Positions 1-64,000 of a stretch of 64,000 nt of DNA are shown piece after piece (position 1 is the stretch's first letter; every line of letters starts with the position of its first letter). Made by a program: the position numbers and the translations under genes. Origin of the DNA: Streptomyces sp. TLI_171 (GTDB lineage: Bacteria; Actinomycetota; Actinomycetes; Streptomycetales; Streptomycetaceae); NCBI RefSeq assembly GCF_003610255.1, contig NZ_RAPS01000001.1, positions 3,720,001 to 3,784,000 on the forward strand, written 5' to 3'. The notes under the pieces are model-generated. The model saw only the letters and a list, made by a program, of their open reading frames with translations, was not told the origin of the DNA and searched no databases.

Positions 1-892
1 CTTCACGGTTTTGCCCAACGAACTGCTGCAGGACCGGCAGCTGACCTACACCGCCCGCGGGTTGCTCACCGACCTGCTCTCGCGCCCGGACGGCTGGCGC
101 GAGGACGGGCGGCAGATGGCCGACAGCAGCCCGCAGGGGCGGGGATCGATCAGGGACGCCCTGCACGAGTTGGTCGCTGCCGGGTACTACGTGGTCGAGA
201 AGGTCCGGATGTCCGACGGCACGATCGTCAGTGAGGTCCACGTCTTCGACACTCCGCAGCAGGTGCAGCCGGGTACCACCCGTCCGGTACCCGGTGGAGC
301 GGCTGCCGGTGGTGCTGACGCCCTACTAAAGAACCCGGAAAAAGAACCCTCCCTCCCGGCGGACTGCGCGTCCGACGACGGGCCGGACGCGGGAGGGCCG
401 ACCGGGGAGCCACCGGCGGAGCCGGACGGGCGGTTCCGCGAGGCAGTCGACACGCTGTTCCGGGTGATCCGGCCCGAGCCGCGGCTGCGGCTCGGCGAGG
501 CCGAGGCCCGTTCGCTCGCCCCACTGGTCGCCCGGTGGCTGGAGCGCGGCGCGACCCACGTCGACCTCGCGCACGCCCTGCTGCCCGGCCTGCCCGTCCC
601 GTTGCATTCGCCGACCGCGGTGCTCCGCAACAGACTCGAGCGCAAACTGCCTCCGCTCCGGGCCACGCCCACTCGCCGGGCGGCGGCCAGGTACGCGGAG
701 TGCGCCAAGTGCCACGACCCGGTGCCCGCGCCGGGCATCTGCCGGCCGTGCGCGGGCCTCGGGCCCGTTCGCGCCCGGCCCACCGGGGTTGACGCAGGGA
801 CGGCTCGCGCCGGTGCCAGGCGGGTTCGCGAGGCCGTGCGCGCGGCGAGAACGGCGATCCCGGTCGGCGCGATCGGCCAGTGGCTCGGCTGA
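1..892 (+). CDS. Helix-turn-helix protein, 5' end outside window
   Basis: The frame is open from the first bases (visible residues begin FTVLPNELLQD), so the true start lies upstream; the in-frame TTG at 11 is not a convincing start. The first ~80 visible residues read like the winged-helix domain of a common Streptomyces helix-turn-helix family (ARGLLTDLLSRPDGW, then a SPQGRGSIRDAL helix). A Pro/Gly-rich linker follows, then an Ala/Arg-rich domain with two Cys pairs, CAKC and CRPC, near visible residues 227-247 that could bind zinc. Members of this family often sit in accessory regions and are annotated only as DNA-binding; the specific role is unknown. The next gene on this strand begins 77 bp downstream. 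Confidence 0.75.
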   Translation, partial: FTVLPNELLQDRQLTYTARGLLTDLLSRPDGWREDGRQMADSSPQGRGSIRDALHELVAAGYYVVEKVRMSDGTIVSEVHVFDTPQQVQPGTTRPVPGGAAAGGADALLKNPEKEPSLPADCASDDGPDAGGPTGEPPAEPDGRFREAVDTLFRVIRPEPRLRLGEAEARSLAPLVARWLERGATHVDLAHALLPGLPVPLHSPTAVLRNRLERKLPPLRATPTRRAAARYAECAKCHDPVPAPGICRPCAGLGPVRARPTGVDAGTARAGARRVREAVRAARTAIPVGAIGQWLG

Positions 893-969
893 CCGGGCCT
901 CCGGGCCGTACCATGCCCGGGCCTGCCGGACGTTCGGCTCCGGCACCGCCGAGGAGGGGACCCCGAGAG

Positions 970-1305
970 ATGACCGGACAGACCGCGAACGTCACCGATG
1001 AGCGGTTGTGCTGGCTGCTCGCCCGCGATCAGCTCGCCAAGCAGTCGGCCCGGCCCGGGGCGTTCGGCTGGTTCACCCTGGTGGTGGGCGCGCTCTCCTG
1101 GCGCGGCCGGGGGGCGCGGCAGGGCCGGGAGATGCGCCAGGAGCGTTCCTCGCAGCGGACGGCGGACTACGCGCTGGCAGTGGACGACGCCGCCGAGACG
1201 CTGACCGCCGACGAGCGGCGGCGGCTCCGCGCCACCCGGCAGTTGCCGGAGTGGTTCATGGCCGACGTCGAGCGGCGCTACGCCGCGATCCGCAAGGCGT
1301 ACTGA
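970..1305 (+). CDS. Hypothetical protein, 111 aa
   Basis: This small basic protein is not recognised. I chose the ATG at 970 because a GAGGAGGGG ribosome site lies about 10 bp upstream; the longer reading from 880 lacks one. A short hydrophobic stretch (FGWFTLVVGALSW) sits near residues 31-43, followed by a charged, Arg-rich half. One marginal membrane or amphipathic segment is possible. It is codirectional with the upstream helix-turn-helix gene and convergent with the MarR-like gene, whose stop lies 65 bp away. No conserved catalytic motif is visible. Confidence 0.6.
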   Translation: MTGQTANVTDERLCWLLARDQLAKQSARPGAFGWFTLVVGALSWRGRGARQGREMRQERSSQRTADYALAVDDAAETLTADERRRLRATRQLPEWFMADVERRYAAIRKAY

Positions 1306-1369
1306 CGCCGCGTCGACTCCGCCCGGCCCGCCGCCACCTGCCGCCCGGCGACCCCCGACCGACGTGGCG

Positions 1370-2086
1370 TCAGGAGTCGGCGGGCGGGGTGAGGAGGACC
1401 TCGCGGGCCTGCTCGGCGGCGCGCAGGATGCTGTCGGTGATGAAGTCGAGGAAGCGGGCGATGTTCTCCAGGCGGGCGCCGGCGGGGGTGTCCGGGCCCA
1501 GGACGGTGGCGCCCTGACGTGCGGCGTCGACCACGGCGGAGTTGGCGCGGGCGCTGGCGACGCTGGCCCGGTACCAGATGTCGCCGTCCACCAGGTAGCG
1601 CTCGCGACGGCGGTCGTCGCTCTCGCGGCGGATCATGCTCTGCTCGTCGAGGAAAGCGACGGCCTTGGACACCGAGGCGGGACTGACCTGGAGCCGCTGG
1701 GCGAGTTCGGCCGCGGTCAGGCTGCCGGAGTCGGTGATCAGCAGGGCGGCCAGCACCCGGGAGGGCATCCGACTCATGCCGGATGCCATGAAGACGGTGG
1801 TGAAGACCTCCTCGAAGGCGCCGACCGCCTCGGGGTCCCGGCCGTCGGCGGGCCGGTCGGCGGCGGGGCCGCGCTGCGCGGTCGGCCGGCGGTGGGCGCG
1901 GTGCCCGGTGGCGCGGTGGGCGAGGTCGGCGCGGTAGCCGGTCGGGCCGCCGTTGCGCATGACCTCGCGGGTGACGGTGGAGGTCGGGCGGTCGAGGCGC
2001 CTGGCGATCTCCGCGTAGGCCAGGTCGTCGGCCAGTCCCAGCGCGATCTGCTGGCGTTCCTGCTGGGTGAGCCTGCCTCCCGGCAT
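1370..2086 (-). CDS. MarR/GbsR-like regulator with IS30-type HTH
   Basis: The 238-aa protein carries two DNA-binding signatures. Residues ~6-55 resemble the helix-turn-helix of IS30-type transposases (AEIARRLDRPTSTVTREV). The central part is a MarR/GbsR-like winged helix (LTAAELAQRLQVSPASVSKA, about residues 122-142) with a helical C-terminus. There is no DDE catalytic domain, so it is a regulator, not a transposase. The ATG at 2086 is preceded by GAAGGAG. It is divergent from the DUF4097/ABC exporter operon starting at 2320, and regulators of this architecture commonly neighbour such operons. Inference: it represses that operon, probably through the GCAACG-rich intergenic region. Confidence 0.85.
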   Translation of the reverse strand: MPGGRLTQQERQQIALGLADDLAYAEIARRLDRPTSTVTREVMRNGGPTGYRADLAHRATGHRAHRRPTAQRGPAADRPADGRDPEAVGAFEEVFTTVFMASGMSRMPSRVLAALLITDSGSLTAAELAQRLQVSPASVSKAVAFLDEQSMIRRESDDRRRERYLVDGDIWYRASVASARANSAVVDAARQGATVLGPDTPAGARLENIARFLDFITDSILRAAEQAREVLLTPPADS

Positions 2087-2139
2087 CGCGGTCTCCTTCG
2101 TCGGTGCGTGGTGGCTCCAGCATAGCGTTCACCGGCATT

Positions 2140-2289
2140 CCATTGCAACGGCCACACCCTTGACGTTGCGTTAGTTTCAGAACCATTGCAACGATTTATT
2201 GGCTCCCACCTGCGCATATGTATGTCCGGTGCAACAAGGCCGTTGCCACTTCCTTGAACGCAACGTAGCGTTTCCATCGTCAGAAACGC
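2140..2289. promoter_or_regulatory. Operator-like region with GCAACG boxes and inverted repeat
   Basis: This gap between divergent genes holds five GCAACG hexamers in both orientations (2145-2150, 2164-2169 inverted, 2188-2193, 2241-2246 inverted, 2260-2265). CCATTGCAACG occurs as a direct repeat at 2140 and 2183. GCGTTTC and GAAACGC form an inverted repeat with 8-bp spacing at 2268-2289, just upstream of the DUF4097 ribosome site. The arrangement suits binding by the adjacent MarR-like protein, but no binding is shown and no clean -35/-10 pair could be fixed. Confidence 0.45.
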
Positions 2290-2319
2290 AGCGGGCAAGA
2301 AACAGCCAAGGAGCACACC

Positions 2320-2988
2320 GTGCCGAAGTTCGCCACCACCACCGCCGTCACCACCGTCCTCGACATCCCCGCCGGCCACATCCGGCTGATCGCCGCCGAC
2401 CGCACCGACGCCGTCGTCGAGGTCCGCCCCGCCAACCCCAACAAGAGCCGCGACGTCCAGACCGCCGAACAGACCGAGGTCACCTTCACCGACGGCGTCC
2501 TGCGCATCGCCACCGCCCCGCCGAAGAACCGCATCCTCGGCCACCCCGGCGCCCTCGAAGTCACCGTCCAACTCCCCCTCGGCTCCCGCGTCGAGGCCAA
2601 GACCGCCGACACCGAACTCCGCGGCGTCGGACGCCTCGGCGAGGTCACCCTCGACACCGCCCGCGGCACCGTCAAGCTCGACGAAGCCGCCGGCGCCACC
2701 CTCACCCTCCAGGACGGCAGCATCGAGATCGGCCGCCTCACCGGCCCCGCCGACCTCACCACCACGCGCGGCGACCTCACCGTCACCGAAGCCACCCGCG
2801 GCGCCCTCCGCCTCACCACCCAGTCCGGGTCCATCACCGTCGGCGTCGCCCGCGGCACCTCCGCCTCCCTCGACGCCGGCACCGCACTCGGCCGCATCCA
2901 CAACGCCCTCCGCAACGCCGACGACACCCCCGCCGTCACCATCCACGCCACCACCGCCATGGGCGACATCACCGCCCGCACCGTCTGA
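2320..2988 (+). CDS. DUF4097 family beta-repeat protein
   Basis: The 222-aa protein is built of short repeating beta segments (GSIEIGRLTG, GDLTVTEATRG, GSITVGVARG), the pattern of DUF4097 adhesin-like beta-helix proteins. The GTG start at 2320 follows AAGGAG at 2308-2313. No signal peptide or membrane segment is visible, so it is probably cytoplasmic or peripheral. It begins an operon with a DrrAB-type ABC exporter 35 bp downstream. The combination of MarR-like regulator, DUF4097 protein and DrrAB transporter recurs in streptomycetes; the biochemical role of the DUF4097 member is not known. Confidence 0.85.
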   Translation: MPKFATTTAVTTVLDIPAGHIRLIAADRTDAVVEVRPANPNKSRDVQTAEQTEVTFTDGVLRIATAPPKNRILGHPGALEVTVQLPLGSRVEAKTADTELRGVGRLGEVTLDTARGTVKLDEAAGATLTLQDGSIEIGRLTGPADLTTTRGDLTVTEATRGALRLTTQSGSITVGVARGTSASLDAGTALGRIHNALRNADDTPAVTIHATTAMGDITARTV

Positions 2989-3023
2989 TCCACCCTCAAC
3001 CCACCGCGGCAGAAGGAGCACCC

Positions 3024-4013
3024 ATGACCACCGGCCTGGCCATCTCGGCGAACGGGCTGCGCAAGTCCTACGGCGACAAGACCGTTCTGGACGGCGTCGA
3101 CCTCACCGTCCCGGAAGGCACGATCTTCGCCCTGCTCGGCCCGAACGGGGCCGGCAAGACCACCGCCGTCAAGATCCTCTCCACCCTGGTCCGGGCCGGC
3201 GAGGGCAGCGGCCCGATCCGGATCGGCGGCCACGACCTGGCCGCCGCCCCGCAGGCGGTGCGCGCCGCGATCGGCGTCACCGGCCAGTTCTCCGCGGTCG
3301 ACGGCCTGATCACCGGCGAGGAGAACATGCTGCTGATGGCGGACCTGCACCACCTCTCCAAGGCGGAGGGCCGCCGGGTCGCCGCCGAACTGCTGGCCCG
3401 CTTCGACCTCACCGAGGCCGCGAAGAAGCCCGCCTCCACCTACTCCGGCGGCATGAAGCGCCGCCTCGACATCGCGATGACCCTGGTCGGCGACCCGCGG
3501 ATCATCTTCCTCGACGAGCCGACCACCGGGCTCGACCCGCGCAGCCGACACGGCATGTGGCAGATCATCAGGGAGCTGGTCACCGGCGGCGTCACGGTCT
3601 TCCTCACCACCCAGTACCTGGAGGAGGCCGACGAACTCGCCGACCGGATCGCCGTCCTGCACAACGGCGTGATCGCCGCCGAAGGCACCGCCGAGGAGCT
3701 CAAGAGGCTGGTCCCCGGCGGGCACGTCCGGCTCCGCTTCACCGACCCCGCCGGCTACCGCGCCGCCGCCGACACCCTCGCCGAGGGCGCCCGCGACGAC
3801 GAGTCGCTGACCCTGCGGGTCCCCAGCGACGGCAGCCAGCGCGCCCTGCGCTCCGTCCTCGACCGCCTGGACGCCGTCGGCGTCGAGGCCGAGGAGCTGA
3901 CCGTGCACACCCCCGACCTCGACGACGTGTTCTTCGCCCTCACCGGCGCCCCCGCCGTCCCCGCCCAGTCCACCGCCCCCGCCGCCACTCAGTCCGAGGA
4001 GACCGCACGATGA
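3024..4013 (+). CDS. ABC transporter ATP-binding protein, DrrA type
   Basis: This 329-aa nucleotide-binding subunit has Walker A GPNGAGKTT (residues 39-47), ABC signature YSGGMKRR (140-147) and Walker B IIFLDEP (160-166). In the switch region it has LTTQYLEEAD, with Gln in place of the usual His, as in daunorubicin-resistance DrrA proteins. The C-terminal ~100 residues form the extra domain of that subfamily. The ATG follows AGAAGGAG. The stop overlaps the permease start by 4 bp (ATGA), so the two are translationally coupled. Inference: it powers export of a hydrophobic drug or lipid; the substrate cannot be read from sequence. Confidence 0.93.
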   Translation: MTTGLAISANGLRKSYGDKTVLDGVDLTVPEGTIFALLGPNGAGKTTAVKILSTLVRAGEGSGPIRIGGHDLAAAPQAVRAAIGVTGQFSAVDGLITGEENMLLMADLHHLSKAEGRRVAAELLARFDLTEAAKKPASTYSGGMKRRLDIAMTLVGDPRIIFLDEPTTGLDPRSRHGMWQIIRELVTGGVTVFLTTQYLEEADELADRIAVLHNGVIAAEGTAEELKRLVPGGHVRLRFTDPAGYRAAADTLAEGARDDESLTLRVPSDGSQRALRSVLDRLDAVGVEAEELTVHTPDLDDVFFALTGAPAVPAQSTAPAATQSEETAR

Positions 4014-4795
4014 GCACTCTCGCCCTGGCCGTCCGCGACTCGTCCACCATGCTGCGGCGCAACCTGCTGCACGCCCGGCGCTACCCGTCGCTCACCCTGA
4101 ACCTGCTGCTCACCCCGGTGATGCTGCTCCTGCTGTTCGTCTACATCTTCGGCGACGCGATGAGCGGCGGAATCGGCGGCGGCGACCGGGACGCGTACGT
4201 CGCCTACCTGGTGCCCGGCATCCTGATGATGACCATCGGCTCCACCGTGGTCGGCACCGCGGTCTCGATGGCCACCGACATGAACGAGGGCATCGTCGCC
4301 CGGTTCCGCACCATGGCGATCCACCGCGGCTCGGTGCTGATCGGGCACGTGATCGGCAGCGTCCTGCAGTCGGTGGCCAGCGTGGTGCTGGTCGGCGCGG
4401 TCGGCGTGGCGATCGGCTTCCGCTCGCACGACGCCTCGGTCCTGGAGTGGCTGGCCGCGTTCGGCCTGCTCGCCCTGGTCGCGCTCGCCTTCACCTGGAT
4501 CGCCGTCGGCATGGGCCTCGGCAGCCCGAACGCGGAGGCCGCCAGCAACAGCGCGATGCCGCTGATCCTGCTGCCGCTGATCTCCAGCGCCTTCGTCCCG
4601 CTGCACTCGATGCCCGGCTGGTTCCAGCCGATCGCCCAGTACCAGCCCTTCACCCCCGCCATCGAGACCCTGCGCGGCCTGCTGCTCGGCACCGGCATCG
4701 GCAACAACTGGTGGATCGCCCTGCTCTGGTGCGCCGGCCTCACCGTCCTCGGCTACTACTGGTCGCGGGCCCAGTTCGACCGCGACGCCGAGTAA
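4010..4795 (+). CDS. ABC-2 type transporter permease, DrrB type
   Basis: The 261-aa integral membrane protein has about six hydrophobic segments, beginning LTLNLLLTPVMLLLLFVYIF (about residues 28-47), and the ABC-2 arrangement of a loop with conserved Gly/Pro followed by paired C-terminal helices (LLPLISSAFVPL, then WWIALLWCAGLTVL). It is coupled to the DrrA-type ATPase by a 4-bp overlap and is the last gene of the operon, which ends at the strong hairpin at 4861-4902. It should form the membrane channel of the exporter. Confidence 0.92.
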   Translation: MSTLALAVRDSSTMLRRNLLHARRYPSLTLNLLLTPVMLLLLFVYIFGDAMSGGIGGGDRDAYVAYLVPGILMMTIGSTVVGTAVSMATDMNEGIVARFRTMAIHRGSVLIGHVIGSVLQSVASVVLVGAVGVAIGFRSHDASVLEWLAAFGLLALVALAFTWIAVGMGLGSPNAEAASNSAMPLILLPLISSAFVPLHSMPGWFQPIAQYQPFTPAIETLRGLLLGTGIGNNWWIALLWCAGLTVLGYYWSRAQFDRDAE

Positions 4796-4860
4796 GCCCC
4801 TTGAGTCCGGACCGCACCACGCACCACCCAGCACCACCCAGCACCACCCGCAACGCCCAC

Positions 4861-4902
4861 GGGCGGCGCGCACCGGAGCCGACTTCCCGGTGCGCGCCGC
4901 CC
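4861..4902. terminator. Hairpin terminator between convergent operons
   Basis: Perfect 16-bp arms (4861-4876 and 4887-4902) surround a 10-nt loop. It lies between the ABC permease stop and the stop of the convergent membrane protein gene, so it can serve both strands. A short GCACCACCCA tandem repeat precedes it. Confidence 0.85.
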
Positions 4903-4913
4903 GTTGTGCTGGG

Positions 4914-5729
4914 TCAGGCAGCGCGCGACGGCCAGGTCCGCGGCGGCAGCACCGCGGCCACCTGCTGCCACACCGGGTCGAGCACCAGCGCGGTGAGCTG
5001 ATCACCGTTCAGGACCGGCGGGCCGGGGTAGAGGTCGGTGCCCCCGCCCGGCAGCGGCACCGTCGCCGACCCCGCCGTGACCATGCTCCCGTCGGTGCCG
5101 AAGAGGGTGGCGCGCCAGTCCTGCTCGCCGCCCAGCCCCGCGGGCTGCACCTCGACCAGCAGGACGCTGCCGTCCGCCCGCCTCGTGCTGGTGCAGCCCT
5201 TGACCTCACCGCACCGGTCCGCGTTGGGCTGGGCGCTGCCGCCGCCCCGCAGGGCCAGCACGTGGGTGACCTCGATCCGGACGGTGCCGGTCCTCCCGTC
5301 CTTGGTGAGGGTGTACGCCGCCCCGGCCACGCCGTCCTGCGGAGCGGGGGCCCAACTCGCGCCGGGCACGAAACCGTCCGGGATCCGCGCCTTGAGCAAC
5401 GTGGGAACGTCGGAGGCGCGCACCGGGGCGGCACTCGGCGCGGGGGAAGCGGACGCGGAGGGCGCGGCCGACGCACTCGGCGCGGTGGCCGAGGCGGCGC
5501 CGTGGCCGCTGGGGCCGGTGGCGCCGCCCGTCGGGCCGAGCCCGAGGACGACGCCGGCCAGCGCGAGCGCGCCGACCGCGGTGGCGCTGCCCGCGACGGT
5601 CGCGGCCCGCAGCCGCCGGCGGCGCCGGCCGCGCCCCACCAGTTCGGTCACCGGCGCCGGACCGGCCGGTCCGTGACGGTCCGCCAGCTCGCTCAGCGCG
5701 CGGGACATCAGCTCGTGGTCGGTGCTCAT
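4914..5729 (-). CDS. Membrane protein partner of SigE-family sigma factor
   Basis: The 271-aa protein has a ~38-residue cytoplasmic N-terminus ending in an Arg-rich stop (GRGRRRRRLR), one membrane helix (about residues 41-64), an Ala/Ser/Pro-rich linker and an extracytoplasmic domain. The ATG at 5729 overlaps the sigma factor stop (ATGA), so the two are cotranslated. Position and single-pass topology fit an anti-sigma or signal-sensing partner, as is common for TIGR02983 sigma factors. No zinc-binding anti-sigma HxxxCxxC motif is visible, so a classical ZAS mechanism is not supported. Specific ligand unknown. Confidence 0.75.
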   Translation of the reverse strand: MSTDHELMSRALSELADRHGPAGPAPVTELVGRGRRRRRLRAATVAGSATAVGALALAGVVLGLGPTGGATGPSGHGAASATAPSASAAPSASASPAPSAAPVRASDVPTLLKARIPDGFVPGASWAPAPQDGVAGAAYTLTKDGRTGTVRIEVTHVLALRGGGSAQPNADRCGEVKGCTSTRRADGSVLLVEVQPAGLGGEQDWRATLFGTDGSMVTAGSATVPLPGGGTDLYPGPPVLNGDQLTALVLDPVWQQVAAVLPPRTWPSRAA

Positions 5730-6298
5730 GGGGTGACGGCCTCCTGGTTCCTCGACTGGTTCCTCGACTGCTTGTTCGCCCGGGTGTTCGCCCGGCTGCC
5801 CGCCTCGCTGCCCGGCCGGTCTCCCGCCAGGGCGGTGCGCAGCCTGGCCATCGCCCGGTGGTGCTGGCTCTTGACGGTGCCGACCGAGCACCCGAGGACG
5901 GCCGCGGTGTCCCGCTCCGACAGGTCCTCGAAGTGCCGCAGCACCACCACGGCGCGCTGCCGGGGCGCGAGCGCGGCCAGCGCGCCGTGCAGGTCCGCCA
6001 ACTCCTCGACGGCGGCGCCGCCCCCGCCCGGGGTGTCCGGCGGCTCGGCGATGAGCAGCTCGCGGCGGCGTCGCCGCCACCAGCTGATGTGGTTGTTGAC
6101 GAGCATCCGCCGCAGGTATGCGTGCGGGTCGTCGGCGGCCATCCGGTGCCAGCGGACGTAGAGCTTGACCAGGCAGTCCTGGAGCAGTTCCTCGGCGCGG
6201 TGCCGGTCGCCCGCTATCAGCGTGGCCGTGCGCAGGTGCCGCGGCCAGGCGGCCGCGACGAAGGCCGCGTAGGCGTCGTCCTCGTTTTCTCGACTCAC
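5726..6298 (-). CDS. SigE-family ECF sigma factor (TIGR02983 type)
   Basis: With the GTG at 6298 the protein is 190 aa, normal for the family. Region 2 reads AYAAFVAAAWPRHLRTATLI followed by RAEELLQDCLVKLYVRW; region 4 reads LAPRQRAVVVLRHFEDLSE then GCSVGTVKSQHHRAMARL. A longer start at 6352 is possible, but the family consensus begins near MSRE and a candidate ECF promoter ends 7 nt before the GTG at 6298, which would make the mRNA leaderless. The C-terminal tail has an odd QSRNQSRNQ repeat. It is cotranslated with a membrane partner (4-bp overlap) and should direct an extracytoplasmic stress response. Confidence 0.9.
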   Translation of the reverse strand: MSRENEDDAYAAFVAAAWPRHLRTATLIAGDRHRAEELLQDCLVKLYVRWHRMAADDPHAYLRRMLVNNHISWWRRRRRELLIAEPPDTPGGGGAAVEELADLHGALAALAPRQRAVVVLRHFEDLSERDTAAVLGCSVGTVKSQHHRAMARLRTALAGDRPGSEAGSRANTRANKQSRNQSRNQEAVTP

Positions 6299-6305
6299 AC
6301 CGACC

Positions 6306-6334
6306 AGACGCCCGGGCCCGGCGGAAAGGTTGTC
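6306..6334 (-). promoter_or_regulatory. Candidate ECF-type promoter of the SigE-family gene
   Basis: Read on the minus strand this is GACAACC, 17 bp, CGTCT, close to ECF promoters (AAC at -35, CGTC at -10). The -10 ends 7 nt before the GTG at 6298, so transcription would start at or next to the start codon. This suggests autoregulation and a leaderless transcript; it is inferred from motifs only. Confidence 0.45.
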
Positions 6335-6382
6335 AGCCGTTGTCGGCGACACCCCGATGCCCGTTCCGGGGCCCGATCCGAC

Positions 6383-7414
6383 TCAGGGCAGCTCCGTCGG
6401 CAGCCCGAACGCCGCGAACTGCTCGGCGCCGAGGAAGGAGGTCAGCGCGGCGATCCGGCCGTCGGTCGTCAGGTCGAGCACGGTGATCGACCAGGCGGTG
6501 TGCCCGGCGTCGGCGGCCGGACCGACGTAACAGGCAACGGCAGGGCGGGAGTTGGCCTCGACGACGGTGGTCCGCCAGCTGGGGCAGCGGGTGAGCGGGA
6601 CGGCCACCGCGAACGCCATCACGGCGGACCGGCCGCGGTACCAGTGCGGAAGCGGCGGCATCGACCAGGTGACGTCCTCGGTGAGCAGCGCGACCAGCGC
6701 GTCCGCGTCACCGCGTTCCAGGGCGGCGCCGTACGCGGCGGCGGTCTCCCGGACCAGCGCGTCGTCGGGCATCCGCCCCCGGGCAGGGGCGTTACGGGCG
6801 AGTTGGCGGCGGGCCCGGGCCAGCGCCGACTGGACCGAAGCGGCGGTGGTGTCCATCAGCGCGGCGATCTCGGCGGCGGAGAACCCGAGCACGTCGAACA
6901 GCAGCAGCGCGGCGCGCTGATTGCCGGGCAGGTGCTGGAGGGCCGCGACGAACGCCAACTCGACGGCCTCGCGCTGCTCGTAGCGGGCCGCGGGGTCGGC
7001 CGGCCCGGCGGCGAGACCCGCGGTCGGGTACGGGCCGAGCCAGGCGGTTCCGGTATCGGGAGCGCTGTCGAGGACGACCCGCTCGCTGGCGGGCCCGAGG
7101 TCGACGGGCAGCGCGCGCCGACCGCGGCGTTCGGCGGCGTCCAGGCAGGTGCGGGTGGCGACGGTGTACAGCCAGGCCCGCAGCGAGTGGTGGCCGGCCC
7201 GTCCCTCGAACCGGTCGATGCCGCGCCAGGCCCGCAGCAGCGCCTCCTGCAGGGCGTCCTCGGCGTCGTGCGCGGAGCCGAGCATCCGGTAGCAGTGCGC
7301 GTGCAGCTCCCGGCGCAGCGGGCCGGCCAGCCGGGCGAACGCGGCGTCGTCGCCGGCCCGGGCGAGGGCCAGGTCGGCGGCGGGATCGGCGGCTCCGGAA
7401 GAAACCTCGCTCAT
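6383..7414 (-). CDS. ECF sigma factor with SnoaL-like tail (TIGR02960 type)
   Basis: The 343-aa protein has sigma regions 2 (HCYRMLGSAHDAEDALQEAL) and 4 (LPGNQRAALLLFDVLGFSAA then TTAASVQSALARARRQL), followed by a ~130-residue NTF2/SnoaL-like domain (GDADALVALLTEDVTWSMPP) typical of ECFs with a C-terminal regulatory extension. In such families the fused domain modulates activity in place of an anti-sigma factor. It is divergent from a small VOC protein at 7495; sigma factors of this kind are often paired with such enzymes, a likely target. An ATG at 7414 starts the frame. Confidence 0.9.
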   Translation of the reverse strand: MSEVSSGAADPAADLALARAGDDAAFARLAGPLRRELHAHCYRMLGSAHDAEDALQEALLRAWRGIDRFEGRAGHHSLRAWLYTVATRTCLDAAERRGRRALPVDLGPASERVVLDSAPDTGTAWLGPYPTAGLAAGPADPAARYEQREAVELAFVAALQHLPGNQRAALLLFDVLGFSAAEIAALMDTTAASVQSALARARRQLARNAPARGRMPDDALVRETAAAYGAALERGDADALVALLTEDVTWSMPPLPHWYRGRSAVMAFAVAVPLTRCPSWRTTVVEANSRPAVACYVGPAADAGHTAWSITVLDLTTDGRIAALTSFLGAEQFAAFGLPTELP

Positions 7415-7494
7415 GGGCGACGATTCTGCCCCACCGGCCCGGTCTCCCCTTCGAACGGCTTTCCGTTCCCGAGGACCCGACGAAGGAGCCCGTG

Positions 7495-7869
7495 ATGACC
7501 GACGCCCCGCACACCGCCGCCCCGCACACCGCCGCCTGGTTCGACCTGTCCAGCCCCGACGCGCCGCGGGCCCGCGCCTTCTACGGCGAGCTGTTCGGCT
7601 GGCCGGTACGGGTCCTGGACGAGACGTACGCGCTGGTCGGCGACGACGGCTCCGGCCGGCCGACCGGCGGCATCGGCCAGGCCGGACCGGACGCCCCGTA
7701 CACCGGGTTCGCCGTCTACTTCCGGGTCCCTGACCTGGACGCGGCCCTGGAGCACGCCGTCCGGCTCGGCGGCTCCCGCCGCCTGGAACCCCAGCCGGTG
7801 CCGGGTGGTGACCGTCTCGCGGTGTTCACCGACCCGGACGGCAACGCGGTCGGCCTGCTCGGCAAGTAG
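7495..7869 (+). CDS. VOC (glyoxalase-fold) family protein
   Basis: The 124-aa single-module VOC protein has the paired beta-alpha-beta-beta-beta pattern (AWFDLSSPDAPRARAFY..., then VPDLDAALEHAVRLGG and FTDPDGNAVGLLG). The overlapping GTG at 7492 also opens the frame, but GAAGGAG at 7482-7488 is better spaced for the ATG at 7495. Divergent from the TIGR02960-type sigma gene, it may be under its control. Substrate unknown; the family includes dioxygenases, glyoxalases and antibiotic-binding proteins. Confidence 0.85.
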   Translation: MTDAPHTAAPHTAAWFDLSSPDAPRARAFYGELFGWPVRVLDETYALVGDDGSGRPTGGIGQAGPDAPYTGFAVYFRVPDLDAALEHAVRLGGSRRLEPQPVPGGDRLAVFTDPDGNAVGLLGK

Positions 7870-7883
7870 CGCGGGCGCGCCCG

Positions 7884-7911
7884 GGGGGCCCGCTCGGTGG
7901 AGCGGGCCCCC
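7884..7911. terminator. Hairpin terminator between VOC gene and gap
   Basis: The 12-bp arms 7884-7895 and 7900-7911 close a 4-nt GGTG loop. The hairpin sits between two convergent genes and can terminate both. Confidence 0.85.
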
Positions 7912-7945
7912 GGACGGCGGGTCGGCCGGGCGGCTTGACGGCGGG

Positions 7946-8941
7946 TCAGCCGGCCAGCAGCTCCAGGGTGTCGATCACCCGGTTGGAGAAGCCCCACTCG
8001 TTGTCGTACCAGGCGACCACCTTGATGTGGCGGCCGTCGACCCGGGTGAGCTCCGAGTCGAAGATCGAGGAGGCGGGATTGCCGGTGATGTCGGCGGACA
8101 CCAGCGGGTCCTCCGAGTACTCCAGCACGCCCGCGAGCTTGCCGGCCGCGGCCTCGCGGTACGCGGCGAGCACCTCCTCGCGGGTGACGTCGCGGGCGAC
8201 CACGGTGTTCAGCTCGACGATCGAGCCGACCGGGACGGGCACCCGGATCGAGTCGCCGGACAGCTTGCCGTCCAGCTGCGGCAGCACCAGGCCGATCGCC
8301 TTGGCGGCGCCGGTGGTGGTCGGCACGATGTTGACGGCGGCCGCGCGGGCCCGGCGCGGGTCGCGGTGCGGACCGTCCTGGAGGTTCTGCTCCTGGGTGT
8401 AGGCGTGCACCGTGGTCATGAAGCCGTGCTCGATGCCGGCCAGTTCGTCCAGCACGGCGGCCAGCGGGGCCAGCGCGTTGGTGGTGCAGGAGGCGTTGGA
8501 GACGATGGTGTGCGCGGCCGGGTCGTACGCCTCGGTGTTGACGCCGTAGGCCAGGGTGACGTCGGCGCCGTCGGAGGGCGCGGACACCAGGACCTTCTTC
8601 GCGCCGGCCGCGAGGTGGGCGCGGGCCGCCTCGGCGGAGGTGAACCGGCCGGTGGCCTCCAGCACGATGTCGACGCCGAGCTCGGCCCAGGGCAGGTCGG
8701 CGGGGTTGCGCTCGGCGAGGACCTTGATCCGGCGGCCGTCGACCACCAGGGTGTCGCCCTCGACGGTCACCGGGCGGCCGAGCCGGCCCGAGGTGGTGTC
8801 GTAGGCGAGCAGCCGGGCCAGCGCGGTGGGCTCGGTCAGGTCGTTGACGGCCACGACCTCCAGCTTGCTGTCGCGCTCCAGGAGGGCGCGCAGCACGTTG
8901 CGTCCGATGCGGCCGAATCCGTTGACGGCAATGCGGGTCAT
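7946..8941 (-). CDS. gap: Type I glyceraldehyde-3-phosphate dehydrogenase
   Basis: The 331-aa enzyme has the NAD-binding GFGRIGR motif (residues 8-14), the active-site SNASCTTN with Cys152, and the C-terminal WYDNEWGFSNR signature. Asp34 in VNDLTE suggests NAD rather than NADP preference. I placed the start at 8941 (MTRIAVNGFG), preceded by AGAAGGG; the reading upstream of it is noise. It converts glyceraldehyde-3-phosphate to 1,3-bisphosphoglycerate in glycolysis. It stands alone, without pgk or tpi neighbours, so it is probably a secondary copy rather than the one in the main glycolytic operon. Confidence 0.95.
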   Translation of the reverse strand: MTRIAVNGFGRIGRNVLRALLERDSKLEVVAVNDLTEPTALARLLAYDTTSGRLGRPVTVEGDTLVVDGRRIKVLAERNPADLPWAELGVDIVLEATGRFTSAEAARAHLAAGAKKVLVSAPSDGADVTLAYGVNTEAYDPAAHTIVSNASCTTNALAPLAAVLDELAGIEHGFMTTVHAYTQEQNLQDGPHRDPRRARAAAVNIVPTTTGAAKAIGLVLPQLDGKLSGDSIRVPVPVGSIVELNTVVARDVTREEVLAAYREAAAGKLAGVLEYSEDPLVSADITGNPASSIFDSELTRVDGRHIKVVAWYDNEWGFSNRVIDTLELLAG

Positions 8942-9067
8942 GGGTGGTGCCCTTCTCTGCGGCTCTTCTGCGACGTTCCTGCGGGGTGAACACCTCAACC
9001 TTCGCTCGCGGGGAGGTCCGGTGGCAGTGGCGTCCGCGCCACGGTTCGCAAGGATCGTGCCAGCCCG

Positions 9068-10024
9068 CTACTCGCCCTTCGCGAAGGTCCGCCGGTACTC
9101 GCTGGGCGTGGTCCCGAGGATCTGCTGGAAGTGCGCGCGCAGGTTGGCGCCGGTGCCGAGGCCGGTCTCGGCCGCGATCTGCTCGACGCTCCGCTCGGAG
9201 CGTTCCAGCAGCTCACGGGCCAGGTCGACGCGGGCCCGCAGCACCCACTGCATCGGCGTGTACCCGGTGTCCTCGACGAAACGCCGGGAGAAGGTGCGCG
9301 GCGAGACGGCGGCGTGCCGGGCCAGCGAGTGCACCGTGAGCGGCTCGTCCAACCGGTGCAGCGCCCACTCCCGGGTGGCCGCGAACCGCTCCCCGACGGG
9401 CTCCGGCACGCTGCGCGGCACGTACTGCGCCTGCCCGCCGCTGCGGTACGGCGCGGCCACCAGCCGACGGGCCGTGTGGTTGGACGCGGCCACCCCGAGG
9501 TCGCGGCGCAGCACGTGCAGGCACAGGTCGATGCCGGACGCGGCGCCCGCCGAGGTGAGCACGCTGCCCGCGTCGACGAAGAGCACGTTCTCGTCCACCC
9601 GCACCTCGGGGTACTTGGCGGCCAGCGCCCGGGTGTAGTGCCAGTGCGTGGTGGCCCGGCGGCCGTCCAGCAGACCGGTCGCGGCCAGCGCGAACGCCCC
9701 GGTGGAGATCGCCGCCAGCCGCGCCCCGCGGGCGTGCGCGGCGCACAGCGCCTCGACCACGGCGGCCGGCGGGTCGTCCCGGTCGGGGTGCCGGTAGCCG
9801 GGGACGAACACCGACTCCGCCCACTCCAGCGCCTCCAGCCCGTGCGCCACGTGGTACGACAGTCCGTCACCTCCCGCCACCAACCCCGGCGCCGCCCCGC
9901 ACACCCGCACCTCGTACGGCATGCTGCCGCGGGTGGAGAACACCTGCGCCGGGATCCCGACGTCGAGCGGCTTGGCGCCGTCCAGGACCAGCACGGCCAC
10001 CCGGCGCAGAGGAGGAGCTGACAC
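9068..10024 (-). CDS. GlxA-family AraC-type regulator with DJ-1/PfpI domain
   Basis: Starting at the GTG at 10024 the protein is 318 aa: an N-terminal class-I amidotransferase-like (DJ-1/PfpI) domain (VAVLVLDGAKPLDVGIPAQV, later AISTGAFALAATGLLDGRRA) and a C-terminal pair of AraC helix-turn-helix motifs (HAAVSPRTFSRRFVEDTGYT, then GTGANLRAHFQ). This is the GlxA/FtrA architecture. The open frame continues upstream to 10231, but that part lies antiparallel to a coding-like remnant on the plus strand. Its target is unclear: no complete divergent enzyme gene faces it. Confidence 0.88.
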   Translation of the reverse strand: MSAPPLRRVAVLVLDGAKPLDVGIPAQVFSTRGSMPYEVRVCGAAPGLVAGGDGLSYHVAHGLEALEWAESVFVPGYRHPDRDDPPAAVVEALCAAHARGARLAAISTGAFALAATGLLDGRRATTHWHYTRALAAKYPEVRVDENVLFVDAGSVLTSAGAASGIDLCLHVLRRDLGVAASNHTARRLVAAPYRSGGQAQYVPRSVPEPVGERFAATREWALHRLDEPLTVHSLARHAAVSPRTFSRRFVEDTGYTPMQWVLRARVDLARELLERSERSVEQIAAETGLGTGANLRAHFQQILGTTPSEYRRTFAKGE

Positions 10025-10060
10025 CCGTTCAGGGTAGGGCTGTCGCCGGCGTGCCGTAGC

Positions 10061-10150
10061 CTCCCGCTCTCCGAGCACGGCCTGCCGGGCCTCGACCGGG
10101 ACGACGACCCGCTGGAGTTCGCCCGCTTCGAGCCCTGGCGGCCGTCCTGA
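10061..10150 (+). pseudogene. Orphan 3' gene fragment (coding-like remnant)
   Basis: In the frame ending at the TGA at 10148-10150 the plus strand reads ...LSEHGLPGLDRDDDPLEFARF and ends EPWRPS. From the CTC at 10067 onward every codon ends in G or C, as in real genes here. There is no start codon or ribosome site upstream in this frame, and a stop at 10019-10021 closes it on the left. It looks like the carboxyl end of a deleted gene that once faced the GlxA regulator. The parent family is not recognised. Confidence 0.4.
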
Positions 10151-10157
10151 CGGAGGC

Positions 10158-10829
10158 TCAGTCCGCGACGCCGAGGATCCGGCCCGCGGTGTCCGGGTCG
10201 GTGACGCTGCGCAGCATGCAGTGCGCGACATCGGCCCGGGACACCGTCGACCCGCCGCGCAGGTTCTGCCCGTACGCGACCCGGTAGTCCCGGGTCAGCG
10301 GCTTGTCGGTGAGCCGGGGCGGGCGGACCACCGTCCAGTCCAGGCCGCTGGCCAGCACCACGTCCTCCATCCTGGCCAGGTCCGCGTAGTGCGCGCGCAG
10401 CACCCGCTTCACCATCGGCGTCAGCACGTACCGCATCACCGCGCCCTCGCCGGGGTCGTGCCGCGGCGGGTTCGGGCGCGCCGGCGAGGGCACCGTGCCG
10501 ACCGGTGCGGCGCTCACCACCACCAGCCGCCGCGCGCCGGTCTGCCGCATCGCCTCGACCACCGCCCGGGTGCCGTGCTCGGCCACCCCGACGCCGGCCT
10601 TGCCCACCGCGCCGAGCCCGGACAGCACCGCGTCCGCGCCCTCCACCGCCTCCCGCAGCTCGGCCGCGCCGGCCGTGCCCAGATCGGCCCGGACCACCTT
10701 CACCCCGGGCCGGTCCCCCAGCTTGGCGGGGTTGCGCACCACCGCCGTGACCCGGTGCCCCGCCGCCAGCGCCTGCTCCAGCAGGTGCTGCCCGATGCCG
10801 CCGGTGGCGGCCAGTACGGTCAGTTCCAT
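10158..10829 (-). CDS. NmrA/SDR-like NAD(P)-binding oxidoreductase
   Basis: The 223-aa protein starts MELTVLAATGGIGQHLLEQA, a Rossmann dinucleotide-binding loop (TGGIGQ), and continues with the NAD(P)-binding/NmrA pattern (VTAVVRNPAKL, DAVLSGLG, VVVSAAPVG). The ATG at 10829 follows AGGGGAG. The start lies ~30 bp downstream of the SigJ-type sigma gene stop on the same strand, so the two likely form an operon; small oxidoreductases are frequent partners of SigJ-type factors. Substrate unknown. Confidence 0.87.
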   Translation of the reverse strand: MELTVLAATGGIGQHLLEQALAAGHRVTAVVRNPAKLGDRPGVKVVRADLGTAGAAELREAVEGADAVLSGLGAVGKAGVGVAEHGTRAVVEAMRQTGARRLVVVSAAPVGTVPSPARPNPPRHDPGEGAVMRYVLTPMVKRVLRAHYADLARMEDVVLASGLDWTVVRPPRLTDKPLTRDYRVAYGQNLRGGSTVSRADVAHCMLRSVTDPDTAGRILGVAD

Positions 10830-10858
10830 CGCTCTCCCCTTGCCTTCCTGACGCTCAA

Positions 10859-11758
10859 TCAATTTGTTTCATCAATACCGCTGTTGACGCCGGCGAGCTT
10901 GTCCGGGTTGGTGACGAAGTAGATGTCGGTGACCTGCTCCCCGTCCGGCGCCAGGTCCAGCACCAGGACCGCGAACGGCGCGTCGCCGACGAACAGCAGC
11001 GCCGACGGGTCGCCGTTGACGGTGGCCCACTGCACCCGGATGCCCTGCGGGGCCCGCGCGAAGCCGCCGACCAGCAGCCGGGCGACCTGGCCGCGGCCCT
11101 GCACGGGGCGGGCGCCCGCCGCGGTGGCCTTGCCGCCGCCGTCGGCCCACAGCGTGACGTCGGGGGCGAGCAGCCGCAGCAGGGCGTCCAGGTCGCCGCC
11201 GCCGACCGCGGCCGCGAACCGCTCGGTGACCTGCCGGCGCACCGCCGGGTCGGCCCGGTACCGGGGGCGCCTGGCCTGGACGTGCTCCCGTGCCCGGTGG
11301 GCGAGTTGGCGGATCGCGGCGGGGCTGCGGCCGAGGATCCCGGCGGTCTCCGGGTGGCTGTAGCCGAACACCTCGTGCAGCACGAACACGGCGCGCTCCA
11401 GCGGGGTGAGGGTCTCCAGCACCACCAGCAGCGCCATCGACACCGCCTCGGCGTGCTCGCCGGGGCTCTCCTCCGGCGCGGCGCCGACCAGCGGCTCGGG
11501 CAGCCACGGCCCGAAGTAGCTCTCCCGCCGCCGGTTGATCTCGGTGCGCCGGGCGAGCGCCGTGTTGACGGCGGTGCGCACCAGGTAGGCGCGCGGGTGG
11601 ACGATCGGCCCGGCGTCGGCGGAGCGGTGCCGGCCGGACCAGGCCAGCCAGGTCTCCTGCAGCACGTCCTCGGTGTCGGCGACCGTCCCCAGCAGGTTGT
11701 AGACCATCGAGAACAGCAGTTCCCGGTGCCGGGTGAACACCTCGGTTGCCTCGTCCAT
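10859..11758 (-). CDS. SigJ-type ECF sigma factor with SnoaL-like domain
   Basis: The 299-aa protein has region 2 (FSMVYNLLGTVADTEDVLQE), region 4 (LTPLERAVFVLHEVFGYSHP, then GRSPAAIRQLAHRAREHV) and a C-terminal SnoaL/NTF2-like domain (GGDLDALLRLLAPDVTLWAD). This is the SigJ (ECF41-like) arrangement, in which the fused tail tunes promoter activity. The ATG at 11758 is preceded by AGAGGAG. It leads an operon with the NAD(P)-binding protein downstream; SigJ-type factors typically regulate an adjacent oxidoreductase or carboxymuconolactone decarboxylase. Confidence 0.9.
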   Translation of the reverse strand: MDEATEVFTRHRELLFSMVYNLLGTVADTEDVLQETWLAWSGRHRSADAGPIVHPRAYLVRTAVNTALARRTEINRRRESYFGPWLPEPLVGAAPEESPGEHAEAVSMALLVVLETLTPLERAVFVLHEVFGYSHPETAGILGRSPAAIRQLAHRAREHVQARRPRYRADPAVRRQVTERFAAAVGGGDLDALLRLLAPDVTLWADGGGKATAAGARPVQGRGQVARLLVGGFARAPQGIRVQWATVNGDPSALLFVGDAPFAVLVLDLAPDGEQVTDIYFVTNPDKLAGVNSGIDETN

Positions 11759-11845
11759 CGCACGTCTCCTCTCACGGCTGCATCCCGAGAGTGGCAGGGC
11801 GGGCGGAGTGTGACACGCAGGCCGGGAATTTCCGCGGCACGCCGG

Positions 11846-11886
11846 ACGGCCCGCACCGCCGACGGGCTGTCGGCGGTGCGGGCCGT
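11846..11886. terminator. Strong hairpin terminator upstream of sigJ-like gene
   Basis: Perfect 18-bp arms (11846-11863 and 11869-11886) close a 5-nt loop. It lies downstream of the DinB gene on the minus strand, so it separates that gene from the SigJ-type operon. Confidence 0.85.
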
Positions 11887-11901
11887 TCGGAGCGGGCTCG
11901 G

Positions 11902-12459
11902 TCAGCCCATGGACTTCGCGCCGTCCAGGGACTCCCGGATGATGTCGGCGTGCCCGGCGTGCTGGGTGGTCTCGGCGATGATGTGCAGCACCGTGCGGCG
12001 GGCCGACCAGCTCGCACCCGCGGCGAACCACGGCGCGGCGGGCAGCGGGTGCGCGACGTTCAGGTCGGGCAGCCCGGCCACCAGTTCGTCGGTGGCGCGC
12101 GCCACCACCTCGTATGCGTGCAGCACTCCGGCCAGGGTCTCGCCCGGCAGCAGCCGGTACTCGTCCGCGCGGGCCCGGTAGTCGGCCTCGGTGAAGTTGT
12201 TGAAGTCGGGCAGCGCGGCCGGGCCGTCGACGATGAACGCCGCCCACAGCCGCTCCACCGAGGTGACGTGCTTGATCAGACCGCCCAGGCACAGCTCGCT
12301 GACCGTGGTGCGGCGACCGGCCTGCTCGTCGTCCAGGCCGCGGGTGGTCAGCCGCAGGAAGTGCCGGGCCACGCCCAGCTCCGCCAGCAGGTCGGTGTGC
12401 TCACCGGTCCGGCCCTCGGCGGTGGCGGCGGGGTACTGGCCAACAGTGGTCTCGGTCAT
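11902..12459 (-). CDS. DinB family protein (copy 1)
   Basis: The 185-aa four-helix-bundle protein has metal-ligand histidines in LGGLIKHV and TTQHAGHAD, the His triad pattern of DinB/YfiT proteins. It ends RESLDGAKSMG, nearly identical to the second DinB protein at 13965, so the two are paralogues. The ATG at 12459 starts the conserved part. It is divergent from the WYL regulator at 12562. Family members include bacillithiol and mycothiol-dependent transferases and hydrolases; streptomycetes make mycothiol, so a thiol-transferase role is plausible but unproven. Confidence 0.87.
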   Translation of the reverse strand: MTETTVGQYPAATAEGRTGEHTDLLAELGVARHFLRLTTRGLDDEQAGRRTTVSELCLGGLIKHVTSVERLWAAFIVDGPAALPDFNNFTEADYRARADEYRLLPGETLAGVLHAYEVVARATDELVAGLPDLNVAHPLPAAPWFAAGASWSARRTVLHIIAETTQHAGHADIIRESLDGAKSMG

Positions 12460-12561
12460 GGTGGTGCCTCTCCCGTGGTGCGGTCGACTTCCTGCCTTCG
12501 GGTTCCACGCTACGGACCGATGCGGCCACTTTCCGTCCGCAATTGCCGGAGGATGGGAACC

Positions 12562-13551
12562 ATGGCCGACACCAGCGCCCGCACCCTGCGACTGCTCACC
12601 CTGCTCCAGTCCCACCGCTTCTGGCCGGGCGAGGAACTCTCCGGGCGGCTCGGCGTGTCCGCCCGCACCCTGCGCCGGGACATCGACCGGCTGCGCGAAC
12701 TCGGCTACCCGGTGGAGGCCCGGCGCGGCGTCGACGGCGGCTACCAGCTGGCCGCGGGCGCGGCCCTGCCGCCGCTGGTCATCGACGACGAGGAGGCGGT
12801 GGCGCTCGCCGTCGGGCTGCAGGCCGCCGCGGACGGCGCGGTCGAAGGCATCGCGGAGGCCTCGGTGCGGGCCCTCGCCAAGGTGGTGCAGGTGATGCCG
12901 GCCCGGCTGCGCCGCCGGGTGGAGGCGCTCCGGGCGGTCACCGTGCCGGCCTCCTGGCGCGGCGGCGCCGAGGCCCGGATCGACCCGGACGCGCTCACCG
13001 CCGTCGCACTGGCCTGCCGCGACACCGAACGGCTCCGGTTCCGCTACGCCGCCGCGGACGGCGCCGGCACCGAACGGCACGTCGAGCCGCACCGCCTGGT
13101 CCGGCTCGGCCGCCGCTGGTACCTGGTCGCCTACGACCTCACCCGGCAGGACTGGCGCACCTTCCGCCTGGACCGCCTCGCCGCCCCCGACCCGACCGGC
13201 GCCCGATTCCTGCCCCGCGCCCTCCCGGCCGCCGACGCCGCGGAGTTCGTCCGGGCCGGGCTCACCGGCCAGCCCCGCCCGCACCAGGTCGACGTCCTCG
13301 TCGACGCCCCCGCCCCGACGGTCCGTCAGCGCCTGGGCAGCTGGGCCGAGGTGACGCCCACCGGTCCCGAGCGCTGCCGGGTGCTGATGAGCTCCGACTC
13401 GCTGGACTGGCCGGCGATGGCCATCGGCTCGCTGGACGCCGACTTCACCGTCGTCTCCCCGCCCGAACTCGCCGCCCTGCTGCGCAGCTGGGGCGAACGC
13501 TTCACCCGCTGCGCCGCCGAACCCGACGGCCGGGCAGAATCGGCACGGTGA
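12562..13551 (+). CDS. WYL-domain (YafY/YobV family) transcriptional regulator
   Basis: The 329-aa protein has an N-terminal HTH (GEELSGRLGVSARTLRRDID), the hinge DGGYQLAAGAALPPLV, a WYL domain (LRFRYAAADG, RRWYLVAYDL) and a C-terminal WCX extension. I chose the ATG at 12562 because GGAGGA lies 8 bp upstream; the ATG at 12553 overlaps that site. The stop overlaps the MerR gene start by 4 bp. It is divergent from DinB copy 1, which is a likely target. WYL domains sense nucleic acid or small ligands. Confidence 0.9.
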   Translation: MADTSARTLRLLTLLQSHRFWPGEELSGRLGVSARTLRRDIDRLRELGYPVEARRGVDGGYQLAAGAALPPLVIDDEEAVALAVGLQAAADGAVEGIAEASVRALAKVVQVMPARLRRRVEALRAVTVPASWRGGAEARIDPDALTAVALACRDTERLRFRYAAADGAGTERHVEPHRLVRLGRRWYLVAYDLTRQDWRTFRLDRLAAPDPTGARFLPRALPAADAAEFVRAGLTGQPRPHQVDVLVDAPAPTVRQRLGSWAEVTPTGPERCRVLMSSDSLDWPAMAIGSLDADFTVVSPPELAALLRSWGERFTRCAAEPDGRAESAR

Positions 13552-13928
13552 CGACCCCCCAGCTGCTCACCCCCGCCGAGGCCGCCGAACGCTCGGGCTT
13601 CAGCCTGGACACCCTGCGCTACTACGAGCGGATCGGCCTGCTCACCGCCATCTCCCGCGCCACCAGCGGCCACCGCCGGTTCAGCGGCGACGACCTGGCG
13701 TGGCTGACCATCCTGCGCTGCCTGCGCGACACCGGCATGCCGATCGCCGACATGCGCCGCTACGCCGAACTCGCCCGCGACCACGGTCCCGACAGCCTCC
13801 GCGACCGGATCGCCCTGCTGGAGAAGCACGACACCGCCGTCAACGACCAGATCGCGCTGCTGGAACGCCAGCGCTCCCACCTGCGCGACAAGATCGACTA
13901 CTACCGCAGCGTGCTCGACGCCGACTGA
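13548..13928 (+). CDS. MerR family transcriptional regulator
   Basis: The 126-aa protein has the MerR winged helix (TPAEAAERSGFSLDTLRYYE, RIGLL, GHRRFSGDDLAWL) and a C-terminal dimerisation coiled coil (DQIALLERQRSHLRDKIDYY). No Cys metal site or drug-binding domain is present, which resembles the small aldehyde/stress-type MerR proteins. The GTG start overlaps the WYL gene stop (GTGA), so both regulators are cotranslated. Confidence 0.9.
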   Translation: MTTPQLLTPAEAAERSGFSLDTLRYYERIGLLTAISRATSGHRRFSGDDLAWLTILRCLRDTGMPIADMRRYAELARDHGPDSLRDRIALLEKHDTAVNDQIALLERQRSHLRDKIDYYRSVLDAD

Positions 13929-13933
13929 CCGAA

Positions 13934-13955
13934 GGGCCCGGCCCGAGCCGGGCCC
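13934..13955. terminator. Hairpin terminator after merR-like gene
   Basis: The 9-bp arms 13934-13942 and 13947-13955 close a CCGA tetraloop, between the convergent MerR and DinB genes. Confidence 0.75.
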
Positions 13956-13964
13956 CCGGGGGCG

Positions 13965-14486
13965 TCAGCCCATGGTCTTCTGCCCGTCCAGGGACTCCCG
14001 GAGGATGTCGGCGTGGCCGGCGTGCTGCGCGGTCTCCGCGATCACGTGCAGCAGGACGCGGCGCACGCTCCAGCTGGCGCCGGGCTCGAACCAGGGGGCG
14101 GCGGGCAGGGCCTGCTCGCCGTCCAGGTCGAGGGTGGCCACCAGGCTGTCGGTGTGCTCGGCGACGGCCCGGTAGCGCTCCAGCAGCACGTCCAGGGTCT
14201 CGCCGGGCAGCATCCGGAACTGGTCGGCCCAGGCGTCGGCGTCCTCCGGGGCGCCCTCGGCGCGCATCGCCTCGGCGCCGCCGACCGCGAACCGCAGCCA
14301 GCGCTCCTCGGTCCCGGCGACGTGCTTGATCAGCCCGCCGATGGTCAGTTCGCTGACCGTGGTGCGCTGCTGGGCCTGATCGTCCGTCAGGCCCCGTGCG
14401 GTGAAGCGCAGGAACCCGCGGTGCTTGTCGAGCGAAGCGAGCAGGTCGGCGCGTTCGCCGGTGAGCTCGGGAAGCGGAGCGCCCAT
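13965..14486 (-). CDS. DinB family protein (copy 2)
   Basis: The 173-aa paralogue of the DinB protein at 11902 has the same His pattern (GGLIKHV, AQHAGHAD) and the same C-terminus (RESLDGQKTMG). It starts only 4 bp after the stop of the VOC gene on the same strand, indicating an operon. Two DinB copies flank a WYL-MerR regulator pair, which suggests local duplication with shared regulation. Function as for other mycothiol-linked DinB proteins, not demonstrated. Confidence 0.87.
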   Translation of the reverse strand: MGAPLPELTGERADLLASLDKHRGFLRFTARGLTDDQAQQRTTVSELTIGGLIKHVAGTEERWLRFAVGGAEAMRAEGAPEDADAWADQFRMLPGETLDVLLERYRAVAEHTDSLVATLDLDGEQALPAAPWFEPGASWSVRRVLLHVIAETAQHAGHADILRESLDGQKTMG

Positions 14487-14490
14487 CGGT

Positions 14491-15288
14491 TCAGGCCACC
14501 TCCACCATGCTCGGCTGCTCGCCCTCCGCCGCGTTCGGGTCGATCACCGAGAAGGCCGCGCCCTGCGGGTCGACGAAGGACGCGAACCGCCCGAACGGGC
14601 TGGTCATCGGCCCGAACACGAGCTGCCCGCCGGCCTTGGCCACCCGGGCCGCCGCCGCGTCGCAGTCCTCCACCACGAAGTACACGCTGATGAACGGCGG
14701 CACCTGGGCCGGCACCTGCGGCCCCATGCCCATCGAGCCGAGCGCAGGGGTTTCGTCGAGGCTGTAGACGCTGTAGTCCACGTTGTCGTCGACGATCTTC
14801 TGAACCCGGTACGGGAACACCTGCGGGAAGAAGGAGTTGGCTGCGGCGGTGTCCCGGGTGAACACCTCCGCCCAGCCGTAGCTGCCGGGCGCGTCCCGCA
14901 GTTCGAAGCCCTTGTGGTCACCGCCCTGCCAGAGGCCGAACACCACGCCGGCCGGGTCCTGGGCGATCGCCATCGAACCGAAACTGCCGACCTGCATCGG
15001 GTCCATCAGCACGGTGCCGCCGGCCGCCCGGACCCGCTCGGCGGCGGCCGCGACGTCGGACGAGGCCAGGTAGAGCACCCACGCCGAGTGCCCCTCCTGC
15101 CCGGGCATCGGCGGGACCACCGCGGCCACCGCCTTGCCGTCCTTCAGCGCCTGCGTGTAGTTGCCGAACTCGGACGAGGCCTCGCCGAACGTCCAGCCCA
15201 GCACCTCGCCGTAGAAGGCCTTGGCGCCGTCCAGGTCGGCGAACATCGCGTCCGCCCAGACCGGGGTGCCCTCGGGTTGCGCTGCCAT
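14491..15288 (-). CDS. Two-module VOC family protein
   Basis: The 265-aa protein contains two VOC modules: residues ~8-125 (WADAMFADLDGAKAFYGEVL) and ~137-255 (WAEVFTRDTAAANSFFPQVF). It resembles the mycobacterial CFP-30B/27-kDa antigen group. The ATG at 15288 begins MAAQPEGTPVW; the longer open frame upstream to 15903 overlaps the opposite-strand lipoprotein gene and is spurious. It is cotranscribed with DinB copy 2. Substrate unknown. Confidence 0.88.
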   Translation of the reverse strand: MAAQPEGTPVWADAMFADLDGAKAFYGEVLGWTFGEASSEFGNYTQALKDGKAVAAVVPPMPGQEGHSAWVLYLASSDVAAAAERVRAAGGTVLMDPMQVGSFGSMAIAQDPAGVVFGLWQGGDHKGFELRDAPGSYGWAEVFTRDTAAANSFFPQVFPYRVQKIVDDNVDYSVYSLDETPALGSMGMGPQVPAQVPPFISVYFVVEDCDAAAARVAKAGGQLVFGPMTSPFGRFASFVDPQGAAFSVIDPNAAEGEQPSMVEVA

Positions 15289-15452
15289 GGTGCGTCTCCC
15301 ACCGCTGTCGGGGATCGGGGATCCGGGGCCCGGCCCCGGGGAAAGCACGTTCGCTGCCACGCTAGCCAGTGCCCGTGACAGTCGCCCGGCGGCGCGCTCG
15401 GCGGGACTCCGACGGCCTGTTGCACGGCAGTGACAGTGCGCGCACGGATCGA

Positions 15453-15465
15453 GGTCATCGACCTG
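15453..15465. promoter_or_regulatory. AGGTC-ATC-GACCT palindrome upstream of lipoprotein 1
   Basis: This inverted repeat of 5-bp arms lies ~100 bp before the first lipoprotein start. A near copy at the same relative position precedes the second lipoprotein, and surrounding sequence (GTGACA, then TCATCGCCCC) is also shared, so the regulatory region was duplicated together with the gene. Confidence 0.4.
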
Positions 15466-15562
15466 TGAATATTTGGTCATCGCCCCGAACGGCGGCCCGG
15501 AGGAACGGACCGCGAACGAGCCGGGGCGGACCACCGACCACCGTTCCTGGGGGGAACCATCC

Positions 15563-16669
15563 ATGTCCGCGCCCGCCCGCCTCCGCCGCTCCGCCGCCGT
15601 CGCCCTCGTCTCCGCGATCACCGCCGGCTCCGCCCTGCTGCTGACCGCCTGCGACCCCTCGGCCGACGCGGGCAGCGCCCAGCTCAACTCCACCGCCACC
15701 CCGAGCCACCAGGCCTCCGCCTCCGCCTCCGCCGCCGCCCCGACCGGCTCCGCACCCGCGCCGAGCACCTCGGCCACCCCGGGCACCGCCGCTTCCGCGT
15801 CGCCGAGCGCCGCCGCGTCCACCCCGGCCAAGTCGTCCGCCAAGCCTTCCGCCGCCGCCCTCAACCTGACCAAGGGCACCGGACTGACCATCAGCAACGG
15901 CACGCGCTACGTGGTGATGGACGGCGCCGTCGTCGACTTCGGCACCGTGGTCCGCGACCTCGCCTGGTCCCCCGACGGCAAGCACGCCGCCTTCGTCGAC
16001 GGCAACGGCAACCTCCAGACCGCCGACCCCGACGGCAGCCACAAGACCCTGATCGCCAAGGCCCCCTCCGGCGTCACCTGGTCCCACCCCACCTGGCAGG
16101 TCTACGTCCCGACCCCGGACATGCCGTACGTCCAGGCCAAGAACAACCTGCTGTTCACCGCGGACGACCACGGCACGCTGCGGCTGCTGGGCGTCCCGGC
16201 GCAGGCGGGGGCCACCCCGAACGTGCTGCGGCTGAACACCTACAGCGACGATGACGCCAAGCCGCTGCCGCAGACCGGCAACCAGTGGCCGAACAGCGGC
16301 GGCAAGTACGGCTCCGCGGCGTACGCCAACCAGGAGGACGGCCAGGTCTACCTGCGCGACGACTACCTGCGCCAGCAGGGCATGGCGGTCACCGCGGGCT
16401 CCCAGCCGGACCTCTCGGACGAGGGCGACCTGGTGTTCGTCCGCTCGGTCGGCGGCCACGACCACCTGTTCGTCAAGAAGGACGGCTTCGGCGGCCCCGA
16501 GCAGGACCTGACGCCGGACGCGAGCGTCGACTACACGGAGCCGGTGTTCTCCCGCGACACCAAGACCGTCGCCTTCCGCGGCCCGGACGGCATCTGGACC
16601 GTCCCCGCCACCGGCGGCAAGCCCGTCAAGGTCTCCGACACCGTCGGCCTCCCCGCGTACCGCTCCTGA
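15563..16669 (+). CDS. TolB-like beta-propeller lipoprotein (copy 1)
   Basis: The 368-aa secreted lipoprotein has a signal peptide ending in the lipobox LLLTAC (Cys30), a ~70-residue Ala/Ser/Pro-rich spacer and a C-terminal domain with PD40/WD40-like strands (VRDLAWSPDGKHAAFVDGNG, RGPDGIWTVPATGG). The ATG at 15563 follows GGGGGGAA. A paralogue follows 218 bp downstream, with near-identical DNA over a 170-bp core. It is anchored on the outer face of the membrane; a binding or scaffolding role is likely, ligand unknown. Confidence 0.85.
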   Translation: MSAPARLRRSAAVALVSAITAGSALLLTACDPSADAGSAQLNSTATPSHQASASASAAAPTGSAPAPSTSATPGTAASASPSAAASTPAKSSAKPSAAALNLTKGTGLTISNGTRYVVMDGAVVDFGTVVRDLAWSPDGKHAAFVDGNGNLQTADPDGSHKTLIAKAPSGVTWSHPTWQVYVPTPDMPYVQAKNNLLFTADDHGTLRLLGVPAQAGATPNVLRLNTYSDDDAKPLPQTGNQWPNSGGKYGSAAYANQEDGQVYLRDDYLRQQGMAVTAGSQPDLSDEGDLVFVRSVGGHDHLFVKKDGFGGPEQDLTPDASVDYTEPVFSRDTKTVAFRGPDGIWTVPATGGKPVKVSDTVGLPAYRS

Positions 16670-16683
16670 CGCGTCTGCCACCT

Positions 16684-16714
16684 CCGCCCGGTCCGGTCGG
16701 CAACCGCCGGGCGG
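16684..16714 (+). terminator. Possible hairpin terminator after lipoprotein 1
   Basis: CCGCCCGG (16684-16691) pairs with CCGGGCGG (16707-16714) across 15 nt, just after the first lipoprotein stop. Moderate strength only. Confidence 0.45.
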
Positions 16715-16796
16715 GCCGGACCGACGGAGCATCAAATAGCGTGTAGAGAACTTGAGTTCGTCTGTTGCGCGGCGGTGACAATGCGCTCACGCAGCC

Positions 16797-16809
16797 AGGT
16801 CATCGGCCT
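16797..16809. promoter_or_regulatory. Imperfect copy of the AGGTC palindrome upstream of lipoprotein 2
   Basis: AGGTCATCGGCCT differs by one base from the palindrome upstream of the first lipoprotein and keeps the same distance to the start codon. Flanking motifs (GGTGACAATGCG, TCATCGCCCCG) match the first copy. Confidence 0.4.
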
Positions 16810-16887
16810 GCGAATCTCTACTCATCGCCCCGGACGACCGACCGCAAGGGGCAGCGAATCGACCGAAGATCCCGGGGGGAACCATCC

Positions 16888-17886
16888 ATGTCCGCGCACA
16901 CCCGCCTCCGCCGCTCCGCCGCCGTCGCCCTCGTCTCCGCGCTCACCACCGGGTCCGCGCTGCTGCTGACCGCCTGCGACCCGGAGGGCGAGAGCACCGC
17001 CAGCGCCACCACCGCCGCGCCGAACGCCACCGCACCGGCCACGTCCGGTGGTTCGGCCTCCGCCGGCCCGGCCAAGGGCGGCTCGCTGAACAAGACCGCC
17101 GGCACCGGACTGACCGTCAGCACCGGCACCGGCACCGTGCTGATGGACGGCAGGTCCGTCGACTTCGGCACCGTGGTCCGCGACCTCGCCTGGTCCCCCG
17201 ACGGCAAGCACGCCGCCTTCGTCGACGGCAACGGCAACCTCCAGACCGCCGACCCCGACGGCAGCCACAAGACCCTGATCGCCAAGGCCCCGTCCGGTGT
17301 CACCTGGTCCCACCCCACCTGGCAGGTGACCAGCAAGGACGACTACGACGAGGGCCGCAACAACCTGATCTTCACCGCGGACGACCACGGCACCCTGCGA
17401 CTGCTCGGCGTCGCCGCGAAGGCCGGCAGCACCCCGGCCGTGCTGCGGCTGGGCTCCTACGGCGACGAGGACTCCAAGCCGGTGCCGCAGACGGCCAACC
17501 AGTGGCCCAGCTCCACGGGTGCGCACGGCACGATCGTGTACGCCAACCAGACCGAGGGCCAGGTTTACATCCGCGACGACTACCTGCGGCAGCAGGGCGG
17601 CCCGGTCACCAAGGGTTCGCAGCCCGCCGCCGACGACCAGGGCGACCTGGTGTTCGTCCGCTCGGTCGGCGGCCACGACCACATCTTCGCCCGCGCCAAC
17701 GACGAGGCCCGCCAGGAGCGCGACCTGACGCCGGACGCCACCGTCGACTACACCGAGCCGGTGATCTCCCACAACGGGCAGACCGTGGCCTTCCGTGGCC
17801 CGGACGGCGTCTACACGCTCCCCGCCAAGGGCGGAAAGCCCGAGAAGGTCACCGACACCGTCGGCCTGCCCGCCTACCGGTCCTGA
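16888..17886 (+). CDS. TolB-like beta-propeller lipoprotein (copy 2)
   Basis: The 332-aa paralogue of the preceding protein has lipobox LLLTAC (Cys30), a shorter spacer and the same beta-propeller core ending DTVGLPAYRS. The segment 17158-17327 matches 15932-16101 at 168 of 170 bases by eye, while flanking parts diverge more, suggesting recent duplication or gene conversion. The 3' end overlaps the convergent gene at 17874 by 13 bp. Same location and probable function as copy 1. Confidence 0.85.
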   Translation: MSAHTRLRRSAAVALVSALTTGSALLLTACDPEGESTASATTAAPNATAPATSGGSASAGPAKGGSLNKTAGTGLTVSTGTGTVLMDGRSVDFGTVVRDLAWSPDGKHAAFVDGNGNLQTADPDGSHKTLIAKAPSGVTWSHPTWQVTSKDDYDEGRNNLIFTADDHGTLRLLGVAAKAGSTPAVLRLGSYGDEDSKPVPQTANQWPSSTGAHGTIVYANQTEGQVYIRDDYLRQQGGPVTKGSQPAADDQGDLVFVRSVGGHDHIFARANDEARQERDLTPDATVDYTEPVISHNGQTVAFRGPDGVYTLPAKGGKPEKVTDTVGLPAYRS

Positions 17887-18473
17887 GCGATCCGCTCCAA
17901 CTCAGCCCGTAGGTTCGGAAGTTGATCGTCCGCTGTGTCGTGCGGCAGCCACTCGACCGGGTCCACGAAGCGGAACAGCACCCGGTTCGGGGTGATCGCG
18001 AACTCGTAGTCGGCGAAGCCGACCACCGCGCCCAGCTCGCCCCGGGCGGCCCCCCGCACCACGTGCGCGGTGAGCCCGTCCGGGGCCCCGGAACGGTCGG
18101 CCGTCACCCGGCGGCGGGCGTTCGGCCGGGCCAGGTACGGGCAGACCATCGCGGCGTACAGCATGCAGGCCCGGTGGCCGGGGCCCTCCATGGTCGGCGC
18201 CATGTTCCGGTACGGACGCCCGGCGGCCAGCGCCTCGCCGATCGCGGCGGCCTCGGCCCCGCCGACCACCCGCCACACCGGGCCGCGCGGCATCAGCGTG
18301 TTGCACACCGAGCACAGCCGCTCCCGGGCGCAGGCGGCCGACCGCTCGTAGTCGGTCAGCGCGAACTGCGGCTGTCCGGCCTCCCACGGGGTGATCGCGG
18401 GCACCGGGTAGCCGCGCTCGTCACGCGGGCGGGCCTCCACGGCGGGCGGCTTGGGGACGGTATCGAAACGCAT
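17874..18473 (-). CDS. Conserved hypothetical protein with Cys pairs
   Basis: This 199-aa protein is not assigned to a named family. It has a CSVCNTLMPRGPVW segment (about residues 54-67) and a later HRACMLYAAMVCPYLA segment (about residues 100-115); the Cys/His pattern could bind a metal. The rest is mixed alpha/beta without a signal peptide, so it is cytoplasmic. The ATG at 18473 opens the frame. Its 3' end overlaps the second lipoprotein gene by 13 bp in convergent orientation, leaving no room for a terminator. Confidence 0.65.
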   Translation of the reverse strand: MRFDTVPKPPAVEARPRDERGYPVPAITPWEAGQPQFALTDYERSAACARERLCSVCNTLMPRGPVWRVVGGAEAAAIGEALAAGRPYRNMAPTMEGPGHRACMLYAAMVCPYLARPNARRRVTADRSGAPDGLTAHVVRGAARGELGAVVGFADYEFAITPNRVLFRFVDPVEWLPHDTADDQLPNLRAELERIAQDR

Positions 18474-18500
18474 GCCCCCATGACTATCACGCCCCGCCGG

Positions 18501-19010
18501 TCAGCCCCGGGGCACCGCGTACTCGGTCAACTCGGCACTTCCCGGCACGAGTTGCGCCCACTCCTCGGGCACCGCCAGCACCGCTACACCGGCCGTGGAG
18601 AACTTCTCCCGGATCCGCTCCAGCGTCCCGGCCGCCCACTCCCCGGTCAGCTCCAGCACCAGGTCCTGCACCTCCGGCCGGTGCCCGACCAGCAGCACGG
18701 TGCGCACCACCGGCGGCAACTCCCGCAGCAGATCGATCAGTTCGCCCACCTCGGCGCGGTACGCCCGGGGTTCCAGGACGAGTTCGGGCGCGCCGCCGAG
18801 CTCCGGCTCGGCCAGCTCCCAGGTCTGCCGGGTGCGCACCGCCGTCGAGCACAGCACCCGGTCCGGCACCAGGTCCTGCGCCGCCAGCCAGCGTCCGGCC
18901 GCGACCGCGTCGGCCCGGCCGCGCTCGGCCAGCGGGCGCAACTCGTCGGGGACGTCCGGCCAGTCCGCCTTGGCGTGCCGCAGCACGATCACCCGTCGCT
19001 GTTCCGTCAT
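18501..19010 (-). CDS. SixA-like histidine phosphatase family protein
   Basis: The 169-aa protein has the phosphohistidine motif VLRHAKADWPD near the N-terminus and the second catalytic His in LLVGHRPEVQD. Size and RHAK variant match SixA-type phosphatases, which dephosphorylate phosphohistidine; in actinomycetes the substrate is usually unknown. The ATG at 19010 begins MTEQRRVIVLRHAK. It is divergent from the HhH-GPD gene at 19110. Confidence 0.9.
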   Translation of the reverse strand: MTEQRRVIVLRHAKADWPDVPDELRPLAERGRADAVAAGRWLAAQDLVPDRVLCSTAVRTRQTWELAEPELGGAPELVLEPRAYRAEVGELIDLLRELPPVVRTVLLVGHRPEVQDLVLELTGEWAAGTLERIREKFSTAGVAVLAVPEEWAQLVPGSAELTEYAVPRG

Positions 19011-19109
19011 CCCCCCAGTGTGGCCCGGCCCGCCCAGCGCGTGTTGCGGGACGCGCCGCCGGGCGGCGGCTGCCAGGATGGAAGGCCCGAGCTCCGGAAA
19101 GGCCCCGCC

Positions 19110-19691
19110 ATGGCTGTCACCGTCCACCTCGCCCAGCAGGACGACGCCGACGAACTGCTCGGCCGCAGCCCGCTGGCCGCCCTGACCGGCATGCTCCTCG
19201 ACCAGCAGGTGCCGATGGAGAAGGCGTTCAGCGGCCCGCTGGTGATCGCCCGGCGCCTCGGCGCCGACGACCTCGACGCGCACGCCATCGCCGCCGCCGA
19301 CCCGGAGGCGTTCGCCGCACTGTTCGCCGAGAAGCCCGCCGTCCACCGCTTCCCCGGCTCGATGGCCAAGCGGGTGCAGCAGCTCTGCGCCTACCTGGTC
19401 GAGCACTACGACGGCGACGCCGAGGCGGTCTGGCGCGACGCCGCCACCGGCAAGGAGCTGCTGACCAGGCTGAAGGCGCTGCCCGGCTTCGGCGTGCAGA
19501 AGGCGCAGATCTTCCTGGCCCTGCTCGGCAAGCAGTACGGCGTCCGCCCGGCCGGCTGGCGCGAGGCGGCGGGCGGGTACGGCGAGGAGGGCAGCTTCCG
19601 CTCGGTCGCCGACATCACCGGCCCGGAGTCGCTGCTGAAGGTGCGCGCCACCAAGCAGGAGGCCAAGCGCGCCGCGAAGGCCGGGAGCTGA
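19110..19691 (+). CDS. HhH-GPD-type DNA repair protein (TIGR03252-like)
   Basis: The 193-aa protein has the helix-hairpin-helix (LKALPGFGVQKAQIFLALLG, about residues 116-135) and the LLDQQVPMEKA segment typical of an actinobacterial HhH-GPD family close to 3-methyladenine glycosylases and endonuclease III. It lacks the iron-sulfur Cys loop of Nth. Base excision repair is the family-level inference; lesion specificity is not visible. The start at 19110 gives MAVTVHLAQQ. Confidence 0.85.
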   Translation: MAVTVHLAQQDDADELLGRSPLAALTGMLLDQQVPMEKAFSGPLVIARRLGADDLDAHAIAAADPEAFAALFAEKPAVHRFPGSMAKRVQQLCAYLVEHYDGDAEAVWRDAATGKELLTRLKALPGFGVQKAQIFLALLGKQYGVRPAGWREAAGGYGEEGSFRSVADITGPESLLKVRATKQEAKRAAKAGS

Positions 19692-19713
19692 CCGCTCCCG
19701 GCCCGATCCGCCG

Positions 19714-20235
19714 TCACGGGGCGGACTGGTACTCCACGGTGAGCACGGCGCGGCCGAGCGCGTGCGCGGTCAGGTTGAAGCCGACCTGCGCGGCCGGGGT
19801 GTCCGGCCCGACGTCGAGGGCCGGCACGTCCAGGGCGTGCACCACGAACACGTAGCGGTGGGCCGGCCCGGGCGGCGGGGCGGCGCCGTCGTAGCGGTGG
19901 CCCGGGAAGTCGTTGCGGACGTGGAACGCCCCGCCGGGCAGCCCGCCGTCGTCCGCCCCCGCGCCGCGCGGCAGCTCGGTGGTGCCCGCGGGCAGGTTGA
20001 CGGCCAGCCAGTGCCACCAGCCGGCCGCGGTCGGCGCGTCCGGGTCGTAGCAGGTCACCGCGAACGACCTGGTCCCCGCCGGGAAGCCCGACCAGGACAG
20101 CTGCGGCGAGGTGTTCCCCGCCGCGTGCACGTGGGCGTCCGGCATGGTCGCGCCGTCCACCAGGTCCTCGCTGCGCAGCTCGAACGCCGGCACCGGCGGC
20201 AGGAAATCGTACGGAAGCGGGATGCGCGCGGTCAT
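19714..20235 (-). CDS. YbhB/YbcL (PEBP/Raf kinase inhibitor-like) protein
   Basis: The 173-aa protein has the PEBP fold motifs: TSPQLSWSGFPAGTRSFAV, YDPDAPT (ligand-site Asp), WWHWLAVNLP and RYVFVVHALD. There is no signal peptide. Bacterial members bind small anionic ligands; the in vivo role is unclear. The ATG at 20235 starts MTARIPLPYDFLPP. It is convergent with the HhH-GPD gene, with 22 bp between stops. Confidence 0.92.
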   Translation of the reverse strand: MTARIPLPYDFLPPVPAFELRSEDLVDGATMPDAHVHAAGNTSPQLSWSGFPAGTRSFAVTCYDPDAPTAAGWWHWLAVNLPAGTTELPRGAGADDGGLPGGAFHVRNDFPGHRYDGAAPPPGPAHRYVFVVHALDVPALDVGPDTPAAQVGFNLTAHALGRAVLTVEYQSAP

Positions 20236-20289
20236 CGTTCACCGTCCTCGTCGAAGGTGTGCGGGGGTACCGGCGCAGTCTACGGAGCG

Positions 20290-21126
20290 TCAGCTTCCGC
20301 CCAGGGCGTCGACCGCCGCGCCGAGCACGGTGTCCACCCGACCGAGGTCGAAGACCAGGTCGAAGTGGTTGCGGCCGCCGACCAGCAGCTCGTGCACCGC
20401 CACCCCGGCGGTCCGGGCCGCCTGGGTGAACTCGGCCTGCTGCCGGCCGAACTCGTCCGTCTCGTGCTCCCCGATCGCCACCACCAGCGGCGGCAGGCCC
20501 GACAGGTCCGCGTGCAGCGGGCTGAGCCTCCTGGCCCGCTCCGCGTCCAGCCCGAGCGGCTGGTTGACGTACGTCAGCGAGATCGGCTCCAGGTCGAACA
20601 CGCCGCTGAGCAGCGCCGCCCCGGCGAACCGGCCGCGCAGCCGGGGGTCCAGCAGGGCGTTGGCCACCAGGTGAGCCCCCGCGGAGCTGCCGCTGAGCAC
20701 CACCCGGGCCGGGTCGACGCCCAGCTCCCCGGCGTGCGCCAGCAGCCACACCAGCGCCTCGGTGACCTGCCCGGCGATCTGCTCCAGGGTCCAGTGCGGC
20801 GCCAGCCCGTAGCCGACGGCCGCGAACGCGGTGCCGTGCGGGACGAAGTCCAGCGCCGGGAAGACCGAGTCCTCCTTGCCGAGCTCCTGCCAGTAGCCGC
20901 CGTGCACGAACACGTGCAGCGGCGCGCCCGGCCGGGCCGGGAAGAAGTCGATCAGCTCCGGCCCGTCCGGCCCGTACCGCAGCTCCCGGTACCCGGCCAG
21001 CTCCTGGTAGGCCCGGCGGCTCACGCCCGCGTACGCGGCGAGTTCGGCGTCGAAGTCCGCGACCTTGCTGCTCGGCGAGTACTCGCGGTCGAGTTCCCGC
21101 TGGTCGTAGCCCCGGTACACCGTCAT
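20290..21126 (-). CDS. Alpha/beta hydrolase, arylformamidase-like
   Basis: The 278-aa hydrolase has the oxyanion motif HGGYW, nucleophile elbow GSSAG and a late catalytic His in GRNHFD, the arrangement of kynurenine formamidase/esterase-type hydrolases. I start it at 21126 (MTVYRGYDQRELDREY); the ORF extension to 21162 has no support. If it is an arylformamidase it would hydrolyse N-formylkynurenine in tryptophan breakdown, but no other kyn genes are adjacent, so a general esterase is equally possible. Confidence 0.85.
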   Translation of the reverse strand: MTVYRGYDQRELDREYSPSSKVADFDAELAAYAGVSRRAYQELAGYRELRYGPDGPELIDFFPARPGAPLHVFVHGGYWQELGKEDSVFPALDFVPHGTAFAAVGYGLAPHWTLEQIAGQVTEALVWLLAHAGELGVDPARVVLSGSSAGAHLVANALLDPRLRGRFAGAALLSGVFDLEPISLTYVNQPLGLDAERARRLSPLHADLSGLPPLVVAIGEHETDEFGRQQAEFTQAARTAGVAVHELLVGGRNHFDLVFDLGRVDTVLGAAVDALGGS

Positions 21127-21220
21127 CGCGCCGCTCTCCTCACCCAACCAGGTATAGACCAATACGGGAGAGCGCGGTTAGCGTGGTCACTCCCCGTACT
21201 TCCTTCTCCGGAGTTGCCCC

Positions 21221-22384
21221 GTGGAGACGTCCGTCCTCGCCTTCGCCACCGACCTGCTCGACGAAGGGGCCGACACCTTCTTCGGCAACCTTACCGACCG
21301 GGCCGGCGTCGGCGGCGTCACGCTCGCCTCCGTCTACCACGAGGCGCGCGACGTCTTCCCGCACAACCCGCACCGCGTCCTGCGCTACCTCGAACCCGGC
21401 GCCGCGTACTTCCGCCCCGACCCCGCCCGCTGGGCCGACCGCCGCCTCGCCCCGCTCCCCTCCACCGCCATCGGCGACCGCGACCCGTTCGCCGAGGCCA
21501 CCGAGGAGACCCGCCGACGCGGCCTCAAGCTGCACGCCTGGACGGTCTTCTGCCACAACGACCGCCTCGGCTTCGCCCACCCCGACTGCGCCCCCGCCAA
21601 CGCCTTCGGCGACCGCCACCTCACCGAGCTGTGCCCCGCCAACCCCGAGGTCCGCGAGTACTGCCACACCCTGGTCGAGGAACTCGCCCGCTACGGCGTC
21701 GACGCCGTCCGCGCCGAATCCCTGCACTTCCACGGCCTCGCCCACGGCTACCACCACGAGCGCTACTTCGAGGAACTCGGCCCCGTCACCGAGGCGCTGC
21801 TCTCGCTCTGCTTCTGCCCGCACTGCCTGGCCGCCGCCACCGCCGCGGGCGTCCCCGCCGAGCACGTCCGCGACACCGTCCGCACCGAGCTCCGGGCCCG
21901 CCTCGCCGACGAGACCCGCGCGCTCGCCCCCACCCCCCTGGACCAGCTGGCCGGCGGCGCCCTCGCCGCCTACGTCGACGCCTCGGCCCGCACCGTCACC
22001 ACCCTCGCCGCCGAACTCGCCGCCACCGCCGCCGCCCACGGCATGCGCCTGACCTTCATGGACGGCGGCGGCCCCGGCACCGGCTGGCTCTCCGGCATCG
22101 ACCTCCCCGCGCTGGCCGGCGCCGCCCACCAGATCGAGACCCTCGGCTACGCCAGGACCCCCGAGGAGGTCCGCGAGAAGGTCGCCGCCTTCGCTCTGCA
22201 CGGCGTGCGCCCGCAGGACATGGCCGTCATCCTGCGTCCGATGGCCTCCGACTGCGACGGCCCCGCCAACCTCGCCGCCAAGATCGCCACGCTCCGCGGA
22301 CTCGGCGTCCCGGAGGTCGAGTTCTACAACTACGGCCTGATGCGGCTCTCCTCCCTCGACCGCATCGGCCACGCGCTGCGGTAG
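21221..22384 (+). CDS. Uncharacterised TIM-barrel-like protein (glycosidase-like)
   Basis: The 387-aa protein starts at the GTG at 21221. It has a barrel-like alternation of strands and helices and carries HAWTVFCHND, RAESLHFHGL, a CFCPHCL Cys cluster (about residues 202-208) and FMDGGGPGTGW. The pattern recalls glycosyl-hydrolase-like barrels of unknown activity; I cannot name the family with confidence. No signal peptide is seen, so it is probably cytoplasmic. It is divergent from the arylformamidase-like gene, and its stop directly abuts the stop of the convergent DUF853 gene. Confidence 0.65.
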   Translation: METSVLAFATDLLDEGADTFFGNLTDRAGVGGVTLASVYHEARDVFPHNPHRVLRYLEPGAAYFRPDPARWADRRLAPLPSTAIGDRDPFAEATEETRRRGLKLHAWTVFCHNDRLGFAHPDCAPANAFGDRHLTELCPANPEVREYCHTLVEELARYGVDAVRAESLHFHGLAHGYHHERYFEELGPVTEALLSLCFCPHCLAAATAAGVPAEHVRDTVRTELRARLADETRALAPTPLDQLAGGALAAYVDASARTVTTLAAELAATAAAHGMRLTFMDGGGPGTGWLSGIDLPALAGAAHQIETLGYARTPEEVREKVAAFALHGVRPQDMAVILRPMASDCDGPANLAAKIATLRGLGVPEVEFYNYGLMRLSSLDRIGHALR

Positions 22385-23953
22385 TCAGCGCCGGCGCTTC
22401 GCGGTGCCGAACAGGCTGCGGCTGATCTCCCGCCCGAGCTGGGTGCCCGCCGACCGGGCGAACGACTTCAGCGCCGGACTGCTCAGCAGCGACCCGAACA
22501 GCCCCGCTTCCTCCTTCTCCCGCTTCCGCTCCGGCTCCGGCGCGGCCTCCGGTTCCGGCACCGCCACCGGTTCCGGTGCGGCCGGCGGCGTCGGCGCGGT
22601 GAGCTTCTCGTACGCCGACTCCCGGTCGATCGCGTCGCGGTACCGCGGGTTCAACGCGGACCCCGTCACGGCCGCAGCCAGCTGCCCGTCCGGGAGCGGG
22701 CCCATCAGCGACTCCGGCGCGCGCAGCCTGGTCGCCGCGACCGGCGTCGGCGCGCCCTTCTCCGACAGCACCGTCACCACGGCCTCGCCCGTCCCGAGCC
22801 CGGTGAGCACGGCGGCCAGGTCGTACTCGGACTTCGGGAAGGTCGACACCGTCGCCTTGAGCGCCTTCGCGTCGTCCGGGGTGAAGGCCCGCAGCGCGTG
22901 CTGCACCCGGTTGCCGAGCTGGGCCAGCACGTCGCCGGGCACGTCCTTCGGCGTCTGGGTGACGAAGAAGATCCCGACGCCCTTGGAGCGGATCAGCCGC
23001 ACGGTCTGGGTGATCGCCTCCCGGAAGGACTTCGACGCGCCCTTGAACAGCAGGTGGGCCTCGTCGAAGAAGAACACCAGCTTGGGGCGGTCGAGGTCGC
23101 CGACCTCCGGCAGGTCCTGGTACAGGTCGGCGAGCAGCCACATCAGGAAGGTGGAGAACAGCCGCGGCCGATCCTGCACCGCCGGGAGTTCGAGCACCGA
23201 GACCACGCCGCGCCCGTCCTCGGCCGTCCGCAGCAGGTCGGAGGTGTCGAACTCGGGCTCGCCGAAGAACGCCCCGGCGCCCTGGTTCTCCAGCACCGTC
23301 AGCGAACGGAGGATCACCCCGGCGGTGGCGGCGGACAGCCCGCCGATGCCCTTCAGCTCGCCCTTGCCCTCCGGCGAGGTGAGGAAGGAGATGACGGAGC
23401 TCAGGTCCTTCAGGTCGTACAGCTCCAGGCCGTGCTGGTCGGCGTAGTGGAAGACCAGCGAGAGCGAGGCCTCCTGGGTCTCGTTCAGCTCCAGCACCTT
23501 GGCGAGCAGCAGCGGCCCGAAACCGGTGACGGTGGCCCGGATCGGGGTGCCCTCGCCCTGGCCGCCGAGCGAGAAGAACTCGGCGGGGCAGCCGCGCGCC
23601 GTCCAGTCCTGCCCGACCTCGGCGGCCCGCGCGGTGAGCTTCTCGCCGCCCTCGCCGGGCGCGGCGATCCCGGACACGTCGCCCTTGACGTCGGCGAGGA
23701 ACACCGGCACGCCCGCCGCGGAGAGCTGTTCGGCGATCAACTGCAGGGTCTTGGTCTTCCCGGTGCCGGTCGCCCCGGCGACCAGCCCGTGCCGGTTCAG
23801 CACGCCCAGCGGGACGCGCACCTGCGCACCGGGGTGCGCGGCGCCCTCGTGCAGGACCGCACCGAGCCGGAGGGCCGGGCCGGAGAATGCGTAGCCGGCG
23901 GCGATCCGGGCGACCGGTTCGGGCAGGGCGGCGGGTTCGGTCTCAGCGGTCAT
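22385..23953 (-). CDS. DUF853 family HerA/FtsK-like ATPase
   Basis: The 522-aa protein has Walker A GATGTGKT (residues 60-67), a Walker B segment LVFFFDEAHLLF near residue 300 and the conserved FFVTQTPKDVP sensor-like region. These define the DUF853 branch of HerA-like helicases. A Pro/Glu-rich linker near 460 leads to a basic C-terminus. Cytoplasmic nucleic acid-dependent motor activity is expected from the fold, but no biological role is established. The ATG at 23953 gives MTAETEPAAL. Confidence 0.92.
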   Translation of the reverse strand: MTAETEPAALPEPVARIAAGYAFSGPALRLGAVLHEGAAHPGAQVRVPLGVLNRHGLVAGATGTGKTKTLQLIAEQLSAAGVPVFLADVKGDVSGIAAPGEGGEKLTARAAEVGQDWTARGCPAEFFSLGGQGEGTPIRATVTGFGPLLLAKVLELNETQEASLSLVFHYADQHGLELYDLKDLSSVISFLTSPEGKGELKGIGGLSAATAGVILRSLTVLENQGAGAFFGEPEFDTSDLLRTAEDGRGVVSVLELPAVQDRPRLFSTFLMWLLADLYQDLPEVGDLDRPKLVFFFDEAHLLFKGASKSFREAITQTVRLIRSKGVGIFFVTQTPKDVPGDVLAQLGNRVQHALRAFTPDDAKALKATVSTFPKSEYDLAAVLTGLGTGEAVVTVLSEKGAPTPVAATRLRAPESLMGPLPDGQLAAAVTGSALNPRYRDAIDRESAYEKLTAPTPPAAPEPVAVPEPEAAPEPERKREKEEAGLFGSLLSSPALKSFARSAGTQLGREISRSLFGTAKRRR

Positions 23954-24088
23954 GTCCTCGGATCTCCCCGACTGAACGGTGAAAAGTCATCAATTCCCAT
24001 CAAAACGCCCAACCCCTCCTCAGCTCGGTCAACGCACCGTTGGTCCCGCCTGCTGCGCCCGCAGCGTCGCGAACGGTAGGCTTTCCGT

Positions 24089-24385
24089 GTGATCTTCAAG
24101 CGCATCGGCAACGGACGGCCGTACCCGGATCACGGCCGGACCAGCACCCGCCAATGGGCGGACGTCGCGCCGCGTCCGGTGCGGCTGGACCAGTTGGTGA
24201 CCACCAAGGGTCAGTTGGACCTGGAGACCCTCCTCGCGGAGGACTCCACCTTCTACGGGGACCTGTTCGCCCACGTGGTGAAGTGGCGTGGCGACCTGTA
24301 CCTGGAGGACGGGCTGCACCGGGCCGTTCGAGCCGCACTCCAACAGCGGCAGGTCCTGCACGCCCGCGTGCTGGAGATGGACTGA
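24089..24385 (+). CDS. Conserved small protein, annotated elsewhere as VapB-like
   Basis: The 98-aa protein (MIFKRIGNGRPYPDHGRTST...) is highly conserved upstream of the LytR C-terminal gene in streptomycetes and is sometimes labelled a type II antitoxin of the VapB family. No toxin gene lies next to it, so that label is doubtful. A TAGGCT -10-like hexamer ends 6 nt before the GTG at 24089 and no ribosome site is present, suggesting a leaderless mRNA. It forms a pair with the LytR_C gene 204 bp downstream. Confidence 0.8.
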   Translation: MIFKRIGNGRPYPDHGRTSTRQWADVAPRPVRLDQLVTTKGQLDLETLLAEDSTFYGDLFAHVVKWRGDLYLEDGLHRAVRAALQQRQVLHARVLEMD

Positions 24386-24589
24386 CCGTCCGTCACCCGT
24401 ACCCGGCCGCAACCGCCGGTCGGTCCCGGTACGTCCTTTCGAGTGCCGTCGTCCCCCGGATGATGATCATCCAGTACCTGCACCGCCTTAGTCGGATTAG
24501 TGTGCTGACTAGGGCGGCCGAGCGGCCCGTCCCCACGGCCGCTCGGCGGTCACCGGCACCCCACCCTGGCACCTAGGGGGAGACAGACC

Positions 24590-25294
24590 ATGAGCATGTT
24601 GACTCCCCGGGGTTTGAAGGGGAAGCAGTACCGGGTCACCGGCAACGCCTATCCCCGACTCGGGCGCCCCACCCGCCGCGGCCGCAGGGTCGCGCTCGCG
24701 CTGGGCGGCGTACTGATCCTCGGACTGGTCTCGGTCGGCGGCGTCCAGCTGTACGACGTCTTCACCGGGAAGACCAAGCACGCCGGCGCGCAGGCGTGCG
24801 CCGGCGTCTCCGGCAAGCCGCTGGCCGCCCCGGAGAACAGTGCGGCCGCGAGCACCTCCCCGTCCGCCGCCGGCTCGCCGGCCGCGTCGGGGGCGCCCGC
24901 GCCGGCCCCCAGCAACACCGCCGTGCCGCAGCCCGCCGCGGTGACGGTCAACGTCTACAACGCCACCGACAAGGCCGGCCTGGCGGCCCGCACCGCCGAC
25001 GAGCTCAGGAAGCGCGGCTTCGTGGTCGGCAAGGTCGGGAACGCGCCGGCCGCGCTCGACAAGAAGGTGCCCGGCGCCGCGCAGGTGGTGAGCGGCCCCG
25101 GCGGGCTCGGCGCGGCCACCCTGCTGGTCTCCCAGGTCGCCACCGCCACCAGCACCGAGGACACCCGCGCCGACGCCACCGTCGACCTGGTCATCGGCGA
25201 CACCTTCACCGCCCTCGCCGACCCGACCCAGGCCGCGGCCGCGCTCGCCGAACTCACCAAGCCCTCCCCCACCCCGGAGCCCGGCCACTGCTGA
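24590..25294 (+). CDS. LytR C-terminal domain membrane protein
   Basis: The 234-aa protein has a basic cytoplasmic N-terminus, one membrane helix (VALALGGVLILGLVSVGGV, about residues 34-52), a Ser/Ala/Pro linker and a LytR_C domain (VNVYNATDKAGLAARTADEL, then RKRGF). It lacks the LCP catalytic domain, so it is not a wall-polymer ligase by itself. The ATG at 24590 follows GGGGGAG. Transcription ends at the long hairpin at 25309. Confidence 0.9.
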   Translation: MSMLTPRGLKGKQYRVTGNAYPRLGRPTRRGRRVALALGGVLILGLVSVGGVQLYDVFTGKTKHAGAQACAGVSGKPLAAPENSAAASTSPSAAGSPAASGAPAPAPSNTAVPQPAAVTVNVYNATDKAGLAARTADELRKRGFVVGKVGNAPAALDKKVPGAAQVVSGPGGLGAATLLVSQVATATSTEDTRADATVDLVIGDTFTALADPTQAAAALAELTKPSPTPEPGHC

Positions 25295-25308
25295 GCGCAC
25301 CACCGCAC

Positions 25309-25353
25309 AAGCACAGGAGCCCCCACCCGGATCGGGTGGGGGCTCCTGTGCTT
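25309..25353. terminator. Very strong bidirectional hairpin terminator
   Basis: Perfect 20-bp arms (25309-25328 and 25334-25353) close a 5-nt loop. It separates the convergent LytR_C and upp genes and is one of the longest perfect stems in the window. Confidence 0.92.
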
Positions 25354-25382
25354 CCTGTGCGGGAGGCCGCTGGTGCGCGTGC

Positions 25383-26018
25383 TCAGCCGGCCGTGCCGTA
25401 GAGGCGGTCGCCCGCGTCGCCGAGGCCCGGAACGATGTAGCCGTGCTCGTTGAGCCGCTCGTCGAGGGCGGCGGTGACCACGGTGACGGGGGTGTCCGCC
25501 AGCTCGCGCTCCATGACCGCGACGCCCTCGGGCGCGGCCAGCAGCACCACCGCGGTGACGTCCGTCGCGCCGCGCTCGAGCAGCATCCGGATCGCGGCGA
25601 CCAGCGTGCCGCCGGTGGCGAGCATCGGGTCGAGCACGTAGACCTGCCGGCCGGAGAGGTCGTCCGGCATCCGGGTCGCGTAGGTGGAGGCCTCCAGGGT
25701 CTCCTCGTTGCGGACCATGCCGAGGAAGCCGACCTCGGCGGTGGGCAGCAGCCGGGTCATGCCGTCGAGCATGCCGAGACCGGCCCGGAGGATCGGAACC
25801 ACCAGCGGGCGCGGGTAGGACAGCCGGGTGCCCCGGGTCACCGCGACGGGAGTGGTGATCTCGACCGTTTCGGTCCGGACGTCCCTGGTCGCCTCGTACG
25901 CGAGCAGGGTCACCAGCTCGTCGGTGAGCCGCCGGAAGGTCGGCGAGTCCGTGCGCTCGTCGCGCAGGGTGGACAGCTTGTGGGCGACCAGCGGGTGGTC
26001 GACGACGTGGAGACGCAT
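25383..26018 (-). CDS. upp: Uracil phosphoribosyltransferase
   Basis: The 211-aa enzyme has the PRPP loop [10 protein letters not shown] (residues 128-137) and the C-terminal uracil-binding signature [13 protein letters not shown]. It converts uracil and PRPP to UMP in pyrimidine salvage. The ATG at 26018 ([10 protein letters not shown]) is standard for actinomycete Upp. It is monocistronic, facing the LytR_C gene through the strong terminator. The upp-tadA-tRNA-Ser-sigma factor order resembles the S. coelicolor core chromosome as I remember it. Confidence 0.97.
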
Positions 26019-26185
26019 GGCAACGACGATAACGGGCCCGGGTACGTGTGTACGACTCCGTACGAACCGGGACGAGCCGGGACGAGCCGGGAGGACCGGC
26101 CGCGCGACCCGGAATGCGGCCGGAATCACGGAAGTCGGGCCGCTCCTGTGGTATCGGCGGGCCTCATCTGGGAAAGTCGGAACCT

Positions 26186-26434
26186 ATGAAGAGCAACCCG
26201 ACGCGGGCATCGACCGCCGGCGCGGGCGGGTCAGGCTCGACAGACGAGTCCCGTCCGGCGTCCGAGGACGGCGCGCCGAGCGCCGCGGAGACCGACGCGC
26301 AGCGGCGAAAGCGCCGGGCCGTGTTCCTCCGCGAGCTGGCCGAGGCCCGTGAACTGCGCGCCCGGGTGCAGCCGAGACGGACCAAGGAACGCCGGATGCG
26401 CGAAGCGTTGCGGATGCGAACCTTCCGGATCTGA
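26186..26434 (+). CDS. Small basic hypothetical protein, 82 aa
   Basis: MKSNPTRAST begins a disordered, Ser/Gly/Ala-rich half, followed by a charged helix (RAVFLRELAEARELRARV) and a very basic tail (RRTKERRMREALRMR). It looks like a small nucleic-acid-binding or scaffold protein; no family is recognised. The ATG at 26186 is the first after the divergent upp promoter region. Codon use is that of a real gene. Confidence 0.6.
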   Translation: MKSNPTRASTAGAGGSGSTDESRPASEDGAPSAAETDAQRRKRRAVFLRELAEARELRARVQPRRTKERRMREALRMRTFRI

Positions 26435-26440
26435 CCTGGC

Positions 26441-26457
26441 CCGGGGCCGCGCCCCGG
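26441..26457 (+). terminator. Short hairpin after the small basic protein
   Basis: CCGGGGC and GCCCCGG arms (7 bp) close a 3-nt loop just after the stop at 26434. A weak terminator is plausible. Confidence 0.4.
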
Positions 26458-26720
26458 ACCTCGATTGCGCCCCGCGAGCGCCCGAACGCCCCCCACCGCA
26501 AGGGGTCCGACGGTCAAGATCCGCACGTCGACCGGCCGGAAGCCGGCCATTCCGACACGACCTGCGAAGACGCGCTGCCGAACACCCCCCGCAGCGGCGG
26601 GCTTTCTGTCACGATGCGGTGGGACGGTCCGAACAGCGGACCGCCTTCTGGCGCGGGGGCGGCCGGACCGCACCCGCCCGAGATCGCCGACAGCCGAGAC
26701 CAATCTTGGGAGTGTCCCTG

Positions 26721-27281
26721 GTGGCGTACTTCGCTGCAGTGCTTGCTCGCACCGGTGCCGGGTGGGACGTGAGCGAGACCGAACTCGACGACGTAGAGAC
26801 CCTGGCCGACCTGACCGACCTGGCCCGCGAAGCGGCCGAGGACGATGACACCGTGCTGGTCTTCATCGAGCAGGAGGACGCCTGGTTCGCCCTCCTGCGG
26901 ATCGACGGTGAGGACGACCCGCGGATCTTCGTCTCGGACGCGGCCGCCGCGGCGCGCAGCTCGTACGGGGCCGTGCTCACGGACGAGTTGATCGAACAGG
27001 ACGGGGAGGCCGACTTCGACGACCTGGACGGCCTGGTGGCCGAACTCGACGACGAGGACGACGACGCGACCGCCGAGACCGAGGACGACGAGGACGAGCC
27101 GGCGGCCGGGCGGGGCGCGACCCCGATCGGGCCGATCGGCGACTCCGAGCTGCTGACCGAGTACGGGATGGCGGCCGCCGACCTGCTGGAGCTCGCGGGC
27201 GAGGGCGCCGCGCCGGGCGACGCGCTCGGCGAGATCGCCGAGGCGCTCGGCTGCAGCGAGGTACTGGAGGCCGTTCGGTAG
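26721..27281 (+). CDS. tRNA adenosine deaminase-associated protein
   Basis: The 186-aa acidic protein (AYFAAVLARTGAGWDVSETE, long Asp/Glu runs near residues 100-130) is the conserved partner found immediately upstream of tadA in actinobacteria. I prefer the GTG at 26721 because TGGGAG lies ~8 bp upstream and the family consensus begins near here; the in-frame GTG at 26712 adds three residues. The stop lies 29 bp before the likely tadA start, so they are cotranscribed. Molecular role unknown. Confidence 0.85.
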   Translation: MAYFAAVLARTGAGWDVSETELDDVETLADLTDLAREAAEDDDTVLVFIEQEDAWFALLRIDGEDDPRIFVSDAAAAARSSYGAVLTDELIEQDGEADFDDLDGLVAELDDEDDDATAETEDDEDEPAAGRGATPIGPIGDSELLTEYGMAAADLLELAGEGAAPGDALGEIAEALGCSEVLEAVR

Positions 27282-27310
27282 CGGCGGGCCCGGTGTCCGA
27301 CACTGGGTCC

Positions 27311-27850
27311 ATGCAGCCCGTCCCCCCTCCGCCCCTCACCCTCGGCGAACGGCCGCGGATCGCCCCGCTGCCCGCCCCCGTACGCCCCGACCCGGTACGC
27401 GACCGCTGGCGGGACCAGATGCGCCTCGCCATCGAGGAGGCCGCGCTGGCCACCGCCACCGGTGACGTCCCGGTCGGGGCGTTCGTCCTGGGCCCGGACG
27501 GCGCCGTGCTGGGGCGCGGCCACAACGTCCGCGAGGCGGTGGGCGACCCCACCGGGCACGCCGAGGTGGTGGCGATCCGTCAGGCCGCCGCGAGCGTCGG
27601 GGAGTGGCGGCTGAGCGGCTGCACCCTGGTGGTCACCCTGGAGCCCTGCACCATGTGCGCGGGCGCGATCGTGCTCTCCCGCCTGGACCGGGTGGTCTAC
27701 GGCGCCCTCGACCCGAAGGCCGGCGCGGCCGGGTCGCTCTTCGACGTGATCCGCGACAACCGCCTCAACCACCGCCCCGAAGTGGTCCCCGGCGTCCTCG
27801 CCGAGGAGTGCACCGCCCAACTGCGGGCCTTCTTCGACACCCACCGCTGA
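27311..27850 (+). CDS. tadA: tRNA-specific adenosine deaminase
   Basis: The 179-aa deaminase has the zinc site HAE (residues 83-85, with catalytic Glu) and PCTMC (112-116). It converts A34 to inosine in tRNA-Arg(ACG); two genes for that tRNA lie in this same window at 55341 and 55451. The N-terminal ~35 residues before RDQMRLAIEEA are Pro-rich and poorly conserved, so the true start (GTG 27293, ATG 27311 or later) is uncertain. It ends 54 bp before tRNA-Ser(CGA). Confidence 0.93.
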   Translation: MQPVPPPPLTLGERPRIAPLPAPVRPDPVRDRWRDQMRLAIEEAALATATGDVPVGAFVLGPDGAVLGRGHNVREAVGDPTGHAEVVAIRQAAASVGEWRLSGCTLVVTLEPCTMCAGAIVLSRLDRVVYGALDPKAGAAGSLFDVIRDNRLNHRPEVVPGVLAEECTAQLRAFFDTHR

Positions 27851-27904
27851 CCACCGCCCGCAACGGATTTCGTCCGTCCCTGCCGATCCGGTAGAGTTCC
27901 CCTC

Positions 27905-27994
27905 GGTAGCGTGTCCGAGCGGCCAAAGGAGCACGCCTCGAAAGCGTGTGTGGGGGCAACTCCACCGTGGGTTCGAATCCCACCGCTACCGCCA
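27905..27994 (+). tRNA. tRNA-Ser(CGA), AICE insertion target
   Basis: The acceptor arm GGTAGCG (27905-27911) pairs with CGCTACC (27984-27990), followed by discriminator G and encoded CCA (27992-27994). The anticodon loop CTCGAAA gives anticodon CGA at 27939-27941, closed by CACGC/GCGTG. The long variable arm and GTTCGAATCC T-loop are typical of tRNA-Ser. The gene is intact at the left junction because the integrated element restores the 3' part from the anticodon arm onward. Confidence 0.97.
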
Positions 27995-28048
27995 CTGAGC
28001 AGGACAGACGAAGGCCCCCGACTGGAGACAGTCGGGGGCCTTCGTCGT
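27936..28048. repeat. attL: 113-bp direct repeat (left copy)
   Basis: It begins in the anticodon arm of tRNA-Ser(CGA) (CCTCGAAAGCG...), covers the rest of the tRNA, CCA and the downstream terminator, and ends CTTCGTCGT. It is identical to 41703-41815 over all 113 bases. The base before the repeat differs (G here, A at the right copy), fixing its edge. Confidence 0.96.
28008..28045 (+). terminator. tRNA-Ser terminator, duplicated with att
   Basis: The 17-bp arms (28008-28024 and 28029-28045) close a GAGA loop. The hairpin lies within the att repeat, so an identical copy exists at 41775-41812. Confidence 0.92.
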
Positions 28049-28051
28049 AGC

Positions 28052-28070
28052 GGTCTCATTTTTGGTCTCA
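28052..28070. promoter_or_regulatory. Paired GGTCTCA motifs beside attL
   Basis: GGTCTCA occurs at 28052-28058 and 28064-28070, 12 bp apart, 3 bp inside the left att repeat. The same pair with the same 12-bp period occurs inside the right end (41588, 41600). They are candidate integrase or Xis arm-binding sites. Confidence 0.4.
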
Positions 28071-28130
28071 GTTCGGCGGAAGTCGCAAACTAGTCGCCCG
28101 GTTGGGGGAGACCGGCTACCTTCTCTCCGT

Positions 28131-29042
28131 ATGGACGACTCCCTCTCGTTCGCCGCCTTCGTCGATGGCGCACAGAAGGCCGCGCATCGAGCCATGGAGG
28201 ATCATGGCCGCGGTGACTACGACGAGTTCGCTCTCCACGCCGGAGTCGCGGTTGAGAAGCTGGCCAAGGGTGTTCTAGTCCAGAAGAACCCGCTGTACAT
28301 CGTCGACATGCGCGGCGGCGCGGAGATGCTGTTCCACCTCGGAGGCCATCGCCTGGCCCGCAAGGTTCGGACGATCGGGGCAACTGAAACACTCGCCCGG
28401 CTCCGGATGCTTGATGTCTCGCTTCCTGGCGCGCAGCTTGACCTCTTGATCGACATGCGTAACGGAGTTGCGCACTCCGTGGCCAGCAGCCAGGCAAAGT
28501 CGCTTCTCCCAACGTTCGCCGAGACTGTCACCGCCTTGGCGAACGAAGCAGCCGAGGACATCGAGCGATTTTGGGGCCGGTGGGCAGACACCGCGCGTAC
28601 CGCCGTAGACGGCAAGAGCAGTCAGGTCGAGCGCGATGTGATGATCCGCATTCGCCAGGCTCGGCACCGCTTCGACGACCGGTTTGCTGGTCTCCCGGAA
28701 GGTGCCAAGGAGCAGGTTCTCAGTGCTCGGCGGATCCCAGAGCAGTTCACCATTACGACCTTGCCAGACAGTCCCATGGCGGTTCTCAGGTATACCCCAG
28801 TGTGCCCTGCATGCGGTGGCCAGGCGTCAACGGTTTACACGCTCAGCACATCGACCAGCACCACCACGACGATGAACGCCACGGCATTCGCCTGCCAGCT
28901 CTGTGGCCTGGAACTCGACGACTTGGAGGAGATCAGGGCGGCCGACCCGGGAACCGAGACCTGGCCATTGCAGGTTTGCCTCTCTCACAGTTCCCTATTT
29001 CCAGCCGAAACAGTCACCCTCGGTGAAGCCCGCGCTGGATGA
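28131..29042 (+). CDS. HEPN-like Rx4H protein with zinc-ribbon tail
   Basis: This 303-aa protein is not a named family I can cite. Residues ~25-145 are all-helical and contain the HEPN-type RNase motif RNGVAH (Arg110, His115; Rx4H) preceded by LLIDM, with an upstream helix pair (EFALHAGVAVEKLAKGVLVQ) like HEPN domains. The C-terminal part has CPAC (225-228) and CQLC (255-258) with CGG/CGL turns, a zinc-ribbon pattern. The ATG at 28131 opens the frame; no clear ribosome site precedes it. Base composition is visibly less GC-rich than the chromosome. It lies between attL and the integrase, a place where AICEs carry cargo, and has no obvious antitoxin partner. Likely a toxin, abortive-infection or RNA-processing factor. 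Confidence 0.7.
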   Translation: MDDSLSFAAFVDGAQKAAHRAMEDHGRGDYDEFALHAGVAVEKLAKGVLVQKNPLYIVDMRGGAEMLFHLGGHRLARKVRTIGATETLARLRMLDVSLPGAQLDLLIDMRNGVAHSVASSQAKSLLPTFAETVTALANEAAEDIERFWGRWADTARTAVDGKSSQVERDVMIRIRQARHRFDDRFAGLPEGAKEQVLSARRIPEQFTITTLPDSPMAVLRYTPVCPACGGQASTVYTLSTSTSTTTTMNATAFACQLCGLELDDLEEIRAADPGTETWPLQVCLSHSSLFPAETVTLGEARAG

Positions 29043-29155
29043 CGGTCGGCTCGTGTGGAGCCCCTCCAACAGGTGAGGCTCCACAGGCCTTGAGCTGCCA
29101 ACTGATCGCGCCACTACCCGCTACTCCAGCTAGAGCACGGTGGACCTATCGGCGA

Positions 29156-30388
29156 TCAGGACAGTTCGACGGCATCGCTCGCCGCTTTCCAAATAAGTCC
29201 GCCGATCTGCTGGGCCACGTCCCGCCGGACCCGCTTCGTCACGTGCTGGTACCGGTGGGCCATGGCGGTGCTCGACCAGCCCATGATGTCCATCACGATC
29301 CGCTCGGGCACACCGAGGATGAGCAGGATCGTGCCGGCGGTGTGGCGGGCATCGTGGAGGCGGCCGTCCCGGAGGCCGGCGGCCTGGAGAAGCCGCTTCC
29401 ACTCGTCCCAATCGGTCCGTGGGATCAGCGGCTGGCCGGTCTCGGTGGCGAAGACCCACCCACCGTCCTGCCAGAGCTGCCGGGCCTGGAGCCGCTCCCG
29501 CTCCTGCTCCTCCTGGTGGAGCCGGAGCACCTTGATGAGCTGATCGGGCAATCCGATCAGCCGCTTACCCGCCTTCGACTTGGTGGGGGCCGCCTGCTTG
29601 TTCGTCCGGATCCGCTCGGGGCACCGGCCGGCGTGCTTCTTCCCGCAGGACTCGCCCTCGCAGCCGTGACGGTACTTCGGCCGCTGCATGCTCTGGCGGA
29701 CCCAGAGAGTTCCTTCGTCCAGGTCGATGTCCGTCCACTGGAGTCCGAGCGCTTCGCCCTGCCGCAGTCCGAGCGCGAGGGCGACCGCCCACCGGCCGCT
29801 GTTCCGGCGCTTGCCCGCCTCCAGCAGAAGCCGCTGCACCTCCTCGACCTCGTACGGCGTCACCTCCTCCTCTTCCACCTTGGGCGCCGTGGCCAGGGAG
29901 GCTACGTTGCGAGTGATGTGCCCGCGCCTCACCGCCTGGTTGAGCGCGGCCCGGATGGTGCGGTGGGCCTGGTGGGCGGTGGCGGGCTTGCTGCCGTTGT
30001 CCTGCATCTTCTTGTAGAAGCGCTCCAGGTGTTCCGGCTCAAGCTTCTCCAGCCGGTGAGCGCCCAGCCCGGGGATCAAGTGGACGTTGACCGCCACCCG
30101 GTAGCCGGACAGGGTGTTCGGCCGGACCGACAGAGCCGCAATGTTCTCGACCCAGTGGGTGAGCCAGGACGTGACGGTCCACTTCTTGCCGGCCTTCGGG
30201 ATGTTGCCCTCGTCCCGCTTCTTCTCCAGCTCCCGGACCTTCTTGGTGACCTCGGCCCGGTTCTTGCCCCTGATGTGACGCCGGTCGGGGGTGCCGTCGT
30301 CCTTCACACCGACGGTCACGCGGCCGTGCCACTTGCCGTCCTTGTCCTGGTAGATGCTCGAAGCGCCGTTCGGCTGACGGGTTGCCAA
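29156..30388 (-). CDS. int: Tyrosine recombinase (AICE integrase)
   Basis: The 410-aa integrase has an N-terminal arm-binding domain (SIYQDKDGKWHGRV), a SAM-like core-binding domain (~70-160) and the catalytic domain with Arg209 (LGLRQGEALGL), HDAR (His345, Arg348), Trp371 (MGWSS) and nucleophile Tyr380 (AHRYQHV). Between Arg209 and the HxxR box is an insertion with Cys243, Cys248 and Cys256 (HGCEGESCGKKHAGRCP), possibly metal-binding, as in several Streptomyces element integrases. It starts 14 bp after the excisionase stop. It should recombine the 113-bp att sites in tRNA-Ser. Confidence 0.96.
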   Translation of the reverse strand: MATRQPNGASSIYQDKDGKWHGRVTVGVKDDGTPDRRHIRGKNRAEVTKKVRELEKKRDEGNIPKAGKKWTVTSWLTHWVENIAALSVRPNTLSGYRVAVNVHLIPGLGAHRLEKLEPEHLERFYKKMQDNGSKPATAHQAHRTIRAALNQAVRRGHITRNVASLATAPKVEEEEVTPYEVEEVQRLLLEAGKRRNSGRWAVALALGLRQGEALGLQWTDIDLDEGTLWVRQSMQRPKYRHGCEGESCGKKHAGRCPERIRTNKQAAPTKSKAGKRLIGLPDQLIKVLRLHQEEQERERLQARQLWQDGGWVFATETGQPLIPRTDWDEWKRLLQAAGLRDGRLHDARHTAGTILLILGVPERIVMDIMGWSSTAMAHRYQHVTKRVRRDVAQQIGGLIWKAASDAVELS

Positions 30389-30401
30389 GGGTGAAGCCTC
30401 C

Positions 30402-30644
30402 TCAGGCTGCGATCGGGGCGAAGCCGGACTCCTGCATCCGGCGGCGGACGTACTGAGTCAGCGCCTCGGCCGGCACCCGGCGGAGGCGACCGATGGGGAT
30501 GCTCGGGACCTCGCCCGTACGGATGAGGGCGAACATGGTGGTGCGGCCGACACCGAGGCGGCGGGCCGCCTCTTCGACGGTGAGGGCGATGAGGGTTGAG
30601 TCGTGGTCCTGCGTGGCCGAGAGCTGGGGCAGGTTGGTGCTCAA
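30402..30644 (-). CDS. xis: Excisionase-type helix-turn-helix protein
   Basis: The 80-aa protein has an excisionase/MerR-like winged HTH: LTVEEAARRLGVGRTTMFAL followed by IRTGEVPSIPIGRLRRVPAEA. It starts with TTG at 30644, supported by GGGAGG about 7 bp upstream. It precedes int by 13 bp on the same strand, the usual xis-int order of AICEs. It should direct excision together with Int. Confidence 0.93.
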   Translation of the reverse strand: MSTNLPQLSATQDHDSTLIALTVEEAARRLGVGRTTMFALIRTGEVPSIPIGRLRRVPAEALTQYVRRRMQESGFAPIAA

Positions 30645-30777
30645 TGTGGTCCTCCCTGTGGCTCAGGCAGGCCGGACTGCTGACACATCCACCAGAACCG
30701 ACTCAACCTGTGCTGACCGGTTCTGAGCTGGTGTTCGGAGCCTTCTTGCCGTGCGTGTGTCCGAGGTGGGGATTTCT

Positions 30778-30981
30778 GCGTCACAGCGTCACCGTCGTCA
30801 CGCGGGCTTCTGACCTGTGGTTTTGCGTGGCGCGGGGGCTGGGGTGTGCGTCATGGGTGTGTCACGGGCTGCGTTATCTGGTGACGCGGTGACGCAGGGG
30901 TGACGCAGCGGCCGTCGTCTGCGTCACGGCTTTCGCCGCAGGTCGGGGGTGGTTTTCCGGCCCGCGTGACGAAGGTGACGC
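30778..30981. repeat. GTGACGC boxes, candidate replication origin
   Basis: The 515-bp gap 30645-31159 holds no gene. Its central part has GCGTCAC/GTGACGC boxes in both orientations: 30778, 30786, 30881, 30889, 30900, 30921 and 30975 exact, with close variants at 30796, 30848 and 30966. They lie between the rep genes and xis. The clustering resembles plasmid iterons; it could be the AICE origin or the binding site of a regulator of xis-int. Confidence 0.45.
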
Positions 30982-31091
30982 AGCGTCTCCCTACTTAGGA
31001 CAAAAGAAGGGGTTTCTGTTCTGGGGCGGGTGCGCCTCAGAACGAGAAGGAGGAGCCGCTGCGCGGCACGCTCTGGGGCGGCGCAGCCGCC

Positions 31092-31143
31092 GAACAGCAA
31101 GAGGAGCACCCAGGCGTGGCGGGCCGTGCTCTTCTTGCTGTTC
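31092..31143 (-). terminator. Hairpin downstream of replication genes
   Basis: The 18-bp arms 31092-31109 and 31126-31143 pair with one mismatch across a 16-nt spacer, just beyond the replication ATPase stop at 31160. It probably ends the long leftward transcript before xis-int. Confidence 0.65.
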
Positions 31144-31159
31144 ATTCTTTGAGGCCGGG

Positions 31160-32635
31160 TCAGAACAGCGGGTGCCGTTCGTGCGGGGGCGTGGGGGCGG
31201 GGCGGGCCATCTCCAGGTAGCGGCCTTCGCGCGTGCGGCCGGAGTCGATGAGGACCCGGCGGGCGGCGAGGGTGGGCTGGAGGCGCTTGAGCCGGTCGGA
31301 GAGCACCTTTCCGGTGGTGGGCCACCCCTTGGGCAGGGAGCGGAGTTCGTCGCCCGCGTAGAGGCGGCTGAGGGACGCCAGCCACTCGGTTGAGGTCATG
31401 CGCTGTGCCCCGCCCGGTTCGATGGTCTCGGCGTGCTTGAGGACGGTCTGCGCGAGCAGGTCGCCTTCGATCACGTCGTCGTTCAGGTCGTCCAGGCTGG
31501 CCCGGTAGGCGGGGAGCGCACCGAGCCCGGTGGCGGCGTCGAGCTGCGCGCACAGGTGCGCGAAGTCCGCCATCCGCAGGTCTGTCGGAGTCTCCGCCTC
31601 CGCCGCCCGAACCTTCACCGTCAGGTCGAGCAGCGACCCGAGGACGATCGGCAGCACCTCCGCATACTCCGCCCACAGCTCCGCCTCGGTGCGGCGGACG
31701 GCGGGCCGCTCCAGCCGCAGCGGCAACAGCCGCTCCGCCAGGTCGGGCCGGATCACGCCCACGTCGATCCCGGTCAGCAGCAGCGGCCGCCGGTAGGAGG
31801 CGCGGTGCACGTCGCCGTCGGTGAACAGGGCACGCTTGACGCTCTCCGCCCCGGTGACGATGCAGCACATCGCGTCCGACAGGTCCGGGGTCATGTGGGA
31901 GAGGTTGTCGAGGGCGGTGACCCAGCCGGCCGCGACGGCGGCGATCAGGTTCTCCTCGTCCTTCGGGGCGCGGCGCAGGTCGCCGCTCATGCCCTCGATG
32001 ATCCGCACGAGCATGCGGCCGCCGGTGGACTTGCCCGCGCCCTGCGGTCCGGTGAGGAACGGGGCCGGCACGGGGACGGACGGGCCGAGGCAGCCGATCA
32101 GCCAGGCGATGGCCAGGCACTCGGTCGGCGCGTCGGCGAAGTTGCACAGCCTCAGCAGCAGATCGAGCCCTTTGCCGTCGGTGTCCTTGACGGGGAGGGG
32201 GAGTTCGCCGGTGAGCTGGGTGCGTCGCCAGCACACCTCTCGCGGGTCCGGGGTGAGGATGTCCCAGCCGCCCGGGTGGATCCGCACCGACTTCCCGTCG
32301 GCGCGGCCCAGGTCGAGCCACGTCGCGCCGTCGAAGCCGGGGGCGACGCGGATGTGGACGGGCTGCACGTCCTCGGACAGGGCGAGTGCTTCGATCAAGT
32401 CCAGTGCCTCCTTGAGCGCGGTGCCGTTGAACACGCCGAGCCCGTCCCGGTAGAGACCGACCATGAGTTCCTGGCGGTGGCTGCCGGTGGTGCCCTGGGA
32501 GCGGATCGGCCGGGCGACGGGGTTGCCGTTGCGCTGGGCGTAGACGGTGCCGTCGGCGGTGCGGAAGTACCGGAAGTGGGAGTGGGCGTAGTCGGCGATG
32601 ACCTCACGCCCCGGGTTCTTCTCGTCGTCGCTCAC
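31160..32635 (-). CDS. AICE replication ATPase (primase-associated helicase-like)
   Basis: The 491-aa protein has a P-loop FLTGPQGAGKST (residues 193-204), a second acidic motif around VTALDNLSHM and an arginine-rich sensor region (RPDLAERLLPLRLERP), the layout of AAA+/SF3-like ATPases that partner prim-pol proteins in actinomycete elements. The GTG start at 32635 is 2 bp after the prim-pol stop, so the two are coupled. It should unwind or load at the element origin during autonomous replication. Confidence 0.85.
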   Translation of the reverse strand: MSDDEKNPGREVIADYAHSHFRYFRTADGTVYAQRNGNPVARPIRSQGTTGSHRQELMVGLYRDGLGVFNGTALKEALDLIEALALSEDVQPVHIRVAPGFDGATWLDLGRADGKSVRIHPGGWDILTPDPREVCWRRTQLTGELPLPVKDTDGKGLDLLLRLCNFADAPTECLAIAWLIGCLGPSVPVPAPFLTGPQGAGKSTGGRMLVRIIEGMSGDLRRAPKDEENLIAAVAAGWVTALDNLSHMTPDLSDAMCCIVTGAESVKRALFTDGDVHRASYRRPLLLTGIDVGVIRPDLAERLLPLRLERPAVRRTEAELWAEYAEVLPIVLGSLLDLTVKVRAAEAETPTDLRMADFAHLCAQLDAATGLGALPAYRASLDDLNDDVIEGDLLAQTVLKHAETIEPGGAQRMTSTEWLASLSRLYAGDELRSLPKGWPTTGKVLSDRLKRLQPTLAARRVLIDSGRTREGRYLEMARPAPTPPHERHPLF

Positions 32636-32637
32636 GG

Positions 32638-33492
32638 CTACATCCCCAGCCTGTGGACAGCGTTGCTCCACGCGTCGGCGCAGTGCCGGGGGCTCTCGCC
32701 CTTCGCGCCGGCGGCGGCGAACAGTCGTGCGATGTGCGCCTCCGTCAGGCAGCCGCAGTGGCCGTGTGTGGAGAGCACCGCGAGGAACGCCCCGAACACG
32801 GTGGCGTGCACGGCAGCGGTGGCGGCGGTGATGCGCTGCTCGGCCATGGCGATGCCGCGCTCCAGGTACTTCGGGCTGCGGTGCGGGCAGACCCCGCCGC
32901 CGACCGGCGCGGGGACCGCGGCGCGCATCGGTCGGGCGGGAGCGGGCTCCCGTACCACCATCCCGCGAACGACGTCCGGCAGGGCCGCCACGGTGCCGGT
33001 GCCGGGGCCGAGCCACCGGGCGTAGGACATGGACGACTTGACGTCCACGCCCGGTCGGACGGCGTTGGCGGACGACATGACGCCCCGGTAGATCCAGTGC
33101 TCCCCACGGGTGGTGGCCACGGTCCGGGTCGCGGGCAGGTTCTCCCTGGCCCAGGCGATGGCGTCCGCGTTGTCGAGGTCCACGACCGTGACTCCGGCGC
33201 CGCCCGGGTGGTAGGCGACCGCCGCCGCTACGGCCCAGGCCCGGGCCCACTCGGCGGAGTTGAGGGAGCCGGGGTCGATGGTGGCGGCGGCCCAGCCGTG
33301 GCAGGGGGCCGGGCAGGTGCAGGGGCCGGGGATCTTCATGTTCGGCCGGCCGCCGCACGCGTTGCCGGTGCAGGCGGGGCAGTTGCCGAACGGCACCTTC
33401 CCGGCCCGCAGCGGCAGCACGGGCACGCCGGAGGCGGCCAGAGAGAGCGCCACGGATAGGTGCTCTCCCCGGATGAGGGTGGATTGGGTCAT
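32638..33492 (-). CDS. Bifunctional DNA primase/polymerase (prim-pol)
   Basis: The 284-aa protein shows the AEP prim-pol core: ALSLAASGVPVLPLRAGKVP, the metal-site VVDLDNAD (residues 103-110) and TTRGEHWIYRG. Near the N-terminus there is a Cys-rich zinc segment (CPACTGNACGG, then CTCPAPC). I start it at 33492 (MTQSTLIRG) with GGAGAG upstream; the extension to 33636 crosses the repeat region. It synthesises primers for AICE replication. Confidence 0.92.
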   Translation of the reverse strand: MTQSTLIRGEHLSVALSLAASGVPVLPLRAGKVPFGNCPACTGNACGGRPNMKIPGPCTCPAPCHGWAAATIDPGSLNSAEWARAWAVAAAVAYHPGGAGVTVVDLDNADAIAWARENLPATRTVATTRGEHWIYRGVMSSANAVRPGVDVKSSMSYARWLGPGTGTVAALPDVVRGMVVREPAPARPMRAAVPAPVGGGVCPHRSPKYLERGIAMAEQRITAATAAVHATVFGAFLAVLSTHGHCGCLTEAHIARLFAAAGAKGESPRHCADAWSNAVHRLGM

Positions 33493-33580
33493 GCTGGGTC
33501 TCTCCAGTTCTCTATGCGGATGCTGGAAGACGGCGGCCCCGATTCTTGGCAGAGGGGGGCCGCCGTTGTCGTTCGCCGGA

Positions 33581-33691
33581 CTGTCAGAGCAGGTGTCAGA
33601 CGCGGGTGTCAGAGCGGTGTCAGGCCGCTCTGACACCCGCGTCTGCCTAGGGGTTTGGGTGTCAGGGGGTGTCAGGTGTCAGGGGTGTCAG
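33581..33691. repeat. GTGTCAG repeat cluster at traB 3' end (candidate clt)
   Basis: GTGTCAG occurs exactly at 33593, 33606, 33617, 33659, 33669, 33676 and 33685, inverted at 33630, with CTGTCAG at 33581. The last copy overlaps the translocase stop codon. In Streptomyces plasmids the TraB translocase recognises short direct repeats in the clt locus near the tra gene; these repeats are a natural candidate. They could instead be replication iterons for the adjacent prim-pol. Confidence 0.5.
33599..33643. terminator. 19-bp stem-loop between traB and prim-pol
   Basis: Perfect arms 33599-33617 and 33625-33643 with a 7-nt loop incorporate three of the GTGTCAG boxes. It may end the tra transcript, or be a structured recognition site. 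Confidence 0.65.
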
Positions 33692-35769
33692 ACCAGCGCC
33701 GGGGCGGGGGTGATGCGGTACCGGCCCTTCTGCGCGGCCGGCACCAGGCGACCGTCCTCGACCATGCGTCGGAACTCGCCCGACACCCACGGACGGGAGC
33801 GCCCGAGGCGGGCGGCCTGGTCCATGACGTCCTTCGGGCCGATGACCATCACGCCGCGCTGCTCGAACTCGGCGATGATGCCTTCCATCGCGGCGCGGGC
33901 TTCCTCGGGCGTGAACTCCGGCGCCGGCGCGCCGAGGGTGATCGCGGCCAGGGTGCCCGGGACGGGCGGGAGTTCGGCCTGCGGGTCGAGGTGGGCGTCC
34001 TCCGCGTCCACCCGCCCCACCGCCTCCGGCTCCCGCTCCCGGTCGTCGTCGCTGTCGCCGTCGCTGTCGGCTAGGTACACGCTGCCCTCCCCCGCGTCGT
34101 CGGCGTCTGCGTCGGTGTGGTGGCGGTGGGTGTAGGCGTTGCCGACGGCGGCCGCGGCGGCCTTGGCGGTGATGGGGTCGACGGTGGCTCCGTTGCGGCG
34201 GGCCCACTGGGCGAGCTGTTCCATGACGCGGGCGGCGCTGCCGGTGAAGCGCAGGGTGCGGCTCGGGGCGCTGTAGCGCTGCTCATCCACGCCCGGGGTG
34301 ACCAGGTAGCAGTACCCGGGGCGGCGGTTGCCCCACGCCCCCGGGTGCGCACCCGCGTCCAGCACCGACGGCGGGAGTGCCATGCCCTCGTCCCTCGGGT
34401 CCAGGCCGAAGCACAGCACCGAGGGGATGGACGCGCGGGTGCTGGTGGAGAGCTGGTCGTGGCTCGGGCGCTGGAGCGAGATGACCAGCGAGATGCCCGC
34501 CGACCGGGCCTCTTGGGCGATGCCGGTGAAGGTGTCGTCGCCCATGAACCGCAGGGTGTTGGCGGCTTCCTCGAACCAGCCGACCAGGAACGGCATGCCC
34601 TCACACCCGCACGCCCCTCCCCTGCGGCACGAGTGCGCCGGGTCGGTCTGCGGCTCAGCAGCGGCCGGCACCCACTGGCGGTAGCCGTGCTCACCCAGCC
34701 ACCGGGTCCGGGCGGGGATGACCGCCTGCAGCGCGGTCACCATCGTCTCGGTCGCCGCGCCGCCTTCCACGGCCCAGTCCATGCCGGGCCTCAGCGGACC
34801 GAAGTCCTGGAACGACTTCGGGTCGGAGAACCACACGATGACGTCGCGGCGGCCCATGATCTCGGACACCACGTTCAGCGCTCCGTCGCCCTTGCCGGAG
34901 CCGGTCCCGCCGCAGATCAGCAGGTGCGTCGAGTTGCGGCCCGCCTGCGGGTCGCCGGGCAGCCACAGCACCAGCGGGGACCCGTCGTCGTAGCGGCCGA
35001 TGACCAGCGGATCGGCGATGGAGCCGCCGACGTTCGTGGGCATCTCCCACTCGACCACCTCGGCGAGCATGTCCTTCGGGACCACGGTGAGGGTGCCGCG
35101 CCGGGCGGAGTCCGGGTCGGGCAGGTACCGTACCGCCGTCGGCGCGACGTCGAGGGCGGAGGCGATGTTGCCCAGCGACCGGGCCACGTCGTCGTTCGTC
35201 AACTCGCCAGCAGGCAGCACGATTTCGGCGTTGACCCGATTGGGCTCCACCTCGGTCTTGCGGATCTTCGCCCCGGCGAGCTTCACCTTCTCCAGCAGCG
35301 ACCCGTCCGCGTCGGTCCCGGCCTGGACCGCTTCGGGGTTGCGGCGCATCACCTGACGGACGTTCCACGACAGCGCCAGCGCGCCGCCGCCGATCCAGAA
35401 CGCACCGAAGGTGAAGGAGTTCCAGCCCGCCAGAGCCATCGTCGTGAACCACGTGCTCGCCGCCGCGACCGTGACGGCCGAGTGGAGTCGGCGCTGCTGC
35501 GTGGTGGACTTCCCCGCCCACGCGGTCACCCCGGTCACGGCAACCGATCCGAGGGTCAGGCCGACCGCGTAGCCGGGGGAGCCGTGCGCCGGCACCCACG
35601 CCACCGAACCCGCGAGCCCCGTGGCGGCGGCGAGGATCCACGGCGGGGTGTAGGGCTTGGCGCGGTGGGCGACCCACGCACCGACGCCTTCCAGGGTGCT
35701 GGCACCCTCCAGGGACTCCCGGTGCTGGGCTTCGGCGTCGCCGTTCTTGCTCGTGCTGTTCCTGCCCAT
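33688..35769 (-). CDS. TraB-like FtsK/SpoIIIE DNA translocase
   Basis: The 693-aa protein has N-terminal membrane segments (about residues 43-80 and 97-135), an FtsK-type motor with P-loop GGTGSGKG (287-294), a WFSDPKSFQDF segment, a Walker-B-like VGWFEEAANTL, an acidic linker (DSDGDSDDDRE) and a C-terminal winged helix (AARLGRSRPWVSGEFRRMVE). This matches the single-protein conjugative translocases of AICEs, which move double-stranded DNA. The P-loop is odd: GKG-D replaces the usual GKS/T. Between P-loop and Walker B is a Cys cluster (CRRGGACGCEG). The C-terminal winged helix should recognise clt repeats. Confidence 0.93.
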   Translation of the reverse strand: MGRNSTSKNGDAEAQHRESLEGASTLEGVGAWVAHRAKPYTPPWILAAATGLAGSVAWVPAHGSPGYAVGLTLGSVAVTGVTAWAGKSTTQQRRLHSAVTVAAASTWFTTMALAGWNSFTFGAFWIGGGALALSWNVRQVMRRNPEAVQAGTDADGSLLEKVKLAGAKIRKTEVEPNRVNAEIVLPAGELTNDDVARSLGNIASALDVAPTAVRYLPDPDSARRGTLTVVPKDMLAEVVEWEMPTNVGGSIADPLVIGRYDDGSPLVLWLPGDPQAGRNSTHLLICGGTGSGKGDGALNVVSEIMGRRDVIVWFSDPKSFQDFGPLRPGMDWAVEGGAATETMVTALQAVIPARTRWLGEHGYRQWVPAAAEPQTDPAHSCRRGGACGCEGMPFLVGWFEEAANTLRFMGDDTFTGIAQEARSAGISLVISLQRPSHDQLSTSTRASIPSVLCFGLDPRDEGMALPPSVLDAGAHPGAWGNRRPGYCYLVTPGVDEQRYSAPSRTLRFTGSAARVMEQLAQWARRNGATVDPITAKAAAAAVGNAYTHRHHTDADADDAGEGSVYLADSDGDSDDDREREPEAVGRVDAEDAHLDPQAELPPVPGTLAAITLGAPAPEFTPEEARAAMEGIIAEFEQRGVMVIGPKDVMDQAARLGRSRPWVSGEFRRMVEDGRLVPAAQKGRYRITPAPALV

Positions 35770-35788
35770 GACGGGGCCTCCTGTCGGA

Positions 35789-36310
35789 TCAGAACTGGAA
35801 GGGGCGGTGCTGGGTCTGGGGGCGCTGCGGGGTCATGACGTCGGCGTACTCGCGCTGAAACGCGGCCCACGCGGCGGCGGCGTCCTTCGCGGCGTCGGTC
35901 ATCGCGTCGGCGGCCTTGGCGAGCTTCCGGGCCACCGAGCGGGCCCGCATCTTCTGGCGGAACGCGTGGTCGCCGGGCAGCGGCGGGGCCTGCTCCAGGG
36001 CGGCCTTGAGGATCTCCGCGCCCACCTCGATCTCGATCGCCGAGTACGCGGCGAACGCCCGCAGCGCCTCGCAGTACGAGCGGACGTCGGCCGCGCTGTA
36101 GAACGCGGGCTCCGGGAGGGCGAGTTGGCTGCTGCGGCCCATCCCGGTGCCGGGGTTCGCCGCCGCGCCCATCTGCGGGCCGGTGGTCTTGTTGACGTTG
36201 ATGTTCAGCCCGGGGGAGAACGTCGCCCCGGAGCCGAAGCCGTTACGGGTGCTGCTCGTGCCGGTGCTGCTGGTCGCGCCGCTGTTCGGCGTGTTAGCGC
36301 GGTTGGCCAT
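35789..36310 (-). CDS. AICE transfer-region hypothetical protein
   Basis: The 173-aa protein has a disordered Thr/Ser/Gly/Asn N-terminus (about 65 residues) and a helical second half (YCEALRAFAAYSAIEIEVGA, then KLAKAADAMTDAAKDAAAAW). It sits directly upstream of the TraB gene (19 bp) and is probably cotranscribed. Similar helical proteins are common beside tra in actinomycete elements; the function is unknown. ATG at 36310 with GAGGAA upstream. Confidence 0.7.
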   Translation of the reverse strand: MANRANTPNSGATSSTGTSSTRNGFGSGATFSPGLNINVNKTTGPQMGAAANPGTGMGRSSQLALPEPAFYSAADVRSYCEALRAFAAYSAIEIEVGAEILKAALEQAPPLPGDHAFRQKMRARSVARKLAKAADAMTDAAKDAAAAWAAFQREYADVMTPQRPQTQHRPFQF

Positions 36311-36357
36311 CGCGGTTCCTCCCCGATTCGGGGCCGGGACTGTCCCGGCTCCCCGCC

Positions 36358-36386
36358 CCCGCCCGGCCCTTGAAGGGTCGGGCGGG
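36358..36386 (-). terminator. Intra-operon hairpin in the transfer region
   Basis: CCCGCCCGGCCC and GGGTCGGGCGGG (12-bp arms with one G-T pair) close a TTGAA loop. Located between two codirectional genes, it may act as an attenuator rather than a full terminator. Confidence 0.55.
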
Positions 36387-36398
36387 GACGGGCAGCCG

Positions 36399-36734
36399 TC
36401 AGTTCTGGCGCATGTCGCGGATGATCCACCGGATGACCAGCGCCGCGACCGCGAGCGCCAGCGCCGCCATGCCCACGGCCAGCAGGGCGGCCGTGGTGGC
36501 GAGCAGGACCGGGATCAGCACCGCCGCCGCACCCGCGCCGGCCGCGACGTAGCCGCCCATCCGGGAGACCACCGCACCCGCGTCGGGCCGCGCCGCCACC
36601 GGCGCCGGAGCAGGGGCGGAGAGGAGCTGGGCGTTCTGGTTGGTGCTGAGTTGGGCGGCGACCAGCAGCGCCAGGCGCTCCAGGTCCACGGGTTCGCCGT
36701 CCGGGGCGGGGACGGCGGCAAGGTGACGGTTCAC
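36399..36734 (-). CDS. Small membrane protein of transfer region (Spd-like)
   Basis: The 111-aa protein starts at the GTG at 36734 (NRHLAAVPAP). It has an N-terminal soluble segment and two closely spaced membrane helices (MGGYVAAGAGAAAVLIPVLL and LLAVGMAALALAVAALVIRW) with a short basic tail. Small two-helix proteins in this position correspond to intramycelial-spread (spd) proteins of Streptomyces elements; assignment is by context. Confidence 0.7.
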   Translation of the reverse strand: MNRHLAAVPAPDGEPVDLERLALLVAAQLSTNQNAQLLSAPAPAPVAARPDAGAVVSRMGGYVAAGAGAAAVLIPVLLATTAALLAVGMAALALAVAALVIRWIIRDMRQN

Positions 36735-36754
36735 GGGTGGTTCTCCCTTCCGGT

Positions 36755-37204
36755 TCAGGCGGAGACGATCAGGGCGGAGGCGGTCTCGAAGGCGTGGTGG
36801 AACGCCTGGTCGAGCAGGTAGCCGCCGTTCATGCCGTGGTCGGCGAGACGCACGAACGCGCTCTTCCCGGTGGCGTCGGCGAGGCGGCGCAGCGGTTCGC
36901 GCCGGTCGGCGATGTAGTGCGTGGCGGCCGACAGAGCCAGTCCGGCGGCGACCGGCCCGGGGCGCAGACGGACGCCGAGCAGGCGCGATCCGACCAGCAG
37001 GGCGGCGGCCTGGGTGGCGGTGTAGGTGGCGACGTGGGCGGCGCACGCGGCGCGGCCGGCGGCGCTGGACTGGCCTTCGTTGTGGTCCTGCTGGCCCTTC
37101 GTTCGGGCCTGGTGGTCGCTCTGCACCCAGTGATCGGCGACGTCGGCAGCGGCACGGAGCAGGGCGTACGCGGCGGCGAAACGGGCGGCGCGGTCGGACA
37201 GCAT
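36755..37204 (-). CDS. Membrane-associated DUF3307-like protein
   Basis: The 149-aa protein has histidines and acidic residues spaced as in DUF3307-type membrane proteins (VADHWVQSDHQARTKG, CAAHVATYTATQ, ATHYIADRREPLRRL, DQAFHHAFE). Two or three weak hydrophobic helices are present. The ATG at 37204 gives MLSDRAARFAAAY; the longer ORF to 37576 overlaps the next gene. It is part of the leftward transfer operon. Function unknown; the family name is tentative. Confidence 0.65.
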   Translation of the reverse strand: MLSDRAARFAAAYALLRAAADVADHWVQSDHQARTKGQQDHNEGQSSAAGRAACAAHVATYTATQAAALLVGSRLLGVRLRPGPVAAGLALSAATHYIADRREPLRRLADATGKSAFVRLADHGMNGGYLLDQAFHHAFETASALIVSA

Positions 37205-37260
37205 GACGAACTCCAAAGAGTCTGTGGTGCGCGGAAGTTGATGGTTAGCGCGGGCCGGAC

Positions 37261-37635
37261 TCAGGCGGCGAGCGGGATGCCATCGGCGCAGGGCAGGCAG
37301 GTGCCGAGGTGCGCGGGCAGGACGTATCCGGCGTCGCGCCGGCAGGCGGGGCAGGTGCGGCGGGCCCGGTTCGCAGCATCCAACGCAGCGGCCTTCGCGG
37401 GAGTCATCTCCCGTACGCGGGCCGCGAGTTCGACGCGGTACAGGTAGGCGGCCCGGGGCTGCTTGGAGCGGCGGGACCGCCAGAGGATCTGAGCGGCGAC
37501 GGGCTGACCGCCCGGCCGCAGTCCGCAGGCGCGGAGCTGTCGGCGCGTCATCAGACCGTCGGGCGCCATCCGCCACGGGTAGGTCGGAGTAGCGAAGCGC
37601 TCCCCGGCCGGGTCCCAGAACCGGGGGCGGCTCAC
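37261..37635 (-). CDS. RRQRL motif-type zinc-binding protein
   Basis: The 124-aa protein matches the actinomycete element family defined by an RRQRL-like motif (MTRRQLRACGLRPGGQPV here) and a C-terminal CPACRRD...CLPC pair (about residues 94-116) that should bind zinc. It starts with a GTG at 37635 that overlaps the stop of the DUF2637 gene (GTGA). Members lie in AICE and plasmid transfer regions; a DNA-binding role is probable. Confidence 0.85.
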   Translation of the reverse strand: MSRPRFWDPAGERFATPTYPWRMAPDGLMTRRQLRACGLRPGGQPVAAQILWRSRRSKQPRAAYLYRVELAARVREMTPAKAAALDAANRARRTCPACRRDAGYVLPAHLGTCLPCADGIPLAA

Positions 37636-38606
37636 GCGGCCACCCGCTCAGCGTCAGTGCCCCGCTCGTGCTCCTGGTAGCGGGCGGCGACCCATCCGGT
37701 CGACCAGCCCGTGATCTCGGCGGCGCGGCGCTGCGACACCCCTTCGGCGACAGCGGCGGCGATCACCTCGCGGGCGATTGGCTCGGCCAGCTTCCCCTCG
37801 GTGGCCGGACCGGTCAGCAGGGCTTCGCGGCGCTGCCGCTCCGCCTCGCGCTCACGGCGCTCACGCTCCCGCCGTTCGCGCTCACGCTCGCTCACCTCGC
37901 GCTCACGACGCTCCCGCGCGGCCCGCTCCGCAGCCTCCGCCTCATGCTGAGCGGCCCGCTCCGCAGCCGCCTGGCGGGACCGTTCCTCGCGCTCCTCACG
38001 GGCCATCCGGACTTCGTGCTCACGCTGCTCACGCGCCCGCCGATCCTCCCGGTCCTCGGCCTCGCGGCGGCGGCGCTCGGCGGCCTCGAACTCCTCCAGC
38101 CGCTCCGCCCGCTCCCGCTTCCGCAGGTCCTCCGCGCGCTGCTGACGCTCGGCCCGCTCGGCCCGCTCAGCGTGCTCACGGGCGGCCACAGCCCGGGCGA
38201 TCGCCCGCCGGTAGGCCAGGGACGTCTCGGCCGTGACGATCAGCAGCAGCGGCGCGACGGCGTGCACCGCGACCCCCACCGCATCCTTGTTCAGCGCGGA
38301 TTCGCCCACGTTGAGCAGCAGCGTCGCCAGACCGGTCATCCAACGCAGCACCACCGGCCACCGGCCACCGCCAGCGCCGAGGCGGGCCAGGATGCCGTCC
38401 ATCCGGACCACGATCACCACCGCCCAGTCCACGACCAGCGGCAGGATCGGAGCCGTCCATTCCCACCCGGGCGGGGTGTGGCCGGCCATCAACGGCGTCA
38501 CCGTGAGCATGCTGTACAGCACCGCCCCGAACGTGATCGCCCACGTCCCCGCACTCAACACCCGCTCCGCAGAACGGATCTGCTGCGGCGTCACCATTAC
38601 GTTCAC
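37632..38606 (-). CDS. DUF2637 (SpdB-like) membrane/coiled-coil protein
   Basis: The ~324-aa protein has four membrane helices in the first ~130 residues (TFGAVLYSMLTVTPLM, APILPLVVDWAVVIVV, LRWMTGLATLLLNVG, AVHAVAPLLLIVTAETSL), a ~120-residue Arg/Glu coiled coil and a C-terminal helix-turn-helix (VSQRRAAEITGWSTGWVAAR). This is the DUF2637 family of mycelial-spread proteins. GTG at 38606 follows GCGGGGTG; ATG at 38597 is an alternative. It overlaps the RRQRL gene by 4 bp. Likely in the septal membrane, aiding intramycelial spread with TraB. Confidence 0.87.
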   Translation of the reverse strand: MNVMVTPQQIRSAERVLSAGTWAITFGAVLYSMLTVTPLMAGHTPPGWEWTAPILPLVVDWAVVIVVRMDGILARLGAGGGRWPVVLRWMTGLATLLLNVGESALNKDAVGVAVHAVAPLLLIVTAETSLAYRRAIARAVAAREHAERAERAERQQRAEDLRKRERAERLEEFEAAERRRREAEDREDRRAREQREHEVRMAREEREERSRQAAAERAAQHEAEAAERAARERREREVSERERERRERERREREAERQRREALLTGPATEGKLAEPIAREVIAAAVAEGVSQRRAAEITGWSTGWVAARYQEHERGTDAERVAA

Positions 38607-38703
38607 AGCACACCCCGCAGGCCGCCCCACGAACGGGCCATGAGCACCCACACGCTGTTCGTGAGCACCCGGCTGCGGCGGTGAGCATGCCCCTCGAAGG
38701 CGC

Positions 38704-38988
38704 TCACGCCGCCACCCCCAGCACCGCCGACGAACGGCGGACACCGCTGCGGCGGGCCACGCGGAGCGTACGCGGGGCTGAGTCCATCAGGCGCTCGGCG
38801 TAGGCCGCCAGCTCCGGGTCCTCCCGGCGCAGGTCCGCCAGCACCTCCACCGCCACGTCCATCCGGGCCCGGTACTCCGCCGCCGACTCGCCGACCACGC
38901 CGGCGAACAGCTCCGAGTCCACACCCAACGCCAGCTCCGCGAACTCATCGGAGCCCACGGCGCGCTGGCCTGCAACAATCGACTTCAC
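38704..38988 (-). CDS. Small AICE hypothetical protein, 94 aa
   Basis: The acidic helical protein (MKSIVAGQRAVGSDEFAELA...) ends in a basic tail (RTLRVARRSGVRRSSAVLG). GTG at 38988 with AAGAGG upstream. It is the first gene of the leftward transfer-replication operon, ~97 bp before the DUF2637 gene. No family recognised. Confidence 0.6.
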   Translation of the reverse strand: MKSIVAGQRAVGSDEFAELALGVDSELFAGVVGESAAEYRARMDVAVEVLADLRREDPELAAYAERLMDSAPRTLRVARRSGVRRSSAVLGVAA

Positions 38989-39021
38989 GGGTCAACCTCT
39001 TCCAGTAGGCGGGTCGGCCCA

Positions 39022-39146
39022 GGGCCGCCGCGCGTTCCTTGGCCGGGAGCGCGGCGGCCCGTCTTCGTGGGCCCTGACCACTCGTCACGCACGAGTGGCC
39101 ATGGATTCCGACCCGCCCATATGGGCGGGTCGGTCACCAAAGTGAC
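39022..39146. other. Palindrome-rich non-coding block upstream of gntR
   Basis: The 391-bp gap 38989-39379 contains no gene but four inverted repeats in a row: 12-bp arms 39022-39033/39049-39060; 8-bp arms 39078-39085/39091-39098; a perfect 26-bp palindrome 39108-39133 (CCGACCCGCCCAT and its complement); and GTCAC/GTGAC at 39133-39146. It separates the divergent transfer operon and gntR. Candidate operators, or a structured transfer or single-strand origin. Confidence 0.55.
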
Positions 39147-39311
39147 TCGTTCGTTTGATCAGCACTCTGTTGAGTTAGCAAGGAACTGACGCTTCCTTCG
39201 GGGGGCTATCACCCCACCCCTCTAGGCATGTTCGTGCTAGTCAGAGCAGCCCCAAGAGGGCCCTCTCCGCCGCTCCCGCATCTCTCGGTTGCGACACACT
39301 CAACATAGACA

Positions 39312-39327
39312 ACCTGCCTAGGCAGGT
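39312..39327. promoter_or_regulatory. Perfect 16-bp palindrome upstream of gntR
   Basis: ACCTGCCTAGGCAGGT is fully self-complementary and lies 53 bp before the GntR start codon. Twofold symmetry and position suggest the GntR operator (autoregulation). Confidence 0.55.
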
Positions 39328-39379
39328 CAAGAGACTTGAGTTTCTCGCGTGTGTTGAGCATCTGCCTTAGCATGGGTGC

Positions 39380-40228
39380 ATGAGCCTCGACCCGGATGAC
39401 TCCCGCCCGCCGTATCAGCAGGTCAGCAGCTCTTTGCGGGCCTCGATCCTGACGAAGAAACCCGGCTTCGAAACCGGCGACAAGCTCCCGTCCGGCCCTG
39501 AGCTCGCCAAGCACTTCGGCGTGGCACGCGGCACGATCGACAAGGCTCTCGACCTGCTCAGGACCGAAGGGCTGATCGTGACCCGGCAGGGCAGCGGTTC
39601 CTTCGTCCGCGAGCGCACGTCTCGACCGGTCGGTCTTCGCCCCCACCTCGAAGCAGCATTCGAGCAGCAGCAGGTGACTCTCGACTTCGCAGGCTTCTCC
39701 AGCGAGACGCTCCACAACGCCATGCAGGAACCGCTCGACAAGGTGCGCTCCGGACGGCTGGCCCCGGAGTCCATCACCGTGCGCCTCTTGCTGCCGGACA
39801 CGTCCGAGCCAATGGCCGTGCCCGTGCTGGTGGATGGGCTCAAGGACGAACCCGCGCTCCGGGACCGCGCACGCAACATCGCGGTGACCAACGCTGGCGG
39901 AATCGCCCACTCAGTCGAGATGCTGGCGGAGCTTGGTCTCGTCCAGTCGGCCACGGTTCAGGTGAAGGTGCACCGGGCGTCCAGCCTGTTCAAGCTGTAC
40001 ATCCTGAACCGCTCAGAGGCGTTCTTCGGCTTCTATCCGCTCCGGGAGCGAACGGTGGCCATCGACGGCAACGACCGCACGTTCTACGACGTCACCGGCA
40101 AGGACACCACGCTCTTCCACCATGCCTCCGGCCCAGACGATGCCTCGCTCGGATCGCAGTACGTCCAGCAGGCACAGATGTGGTTCGACAGCGTGTGGTC
40201 CACGATCGCGTACGAGCGCCAGCCGTGA
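39380..40228 (+). CDS. GntR family regulator of the AICE
   Basis: The 282-aa protein has the GntR winged helix at residues 12-75 (YQQVSSSLRASIL, PSGPELAKHFGVARGTIDKA, GLIVTRQGSGSFV) and a C-terminal domain unlike the common FadR or HutC types at a glance (ESITVRLLLPDTSEPMAVPV). GntR-HAD gene pairs recur in AICEs, where the regulator (Pra/KorSA-like role) controls transfer and replication. ATG at 39380. The stop overlaps the HAD gene start (GTGA). It is divergent from the transfer operon across a palindrome-rich gap. Confidence 0.88.
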   Translation: MSLDPDDSRPPYQQVSSSLRASILTKKPGFETGDKLPSGPELAKHFGVARGTIDKALDLLRTEGLIVTRQGSGSFVRERTSRPVGLRPHLEAAFEQQQVTLDFAGFSSETLHNAMQEPLDKVRSGRLAPESITVRLLLPDTSEPMAVPVLVDGLKDEPALRDRARNIAVTNAGGIAHSVEMLAELGLVQSATVQVKVHRASSLFKLYILNRSEAFFGFYPLRERTVAIDGNDRTFYDVTGKDTTLFHHASGPDDASLGSQYVQQAQMWFDSVWSTIAYERQP

Positions 40229-40911
40229 CCGCCTCTCCCCCGTCGCTCGCTGACGTGCTTCGGCCGGTGAAGCACGTCCTGCTCGACTTCGACGGTCCGG
40301 TCTGCTCGGTCTTCGCCGGGCTGCCCGCGCCAGAGGTCGCGCGACAGCTCCTTCAGGGTCTGCTCGCAACCAGCGAGCAGGCTCCGGCCGGAAGTGAAGC
40401 CGAGAGTGACCCTCTTGCCCTCCTCCGGCTGATTGCGGACGCGCGGCCGGACCTGACAGCAGAAGTGGACAACGCGCTTGCGTCGCTTGAGACGGAGGCC
40501 GTTCTGATCGGTTGGCCGAACCCCGGCTGCGAATCGGTTCTCCGCGCCTGCGCCAGATCCGGCCGCTCCGTATCGGTGGTCAGCAACAACGCAGGCGTGG
40601 CGATCGACGCGTATCTGACCGAGCAAGGGCTCAATCGCTACGTGGCAGGCGTCTTCGGGCGGATCCCCGGCGACCCATCGTCCATGAAGCCAAACCCACG
40701 TCTCCTCCTGGAGGCAATGAAGGAAGCTGGCAGCAAGCCGGAGGAGTGCATCTTCATCGGCGACGCAGCCCGGGACGTAGAGGCCGGGAACGCGGCGGGG
40801 GTGGTGACGATCGGATATGCCAACAAGCCAGGGAAAGAAGCGAAGTTGGCCGCTGCTGGCGCGGTAGCCATTGTGGACTCGATGCAGCTCATCGCAGATG
40901 CGATGAGCTGA
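40225..40911 (+). CDS. HAD family hydrolase
   Basis: The 228-aa hydrolase has motif I LLDFDGPV (nucleophile Asp21, Asp23), motif II VVSNNA, a lysine in PSSMKPNP and motif III/IV IFIGDAARDVEAG. A cap domain lies between motifs I and II. It dephosphorylates a small phosphorylated metabolite, identity unknown. GTG overlaps the GntR stop by 4 bp, so both are cotranslated; the HAD may modulate the ligand sensed by the regulator. Confidence 0.88.
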   Translation: MTASPPSLADVLRPVKHVLLDFDGPVCSVFAGLPAPEVARQLLQGLLATSEQAPAGSEAESDPLALLRLIADARPDLTAEVDNALASLETEAVLIGWPNPGCESVLRACARSGRSVSVVSNNAGVAIDAYLTEQGLNRYVAGVFGRIPGDPSSMKPNPRLLLEAMKEAGSKPEECIFIGDAARDVEAGNAAGVVTIGYANKPGKEAKLAAAGAVAIVDSMQLIADAMS

Positions 40912-40997
40912 TCGTGCGGTCGGTGAACCCGTGGACAGCAGCCGCCATCGGCGCCAGCGTGTCCCACAGTCGATGCGGACACCCCTATGGTCTCTCC

Positions 40998-41549
40998 ATG
41001 ACGAACCTCGCGGGGATCGAAGCTGGAGATGCTGCGACCTGGGTAGCAACCGCCGTCAGCATTGTCATGGCGGGTTTCGCGTTGTGGCAGACCCGTCGGC
41101 AAAACAAGGACCAACGGGAGGCGAATCGGCTCCTGCAGGAAGCGGCAGAGCAGTCTCACCTCCAGGCAGAAGCAACGGAGCGCAGGGCCTACGCCGTGGA
41201 GCAGATGCTCGATCGGCTGACGGCCGCTACGGCGTCAGACGTGGCAACGCCCCCTGCGCAGTTCGAGCTTGCGGCCCCGTCTCCGTTGTCGATCGCGTGG
41301 AGCTTGGAGCACCGAGGCAAGCACACCTACGTCCTCCGAAATGAGGGAACGGAGACTGCTACCGGAGTTCGAGTCGATCCTGCGAACTTGCCTCCAACGG
41401 CTATCAATGTTCCTGAGAACGCAGTTGTACGTCCTCAAGAGTCTGTCGACTTCGTCATGGCGAGCACTTTTGGTGGCCTAGTCCCCAACGAGATCTGGGT
41501 AAGTTGGGACGGCCATGAGGAGCCCGTAGCTGTACGGGTTCCTGGATAG
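40998..41549 (+). CDS. Membrane-anchored coiled-coil protein, AICE cargo
   Basis: The 183-aa protein has one N-terminal membrane helix (AATWVATAVSIVMAGFALWQ, about residues 12-31), a ~40-residue coiled coil (NKDQREANRLLQEAAEQSHL) and a C-terminal beta-rich domain (HTYVLRNEGTETATGVRVDP) that looks Ig-like. ATG at 40998; a TATGGT box ends ~6 nt before it, so the transcript may be leaderless. It lies next to attR, a typical cargo slot, and has lower GC than the chromosome. Function unknown. Confidence 0.65.
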   Translation: MTNLAGIEAGDAATWVATAVSIVMAGFALWQTRRQNKDQREANRLLQEAAEQSHLQAEATERRAYAVEQMLDRLTAATASDVATPPAQFELAAPSPLSIAWSLEHRGKHTYVLRNEGTETATGVRVDPANLPPTAINVPENAVVRPQESVDFVMASTFGGLVPNEIWVSWDGHEEPVAVRVPG

Positions 41550-41587
41550 CAAGCGCGGTCGCTGGCCCCGTGACCCGCACAGAGCGT

Positions 41588-41606
41588 GGTCTCAGTTGTG
41601 GTCTCA
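41588..41606. promoter_or_regulatory. Paired GGTCTCA motifs near attR
   Basis: GGTCTCA at 41588-41594 and 41600-41606, 12 bp apart and in the same orientation as the pair beside attL. The pair lies ~97 bp inside the right repeat. Candidate arm-type sites for Int or Xis. Confidence 0.4.
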
Positions 41607-41702
41607 TTCGCCGCGGTTCAGCGAGGTACACCAGCACCCAGAAGACACGCTCTCACCTGCGGCCGGAACGCCCGCGACCGTCACTGAACGATGGATCCCA
41701 GA

Positions 41703-41815
41703 CCTCGAAAGCGTGTGTGGGGGCAACTCCACCGTGGGTTCGAATCCCACCGCTACCGCCACTGAGCAGGACAGACGAAGGCCCCCGACTGGAGACAGTC
41801 GGGGGCCTTCGTCGT
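41703..41815. repeat. attR: 113-bp direct repeat (right copy)
   Basis: It is identical to attL. It contains the 3' part of tRNA-Ser from the anticodon arm through CCA plus the terminator, but no 5' half, so it is not a functional tRNA gene. Confidence 0.96.
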
Positions 41816-41886
41816 TCGGGGCCGGCGACAGCCGGACGGGCCGGGGAACCGTCCCCGGGTCGTGCGGAACCTCGCGGTGCGAGGTG

Positions 41887-41921
41887 GGGGCAGCAGCTCC
41901 GGGGGGACGAGCTGCTGCCCC
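41887..41921. terminator. Hairpin in the chromosomal gap after attR
   Basis: GGGGCAGCAGCTC and GAGCTGCTGCCCC (13-bp perfect arms) close a 9-nt loop. The 398-bp stretch 41816-42213 otherwise holds no gene that I can support. Confidence 0.6.
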
Positions 41922-42213
41922 GGGCGGAGGTCCCACAACCGGGGCCGCGTCGGGGGGATGCCGCGGCGCCCGGTCCCACAGCGGGGACCTCCGGTTCGCC
42001 GTACCGGGGATTCCTGCCAGATCCTCGGTACATCAACCATCCTGCCGTGCCGCCGGGGTGGGCACATCCGGAGAAAGCCCCGTCCGCGCGGGACCTTCGT
42101 CCCAGGGGGTGAACGGGGCCCTCACTCCTTGCGCCGTCCGGTGGATAAGCTGCGCGTGGCAGGGCCGTGCGGGGAGAGGGCGGCGGCCCGACTCAGGGAG
42201 GCAGGCCCGTTCG

Positions 42214-42378
42214 ATGGCTCAGGCGAAGAAGGTGGCCATGTGGATCCTGGTCATCTTCGTCATCTACACGATCATCAACTCGCCGGTGCGCGCCGCCGAG
42301 CTGGTGCAGTCCGGCTTCGTCGGCATCTCGGACGCCGCGAAGGCGGTCGGCACTTTCATGACCGGACTGGTGCGCTAG
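42214..42378 (+). CDS. Small single-pass membrane protein, 54 aa
   Basis: MAQAKKVAMW leads into one hydrophobic helix (ILVIFVIYTIINSP, about residues 11-24) and a short amphipathic tail (GISDAAKAVGTFMTGLVR). ATG at 42214 with a GGGAGG-like site upstream. The size and position before the Dabb gene suggest a conserved streptomycete membrane microprotein; function unknown. Confidence 0.7.
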   Translation: MAQAKKVAMWILVIFVIYTIINSPVRAAELVQSGFVGISDAAKAVGTFMTGLVR

Positions 42379-42453
42379 TACCGTGGCGGGGTTCGTCCTT
42401 CGGGGGCGCTCCCCGGCCGGGGCGTGCCCTCCCTCACCGCGAGGAGCGGCATC

Positions 42454-42747
42454 GTGATCCGGCACCTGGTCCTGTTCAAGCTCAACGACGGCGTCAGCAA
42501 GGACGATCCGCGGGCCGTCGCCGGCGCCAAGGCGTTCGAGGAGCTCGGCGCGCTGATCCCCGAGCTGCGCGAGTGGGAGTGCGGCTGGAACTTCACCGAG
42601 CGGGACATCGCGCAGGACTTCGCGATCAACAGCCTGGTCGAGGACCGCGCCGCGCTGGCCGCCTACCTGGGCCACCCGGCCCACCAGTCCGCCGCCGGAC
42701 AGTGGCGCGAGTTCGCCACCTGGGTGATCGCCGACCTGGAGGTCTGA
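42454..42747 (+). CDS. Dabb (stress-responsive A/B barrel) protein
   Basis: The 97-aa protein begins VIRHLVLFKL and has the Dabb dimeric alpha/beta-barrel pattern (LREWECGWNF, ALAAYLGHPAHQSA). GTG at 42454 is supported by GAGGAG 7 bp upstream; the longer frame from 42424 is not needed. Cytoplasmic; the family includes stress proteins and a few cyclases. It ends before a strong terminator. Confidence 0.88.
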   Translation: MIRHLVLFKLNDGVSKDDPRAVAGAKAFEELGALIPELREWECGWNFTERDIAQDFAINSLVEDRAALAAYLGHPAHQSAAGQWREFATWVIADLEV

Positions 42748-42783
42748 CCCCCCGTCACCACCCGTCGCACACGCACGACCCCG

Positions 42784-42816
42784 CGACCCCCGCCCTCCAC
42801 CGGAGCGCGGGGGTCG
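42784..42816 (+). terminator. Hairpin terminator after Dabb gene
   Basis: CGACCCCCGC (42784-42793) pairs with GCGGGGGTCG (42807-42816), 10-bp arms, 13-nt loop. Confidence 0.75.
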
Positions 42817-42951
42817 TAGCACACTCCGCCGAATGCTGGACGGTTCGTCAACACGCCTCCTTCGGGTGCTTGCCCGGCGACAGAACGACTTGTGATGCTA
42901 TGACCGGTTTTGCCGGAAATTTGGCGAGGTGGTTCTCAAGGGAGGGGTGAC

Positions 42952-43806
42952 GTGTCCGTGCGGACGCAGGGCAGTGCGCCGGAGGAGCGGGTCGCGGACC
43001 TGCCGGACCCGGCCGAGCTGGTCGCCCGCCGTGCCGGCGGGCGCGGCGCGGTGGACGTCCGGACGCTCACCAGGGTGCTGTTCGAGCGGCTCGCCGAACT
43101 CCCCCCGGACGCCCCGGAACGGTCCCGGGTCCGCTCGGCGCTGATCGAGATCAACATCCCGCTGGTGCGCTACGCCGCCACCCGGTTCCGCAGCCGCAGC
43201 GAACCGATGGAGGACATCGTCCAGGTCGGCACCATCGGCCTGATCAACGCCATCGACCGCTTCGACCCGCACCGCGGCGTCCAGTTCCCCACCTACGCGC
43301 TGCCGACCATCCTCGGCGAGATCAAGCGCTACTTCCGCGACAACGTCCGCACCATGCACGTCCCGCGCCGGCTCCAGGAGCTCTGGGTCCAGGTCAGCGG
43401 CGCCATGGAGGAACTGACGGTCACCCACGGGCGGGCCCCCAAGGTCCCCGAGATCGCCGCCAACCTGCGGATCCCCGAGGAGGACGTGCGGGCCTGCCTG
43501 GACGCCGGGCGGGCCTACAACGCCGCCTCGCTGGAGGCCGCCCAGGAGCACGAGGGCGGGCTCGCGCTGCTCGACCGGCTCGGCTACGAGGACTCCGCCC
43601 TCACCGACGTCGAGCACCGCGACATGGTCCGCCACCTGCTGGTCCAGCTCCCCGAACGGGAGCGGCGGATCATCATGCTGCGGTTCTTCGCCAACCTGAC
43701 CCAGTCGCAGATCTCCACCGAACTCGGCATGTCGCAGATGCACGTCTCCCGGCTGCTGTCGCGCATCCTCACCCGGCTGCGGACCGGGAACTCCTGGGAG
43801 GAGTGA
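42952..43806 (+). CDS. SigB/SigF/SigG-family sigma factor (first of pair)
   Basis: The 284-aa sigma factor has region 2 ([34 protein letters not shown]), region 3 ([20 protein letters not shown]) and region 4 ([30 protein letters not shown]), all typical of stress/differentiation factors of the SigB/SigF group. GTG at 42952 follows GGGAGGGG. A paralogous sigma gene follows 156 bp downstream. The pair corresponds to the sigN-sigF locus of S. coelicolor by layout; which is which is not decided here. Confidence 0.92.
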
Positions 43807-43859
43807 GCCGCCCGATCGTTGCCGCGTGTCACCGGGGAGTGACGAGTCGCGACGTTCGG

Positions 43860-43885
43860 GTTTGCCGAGGCCGGTGTGCCGGTAT
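43860..43885 (+). promoter_or_regulatory. Candidate SigB-type promoter of second sigma gene
   Basis: GTTT, 16 bp, CGGTAT fits the streptomycete SigB/SigF-type consensus (GNNT, 14-16, GGGTAY) with one mismatch. It lies 77 bp before the GTG at 43963 and suggests control by a stress sigma of the same group. Confidence 0.4.
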
Positions 43886-43962
43886 TGAGCAGGAAGACAC
43901 GTCGGCCGGGCACCACCGTGCGGTGGTGGCCGCCGAACAGGAAGTCACAAGGGGGTGGGCGC

Positions 43963-44814
43963 GTGTTCACAGAACAGGGCAGTGCGGTCATCGAGTCCGT
44001 CGTCGTACCGATCCCGGCCCAGGCCGGTCCCGCCGAGGCCCCGGACCGGGCCCTCGACACCCGCACGCTGTCCCGGGCACTGTTCCGCAGGCTGGCCGCC
44101 CTCGACGCCGACAGCGAGGAGCACGCCTACGTCCGGGACACCCTGATCGAGCTCAACCTGCCGCTGGTCCGGTACGCCTCCGCGCGCTTCCGCAGCCGCA
44201 ACGAGCCGATGGAGGACATCGTCCAGGTCGGCACCATCGGCCTGATCAAGGCCATCGACCGCTTCGACCCGGACCGCGGCGTCGAGTTCCCGACCTTCGC
44301 CATGCCCACCGTGGTCGGCGAGATCAAGCGCTTCTTCCGGGACACCAGCTGGTCGGTGCGGGTCCCGCGCCGCCTGCAGGAGCTCCGGCTGGCCCTCACC
44401 AAGGCCGGCGACGACCTCTCCCAGCGGCTCGACCGCTCGCCCACCGTCCCCGAGCTGGCCGTCTACCTCGGCGTCTCCGAGGACGACGTGGTCGAGGGCC
44501 TGGCCGTCGGCAACGCGTACACCGCCAGCTCGCTGGACTCCACCCCCGGCGAGGACGAGAGCGGCGACGGCCCGCTCGCCGACCGCCTCGGGTACGAGGA
44601 CCTCGCCCTCGAGGGCGTCGAGTACCGCGAGTCGCTCAAGCCGCTGCTGGCCAAGCTCCCGCCGCGCGAGCGCCGGATCATCATGCTGCGCTTCTTCGGC
44701 AACCTGACGCAGTCCCAGATCGGCGAGGAGATCGGCATCTCCCAGATGCACGTCTCCCGCCTGCTCACCAAGACCCTCGCCCACCTGCGGGAGGGCCTGA
44801 CCGCCGAGGGGTAG
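43963..44814 (+). CDS. SigB/SigF/SigG-family sigma factor (second of pair)
   Basis: The 283-aa paralogue of the preceding protein has region 2 ([18 protein letters not shown]), region 3 (RRLQELRLALTKAGDDLSQR) and region 4 ([34 protein letters not shown]). GTG at 43963 follows AAGGGGG. Strong similarity to the first copy shows tandem duplication. Such factors control sporulation or osmotic/stress genes and are usually held by an anti-sigma kinase, which is not encoded nearby. Confidence 0.92.
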   Translation: MFTEQGSAVIESVVVPIPAQAGPAEAPDRALDTRTLSRALFRRLAALDADSEEHAYVRDTLIELNLPLVRYASARFRSRNEPMEDIVQVGTIGLIKAIDRFDPDRGVEFPTFAMPTVVGEIKRFFRDTSWSVRVPRRLQELRLALTKAGDDLSQRLDRSPTVPELAVYLGVSEDDVVEGLAVGNAYTASSLDSTPGEDESGDGPLADRLGYEDLALEGVEYRESLKPLLAKLPPRERRIIMLRFFGNLTQSQIGEEIGISQMHVSRLLTKTLAHLREGLTAEG

Positions 44815-44817
44815 CGG

Positions 44818-45669
44818 CTACGGGACGGTGCAGGTGGCCCGGAGCCTCGCCAGCTGCTCCCCGGTGAGGCCCAGGCCGTCCTGCCAGAAGTGGTCGAAGC
44901 TCGGCCAGCCGAGGGCGAGCTCCTCGAAGGCCGCGTCCAGGTACACCGCTTCGGCACGGGCCAGCGGCTGCATCAGCGGGTCGACCCGGGCGATCAGCGC
45001 GGCCGAGCGCTCGTTGGTGAGCAGGTAGTCCGCGAGGACGGTCTGCCGGTCGACGCCGAGCGCCGTCAGCAGCAGCGCGGCCGTCCAGCCGGTGCGGTCC
45101 TTGCCCGCCGTGCAGTGGAACAGCACCGGCGCGCCGTCGGCCTCGACGATCAGCCGCAGCACGGCCGCGAACCGGGAACGGGCCACCGCGTCGGTCACGA
45201 ACCAGCGGTACATCGACGTCATCATCGCGGTGCCGCGGCCCTCGCCGAGCACGGCGTGCATCGCCGCCGGGTCGCCGCTGCCCAGAGCCCGCCGCAGCTC
45301 CACGTACAGGTCGAAGTCCGCGGAGAACACCGGCAGGTGGTGCAGGGTCGGGCCGAGCCCGTCCAGCGCCGGGACGGTCAGCGTCGCGGACGCGTCCAGC
45401 GGCAGCTCGGCGGCGGCCAGCCCGGGCACGAGGTCGGCGCCCAGGTGGCGGACCTCGTCCAGGCTGCGCAGGTCGACCACGTGCCGCAGGCCGATCGCAC
45501 CGAGCAGCGCCCGGTCGGCGTCGCCGAGCCGGCTCAGCGCCTCGGTGCGCAGCAGCGCGCCGGTGCGGACGGTGCGGCCGTCCGCGGTGCGGTAGCCGCC
45601 CAGGTCGCGGGCGTTGACGGCAGCGGCCAGGCCGAGGCTGCGGGCGGTCTCGGTGGACGGCGCGGTCAC
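44818..45669 (-). CDS. Tyrosine-protein phosphatase (DSP-like)
   Basis: The 283-aa protein carries the P-loop HCTAGKDRTG (CX5R) near residue 167 and the N-terminal NARDLGGYRTADGRTVR signature of the PtpB/Y_phosphatase3 family. GTG at 45669 is chosen because AGGAGG precedes it. It removes phosphate from phosphotyrosine or phosphoinositides; substrate unknown. Stop is 3 bp from the convergent sigma gene stop. Confidence 0.92.
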   Translation of the reverse strand: MTAPSTETARSLGLAAAVNARDLGGYRTADGRTVRTGALLRTEALSRLGDADRALLGAIGLRHVVDLRSLDEVRHLGADLVPGLAAAELPLDASATLTVPALDGLGPTLHHLPVFSADFDLYVELRRALGSGDPAAMHAVLGEGRGTAMMTSMYRWFVTDAVARSRFAAVLRLIVEADGAPVLFHCTAGKDRTGWTAALLLTALGVDRQTVLADYLLTNERSAALIARVDPLMQPLARAEAVYLDAAFEELALGWPSFDHFWQDGLGLTGEQLARLRATCTVP

Positions 45670-45777
45670 GGTGCCTCCTGGCGGGCCTGGTTGCTCAGTA
45701 CCGGCCAGTGTAGGCACGCCCCGGAGCGGGACCGCCCGGGGTACCCGGTCGGCCCCGCGCGGGCGCACGCCGCGGTA

Positions 45778-45978
45778 CTACTTGACGGCCAGCCAGATCA
45801 CGCCGATCACGACGACCAGGGCCACCACGGCCCCGACGACGATCAGCGGGGTGCGGCTCGACGAGGAGCTGCTGCCGTACGTGGTGACGGTGCCCGGGGC
45901 CTGCGCGGCCGGGGCCTCGTCGACGAACGCCCGGAACATCTGGGTCGACCCGGCGGGGTCGTAGTCGTTGTCAGCCAT
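45778..45978 (-). CDS. Small C-tail-anchored membrane protein, 66 aa
   Basis: The protein has a soluble acidic N-terminus (MADNDYDPAGSTQMFRAFVD), a Ser run and one C-terminal membrane helix (PLIVVGAVVALVVVIGVIWL), so it is anchored by its tail. ATG at 45978. Divergent from the aldo/keto reductase. No family recognised. Confidence 0.7.
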   Translation of the reverse strand: MADNDYDPAGSTQMFRAFVDEAPAAQAPGTVTTYGSSSSSSRTPLIVVGAVVALVVVIGVIWLAVK

Positions 45979-46127
45979 GGAACGGGACTCTAGCCAACCC
46001 GGGCAGCCCGCCGACACCCCGGACCCCACCCCGGACCAGGTCTGCACGCTCCCCTCACCTCGGGTGGCCCGGGCGCGGGCGCCCGGCCCGCGGAATCAAG
46101 CCGGACCCGAACGGGTTGTGCCTCTTC

Positions 46128-47084
46128 ATGACGAACACTGACGCCCCCCGGGTGACCCTCGGCCCCTCAGACCTCGCCGTCTCCCCGCTGTCCCTGGGCG
46201 GCAACGTCTTCGGCTGGACGGCCGACGAGGCGCAGTCCTTCGCGGTGCTGGACGCGTACGCGGCGGCGGGCGGCAACTTCGTCGACACCGCCGACACCTA
46301 CTCCTCCTGGGTGCCCGGCAACTCCGGCGGCGAGTCGGAGACGGTGATCGGCAACTGGCTGCGCAGCCGCGGCAACCGCGAGCAGCTGCTGATCGCCACC
46401 AAGGTCGGCATGGCCCCCGGCCTCGACAACCTGAAGCGGGACACCCTGCGCCGCGGCGTCGAAGCCTCGCTGCGCCGGCTCGGCGTGGAGCGGATCGACC
46501 TGTTCTACACCCACCGGGACGACCTGGACACGCCCGTCGAGGAGATCGTCACCGCGCTGGACGAGCTGGTCCGCGAGGGCAAGGTGCGCGAGGTCGCCGC
46601 CTCCAACATCGGCCCCGAGCGGCTGGCCGCCGCGCTGGAGTTCGCCGCCCGCGAGGGCCTGGCCTCGTACGTGGCGGTGCAGCCGCACTACAACCTGGTC
46701 TCCCGCGACACCTACGAGGGCCCGCTGGCCGACGTGGTGGCCGCGCACGGGCTGTCCGCCGTCCCGTACTACGCGCTCGCCTCCGGCTTCCTGACCGGCA
46801 AGTACCGTCCGGGCGCGGCCGTGGCCAGCGCCCGCGCCCAGGGCGCGGGCCGGCACCTGGACAGCCCGCGCGGGCCCCGGGTGCTGGCGGCGCTCGACGA
46901 GGTGGCGGCGGCGCACGGCGCAGAGGTCGCCGCGGTGGCGCTGGCCTGGCTGGCCGCGCAGCCCACCGTCGCCGCGCCGTTGGCCAGCGCCCGCACCGTG
47001 GAGCAGCTGCCGCCGCTGCTGGCCGCGGCCGCGCTCCGGCTCACCGACGCCGAGCTGAAGCTGCTCGACGCGGCCTCCGCCTGA
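46128..47084 (+). CDS. Aldo/keto reductase
   Basis: The 318-aa reductase shows the AKR barrel with Asp53/Tyr58 of the catalytic tetrad region (GGNFVDTADTYSSW), the Lys in LLIATKVG and the His in DLFYTHRDD, and a C-terminal NADPH-binding region (ALAWLAAQPTVAAPLASART). The start at the ATG 46128 gives MTNTDAPRVTLG. It resembles the general-stress AKR group (YhdN/IolS-like). It reduces aldehydes or ketones with NADPH; substrate unknown. Confidence 0.92.
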   Translation: MTNTDAPRVTLGPSDLAVSPLSLGGNVFGWTADEAQSFAVLDAYAAAGGNFVDTADTYSSWVPGNSGGESETVIGNWLRSRGNREQLLIATKVGMAPGLDNLKRDTLRRGVEASLRRLGVERIDLFYTHRDDLDTPVEEIVTALDELVREGKVREVAASNIGPERLAAALEFAAREGLASYVAVQPHYNLVSRDTYEGPLADVVAAHGLSAVPYYALASGFLTGKYRPGAAVASARAQGAGRHLDSPRGPRVLAALDEVAAAHGAEVAAVALAWLAAQPTVAAPLASARTVEQLPPLLAAAALRLTDAELKLLDAASA

Positions 47085-47124
47085 GCGCTCGACCCCCCGA
47101 CCGCCTGACGGGTCGTCGGACACG

Positions 47125-47166
47125 CCGAAGGCGCCCTCCCCGGCCGGTGCGGGAGGGCGCCTTCGG
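47125..47166. terminator. Bidirectional hairpin terminator
   Basis: Perfect 16-bp arms (47125-47140 and 47151-47166) with a 10-nt loop lie between the convergent AKR and NlpC/P60 genes. Confidence 0.9.
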
Positions 47167-47170
47167 GCCG

Positions 47171-48127
47171 TCAGGCGAGGCGGCCGAAGAAGTCCGGGTA
47201 GTAGCCGCTGCTGAGGCGGGAGACCCGGACGTCCTTGCCGGGCCGGGGGGCTTCCACGTACGTCCCGTCGCCCAGGTAGACGGCCACGTGGTGGATGCCG
47301 GAGACCCGGCCGTTGCTGGACCAGAAGACCAGGTCGCCGCGCCGGAGCTGGTTCGAGCCGATCGGCGTGGCGGCCCGGTACTGGTCGTCGGCGACCCGCG
47401 GGGCGGCGATCCCGGCCCGGCGGAACGCCTGCTGGACCAGGCCCGAGCAGTCGAAGCCGTCCGGCCCGTTGCCGCCCCACACGTAGGGCTTGCCGACCTG
47501 CGCCAGCGCGTAGGACACCGCCGCCTCGACGCCGTCCGCCGCCGGGGCGGAGGACTGCTGCTGGGCGGACTGCGGGGCCTGGCCTCCGTCACCGGTGCGG
47601 GAGACGTAGACGTCGTAGTGGCTGGTGTAGCGCCACTCGCCGGCCGCGTTCCGAAACCAGTAGACCTTGCCGTCCCAGCCCTGCCGGAGCCCTCCGGAGG
47701 ACTGCGACTGCTGCGCCGGCTGCTGGGGCTGCGCGGCCTTCGCGCCGCCGGTGCGGTCGAGGTAGACGTTGTACCACTTGGTGTAACGCCACTCGCCGGC
47801 CGCGTTCTTGAACCAGTACACCTTGCCGTCCCAGCCCGGGCCGGACGGCGCGGGCATCGCGTGCGCGGAGGTCGCGCCGAGCCCGAGCCCGACGATCCCC
47901 GCACCCGCCAGCACCGTGGCGGCCAGACAGGTCGAACGCACGGCGCGGTGTATTCGGCCGGCCCGCTCGGCCGCGCCGGAACCGCCGGTGCGCGGCGCCG
48001 GCCGGGTGCACTGCAGGCACCGGCAGGCTGACGCACCGTCGGATTCGGCGAAGCCCAGCAGGGGCGCGTCGGACCAGTCCGGCAGATCGGCGGGGTCGGT
48101 GGATATCGAGGCGAGCGCGGTCGTCAC
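47171..48127 (-). CDS. Secreted NlpC/P60 (C40) endopeptidase
   Basis: The 318-aa protein has an unusually long cytoplasmic leader (~65 residues with a CRCLQC cluster at 35-40), a signal or membrane helix (AATVLAGAGIVGLGLGATSA, about 69-88), two copies of a ~30-residue aromatic repeat (GWDGKVYWFKNAAGEWRYT at 98 and 150), and an NlpC/P60 domain with Cys227 (DGFDCSGLV) and His279/280 (IHHVAVYLG). It should cleave peptidoglycan stem peptides; the repeats may bind wall. GTG at 48127 overlaps the SPFH gene stop (GTGA), so the two are cotranslated. Confidence 0.9.
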   Translation of the reverse strand: MTTALASISTDPADLPDWSDAPLLGFAESDGASACRCLQCTRPAPRTGGSGAAERAGRIHRAVRSTCLAATVLAGAGIVGLGLGATSAHAMPAPSGPGWDGKVYWFKNAAGEWRYTKWYNVYLDRTGGAKAAQPQQPAQQSQSSGGLRQGWDGKVYWFRNAAGEWRYTSHYDVYVSRTGDGGQAPQSAQQQSSAPAADGVEAAVSYALAQVGKPYVWGGNGPDGFDCSGLVQQAFRRAGIAAPRVADDQYRAATPIGSNQLRRGDLVFWSSNGRVSGIHHVAVYLGDGTYVEAPRPGKDVRVSRLSSGYYPDFFGRLA

Positions 48128-49470
48128 GCGGGCTTCCCTTCCTTGCGGTTCGGGCGGGCGGCCGGGGCGGGCACCGCGGCGGTGACCCCGGCCGGGGCGA
48201 CGAACGCGACCAGCAGCTGCTCCATCAGGGCGCTGCGCGCGCTGTCGTCCAACTCGTGGGCGGTGGCCCGCTCCAGGCGGCGCACCGCGAGCGCCGCGGC
48301 CTCCACCGCGTCGTCCACCAGGACGGTCCGCAGCCCGGCGTCCAGGTCGGCGAGCCGGCGGCGGCGCATCGACTCGGCGACCTCCGGCGCGTAGTCCAGG
48401 GCCAGCGGCTGCACCGAGTACACCTCGATGCCGGCCGGGGCGGTCTCCGCGGCCAGCGCCCTGGTCAACTCGTCGGCGAACCAGTGGCCGTCGCGGAGCG
48501 CGGGCCCCGGCGCGGAGTTGGAGTCGCACGGCAGGGTGGAGGCGGTTCGGGCCAGCACGGCCTGCACCTGCTCGCGCAGATACGTTTCGTGCTCGGCGAT
48601 GCCGAGCGTCACCCGGGCGGTGTCCTTCACCCGCCACACGATCAGCAGCCGCACCAGCAGCGGCGTCCCGGCCCGGTCGGTGACCTGCACCGGCTCGCTG
48701 CGCCAGTGCCGCAGCCGGACGTCCACCCGGCGGCGGCGCAGCAGCGGGTTCACCCAGAGCAGCCCCGTGCGGCGCACCGTGCCCCGGTAGCGGCCCCACC
48801 GGGTCAGCACCCGGGTCTCGCCGCCCGGATTGGACAGCAGACCGCCGAGCGCGGCCAGCATGGCCAGGCCGATCGCGCTCACCGAGGCGAGCGTCCGGTC
48901 ACCGACCTCGGCCTGCCCGCTGGCCTTCGCGGCCGCACCGCGCAGGTCGGGGACGCCGGGCAGCTGCGGGATCACCCCGGCCCGGGCCAGCACCAGCACG
49001 ATGCCCGCCGCGCCGAGCAGCAGCGCGAGCAGCGGCAGCCAGCCCGGCAGGGCGAACGCCCGGCGCTCGCGCAGCGACTGGTCGGCGCGCGGCGGGCGCC
49101 GGTGCGCGGCGGACGCGTCGACCGGGGCCGAGCGCTCGCCCTTCGCGATGGACGCGCTGAGCGCGCTCAGCGCGCGCAGTCCGCCGCCCCCCGGCTCCGG
49201 GGTGGCCCGCGGCGCGGGCGGGGCGGCGGCCGGGTCGTCCGCGCCGACCGCCACCAGCTCGGTCGGGTCGAGCGCCACGCCCACCACCGGGAGCGGCTGG
49301 GTGGCCGGACCCCGGTCGGGTCCGTCCTCGGCGGACGGGGCGGTCTTGATCAGCGGCTTGCTCACCGCCTTGGCGACCGCCTTGGTCAGTTGGGTCGCAC
49401 CGACGGGAGGTTCCGGAGCGACGGGGGGCCAGGAGTTGGGTCGCGGCGACGAGTCGCGGGTGACGTCCAT
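48124..49470 (-). CDS. SPFH/Band 7 domain membrane protein
   Basis: The 448-aa protein has a ~135-residue disordered N-terminus, two membrane helices (LPLLALLLGAAGIVLVLARA, about 144-163; VSAIGLAMLAALGGLLSNPG, about 196-215) and an SPFH domain (GRYRGTVRRTGLLWVNPLLR, VDVRLRHWRSEPVQVTDRAG) followed by a helical region. SPFH proteins scaffold membrane microdomains and proteases. Here it is coupled by a 4-bp overlap to a secreted NlpC/P60 peptidase, suggesting localisation or control of wall hydrolysis. ATG at 49470. Confidence 0.9.
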   Translation of the reverse strand: MDVTRDSSPRPNSWPPVAPEPPVGATQLTKAVAKAVSKPLIKTAPSAEDGPDRGPATQPLPVVGVALDPTELVAVGADDPAAAPPAPRATPEPGGGGLRALSALSASIAKGERSAPVDASAAHRRPPRADQSLRERRAFALPGWLPLLALLLGAAGIVLVLARAGVIPQLPGVPDLRGAAAKASGQAEVGDRTLASVSAIGLAMLAALGGLLSNPGGETRVLTRWGRYRGTVRRTGLLWVNPLLRRRRVDVRLRHWRSEPVQVTDRAGTPLLVRLLIVWRVKDTARVTLGIAEHETYLREQVQAVLARTASTLPCDSNSAPGPALRDGHWFADELTRALAAETAPAGIEVYSVQPLALDYAPEVAESMRRRRLADLDAGLRTVLVDDAVEAAALAVRRLERATAHELDDSARSALMEQLLVAFVAPAGVTAAVPAPAARPNRKEGKPA

Positions 49471-49682
49471 GCACGTGTCCTAAGGGTCAGAGTGTCGCGC
49501 AACGGGCGGCCCGGATCTGACGGGCAGTGCCAGACTCAGGCTAGGTTGATAAGTCATCAAATGCGATATTTATCAGGCGGTGTGTCGATGTGTCGGATAT
49601 GCCGGGGACGCGCCGGGCCGTCCATCCTGAGCTGCGGGAACGGACGGACCGGCGAACCTCCCGGACCGGATCGGACGGGCCG

Positions 49683-52600
49683 TCAGCTACGGCGAGTACC
49701 ACTCCCCCGGGCGAACACCCGGCGGGTGAACAGCCCCACGGCCGCCGCGATCAGCAACGCCGCGCAGGCCAGCCCGCGCCAGCCGGTGGCCGCCGCCCGG
49801 TGCGCCGCAGCAGCCGCATCCGGCGGCGGAGCAGCGAACTCCCGCGCCCCCGCCTGCTCCTCCGGCCGGTCCGACCCTGCGCCCCCTGACGGACCGTCGA
49901 CCGCCAGGGCGGAGGGCGGCGACGACGTCTCGCCGGACGGCGTTCCGGACGCGGCCACCGAGACGGACGGGGTCAGCGAAGCGGGTGCCGGAGCCGGCGG
50001 GACGGACGGCGCCACCGGAACCTCCGGGCCCCCCGGAAGCTCAGGAAGCTCCGGAACGGATGGAGCGGTGGCGACCGGCTGCGCCTGACGTCCCATCAGG
50101 CCCGGCACCATGATCGGCAGCACCTCCGGTGGACCGACCACCGCCAGCTCCGCCGGCGCCGCCGAGGGCGCCCCGGACGCTTGCACGCTCACCGACGCGG
50201 ACGGAGACGGCGACGACATGGCCGCACCCGGCGATGCCGATGCGGACGGCGACGCGGATGCCGACGCGGATGCCGACGCGGACGGGGAAGGGGATGGCGA
50301 CACAGACGGCGAGGGCGACAGGCTCGGCAACGTGACCGGCTCGGCGACCGCCGGCGGCACCACGATCGGCAGCACCTCCGGCGGCACCGGCACCGTCGAC
50401 ACCACCGGCGACGGCGAGACAGACACCGGCGCACTCACCGAAGGCGACGCGCTCACCGAGGCGGACGGAGACGGCGACACCGATGGAGAGGGAGACGGCT
50501 GAGCCGAGGCCGACGGCACATCAGATGCCGCGGGTGCAACGGTCGGCGAAGCCGCAGCCGTCGGCGAGGGCGACGGGCTCGGGGACCCCACCGGCTCGGT
50601 GACCGTCGGCGGCACCACGATCGGCAGCACCTCCGGCGGCACCGGCACCGTGGACACCACCGGCGACGGCGAGACCGACACCGGCGCACTCACCGAGGCG
50701 GACGGAGACGGCGACACCGATGGAGAGGGCGACGGCTGCGCCGAGGCCGACGGCACGTCAGATGCCGTGGGCGAAACGGTCGGCGAAGCCGCAGCCGTCG
50801 GCGAAGGTGACGGGCTCGGGGACCACACCGGCTCGGTGACCGTCGGCGGCACCACGATCGGCAGCACCTCCGGCGGCACCGGCACCGTCGACACCACCGG
50901 CGACGGCGAGACCGACACCGGCGCACTCACCGCAGGCGAGGCGCTCACCGAAGTGGACGGAGACGGCGACACCGGCGCACTCGCCGAAGCGGACGGAGAC
51001 GGCGCAGCCGATACCGAGGGGGAGGGCGAGTCGGTTGCCGAGGGGGCGGCGATGCGGACGGTGATCGGGTCGCCGGGGGTGCCGTTGCCGGCCGGGTCGG
51101 TGGCGGTGGGGAGGAGGGTGAGGTCGCCGGGGGCGAGGTCGTGGAGGGCGGTGCAGGACCAGGTGCCGTCGGGGCCGGTGACGGCGCTGCAGACGGTGGT
51201 GCGTTCGCCGCCGTGGCCGGCGGCGGTGACGGTGACGGTGGAGCCGGGTTCGGCGCGGCCGGCCAGCTTGGGGCGGGCGGTGTGCAGGAGTTCGCCGCTG
51301 CCGGGGGCGGTGAGGCGCGGGCGGTCGGGGGCGGCGGTGTCGACGGTGAGCGCGACGGGCTTGCCGTCCGAGCGGTTGCCGGCGCCGTCCAGGGCGCGGG
51401 GGGTGAGCCGGTAGCGGCCGTCGGGGAGGTTCTCGACGGGCAGGCAGGACCAGGTGCCGTCGGCGGCGACCGCGGTGGAGCAGAGGTCGGTGGTGCTGCG
51501 GTCGGCGGCCTCCGCGGCGACGGTGACGGTGGAGCCGGGTTCGCCGAGGCCGGTGAGCAGCAGCCCGGGGTCGTTGGTGAAGGCGGGCAGGGTGAGCACG
51601 GGAGCGGTCGGCGGCGTGGTCTTGACGGTCAGTCGGAACCGGTCGCCGCGCAGCACCATGCCGGTGCGGGTGGTCTCCACGGCCGCCAGGGTGTGCGGGC
51701 CCTCGGTGAGCGGACGGTCGGCCCGGCAGCTCCAGGAGCCGTCGTTGCCGGCCCGGGCGGTGCACAGGGTGGTGCCGCCCTCCTGGATCGCGATGCTCGC
51801 GCCGGCCACCGCGCCGTCGCCGCGGAACTCGGGGCGCGGCTCCTTGGTGACGGTGCCGGGGATCGGCAGCGCGACCTCGGGCTTGGCGGCGCCGATCGAG
51901 AGGCCGACCTTCTGGTCGACGACCTGCCCGGAGTCGGCGAAGCCGCCGGGGGCGACGAGTTGGGAGCCGTTGCGGGCCAGCCGGAGCCGGACCCAGGTCT
52001 CGCCGCTGGTCGCGCCGGACGGGACCTGCCACTCCAGGGCGGCGGTGGAGGACCCGGCGGGGACCTCGGCCTGCACCCGCTCCAGCGGGTCGAAGCGGCC
52101 GTTGCGGTCGAAGTCGATCCAGCCGGCCAGCACGGCGGGCCCGCTGCCGGGGGCGACCGGCACGTCCAGGTGGTAGTAGCGGCCGACGGCGGTCTCGGCG
52201 GGGAAGTTCAGGGTCGGGTCGGCCCCCTGGTACTCGGCGCGGCCGGGCTGCAGTTGCGGCGGCGGCGGGCTGGCCCAGGCGCTGCGGCGGCTGTCCCCGC
52301 CGTCGAGTTCGACGCCGGGGGCGAGCGGGCCGGCGTCGGCGGGGGGCGGCGGCGGGCCGGGGGGCGGGCCGGGCAGCAGCGGCTGGTCGACCGACTGGCC
52401 GATCCCGGGCCGGGTGCGAGCGGCGGCGGGTGCGGCGTCCTGGCCGAGGAACAGGTCGGAGACCAGGTGGGAGGCGTTGCCGTAGCCCTGCGGGGCGCTG
52501 CCGAGGCCCTCGTCGAGGGTGACGGTGAAGGCCTGCTTCAGCGCGGCGGGCGGGGTGGTGGAGCCGGCCCCGGCGGTGGAGCGCTGTTCGACCCGCAGCG

Positions 52601-53303
52601 ACACGGTGGAGACGGTGCCGGCGAGTTCGAGAGTGCCGGCGCCGTCGGCGGTGCCGTCCTGCGCGGCGCCGGCGGCGGGGGCGAGTTCGCCGGAGCCGAC
52701 CGTCCAGCCGGTCCAGCCGGTGCGGCCGACCAGGGCGGGAGCGGCGGGGGTGCCCCCGGTGACGGTCAGCCGGGAGCTGGTTCCGGTGCTGCCGTCCTTC
52801 GAAGTGGCCGTTCCGGTGAGGCCGCTGACGTGCAGTCGGGGGTTGCGGACGGGCCGGGAGAAGGACAGCTGGAGGGTGCCGAGCGTGTGCCAGGAGCCGT
52901 CGGCCGCGGGGCGCCGCTCGGCGGCGAGGAAGGTCTCGGCGGGGTCACCGGGACGGATGCCGTCGGTGTAGGGGGTGCCGCCGCCGGTGCGGTCGGCGAG
53001 CCGGCCGGGGGCTGCGGAGACCGTCACCCCGGGCAGCGCCGCGTAGTCGAACTGGACGGCGAGGCCGGAGGGCAGCACGGCGCGCCGTTCGGCGGTCCAG
53101 GTGTCCGGGGTCTGCTGGGCGTCCACCGGCGGGGTGCCGAGGCCGGTGAGCAGGCCGGTGGCGATCAGGACGGCGGTGCCCCGACCGATCCGGGAGCGTC
53201 CCGGGCGGCTCCGGTCGGCCCGTCGGTCACGGTCGGTCTGCCGGTCGCGGTCGGCCGGGCGGGCGTCGGGAGCCGGGGCCCGGAGGGGGAACTGTCGGCA
53301 CAT
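49683..53303 (-). CDS. Large GEVED/Ig-like repeat surface protein
   Basis: With the ATG at 53303 (AGGAG upstream) the protein is 1206 aa: an Arg/Asp-rich leader with signal helix (TAVLIATGLLTGLGTPPVDA), an N-terminal beta domain (CshA/lectin-like, about 65-330), a GEVED domain (VLAGWIDFDRNGRFDPLERV, about 400-455), three Ig-like modules each with DGSWSC/DGTWSC and PGSTVTV motifs (about 470-750), a Pro/Ser/Val repeat region with PPEVLPIVVPP units, and a C-terminal membrane helix with a basic tail (GLACAALLIAAAVGLFTRRV). There is no LPXTG-like sorting signal, so the helix itself anchors it. Probably a cell-surface adhesin or stalk-presented binding protein. Confidence 0.88.
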   Translation of the reverse strand: MCRQFPLRAPAPDARPADRDRQTDRDRRADRSRPGRSRIGRGTAVLIATGLLTGLGTPPVDAQQTPDTWTAERRAVLPSGLAVQFDYAALPGVTVSAAPGRLADRTGGGTPYTDGIRPGDPAETFLAAERRPAADGSWHTLGTLQLSFSRPVRNPRLHVSGLTGTATSKDGSTGTSSRLTVTGGTPAAPALVGRTGWTGWTVGSGELAPAAGAAQDGTADGAGTLELAGTVSTVSLRVEQRSTAGAGSTTPPAALKQAFTVTLDEGLGSAPQGYGNASHLVSDLFLGQDAAPAAARTRPGIGQSVDQPLLPGPPPGPPPPPADAGPLAPGVELDGGDSRRSAWASPPPPQLQPGRAEYQGADPTLNFPAETAVGRYYHLDVPVAPGSGPAVLAGWIDFDRNGRFDPLERVQAEVPAGSSTAALEWQVPSGATSGETWVRLRLARNGSQLVAPGGFADSGQVVDQKVGLSIGAAKPEVALPIPGTVTKEPRPEFRGDGAVAGASIAIQEGGTTLCTARAGNDGSWSCRADRPLTEGPHTLAAVETTRTGMVLRGDRFRLTVKTTPPTAPVLTLPAFTNDPGLLLTGLGEPGSTVTVAAEAADRSTTDLCSTAVAADGTWSCLPVENLPDGRYRLTPRALDGAGNRSDGKPVALTVDTAAPDRPRLTAPGSGELLHTARPKLAGRAEPGSTVTVTAAGHGGERTTVCSAVTGPDGTWSCTALHDLAPGDLTLLPTATDPAGNGTPGDPITVRIAAPSATDSPSPSVSAAPSPSASASAPVSPSPSTSVSASPAVSAPVSVSPSPVVSTVPVPPEVLPIVVPPTVTEPVWSPSPSPSPTAAASPTVSPTASDVPSASAQPSPSPSVSPSPSASVSAPVSVSPSPVVSTVPVPPEVLPIVVPPTVTEPVGSPSPSPSPTAAASPTVAPAASDVPSASAQPSPSPSVSPSPSASVSASPSVSAPVSVSPSPVVSTVPVPPEVLPIVVPPAVAEPVTLPSLSPSPSVSPSPSPSASASASASASPSASASPGAAMSSPSPSASVSVQASGAPSAAPAELAVVGPPEVLPIMVPGLMGRQAQPVATAPSVPELPELPGGPEVPVAPSVPPAPAPASLTPSVSVAASGTPSGETSSPPSALAVDGPSGGAGSDRPEEQAGAREFAAPPPDAAAAAHRAAATGWRGLACAALLIAAAVGLFTRRVFARGSGTRRS
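50303..51010 (-). repeat. Coding tandem repeats (PEVLPIVVPP units)
   Basis: Three long near-identical DNA units, aligned at 50346, 50601 and 50838 (periods 255 and 237 bp, i.e. 85 and 79 codons), encode VSTVPVPPEVLPIVVPP plus Ser/Pro spacers. A degenerate fourth PPEVLPIMVP occurs near 50100-50145. The high identity suggests recent expansion and length polymorphism between strains. Confidence 0.85.
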
Positions 53304-53599
53304 CCGGCTCTCCTCTCGGTGTCGTCGTCCGCCGGAATCGCGGCCCTGCCATGCACTCGAATGGTGATGACGATCAGACAAAAGGGAATCACGATCTGGT
53401 TTCCGTCATACCGCGACACCTGGCCAATTCGTCCGACACCACCCGATTGGTGGGCACTCGGCCAGCAGCATCGGGATACCCGCCCGACCCACCGTCAACT
53501 CACCCGAACGGGCATCAATCGGACGCTACCGCACAGTTGCTGACCACCTGTCAGTCCGACCTGTTCGAATTGGTGTGTTTATCAGTAGAGTCGGCCGGC

Positions 53600-54016
53600 G
53601 TGACGATTGATTCCACACTCATCAAGACCAGCTTCGCCGTCGTCGAGCCCCACGGCAGCGAAGTCACCGCCTACTTCTACACGCACCTGTTCGAGCACAA
53701 CCCGGACGTGCGCAAGCTCTTCGCCGAGCACATGAACGAGCAGCAGGACCGCCTCTGGGCCGCCATCGGCACCCTGGTCAACAAGCTCGAGGACACCGAC
53801 ACCGTGGTCAACGTGCTGCAGGGCCTGGGCCGTCGGCACGCCGGCTACGGTGCGCTGCCCGAGCACTTCCCCGCGGTCGGCGCCAGCCTGCTGGCCTCGC
53901 TGGCGCACTTCGCGGGCGACGCCTGGACCCCCGAGATCGAAGCCGCCTGGACCGCGCTGTACGGGGTCGTCACGGACGTGATGAGCGCGGCGCTGACCGA
54001 AGCCGCCGCGGGCTGA
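53600..54016 (+). CDS. Single-domain globin (flavohemoglobin-type)
   Basis: The 138-aa protein is a lone globin domain close to the globin half of flavohemoproteins: proximal His80 in GRRHAGYG, the PEHFPAVGASLL segment after the F helix, and Tyr/Gln in the distal region (AYFYTHLF, NEQQDRL). GTG at 53600. It ends 10 bp before a full flavohemoprotein gene and shares many identical residues with it, so the pair arose by duplication. It likely binds O2 or NO. The 296-bp upstream gap is comparatively AT-rich and should hold the promoter. Confidence 0.88.
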   Translation: MTIDSTLIKTSFAVVEPHGSEVTAYFYTHLFEHNPDVRKLFAEHMNEQQDRLWAAIGTLVNKLEDTDTVVNVLQGLGRRHAGYGALPEHFPAVGASLLASLAHFAGDAWTPEIEAAWTALYGVVTDVMSAALTEAAAG

Positions 54017-54026
54017 GAGGCCCCCG

Positions 54027-55226
54027 GTGCCCTTCGACCCCGCGGTCATCCGCGCCAGCTTCGCCGTCGTCGAGCGCCGCGCCGATCAGCTGACCAAGTT
54101 CTTCTACGCCCACCTGTTCACCAACAACCCCGGTGTCGAAGCACTTTTCCCGGCCCGGCTCGCCGAACAGCGCGACCGGCTCTTCGCCGCACTCACCCAA
54201 CTCGTGCTGCGGCTGGAGGAACCCGAGAAGCTCACCGGCTACCTGGCGGCGCTCGGGCGCGACCACCGAAAGTTCCAGGCCGCGCCCGAGCACTACCCCG
54301 CCGTCGGCGCCAGCCTGATCGCCGCGCTCAAGCACTTCTCCGGACACTCGTGGACCCCAGAGATCGAGAAGGCGTGGGTCGAGGCGTTCACCGTCATCTC
54401 CCAGGCCATGATCGACGCGGCCGCGGCCGTCCCCGAGTCCACCCCGCGCTGGTGGAACGCCGAAGTGCTGGACCGCCGCCGTGCCGCCCCCGACCTCACG
54501 GTGCTCACCCTGCGGCCGGACCGGCCGTACCCCTTCACCGCCGGCCAGTACCTGACGGTCTGCTCGGACCGGCAGCCGCACGTCTGGCGGCCCTACTCCC
54601 TCGCCTGCGCCCCCCGCTCCGACAACACGCTCGAACTGCACGTCCGCCGGGTCCCCGACGGGCTGCTGTCCACCGCGCTGGTCAACGACGTCCTGCCCGG
54701 TGAAACCGTCCGACTCGGCCCGCCGCTCGGCGAGGCCGTGCTCGCCCCCGACTCCGACCGGCCCCTGCTGATGGTCGCGGCCGGCACCGGCTGGGCCCCC
54801 GCCAAGGCCCTGCTGGAACAACTCGCCCGCGACGGCGGCCGCCCCACCACGGTGTTCGTCGCCGCCCGCAGCGACGCCGACCAGTACGACCTGGCCAGCG
54901 TGCACGAGCTGGTCAAGGAGCACGCCTGGCTGCACGCGGTGCTCTCCGCCCCCGAGCCCGGCGCCAGCCGCAACGAGGCTGCCAAGCTGCTCCGTGCCGG
55001 CCTGGCCGAGTTCGGCGACTGCTCCGGACACGACATCCACGTCTCGGGGCCGCCCGACCTGGTCCCCGCCGTCGCCGCCCAACTCCTCGACCAGAACGCC
55101 GAACCCGGCCTGCTCCGGCACGACCCGGTCGCCGCCACCTTCAACCGCAGCCGCCCGCTCACCCCCGCGGAGTGGTTCCTGGAGGAGCGCGACGTCCCCT
55201 GGATCAACCGGACCGAACTCGGCTGA
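54027..55226 (+). CDS. hmp: Flavohemoprotein (globin-FAD-NAD reductase)
   Basis: The 399-aa protein has the globin domain (proximal His80 in GRDHRKF), an FAD-binding domain with RPYSLAC (188-194) and an NAD domain (MVAAGTGWAPAKALLEQ, about 248-264). This is the Hmp architecture of NO dioxygenases, which convert NO and O2 to nitrate with NADH. GTG at 54027 is 10 bp after the single-domain globin stop, so the two form an operon. No NsrR-like gene is adjacent. Confidence 0.93.
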   Translation: MPFDPAVIRASFAVVERRADQLTKFFYAHLFTNNPGVEALFPARLAEQRDRLFAALTQLVLRLEEPEKLTGYLAALGRDHRKFQAAPEHYPAVGASLIAALKHFSGHSWTPEIEKAWVEAFTVISQAMIDAAAAVPESTPRWWNAEVLDRRRAAPDLTVLTLRPDRPYPFTAGQYLTVCSDRQPHVWRPYSLACAPRSDNTLELHVRRVPDGLLSTALVNDVLPGETVRLGPPLGEAVLAPDSDRPLLMVAAGTGWAPAKALLEQLARDGGRPTTVFVAARSDADQYDLASVHELVKEHAWLHAVLSAPEPGASRNEAAKLLRAGLAEFGDCSGHDIHVSGPPDLVPAVAAQLLDQNAEPGLLRHDPVAATFNRSRPLTPAEWFLEERDVPWINRTELG

Positions 55227-55230
55227 CGCC

Positions 55231-55274
55231 GGTCCTGCCGCCCCCCGACCACCACAACGGGGGGCGGCAGGACC
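55231..55274 (+). terminator. Hairpin terminator after flavohemoprotein
   Basis: Perfect 16-bp arms (55231-55246 and 55259-55274) flank a 12-nt spacer just after the stop codon. Confidence 0.85.
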
Positions 55275-55303
55275 GGCGACCCGCAGAACGACCCGGGGAA
55301 GCA

Positions 55304-55335
55304 CGAAGGCCCCGGGTGGGAACCCGGGGCCTTCG
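55304..55335. terminator. Hairpin terminator after tRNA-Arg genes
   Basis: The 14-bp arms 55304-55317 and 55322-55335 close a GGGA loop, 6 bp beyond the 3' end of the first tRNA-Arg on the minus strand. Confidence 0.88.
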
Positions 55336-55340
55336 GTCGG

Positions 55341-55413
55341 TGCGCTCAGCAGGATTCGAACCTGCAACCTCTTGATCCGTAGTCAAGTGCTCTATCCGTT
55401 GAGCTATGAGCGC
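55341..55413 (-). tRNA. tRNA-Arg(ACG), copy 1
   Basis: Read on the minus strand: GCGCTCA acceptor, anticodon loop CTACGGA (anticodon ACG), GTTCGAATCC T-arm, TGAGCGC plus discriminator A. No CCA is encoded. The A34 of this tRNA is the substrate of TadA, encoded at 27311. Confidence 0.96.
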
Positions 55414-55450
55414 TCGGACGATCCCTTGCGGGACCGCGAGCGGAGATTGG

Positions 55451-55523
55451 TGCGCTCAGCAGGATTCGAACCTGCAACCTCTTGATCCGTAGTCAAGTGC
55501 TCTATCCGTTGAGCTATGAGCGC
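55451..55523 (-). tRNA. tRNA-Arg(ACG), copy 2
   Basis: It is base-for-base identical to the copy 110 bp away, including a few flanking bases. The pair is probably cotranscribed on the minus strand toward the terminator at 55304. Confidence 0.96.
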
Positions 55524-55668
55524 TCGCCCCGGCGGACTGGCCTCCTGGGCGGTGCGGGGACAACATTACATGACCGTCGACCTGGGGCGAAATTGATTGC
55601 CGTCGGCCCTGTCGGCCCCCGTCAAGGCCGCCACGGCAGCCGCCGGACGAACATCCGCCGACAGCGAA

Positions 55669-55701
55669 GGAGCCCCGCCGGTCAGTGACCGACGGGGCTC
55701 C
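55669..55701 (-). terminator. Hairpin terminator after tRNA-Ser(GCT)
   Basis: GGAGCCCCG (55669-55677) pairs with CGGGGCTCC (55693-55701), and CGGTCA/TGACCG extends the stem inside with one bulge. Confidence 0.85.
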
Positions 55702-55709
55702 CGGTGAGG

Positions 55710-55800
55710 CGGAGGCGGAGGGATTTGAACCCTCGATGGACGGTAAAGCCCAAACCGCATTAGCAGTGCGGCGCCATAGACCGGACTAGGCGACGCCTCC
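55710..55800 (-). tRNA. tRNA-Ser(GCT)
   Basis: Minus strand: GGAGGCG (55794-55800) pairs with CGCCTCC (55711-55717), discriminator G at 55710. The anticodon loop CTGCTAA gives GCT. A long variable arm is present, as expected for tRNA-Ser. No CCA is encoded. Confidence 0.96.
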
Positions 55801-56002
55801 AACACCCGGACTGCGACCGGGACTCCGGCTGCACTCCGTGCGACTGCGATGATGCCATAGCCGACGGCCCCGGCACCAACCACCACAACGATACTGGCCG
55901 GGTCGTCCACGGCGCAAAGAAGAATGAGATACTTCCGTCTCCGAGGAGAGCCAGAGCCGCCCGTGGCAGCGGCGGCCCGAAGCCGTGAGGAGACCTGTCG
56001 AC

Positions 56003-59000
56003 GTGAGCAGCAGGCCGACCCGAGGCGCTGCTCGCCTCGCCGCGATACTCGACGCACTGCCCGACCCGCTGCTGCTGGTGAACAGCAACGGCACCGTGGT
56101 CGACGTCAACAAGGCCGCCGTGGAAAGCCTGCAGGCTCCCGGCACCTCGCTGGTCGGAATGGGCGTGCTGGACCTGCTGCCGGAGTTCGACCCCAGTCGA
56201 ATCCCCGGATCCATGCGGCCCCCCGCGAGCGAGACCGAGAGCCTGGACCGACCGGTCACCATGACCGCCCGACGCACCGACGGAACCGCCTTCACCGTCG
56301 AAGTGTCCGGGAACGACTTCACCGACGAGGGCGGCGGGGAGGCGCACGGCTTCCTGTCCTTCACCACCTCGGACCAGGACCTGCTGTTGCTGCTGGTCCG
56401 CGACATGTCGGCGCGCCTGGGCGTGGAGTCCGAGCTCCGCCGCCAGCACAAGCAGACCGAGATGATCCTGCGGGCCGCCGCCGAGGGCGTCCTCGGCGTC
56501 GACCTGGAAGGCCGCGTGGTGCTGGTCAACCCGGCCGCCGCGCACATCCTGGACTTCCGGGCGAGCGAGCTCGGCGGCCGCGAACTGCACCCGCTGATCC
56601 AGCACTCCCAGCCCGACGGCAGCCCGCTGGCCGCCGAGAGCTCGGCGCTGGTCGACACCCTGCACTCGGGGCGCAAGCACCGGATCCGCAACACCGTGCT
56701 GTGGCGCAAGGACGGCACCCCCGTCACCGTCGACCTGACCACCGCCCCGGTCCGGGACGGCGAGCAACTCGTCGGCGCGGTCATGACGTTCACCGACCGC
56801 ACCCATGAACTCGCGCTCGCCGCCCGCAACGAGCACCTCACCGCCGTCCTGGAGTCCGAACTCGGCGGAGCGCTCACCGCGCTGCACCGCCGGATCGACA
56901 CCCTGGCCGCCGACCCGGCCGGCCAGCTGTGGCCGGAGGCGAACTGGACGCTGCGCCGGCTCGCCGAGGAGTGCCGGCGGTTCGGCCGGCTCATCGACGG
57001 CGTGCTGGAGCACCAGCGCTTCGAGGCCGACGCCGACCGCGGCAAGGCCGCCCTCGACCGCGAACGGATCGGCCTGGACGAGGTCGTGCAGCTCGCCGTC
57101 GACCGGGCCGGCGAGCTGGTCGGTCCCGGCCGGGTCCGCTACTCGGTGCACGCCGCCGCCGTGAAGGTGCTCGCCGACCGCGAACGCCTGGCCCGGGCGC
57201 TGGCCCACCTGGTGGCCGACGTCAGCGGCGTCACCTCCGTGCCGGAGCCGGCCGCCGCCGAGAGCGACCCCGCCGCGCCCGGCGACCCGTTCGCCGGGCC
57301 CGCGCCGGTCGGCGAGCAGCCGCCGATGGTGGTGCTGGCCGCCGCCCAGCGCGGCGACGTCGCCCGGATCGAGGTGCGCGGCCCCGCCCGCACCTCCAGC
57401 GCCGTGCACCTGCCGATCGCCCGCGCCGCCGTCCAGCGGCACGGCGGCGTGCTGCAGCGCCACGACCTGCCCGGTGGGGCCGGGGCCACCTACGTGGTGG
57501 AACTGCCGCTCGACCCCGACGGCGACGCCTCCGGCGGACCCGAGCGGCAGCAGCACGTCCCGAAGGACTCCGACACCGCGATGCTGCCGGACCTCCCCGG
57601 GCAGCCCGGCGCCCCCGAGCTGCGGCCCGCCGCCGCTGACGGCGCCTCAGCGGCCGAGCCGGCGGGGGGCGCCACCGCCCGCGCCGACGACACCCAGGGC
57701 CACGGCCGCCGCCGGGCCCGCGCGGCGCGCGCGGACGACTCCTGGGGCAACGGCCCCGACCGGCCTGCCGGGCAGCCCGAGCAGCAGGCTCCCCGGGCGC
57801 CGATCGCGCTCGGCCCCGGCCCGTCCGCATCCGCCGAGCCGGCCGTCACCGCTCCGGCGGACGGGGCCGCCGCTGCCGAGCCGGCCGCCGAGGCCGGCGG
57901 GCGCACCGGGCGGCGGGCCCGCCGGGCCGCGACCGCGCAGGCCGCGACCGACAGCTCCGCGTCGCTGCACATCCCCGGCATCCCCGACCCGGGGACGGCG
58001 GTGTACCCCGGGTTGGAGCACTCCCTGCCCGTCACGCCCGCCGAGCCGCCGGCCGCCCCCGCCGCGCAGCCCACCGGGCGGCGGCGCAGGCTGGCGCTGC
58101 CCGCCGACGTCGCCGAGAGCGCGGAGGAGGTGACGGCGATCCTGCCGCCCGTCCGCGCCGAGGCGCCGGCCGAGCCGGCTCCGGAGTCCTCGCCCGAGCC
58201 GTCCAGCGCGCTGGAGGTGGCCCGGCCCGCGGCGCCCGCCCCCGCCGCTCCGGTCGAGAACGCCCAGCCGCAGCCGGTCGGCTCCGGGCTCGGCGAGCTC
58301 GTCCCCCCGCGCCCGCTGGGCGGATTCCAGGCGGCCTTCCCGGCCGCGTTCCCCGCGGGCGGGGCGCAGGCCGAACTGCCCGCGGGCCCCGACTCCGCCG
58401 CGGCGGGTGCGGGCGGCGCGGTGAACGGCCAGGCCCTGAACGGCCAGGGGGTCAACGGCCAGGCCCTGAACGGCCAGGGCGTCAACGGCCAGGGCGTCAA
58501 CGGGCACGAGCTGAACGGGCAGGCGGTGCAGGCCGGTTCCGGGGAGAGCGGTGGTCCCGGGGCGGCGCTGGCACTGCCGGCCGGCCCCGGCGCGGTGGAG
58601 GGGCGGACACCGCCCCGGCCGGTCGCCGAGCTGGCCCCGGCCAAGGAGCAGCCGCAGGACGGGCCGCGTTCGCTGCTGGTCTGGCCGGAGCCCGACCCGT
58701 CGACCCGCGGAGCGCTGGAGAGCCGCGGGTTCCGTCCCGTGGTGGTGGCCTCCCGCGAGGAGGTGGACGCACAGGTGCCCGAGACGCCCGCCGCGCTGTT
58801 CGTCGACCCGCTGACCGGGCCGATCACCCGCACCGCGCTGCAGTCGCTGCGCACCGCCGCACTGGCCGGGCGGGTCCCGGTGCTGCTGGCCGCCGGCCTG
58901 GGCCAGGCCACCCGGGACGCCGCCTACGGCGCGGACCCGGCGGTGCTGCTGCGGGCGCTGGCGCCCCGCGACGGCGAGAACCACGCGGCCCGGGTGCTGC

Positions 59001-59398
59001 TGGTGGAGTCGGACCCGGAGGTGGCGGCGGCGCTGGTCGCCAGCCTGGAGCGGCGCGGCATGCACGTGGAGCACGCCGCGGACGAGAACGACGCGGTGGC
59101 CCGGGCCAGCAGCATCCAGCCGAACCTGGTGGTGCTGGACCTGCAGCGGATCGAGCGGCAGAACCTCGGCCTGCTCGACTGGCTGCGGGCCAATGACCGC
59201 CTGCACCGCACCCCGTTGGTCGTCTACACCTCGGCCGACCTGGACCCGCAGGCCCGCGCCGGGCTGCGCACCGGCGCGAACGTGCTGTTCCTCGCCGAGC
59301 GGTCCACCACCGAGGACGTGCAGGGCCGGATCGTCGAACTGCTGGCCCGGATCGGCTCCCTGGGGCAGGTCGCCACGGCCGGCAGCGGCGCTTTCTGA
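56003..59398 (+). CDS. PAS protein with degenerate kinase and receiver domains
   Basis: The 1131-aa protein (GTG 56003, GGAGACC upstream) begins with two PAS domains (DALPDPLLLVNSNGTVVDVN; RAAAEGVLGVDLEGRVVLVN), then a histidine-kinase-like dimer/ATPase region (to about residue 510) lacking a recognisable H-box and clear N/G boxes. A ~450-residue Ala/Pro-rich linker holds a 7-fold NGQ repeat. It ends in a receiver-like domain (ARVLLVESDPEVAAALVASL, VVLDLQRIE) with a conserved Asp but FLAERS where the KP lysine motif should be. Catalytically degenerate signalling protein; it probably acts by protein binding. Confidence 0.8.
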   Translation: MSSRPTRGAARLAAILDALPDPLLLVNSNGTVVDVNKAAVESLQAPGTSLVGMGVLDLLPEFDPSRIPGSMRPPASETESLDRPVTMTARRTDGTAFTVEVSGNDFTDEGGGEAHGFLSFTTSDQDLLLLLVRDMSARLGVESELRRQHKQTEMILRAAAEGVLGVDLEGRVVLVNPAAAHILDFRASELGGRELHPLIQHSQPDGSPLAAESSALVDTLHSGRKHRIRNTVLWRKDGTPVTVDLTTAPVRDGEQLVGAVMTFTDRTHELALAARNEHLTAVLESELGGALTALHRRIDTLAADPAGQLWPEANWTLRRLAEECRRFGRLIDGVLEHQRFEADADRGKAALDRERIGLDEVVQLAVDRAGELVGPGRVRYSVHAAAVKVLADRERLARALAHLVADVSGVTSVPEPAAAESDPAAPGDPFAGPAPVGEQPPMVVLAAAQRGDVARIEVRGPARTSSAVHLPIARAAVQRHGGVLQRHDLPGGAGATYVVELPLDPDGDASGGPERQQHVPKDSDTAMLPDLPGQPGAPELRPAAADGASAAEPAGGATARADDTQGHGRRRARAARADDSWGNGPDRPAGQPEQQAPRAPIALGPGPSASAEPAVTAPADGAAAAEPAAEAGGRTGRRARRAATAQAATDSSASLHIPGIPDPGTAVYPGLEHSLPVTPAEPPAAPAAQPTGRRRRLALPADVAESAEEVTAILPPVRAEAPAEPAPESSPEPSSALEVARPAAPAPAAPVENAQPQPVGSGLGELVPPRPLGGFQAAFPAAFPAGGAQAELPAGPDSAAAGAGGAVNGQALNGQGVNGQALNGQGVNGQGVNGHELNGQAVQAGSGESGGPGAALALPAGPGAVEGRTPPRPVAELAPAKEQPQDGPRSLLVWPEPDPSTRGALESRGFRPVVVASREEVDAQVPETPAALFVDPLTGPITRTALQSLRTAALAGRVPVLLAAGLGQATRDAAYGADPAVLLRALAPRDGENHAARVLLVESDPEVAAALVASLERRGMHVEHAADENDAVARASSIQPNLVVLDLQRIERQNLGLLDWLRANDRLHRTPLVVYTSADLDPQARAGLRTGANVLFLAERSTTEDVQGRIVELLARIGSLGQVATAGSGAF
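58421..58525 (+). repeat. Seven 15-bp coding repeats (NGQ motif)
   Basis: Seven consecutive 15-bp units of GTGAACGGCCAGG type encode (V/L)NGQ(A/G) pentapeptides in the linker of the PAS protein. Short, in frame and near-identical, so length may vary between strains. Confidence 0.85.
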
Positions 59399-59441
59399 CG
59401 CCTCGTCAGCGCGGGTCGTTCCGTCAGCGCGGGCCGTTCCG

Positions 59442-60935
59442 TCACCGCCGGTCGGCAGGTGACGGCGGTCCGGCCTGCGGCAGTCGAGCCACCAACCGGG
59501 CGCCCTGCGGGGCGGGTTCGGCGGTCAGGGTGCCGCGGTGGTGTTCGGCGAGGTCCCGCGCGATGGCCAACCCCAGCCCCGCGCCGCCGAGTTCGCGGCT
59601 GCGGGCGTCGTCCAGGCGGGTGAAGCGCTCGAACACCCGCTCCCGGTCGGGTTCCGGGATGCCCGGCCCGTCGTCGCTCACCTCCAGCACCACCTCGCCC
59701 GGGTGGCCGGTCAGTCGGACCCGGACGGTGCGGTCGGCGTAGCGCTGGGCGTTGTCGACCAGGTTGGTGAGCAGCCTGGTCAGCCAGGTGCGGTTGCCCA
59801 GTACCTGCGCGCCGGGGGCGAGTTCGGCCCGGACCGGGATCCGGTCGCCGGTGCGGGCGGCCAGCACGTCCGCGAACAGCACGTCCAGGTCGAGGAGTTC
59901 GGTGGCGACCGGGTCGGCGGCGTCCAGCCGGGCCAGCAGCAGCAGGTCGGCGGCGAGGTCCTGCAGGCGGACGGTGTCCTGCAGTGCGTCGGCGAGCAGG
60001 TCGGGCCAGAGCTCGGGGTCTGGGTGGGCCAGTGCGACCTCCAGCTGGGTGCGCAGCACCGCGATGGGGCTGCGCAGCTCGTGCGAGGCGTCGGCGATGA
60101 AGCGGCGCTGGCGCAGGCCGGCGTCCTCCAGCCGGTCCAGCGTGGCGTTGACGGTGACCGCCAGCCGGGAGACCTCGTCGCCGGTGCGCGGCACCGGTAC
60201 CCGGCGGTGCAGGTCGTGGCCGGTGATCTCGGCGACCTCGGAGCGGATCGCCTCCACCGGGCGCAGGGCGCGGCCGGTGACCCGCCAGGTCACCACGGCC
60301 ACCAGCAGGACCAGCAGCGGCAGTCCGACGGCGAGCGCGGCGGCGGTGGTCCGCCCGGCGGCCTCCACCTCGCGCAGTGAGGTGCCCGCGTAGACGGTCA
60401 GCTTTCCGTCCGGGCCGGTGACGCTCATCGTGACCACCTGCTGGCCCGGGTCCCCGGCCAGCACTCCGGCGATCAACTTGCCCTCGCCGTAGGGGCGTTT
60501 GACGGAGTACGGGCCCAGCTCGGGGTCGATCAGCAGGCGTTTGCGGGCGTACGCCTCCGCCTCCTCGGGGTCGCCCGGGTACGGGGGTTCCGGGACGGGG
60601 CCGAGGATCGGCCGGGGCAGCTGGTCCGGGGTGGCGGCGACCACCCGGCCGTCGGAGTCGACCACCCGGATGCTGCTCGCGCCGTGCGCGGCGAGGATCG
60701 GCGGCAGGTGCTCGCGGCCCGCCAGCTCGACCACCTTGGACGCCTGCTGGGCGGCGGAGTCCTCGGCGTTGCGGAGCAGGTTGGCGTGCAGCACGGCGAG
60801 CAGCGCGAGCGCGGTGCCGCCGAGCGCGAGGGTGACCACCGCGGTGGCCGCGAAGGTGGCCCTGGCCCGCACCGACCGCGGGGCGAGGGCGCGCAGCCGG
60901 CGGCGCAGCAGGGTGCGGAACGGGCGCTCAGCCAC
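59442..60935 (-). CDS. Sensor histidine kinase
   Basis: The 497-aa kinase has membrane helices at about 26-52 and 197-217 flanking an extracytoplasmic sensor, a HAMP linker, an H-box DASHELRSP with His285, N-box LVDNAQRYAD and G-boxes DDGPGIP and GGAGLGLAI. The GTG at 60935 overlaps the response regulator stop by 8 bp. The pair is divergent from a PepSY protein gene at 61739, an arrangement in which the kinase often responds to membrane or antibiotic stress. Signal unknown. Confidence 0.93.
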   Translation of the reverse strand: MAERPFRTLLRRRLRALAPRSVRARATFAATAVVTLALGGTALALLAVLHANLLRNAEDSAAQQASKVVELAGREHLPPILAAHGASSIRVVDSDGRVVAATPDQLPRPILGPVPEPPYPGDPEEAEAYARKRLLIDPELGPYSVKRPYGEGKLIAGVLAGDPGQQVVTMSVTGPDGKLTVYAGTSLREVEAAGRTTAAALAVGLPLLVLLVAVVTWRVTGRALRPVEAIRSEVAEITGHDLHRRVPVPRTGDEVSRLAVTVNATLDRLEDAGLRQRRFIADASHELRSPIAVLRTQLEVALAHPDPELWPDLLADALQDTVRLQDLAADLLLLARLDAADPVATELLDLDVLFADVLAARTGDRIPVRAELAPGAQVLGNRTWLTRLLTNLVDNAQRYADRTVRVRLTGHPGEVVLEVSDDGPGIPEPDRERVFERFTRLDDARSRELGGAGLGLAIARDLAEHHRGTLTAEPAPQGARLVARLPQAGPPSPADRR

Positions 60936-61605
60936 CGTCCACCGCCAGCCGGTAGCCGGCCCCGCGGACGGTGCCGACGGCGGAGCGCCCGAACGGGGCG
61001 TCGATCTTCCGGCGCAGCGCGCTGATGTGCACCTCGACGATGCTGGGATCGCCGTCGTAGGCGGAGTCCCAGACGCTCTCCAGGATCTCCCGTTTGGACA
61101 CCACCCCGCCGGAGGCCCGGGCCAGGCACTCCAGCACGGCGAACTCGCGGGTGGTGAGCCGTACTTCGGCGCCGGCTCGGGTGCAGGTCCGGCGGGCCGG
61201 GTCGATCGCCAGGTCGCCGAACTCCAGGGTCTGCGGCAGCCGGCGGCCGGTGCGGCGGACCAGGGCGCGCAGCCGGGCGACCAGCACCACGTAGGAGAAC
61301 GGCTTGGAGAGGAAGTCGTCGGCGCCGGTGTCCAGGGCCTCGGCCTCGTCGAGTTCGCCGTCCTTGGCGGTGAGCATCAGGATCGGGGTGTCGTCGCCGG
61401 CCGCGCGGAGCCGGGCGCAGACCCGGTAGCCGTTCAGGCGGGGCAGCATGATGTCGAGCACGATGACGTCGTAGTCGTGCTCGGTGGCCAGCCACAGGCC
61501 GTCCTCGCCGTCGTGGGCGAGGTCGACCGCGAAGCCCTCGGCCCGCAGGCCGCGTTGCAGGGCGGCGGCGAGCCGCCGTTCGTCCTCGACCACCAGTACG
61601 CGCAT
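60928..61605 (-). CDS. OmpR-family response regulator
   Basis: The 225-aa regulator has a receiver with acidic pair ED (7-8), phosphoacceptor Asp51 (VIVLDIMLP) and the lysine in FLSKPF, and an OmpR winged helix (LTTREFAVLECLARASGGVV, VEVHISALRRKID, GTVRGAGYRL). ATG at 61605. It precedes and overlaps the kinase gene. It likely regulates the divergent PepSY gene. Confidence 0.95.
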   Translation of the reverse strand: MRVLVVEDERRLAAALQRGLRAEGFAVDLAHDGEDGLWLATEHDYDVIVLDIMLPRLNGYRVCARLRAAGDDTPILMLTAKDGELDEAEALDTGADDFLSKPFSYVVLVARLRALVRRTGRRLPQTLEFGDLAIDPARRTCTRAGAEVRLTTREFAVLECLARASGGVVSKREILESVWDSAYDGDPSIVEVHISALRRKIDAPFGRSAVGTVRGAGYRLAVDGG

Positions 61606-61738
61606 GGGGGACAGCGTCGCAGGCGTCCGGCCCGGGGCCCAGAGGGGCTTCAGCTTGGCTTCAGGCTGGCGGCGGCATGCTGGGCGCCCGGCCCGCGGAT
61701 CGGTCCCCGGCCGTGTTTTCGAGGGAGTCCTGTTTCAG

Positions 61739-62377
61739 ATGTCCGAACCGCAGTCTCCGGAGCCGTCCGAGCCCGGTGTCGAGGAAGCGACCGCCGTCCC
61801 GCTGCTGAAGCCGACGGTCCGTCAGCGCTACGTCCGGCTGCCGAAGCGGCGCAGTGTCCGCTGGGTGCTCGGGTCCGCCGTGGTGGTGGTGCTCGGTGTC
61901 GCCGCGGTGGGCACCGGCGTCGCGCTGGAGCGTCACCACGACGGCCGGTCCGGCCCGGTCATGGTCGGCCGCGCCTTCGGGCCGGACGGCGAAGTGACGA
62001 TCGCCGAGGGCCCCGGCGGCAAGGTGGTGCGCCGCGGTCCCGACGGCAGCGTGCAGGTGTTCCCGGGCGGCGGGAAGGTACCCGCGCTGCCCGAGCTGCC
62101 GGGTCCGGTCGACGGCTTCGGCGAGAAGTCCGGGGGCAAGTCCTCCGCGAAGCTGGCTCCCGCGCCGCTGCCGGGCGTGGCCGCCGACCAGGCGCTGGCC
62201 AAGGCGACCGCCGCGGTGCCGGGCGGCAAGGCCGCCGGGCTGTCGGTGATCGGCCGCGAGGGCGGCGGCAGCTCCTGGGCCGTCGAGGTGCTCGGCGCGG
62301 ACGGCGTGCGCCACCTGGTGACGGTGGACGGCACCGACGGCTCGATCACCGGCAACACCGTCGCCGACGGCCGCTGA
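61739..62377 (+). CDS. PepSY-domain membrane protein
   Basis: The 212-aa protein has a cytoplasmic N-terminus, one membrane helix (WVLGSAVVVVLGVAAVGTGV, about 42-61) and a C-terminal PepSY domain (ADQALAKATAAVPGGKAAGL, WAVEVLGADGVRHLVTVDG). ATG at 61739 with GAGGGAG upstream. It is divergent from the response regulator gene, typical of PepSY proteins controlled by, or feeding back on, a two-component system. Confidence 0.88.
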   Translation: MSEPQSPEPSEPGVEEATAVPLLKPTVRQRYVRLPKRRSVRWVLGSAVVVVLGVAAVGTGVALERHHDGRSGPVMVGRAFGPDGEVTIAEGPGGKVVRRGPDGSVQVFPGGGKVPALPELPGPVDGFGEKSGGKSSAKLAPAPLPGVAADQALAKATAAVPGGKAAGLSVIGREGGGSSWAVEVLGADGVRHLVTVDGTDGSITGNTVADGR

Positions 62378-62386
62378 CCGGACGCG

Positions 62387-62421
62387 CCGCGACCGGGGAC
62401 CTCGGCGGTCCCCGGTCGCGG
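62387..62421. terminator. Bidirectional hairpin terminator
   Basis: Perfect 14-bp arms (62387-62400 and 62408-62421) with a 7-nt loop lie between the convergent PepSY and DUF4396 genes. Confidence 0.9.
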
Positions 62422-62442
62422 TGCGTCGGTCTGCGGCGGGCG

Positions 62443-62952
62443 TCAGTGGTAGGCGTGGACCACCGCGTGGCCCCGCCCGCGGCCGATCAGCCAGCGGTTG
62501 ACCGGGACGGTGACCAGGAACGCCAGCACCAGCGACCCGGCGAGCGAGACCCAGAACAGCAGCTGGCCCAGTCCGGCGTCCATCGCGCCCGGAACGGTGA
62601 CCATCACGCCGTTGTCGATCAGCTCCATGACGATGATCGAGACGGTGTCGGCGGCCAGCGCGACCTTCAGCGCGTCCCGGAAGGTCAGACCGGCCTTCAG
62701 GACGCCGCGCATGGTGAGCGCGTAGCCGAAGACGAACGCCAGGGCGATCGACAGTACGACGGTCGCGCCGTTGTGCAGGCCGAAGCCGACGCCGATCACC
62801 TGCCCGAGCACCTCGCCGATGGCGCAGCCGGTGAGGCAGTGCAGGGTGGCCTGCGCGGCGGTGCGCCAGCTGCTCCCGCCGCCGTGGGCGTGGTGCTCGT
62901 GGTGCTGGTGGTTTTCGTGGTGCTCGTGGTGCTCGTGTCCCCCGTGCTCCAT
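62443..62952 (-). CDS. DUF4396 membrane protein, His-rich N-terminus
   Basis: The 169-aa protein starts with a His-rich tail (about 12 His within residues 3-23), then LHCLTGCAIGEVLG with Cys39 and Cys43, and four membrane helices (the last LLFWVSLAGSLVLAFLVTVP). This matches DUF4396. A CsoR-like operator lies 47 bp upstream of the ATG at 62952. Together the His tail, CxxxC in a helix and operator suggest copper (or sulfane-sulfur) handling in the membrane. No CopZ or CopA gene is in the window. Confidence 0.87.
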   Translation of the reverse strand: MEHGGHEHHEHHENHQHHEHHAHGGGSSWRTAAQATLHCLTGCAIGEVLGQVIGVGFGLHNGATVVLSIALAFVFGYALTMRGVLKAGLTFRDALKVALAADTVSIIVMELIDNGVMVTVPGAMDAGLGQLLFWVSLAGSLVLAFLVTVPVNRWLIGRGRGHAVVHAYH

Positions 62953-62998
62953 GGTGGCCCCTCCTCGCTCGGCACGTTCGTTCGTCCGCTGGAACGCT

Positions 62999-63015
62999 AT
63001 ACCCCCCTGGGGTAT
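62999..63015 (-). promoter_or_regulatory. CsoR-like operator
   Basis: ATACCCC-CCT-GGGGTAT has perfect 7-bp arms and matches the GC-rich pseudopalindromes bound by CsoR-family repressors. It lies 47 bp before the DUF4396 start codon, in promoter position. Confidence 0.65.
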
Positions 63016-63058
63016 TCCACAGCGGATTTTCGATCGTGCCGGGAGGGGCCGCCCGAGG

Positions 63059-64000
63059 TCACCCCTTGCCGAGCACCGTCACGTCCAGGCGGTCCGCCGC
63101 GTATTCGGCGCGGATCACCTTCTTGTCGAACTTGCCCACCGAGGTCTTCGGCACCGACTCGATCAGCGACCAGCGCTCCGGCAGCTGCCAGGAGGCGACC
63201 CGCTCGGCGAGGAAGGCGCGCAGCTCGGGCAGGCCGGCCGTGGCGCCGGGCCGGAGCACCACGGTGGCCAGCGGGCGCTCGCCCCACTTCTCGTCCGGGA
63301 CGGCCACCACGGCGGCCTCGGCGACCTCGGGGTGGGCCATCAGGTGGTTCTCCAGGGCGACCGAACTGATCCACTCGCCACCGGACTTGATGACGTCCTT
63401 GGCCCGGTCGGTGAGGGTCAGGTACCCGTCGGCGGTGATGGTGCCGACGTCGCCGGTGCGCAGCCAGCCGTCCGGGCTGAACTTGTCCTCGGGCCGGTCC
63501 GCCTCGCTGTCCGCGCCGCCGAAGTAGGCGCCCGCGATCCACGGCCCGCGCACCTCCAGCTCGCCCTCGGCGGTGCCGTCGTGCGGCATCGGCTCGCCGC
63601 CGGGGCCGACCAGGCGGGCCTGCACCGAGGCAGGGAAGACGCCCTGGGTGACCCGGTAGGCCCACTCCTCCTCGCCGGTGACGCCGGCCGGCGGGTGGGC
63701 GACGGTGCCGAGCGGGGAGGTCTCGGTCATGCCCCAGGCGTGGATGACCCGGATGCCGTGGCGCTCCTCGAAGGCCTTCATCAGCGAGGGCGGGCAGGCC
63801 GAGCCGCCGATCACCACGGTCTCCAGCGTGGAGGTGTCGTAGTCCCCGGCGTCCAGCTCGTCCAGCAGGCCGGTCCAGATGGTCGGGACGGCCGCGCCGA
63901 AGGTCGGCTTGACCTGGTCGATCATCGTGGCCAGCGGCTTGGGCTGCAGGAAGCGGTCCGGCATCAGCAGGCTCGCGCCGGTCATGAAGGCGGCGTGCGG
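63059..64000 (-). CDS. Acyl-CoA synthetase, N-terminal part outside window
   Basis: The frame is open to the window edge; the visible ~313 residues are the C-terminal two thirds of an AMP-forming acyl-CoA ligase. They contain GMTETSPLG (A5), YLTLTDRAKDVIKSGGEW (A7-A8, about residues 200-217 of the visible part) and the catalytic lysine in PKTSVGKFDKKVIR (A10). The motif set fits medium/long-chain fatty acyl-CoA synthetases. It activates a carboxylic acid with ATP and CoA. The stop lies 44 bp from the CsoR-like operator of the DUF4396 gene on the same strand. Confidence 0.93.
   Translation of the reverse strand, partial: PHAAFMTGASLLMPDRFLQPKPLATMIDQVKPTFGAAVPTIWTGLLDELDAGDYDTSTLETVVIGGSACPPSLMKAFEERHGIRVIHAWGMTETSPLGTVAHPPAGVTGEEEWAYRVTQGVFPASVQARLVGPGGEPMPHDGTAEGELEVRGPWIAGAYFGGADSEADRPEDKFSPDGWLRTGDVGTITADGYLTLTDRAKDVIKSGGEWISSVALENHLMAHPEVAEAAVVAVPDEKWGERPLATVVLRPGATAGLPELRAFLAERVASWQLPERWSLIESVPKTSVGKFDKKVIRAEYAADRLDVTVLGKG

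Follow-up and report, generated by a model that had tools for sequence, protein, structure and literature searches.

A HEPN–zinc-ribbon gene between the attachment site and integrase of a Streptomyces AICE-like element, a candidate abortive-infection effector

The gene at positions 28131 to 29042 (+ strand) of the window, the 64,000-nucleotide stretch of Streptomyces sp. TLI_171 DNA analyzed here, encodes a 303-amino-acid protein whose first half is confidently predicted, from its modeled structure, to have a HEPN fold and whose tail carries a zinc-ribbon-like motif. We put at about even the chance that the gene is self-contained cargo, a cassette whose single protein is a HEPN RNase effector of abortive infection, a reading in which defence, RNase activity, and trigger are what we infer. 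As far as was searched, descriptions of the HEPN–zinc-ribbon family, of the promoter of its cassette, and of its slot in prophages were not found, and HEPN–zinc-ribbon fusions as such are already known; a literature search of titles and abstracts (subscription journals scarcely covered) returned no paper recognizable as dealing with the family, the promoter, or the slot.

The carrier is an AICE-like element, with att repeats at a tRNA gene, a tyrosine integrase, and a Prim-Pol replication protein. It spans 13.8 kb bracketed by a perfect 113-nt direct repeat (attL side, 27936 to 28048; attR side, 41703 to 41815; 100% identical), of which the attL-side copy begins inside the tRNA-Ser(CGA) gene used as integration target (27905 to 27994, + strand; ARAGORN) and takes in the hairpin after the tRNA. 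Its genes include those for the tyrosine integrase (29156 to 30388, − strand; PF00589, 2.9e-22), an HTH_17 protein whose inferred role is that of a probable excisionase (30402 to 30644, − strand; PF12728, 3.2e-11), the Prim-Pol protein (32638 to 33453, − strand; PF09250, 5.9e-10), an FtsK/TraB-like transfer protein (33688 to 35769, − strand; PF01580, 0.0047, below the cut-off), and a GntR regulator (39380 to 40228, + strand; PF00392, 1.8e-14). A second integrase, 66% identical to the window's, is encoded about 97 kb away in the same genome (G000:C1:3652394-3653596; L158) and perhaps belongs to another AICE.

Integrases at least 85% identical to the window's were found in 5 of 70 genomes of the genus (own genome included), all beside tRNA-Ser(CGA). 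Because its contents vary among these five related elements, the att-int interval can be called a cargo slot, as the original prediction had supposed: it holds the HEPN gene in two (the window and L136), a small ORF in two (L135 and L137), and about 64 nt only in one (L138). Likeness of the three elements without the HEPN gene to the window ends at 28073 to 28074 and restarts at 29181 to 29188. The slot ORF of L135 (L135:2799-3191; 131 aa, with Cys motifs, on the strand opposite to the HEPN gene, with similar DNA in L137) had no Pfam match over the cut-off. In the window, 82 nt separate the repeat from the HEPN start codon and 113 nt separate the HEPN stop from the integrase stop; these gaps are too short to hold a usual antitoxin gene, and none adjoins, in agreement with the earlier remark that no antitoxin was visible. 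An element of Kitasatospora phosalacinea (L083:11036-16020) has in common with the window the att site, the HEPN gene, the integrase (97%), and the probable excisionase (81%). Beyond this same HEPN-int-xis end stands another next gene, DnaB-like by eye, which suggests module exchange; no match to the window's rep or tra genes was found in this element at an E value of 1e-5.

The 303-aa gene is real and under purifying selection. Compared with the K. phosalacinea copy (87% identical), dN is 0.071 and dS 0.465 (dN/dS about 0.15), with 28, 18, and 79 substitutions at codon positions 1, 2, and 3. The frame runs from the ATG at 28131 to the stop codon at 29040 to 29042; a TTG 23 codons upstream is a possible alternative start, and in favor of the ATG the same aligned position is an ATG in many relatives and the promoter-like box also fits it. 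Its GC3 (0.73) is below those of the integrase (0.91) and TraB-like (0.94) genes, a difference that cargo acquired from elsewhere would be expected to show.

A main set of 51 proteins (the window's own and 50 relatives) from 48 loci was assembled by sequence similarity; its members come from whole genomes, plasmids, and a single viral contig. The alignment contains all matches kept, including near-duplicates (e.g., L081/L082 and L042/L064). From 39 genome-contig loci, L091 (broken frame) and L120 and L121 (short) were left out before alignment, and L112 (uncertain start) was left out of alignment A3. Motif conservation is quoted from the 51-protein set only, because the patterns of the genome-contig scan partly contain RNG..H.

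The R-x4-H motif RNGVAH, on which the original prediction had founded its HEPN assignment, is confirmed in the translation at codons 110 to 115 (28458 to 28475, + strand). By itself such a motif is weak evidence, since one or more turned up in 47% of 5,000 shuffled versions of the protein and the window protein has a second at R20. Its conservation across the family takes it beyond chance: R110, N111, and H115 are present in 51/51 proteins. Also conserved are E42 (51/51) and K46 (50/51), at the two ends of codons 42 to 46 (28254 to 28268, + strand).

An AlphaFold2 model built with 37 aligned sequences has a pLDDT of 86.5, with residues 10 to 150 mostly above 90. Compared with solved structures using VIA, it placed HEPN-type structures at ranks 1 to 12, from 2hsb (Z, 14.1; rmsd, 2.6; 117 residues aligned) down to AbiV (Z, 5.8), and unrelated rows begin near Z 5.7; Z values below about 13, which 2hsb alone exceeds, can be chance for helical bundles. 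The top ten rows (Z, 14.1 to 8.0) are all HEPN-type, five by title (2hsb, 1o3u, 1wol, and the HEPN toxins 8xeh [Z, 10.2] and 8xdj [Z, 10.0]) and five that we take to be so (1ufb, 2q00, 7bxo, 1wty, and Csm6 6tug). Foldseek against the PDB also placed HEPN structures at ranks 1 to 3, but with weak E values (0.2 and above); at an E value of ≤0.001 it returned nothing from viral models for the window protein and nothing from the PDB, whether the query was the full-length protein or the tail. PF05168 matched the window protein below the cut-off (E, 0.0038) and was matched by 26 of 49 family members at E values up to 1. We hold the HEPN assignment to be firm because fold and motif come together, and the two point to a dimeric RNase.

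The tail motif CPAC...CQLC (codons 225 to 258, 28803 to 28904, + strand) comprises residues 225 to 228 and 255 to 258. C225, C255, and C258 are conserved in 51/51 family proteins and C228 in 50/51, and two or more CxxC pairs arose in 0.2% of the shuffles. When modeled in isolation, the tail forms strands at 31 to 41 and 45 to 55 (tail numbering) between the Cys pairs, and this beta-rich region with two conserved CxxC pairs agrees with the zinc-ribbon-type tail originally proposed. The name "zinc ribbon" rests on the Cys pattern; with VIA, nothing among solved structures rose above Z 4.3, the best row being the tandem ZPR1 domains of 2qkd (49 residues, tied with unrelated rows), and PF12760 matched below the cut-off (E, 0.0042). 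A Lar-like restriction alleviation protein was considered and rejected (NCBIfam TIGR03655 aligns with nothing beyond the Cys region, and its E value of 0.0086 falls well short of the cut-off).

The family was found in 7 of 70 genus genomes and 45 of 394 family genomes, and a profile search of the phylum matched 8 of 396 genomes (own genome counted in each). Two relatives from other families of the phylum (L207 and L208, in genomes of 2.3 to 2.5 Mb) keep RNG..H and both CxxC pairs. Out of 12 relatives on viral contigs, 11 lie in siphovirus-like prophages, preceded by tail genes and followed by a lysis block in the same orientation; the 12th has the lysis side only. Among 37 genome-contig loci, both sides were found in 6 and the downstream part alone in 3. 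This context was scored over 65 loci, redundancy included (e.g., L051/L131, L062/L133, and L096/L128), with a few phages supplying the marker genes for similarity matching; PHROGs names for the flanks were tape measure, Dit, minor tail, tail fibre, and endolysin. INPHARED phage records held no family match. Matches occurred in 27 plasmid records (the six opened were linear), with ParAB beside the HEPN gene in two linear plasmids and, in one, a helicase gene at 3 kb from the end of the plasmid. In one genome, copies lie near each of the two ends of the chromosome, and HEPN copies are in tandem in L094, L100, and L122. The tree places the window pair in a group of 36 rows (SH-aLRT, 99) with 19 tail-lysis copies (a looser label here, for one or both sides) and 3 plasmid copies; context labels are scattered, yet more clustered than shuffled labels (short tree search).

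The survey gave weak or no support to the proposed link between family members and att sites: the direct att-HEPN-int order was seen in just two loci, those of the window and of K. phosalacinea, and many others are in prophages or linear plasmids. We therefore rejected att-linked element stability as a general role, and the proposed "element-stability factor" likewise gained nothing from relatives that lie so often in prophage tail-lysis intervals or linear plasmids. Integrase-like genes within about 2 to 8 kb of the HEPN gene in L079, L098, and L108 (found by similarity to the window's integrase), L119 (by clustering), and L111 (by eye) speak for mobile elements in general. L111 and L119 are sister HEPN copies with a tRNA gene within 5 to 6.3 kb (tRNA-Pro in L111) and, with integrase-like genes also near, may sit in other integrative elements.

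A putative leaderless promoter (28086 to 28130, + strand) was predicted from a −10-like TACCTT that ends 8 nt before the ATG; the region holds no Shine-Dalgarno match and has a AAACTAGTCGCCC stretch upstream of the −10-like box. Scans of window positions 27900 to 29300 for sigma-70 consensus promoters and T-run terminators found none. Across the family, TANNNT ends 6 to 8 nt before the start in 50 of 52 distinct HEPN upstream regions, compared with 34 of 415 background genes (from the same loci, with starts from a crude gene caller, so that promoter boxes may be undercounted in this background), and a Shine-Dalgarno-like match is present in 1/52 compared with 151/415. The two regions without the −10 box (L112 and L119) have uncertain starts. 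Leaderless transcription is common in S. coelicolor, with 264 leaderless mRNAs (PMC4681348), and the upstream sequences suggest that HEPN genes carry a leaderless-type promoter and so form an autonomous cassette. The HEPN stop is followed by a strong hairpin (29043 to 29110, + strand; −32.1 kcal/mol), terminator-like without a T-run, and a similar one follows the K. phosalacinea copy (−34.9 kcal/mol).

Upstream of the −10 box, some of the HEPN regions show a clear dyad (CCTGTA-N-TACAGG), which in many others is imperfect or absent; in the window, the −10-like box is kept and the dyad is not recognizable. At the dyad center, 237 of 424 cells pair, compared with 81 to 145 when the center is slid by 1 to 8. 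Seven perfect pairs occur in 8/50 regions and at least six in 11/50, where shuffling predicts 0.24% and 6.9%, respectively. Over ten pairs, 271 of 530 cells are paired, more than in all of 500 column shuffles (maximum, 255), a result that kinship alone can give without constraint. A search of 2.0 Mb of loci, all picked for kinship to the family or for holding the dyad, gave 69 dyad-plus-leaderless sites (repeats from overlapping loci counted, no shuffled control): 61 before HEPN genes, 6 (4 distinct) before a gene whose protein begins MAR(T/S)CVFC, and 2 others. The dyad at 0 mismatches is absent from the own genome. When 1 mismatch was allowed in 13 genomes or records, whole-genome matches were fewer than those of a reversed control pattern, and only perfect sites were therefore followed. 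One perfect dyad (L100:17269; G398:C33:12380) is followed by neither a HEPN nor an HNH-like gene, and two HEPN copies lie on the same contig. A 15-mer dyad search of viral contigs gave 23 stretches, two of them (L162 and L181) on known HEPN contigs, and says nothing on other targets, since by rough estimate it is at chance level. Promoter pattern scans gave 4 and 5 stretches, of which three (L220, L221, and L227) lie before HEPN genes, one (L181) falls on an already known HEPN contig, and 5 have no HEPN gene.

The MAR(T/S)CVFC protein (C-x2-C, EH..P.WL, and C-x2-CN.GWM) is HNH-like by eye and found no match in Pfam (E values up to 0.01) or PADLOC (E values up to 1). It is encoded near HEPN genes in prophages (L094:8150-8890, L093:9183-9944, L098:9191-9958, and L188), with the same leaderless promoter and dyad. 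Its relatives lie just upstream of the HEPN gene in 8 of 87 loci compared, with three more found by promoter, and occur in 11 plasmid records; the gene is absent at the window. Auto-regulation by the HEPN protein through the dyad was rejected, and a common regulator is likelier, because the dyad also precedes HNH-like genes.

In the abortive-infection reading, the HEPN domain would dimerize, with Arg110 and His115 of two chains forming one RNase site, and the zinc-ribbon tail would bind the trigger or the target. Something made by an infecting phage or by a competing element would activate the protein, until then kept inactive; once triggered, it would cut cellular RNA, arrest the cell, and stop the intruder, and the resident element and sister cells would be protected. 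We consider this the best reading because a single gene, without an evident partner, recurs on mobile elements, prophages among them. AICEs are described as carrying phage-resistance cargo (PMC9513070). Points against the reading are that neither an inhibitor nor a sensor partner came to light, that the window protein gave no PADLOC match at E values up to 1 and no PHROGs match better than 0.12, and that the tail-lysis context was complete in just 6 of 37 genome-contig relatives. Elsewhere in the family, PADLOC PDC-S64 was matched by 17 of 49 members at E values up to 1 (among ten itemized, one divergent paralogue matches strongly), and two members match phrog_37794, of unknown function (2.4e-10).

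Clearly less probable, while still a serious competitor, is a non-defensive HEPN RNase that trims or controls element or host RNA as fitness or regulatory cargo. The window protein's want of a match in a defence database (PADLOC) would suit it, as would the presence of family members outside prophages (on plasmids, next to ParAB, and at the two ends of one chromosome), and a leaderless-type promoter would fit constitutive expression; the patchy distribution and the prophage tail-lysis slot, however, fit conflict genes better. That slot, between tail and lysis genes and on their strand, is what a phage-late or superinfection gene of the prophage lytic cycle (lysis timing or exclusion), present in the AICE fortuitously, would occupy. 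We regard this as unlikely in view of the promoter-like sequence that the gene has of its own, the tandem copies in three loci, and the copies that plasmids and AICEs carry away from any block of tail and lysis genes.

Distinctly improbable is the toxin of a toxin-antitoxin or addiction module that stabilizes the element, its antitoxin being small, antisense, or elsewhere. HEPN-MNT toxins (type VII) share the fold (VIA Z, 10.0 to 10.5), and their motif is R-x4-H-x-Y with an AMPylated Tyr. No Tyr stands at H+2 in 51/51 family proteins, so the family is not of the R-x4-H-x-Y type; with H-x-Y absent and no adjacent MNT gene, identity as a HEPN-MNT toxin was rejected. AICEs can carry toxin-antitoxin genes (PMC9513070), but here the flanking gaps have no space for the usual adjacent gene, and the sole recurrent non-phage neighbor noticed is the HNH-like gene, which the window lacks. 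A 183-codon antisense frame is open in both the window and K. phosalacinea copies and could encode a partner; in a crude comparison, open antisense frames have a median of 178 codons in 36 HEPN genes against 275 in 65 other genes of the same loci, no longer than background, and an overlapping antisense inhibitor is judged unlikely. A HEPN scaffold without catalytic activity, joined to a zinc ribbon, would have precedent in several HEPN families that lack the motif (PMC3710099), but it is highly improbable with R110, N111, and H115 kept in all 51 family proteins, including relatives at 20 to 30% identity.

Returning to the abortive-infection reading, we tentatively extend it, as a possibility on which we would not rely, to a distributed regulon of one-gene anti-phage cassettes on Streptomyces prophages and linear plasmids. 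A common regulator would act through CCTGTA-N-TACAGG on leaderless promoters of the HEPN and HNH-like families, the tail would sense the intruder, and the window copy would have escaped by loss of the dyad. In a bolder variant, which is speculation by analogy, the dyad would be a DNA self-immunity tag like the aba element of BstA, where self-protection comes from a DNA element within the locus (PMC8585504). If the effector reading is true, a one-gene HEPN effector family is added to actinobacterial immunity, with the same cassette and promoter type across prophages, linear plasmids, and integrative elements. The dyad common to two unrelated cassette families would offer a handle on what controls such genes, and the family alignment supplies ready mutants (R110, H115, and the four Cys). 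Taken as a whole, the original prediction held for the HEPN fold, the motifs (Arg110, His115, and the four Cys being conserved among homologues), the cargo slot, and the lack of an adjacent antitoxin; it gained weak or no support for the att-site link, the defence role that it proposed is plausible, and the fusion of HEPN with a zinc ribbon is not in itself undescribed.

Such fusions are in fact listed in a 2013 survey (PMC3710099, Table 1), which includes HEPN families with R-x4-H, some fused to zinc ribbons, e.g., EC042_2821/DUF3644-overlapping. DUF3644 (PF12358) had no match in the window protein at E values up to 1 and none in its own genome; it was found in 5 of 249 family genomes, and translation of the five Streptomycetaceae stretches showed no CxxC pairs. 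A divergent HEPN paralogue from Streptomycetaceae (L061:6227-7105, − strand) matches PADLOC DUF3644 (5e-21), HEC-08 (2e-18), and PDC-S64 (1.5e-18) and aligns to the family profile over 125 columns (P, 5e-4). This paralogue has extra CxxC pairs, and a closer relative of the window protein lies on the same contig.

AbiV, a lactococcal HEPN RNase (PDB 9bj5 to 9bj7), gave a low-level structural match (VIA Z, 5.4 to 5.8, over 109 to 128 residues, tied with unrelated rows); it belongs to a two-component antiphage system by PDB title, whereas no partner gene was found at the window. Csm6, a type III CRISPR effector, has a HEPN RNase domain (VIA Z, 8.0 and 7.0), and its CARF domain was not found in the window protein by Pfam. 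Tha, a HEPN protein of 301 aa that is encoded by a prophage and carries RNSIMH, has been proved to defend as an RNase that tail proteins of the incoming phage set off (PMC11087260). Like the window gene, Tha-1 and Tha-2 of Staphylococcus aureus prophages are one gene of about 300 aa with one HEPN domain and R-N-x3-H. In phage 80alpha, Tha is close to int, with the inhibitor gene ith alone between them; in the window, 113 nt with a hairpin and no gene separate HEPN and int. The HEPN domain is C-terminal in Tha and N-terminal in the window protein, and zinc is not mentioned in the main text of the Tha report (PMC11087260). Alignment of the family profile with Tha-1 (hhalign) gave a probability of 1.2% over 34 columns around the motif, and because no kinship is detectable beyond the motif, the likeness claimed is one of working only: our best reading, by analogy, is that the HEPN–zinc-ribbon protein is functionally like Tha and not detectably of the same family.
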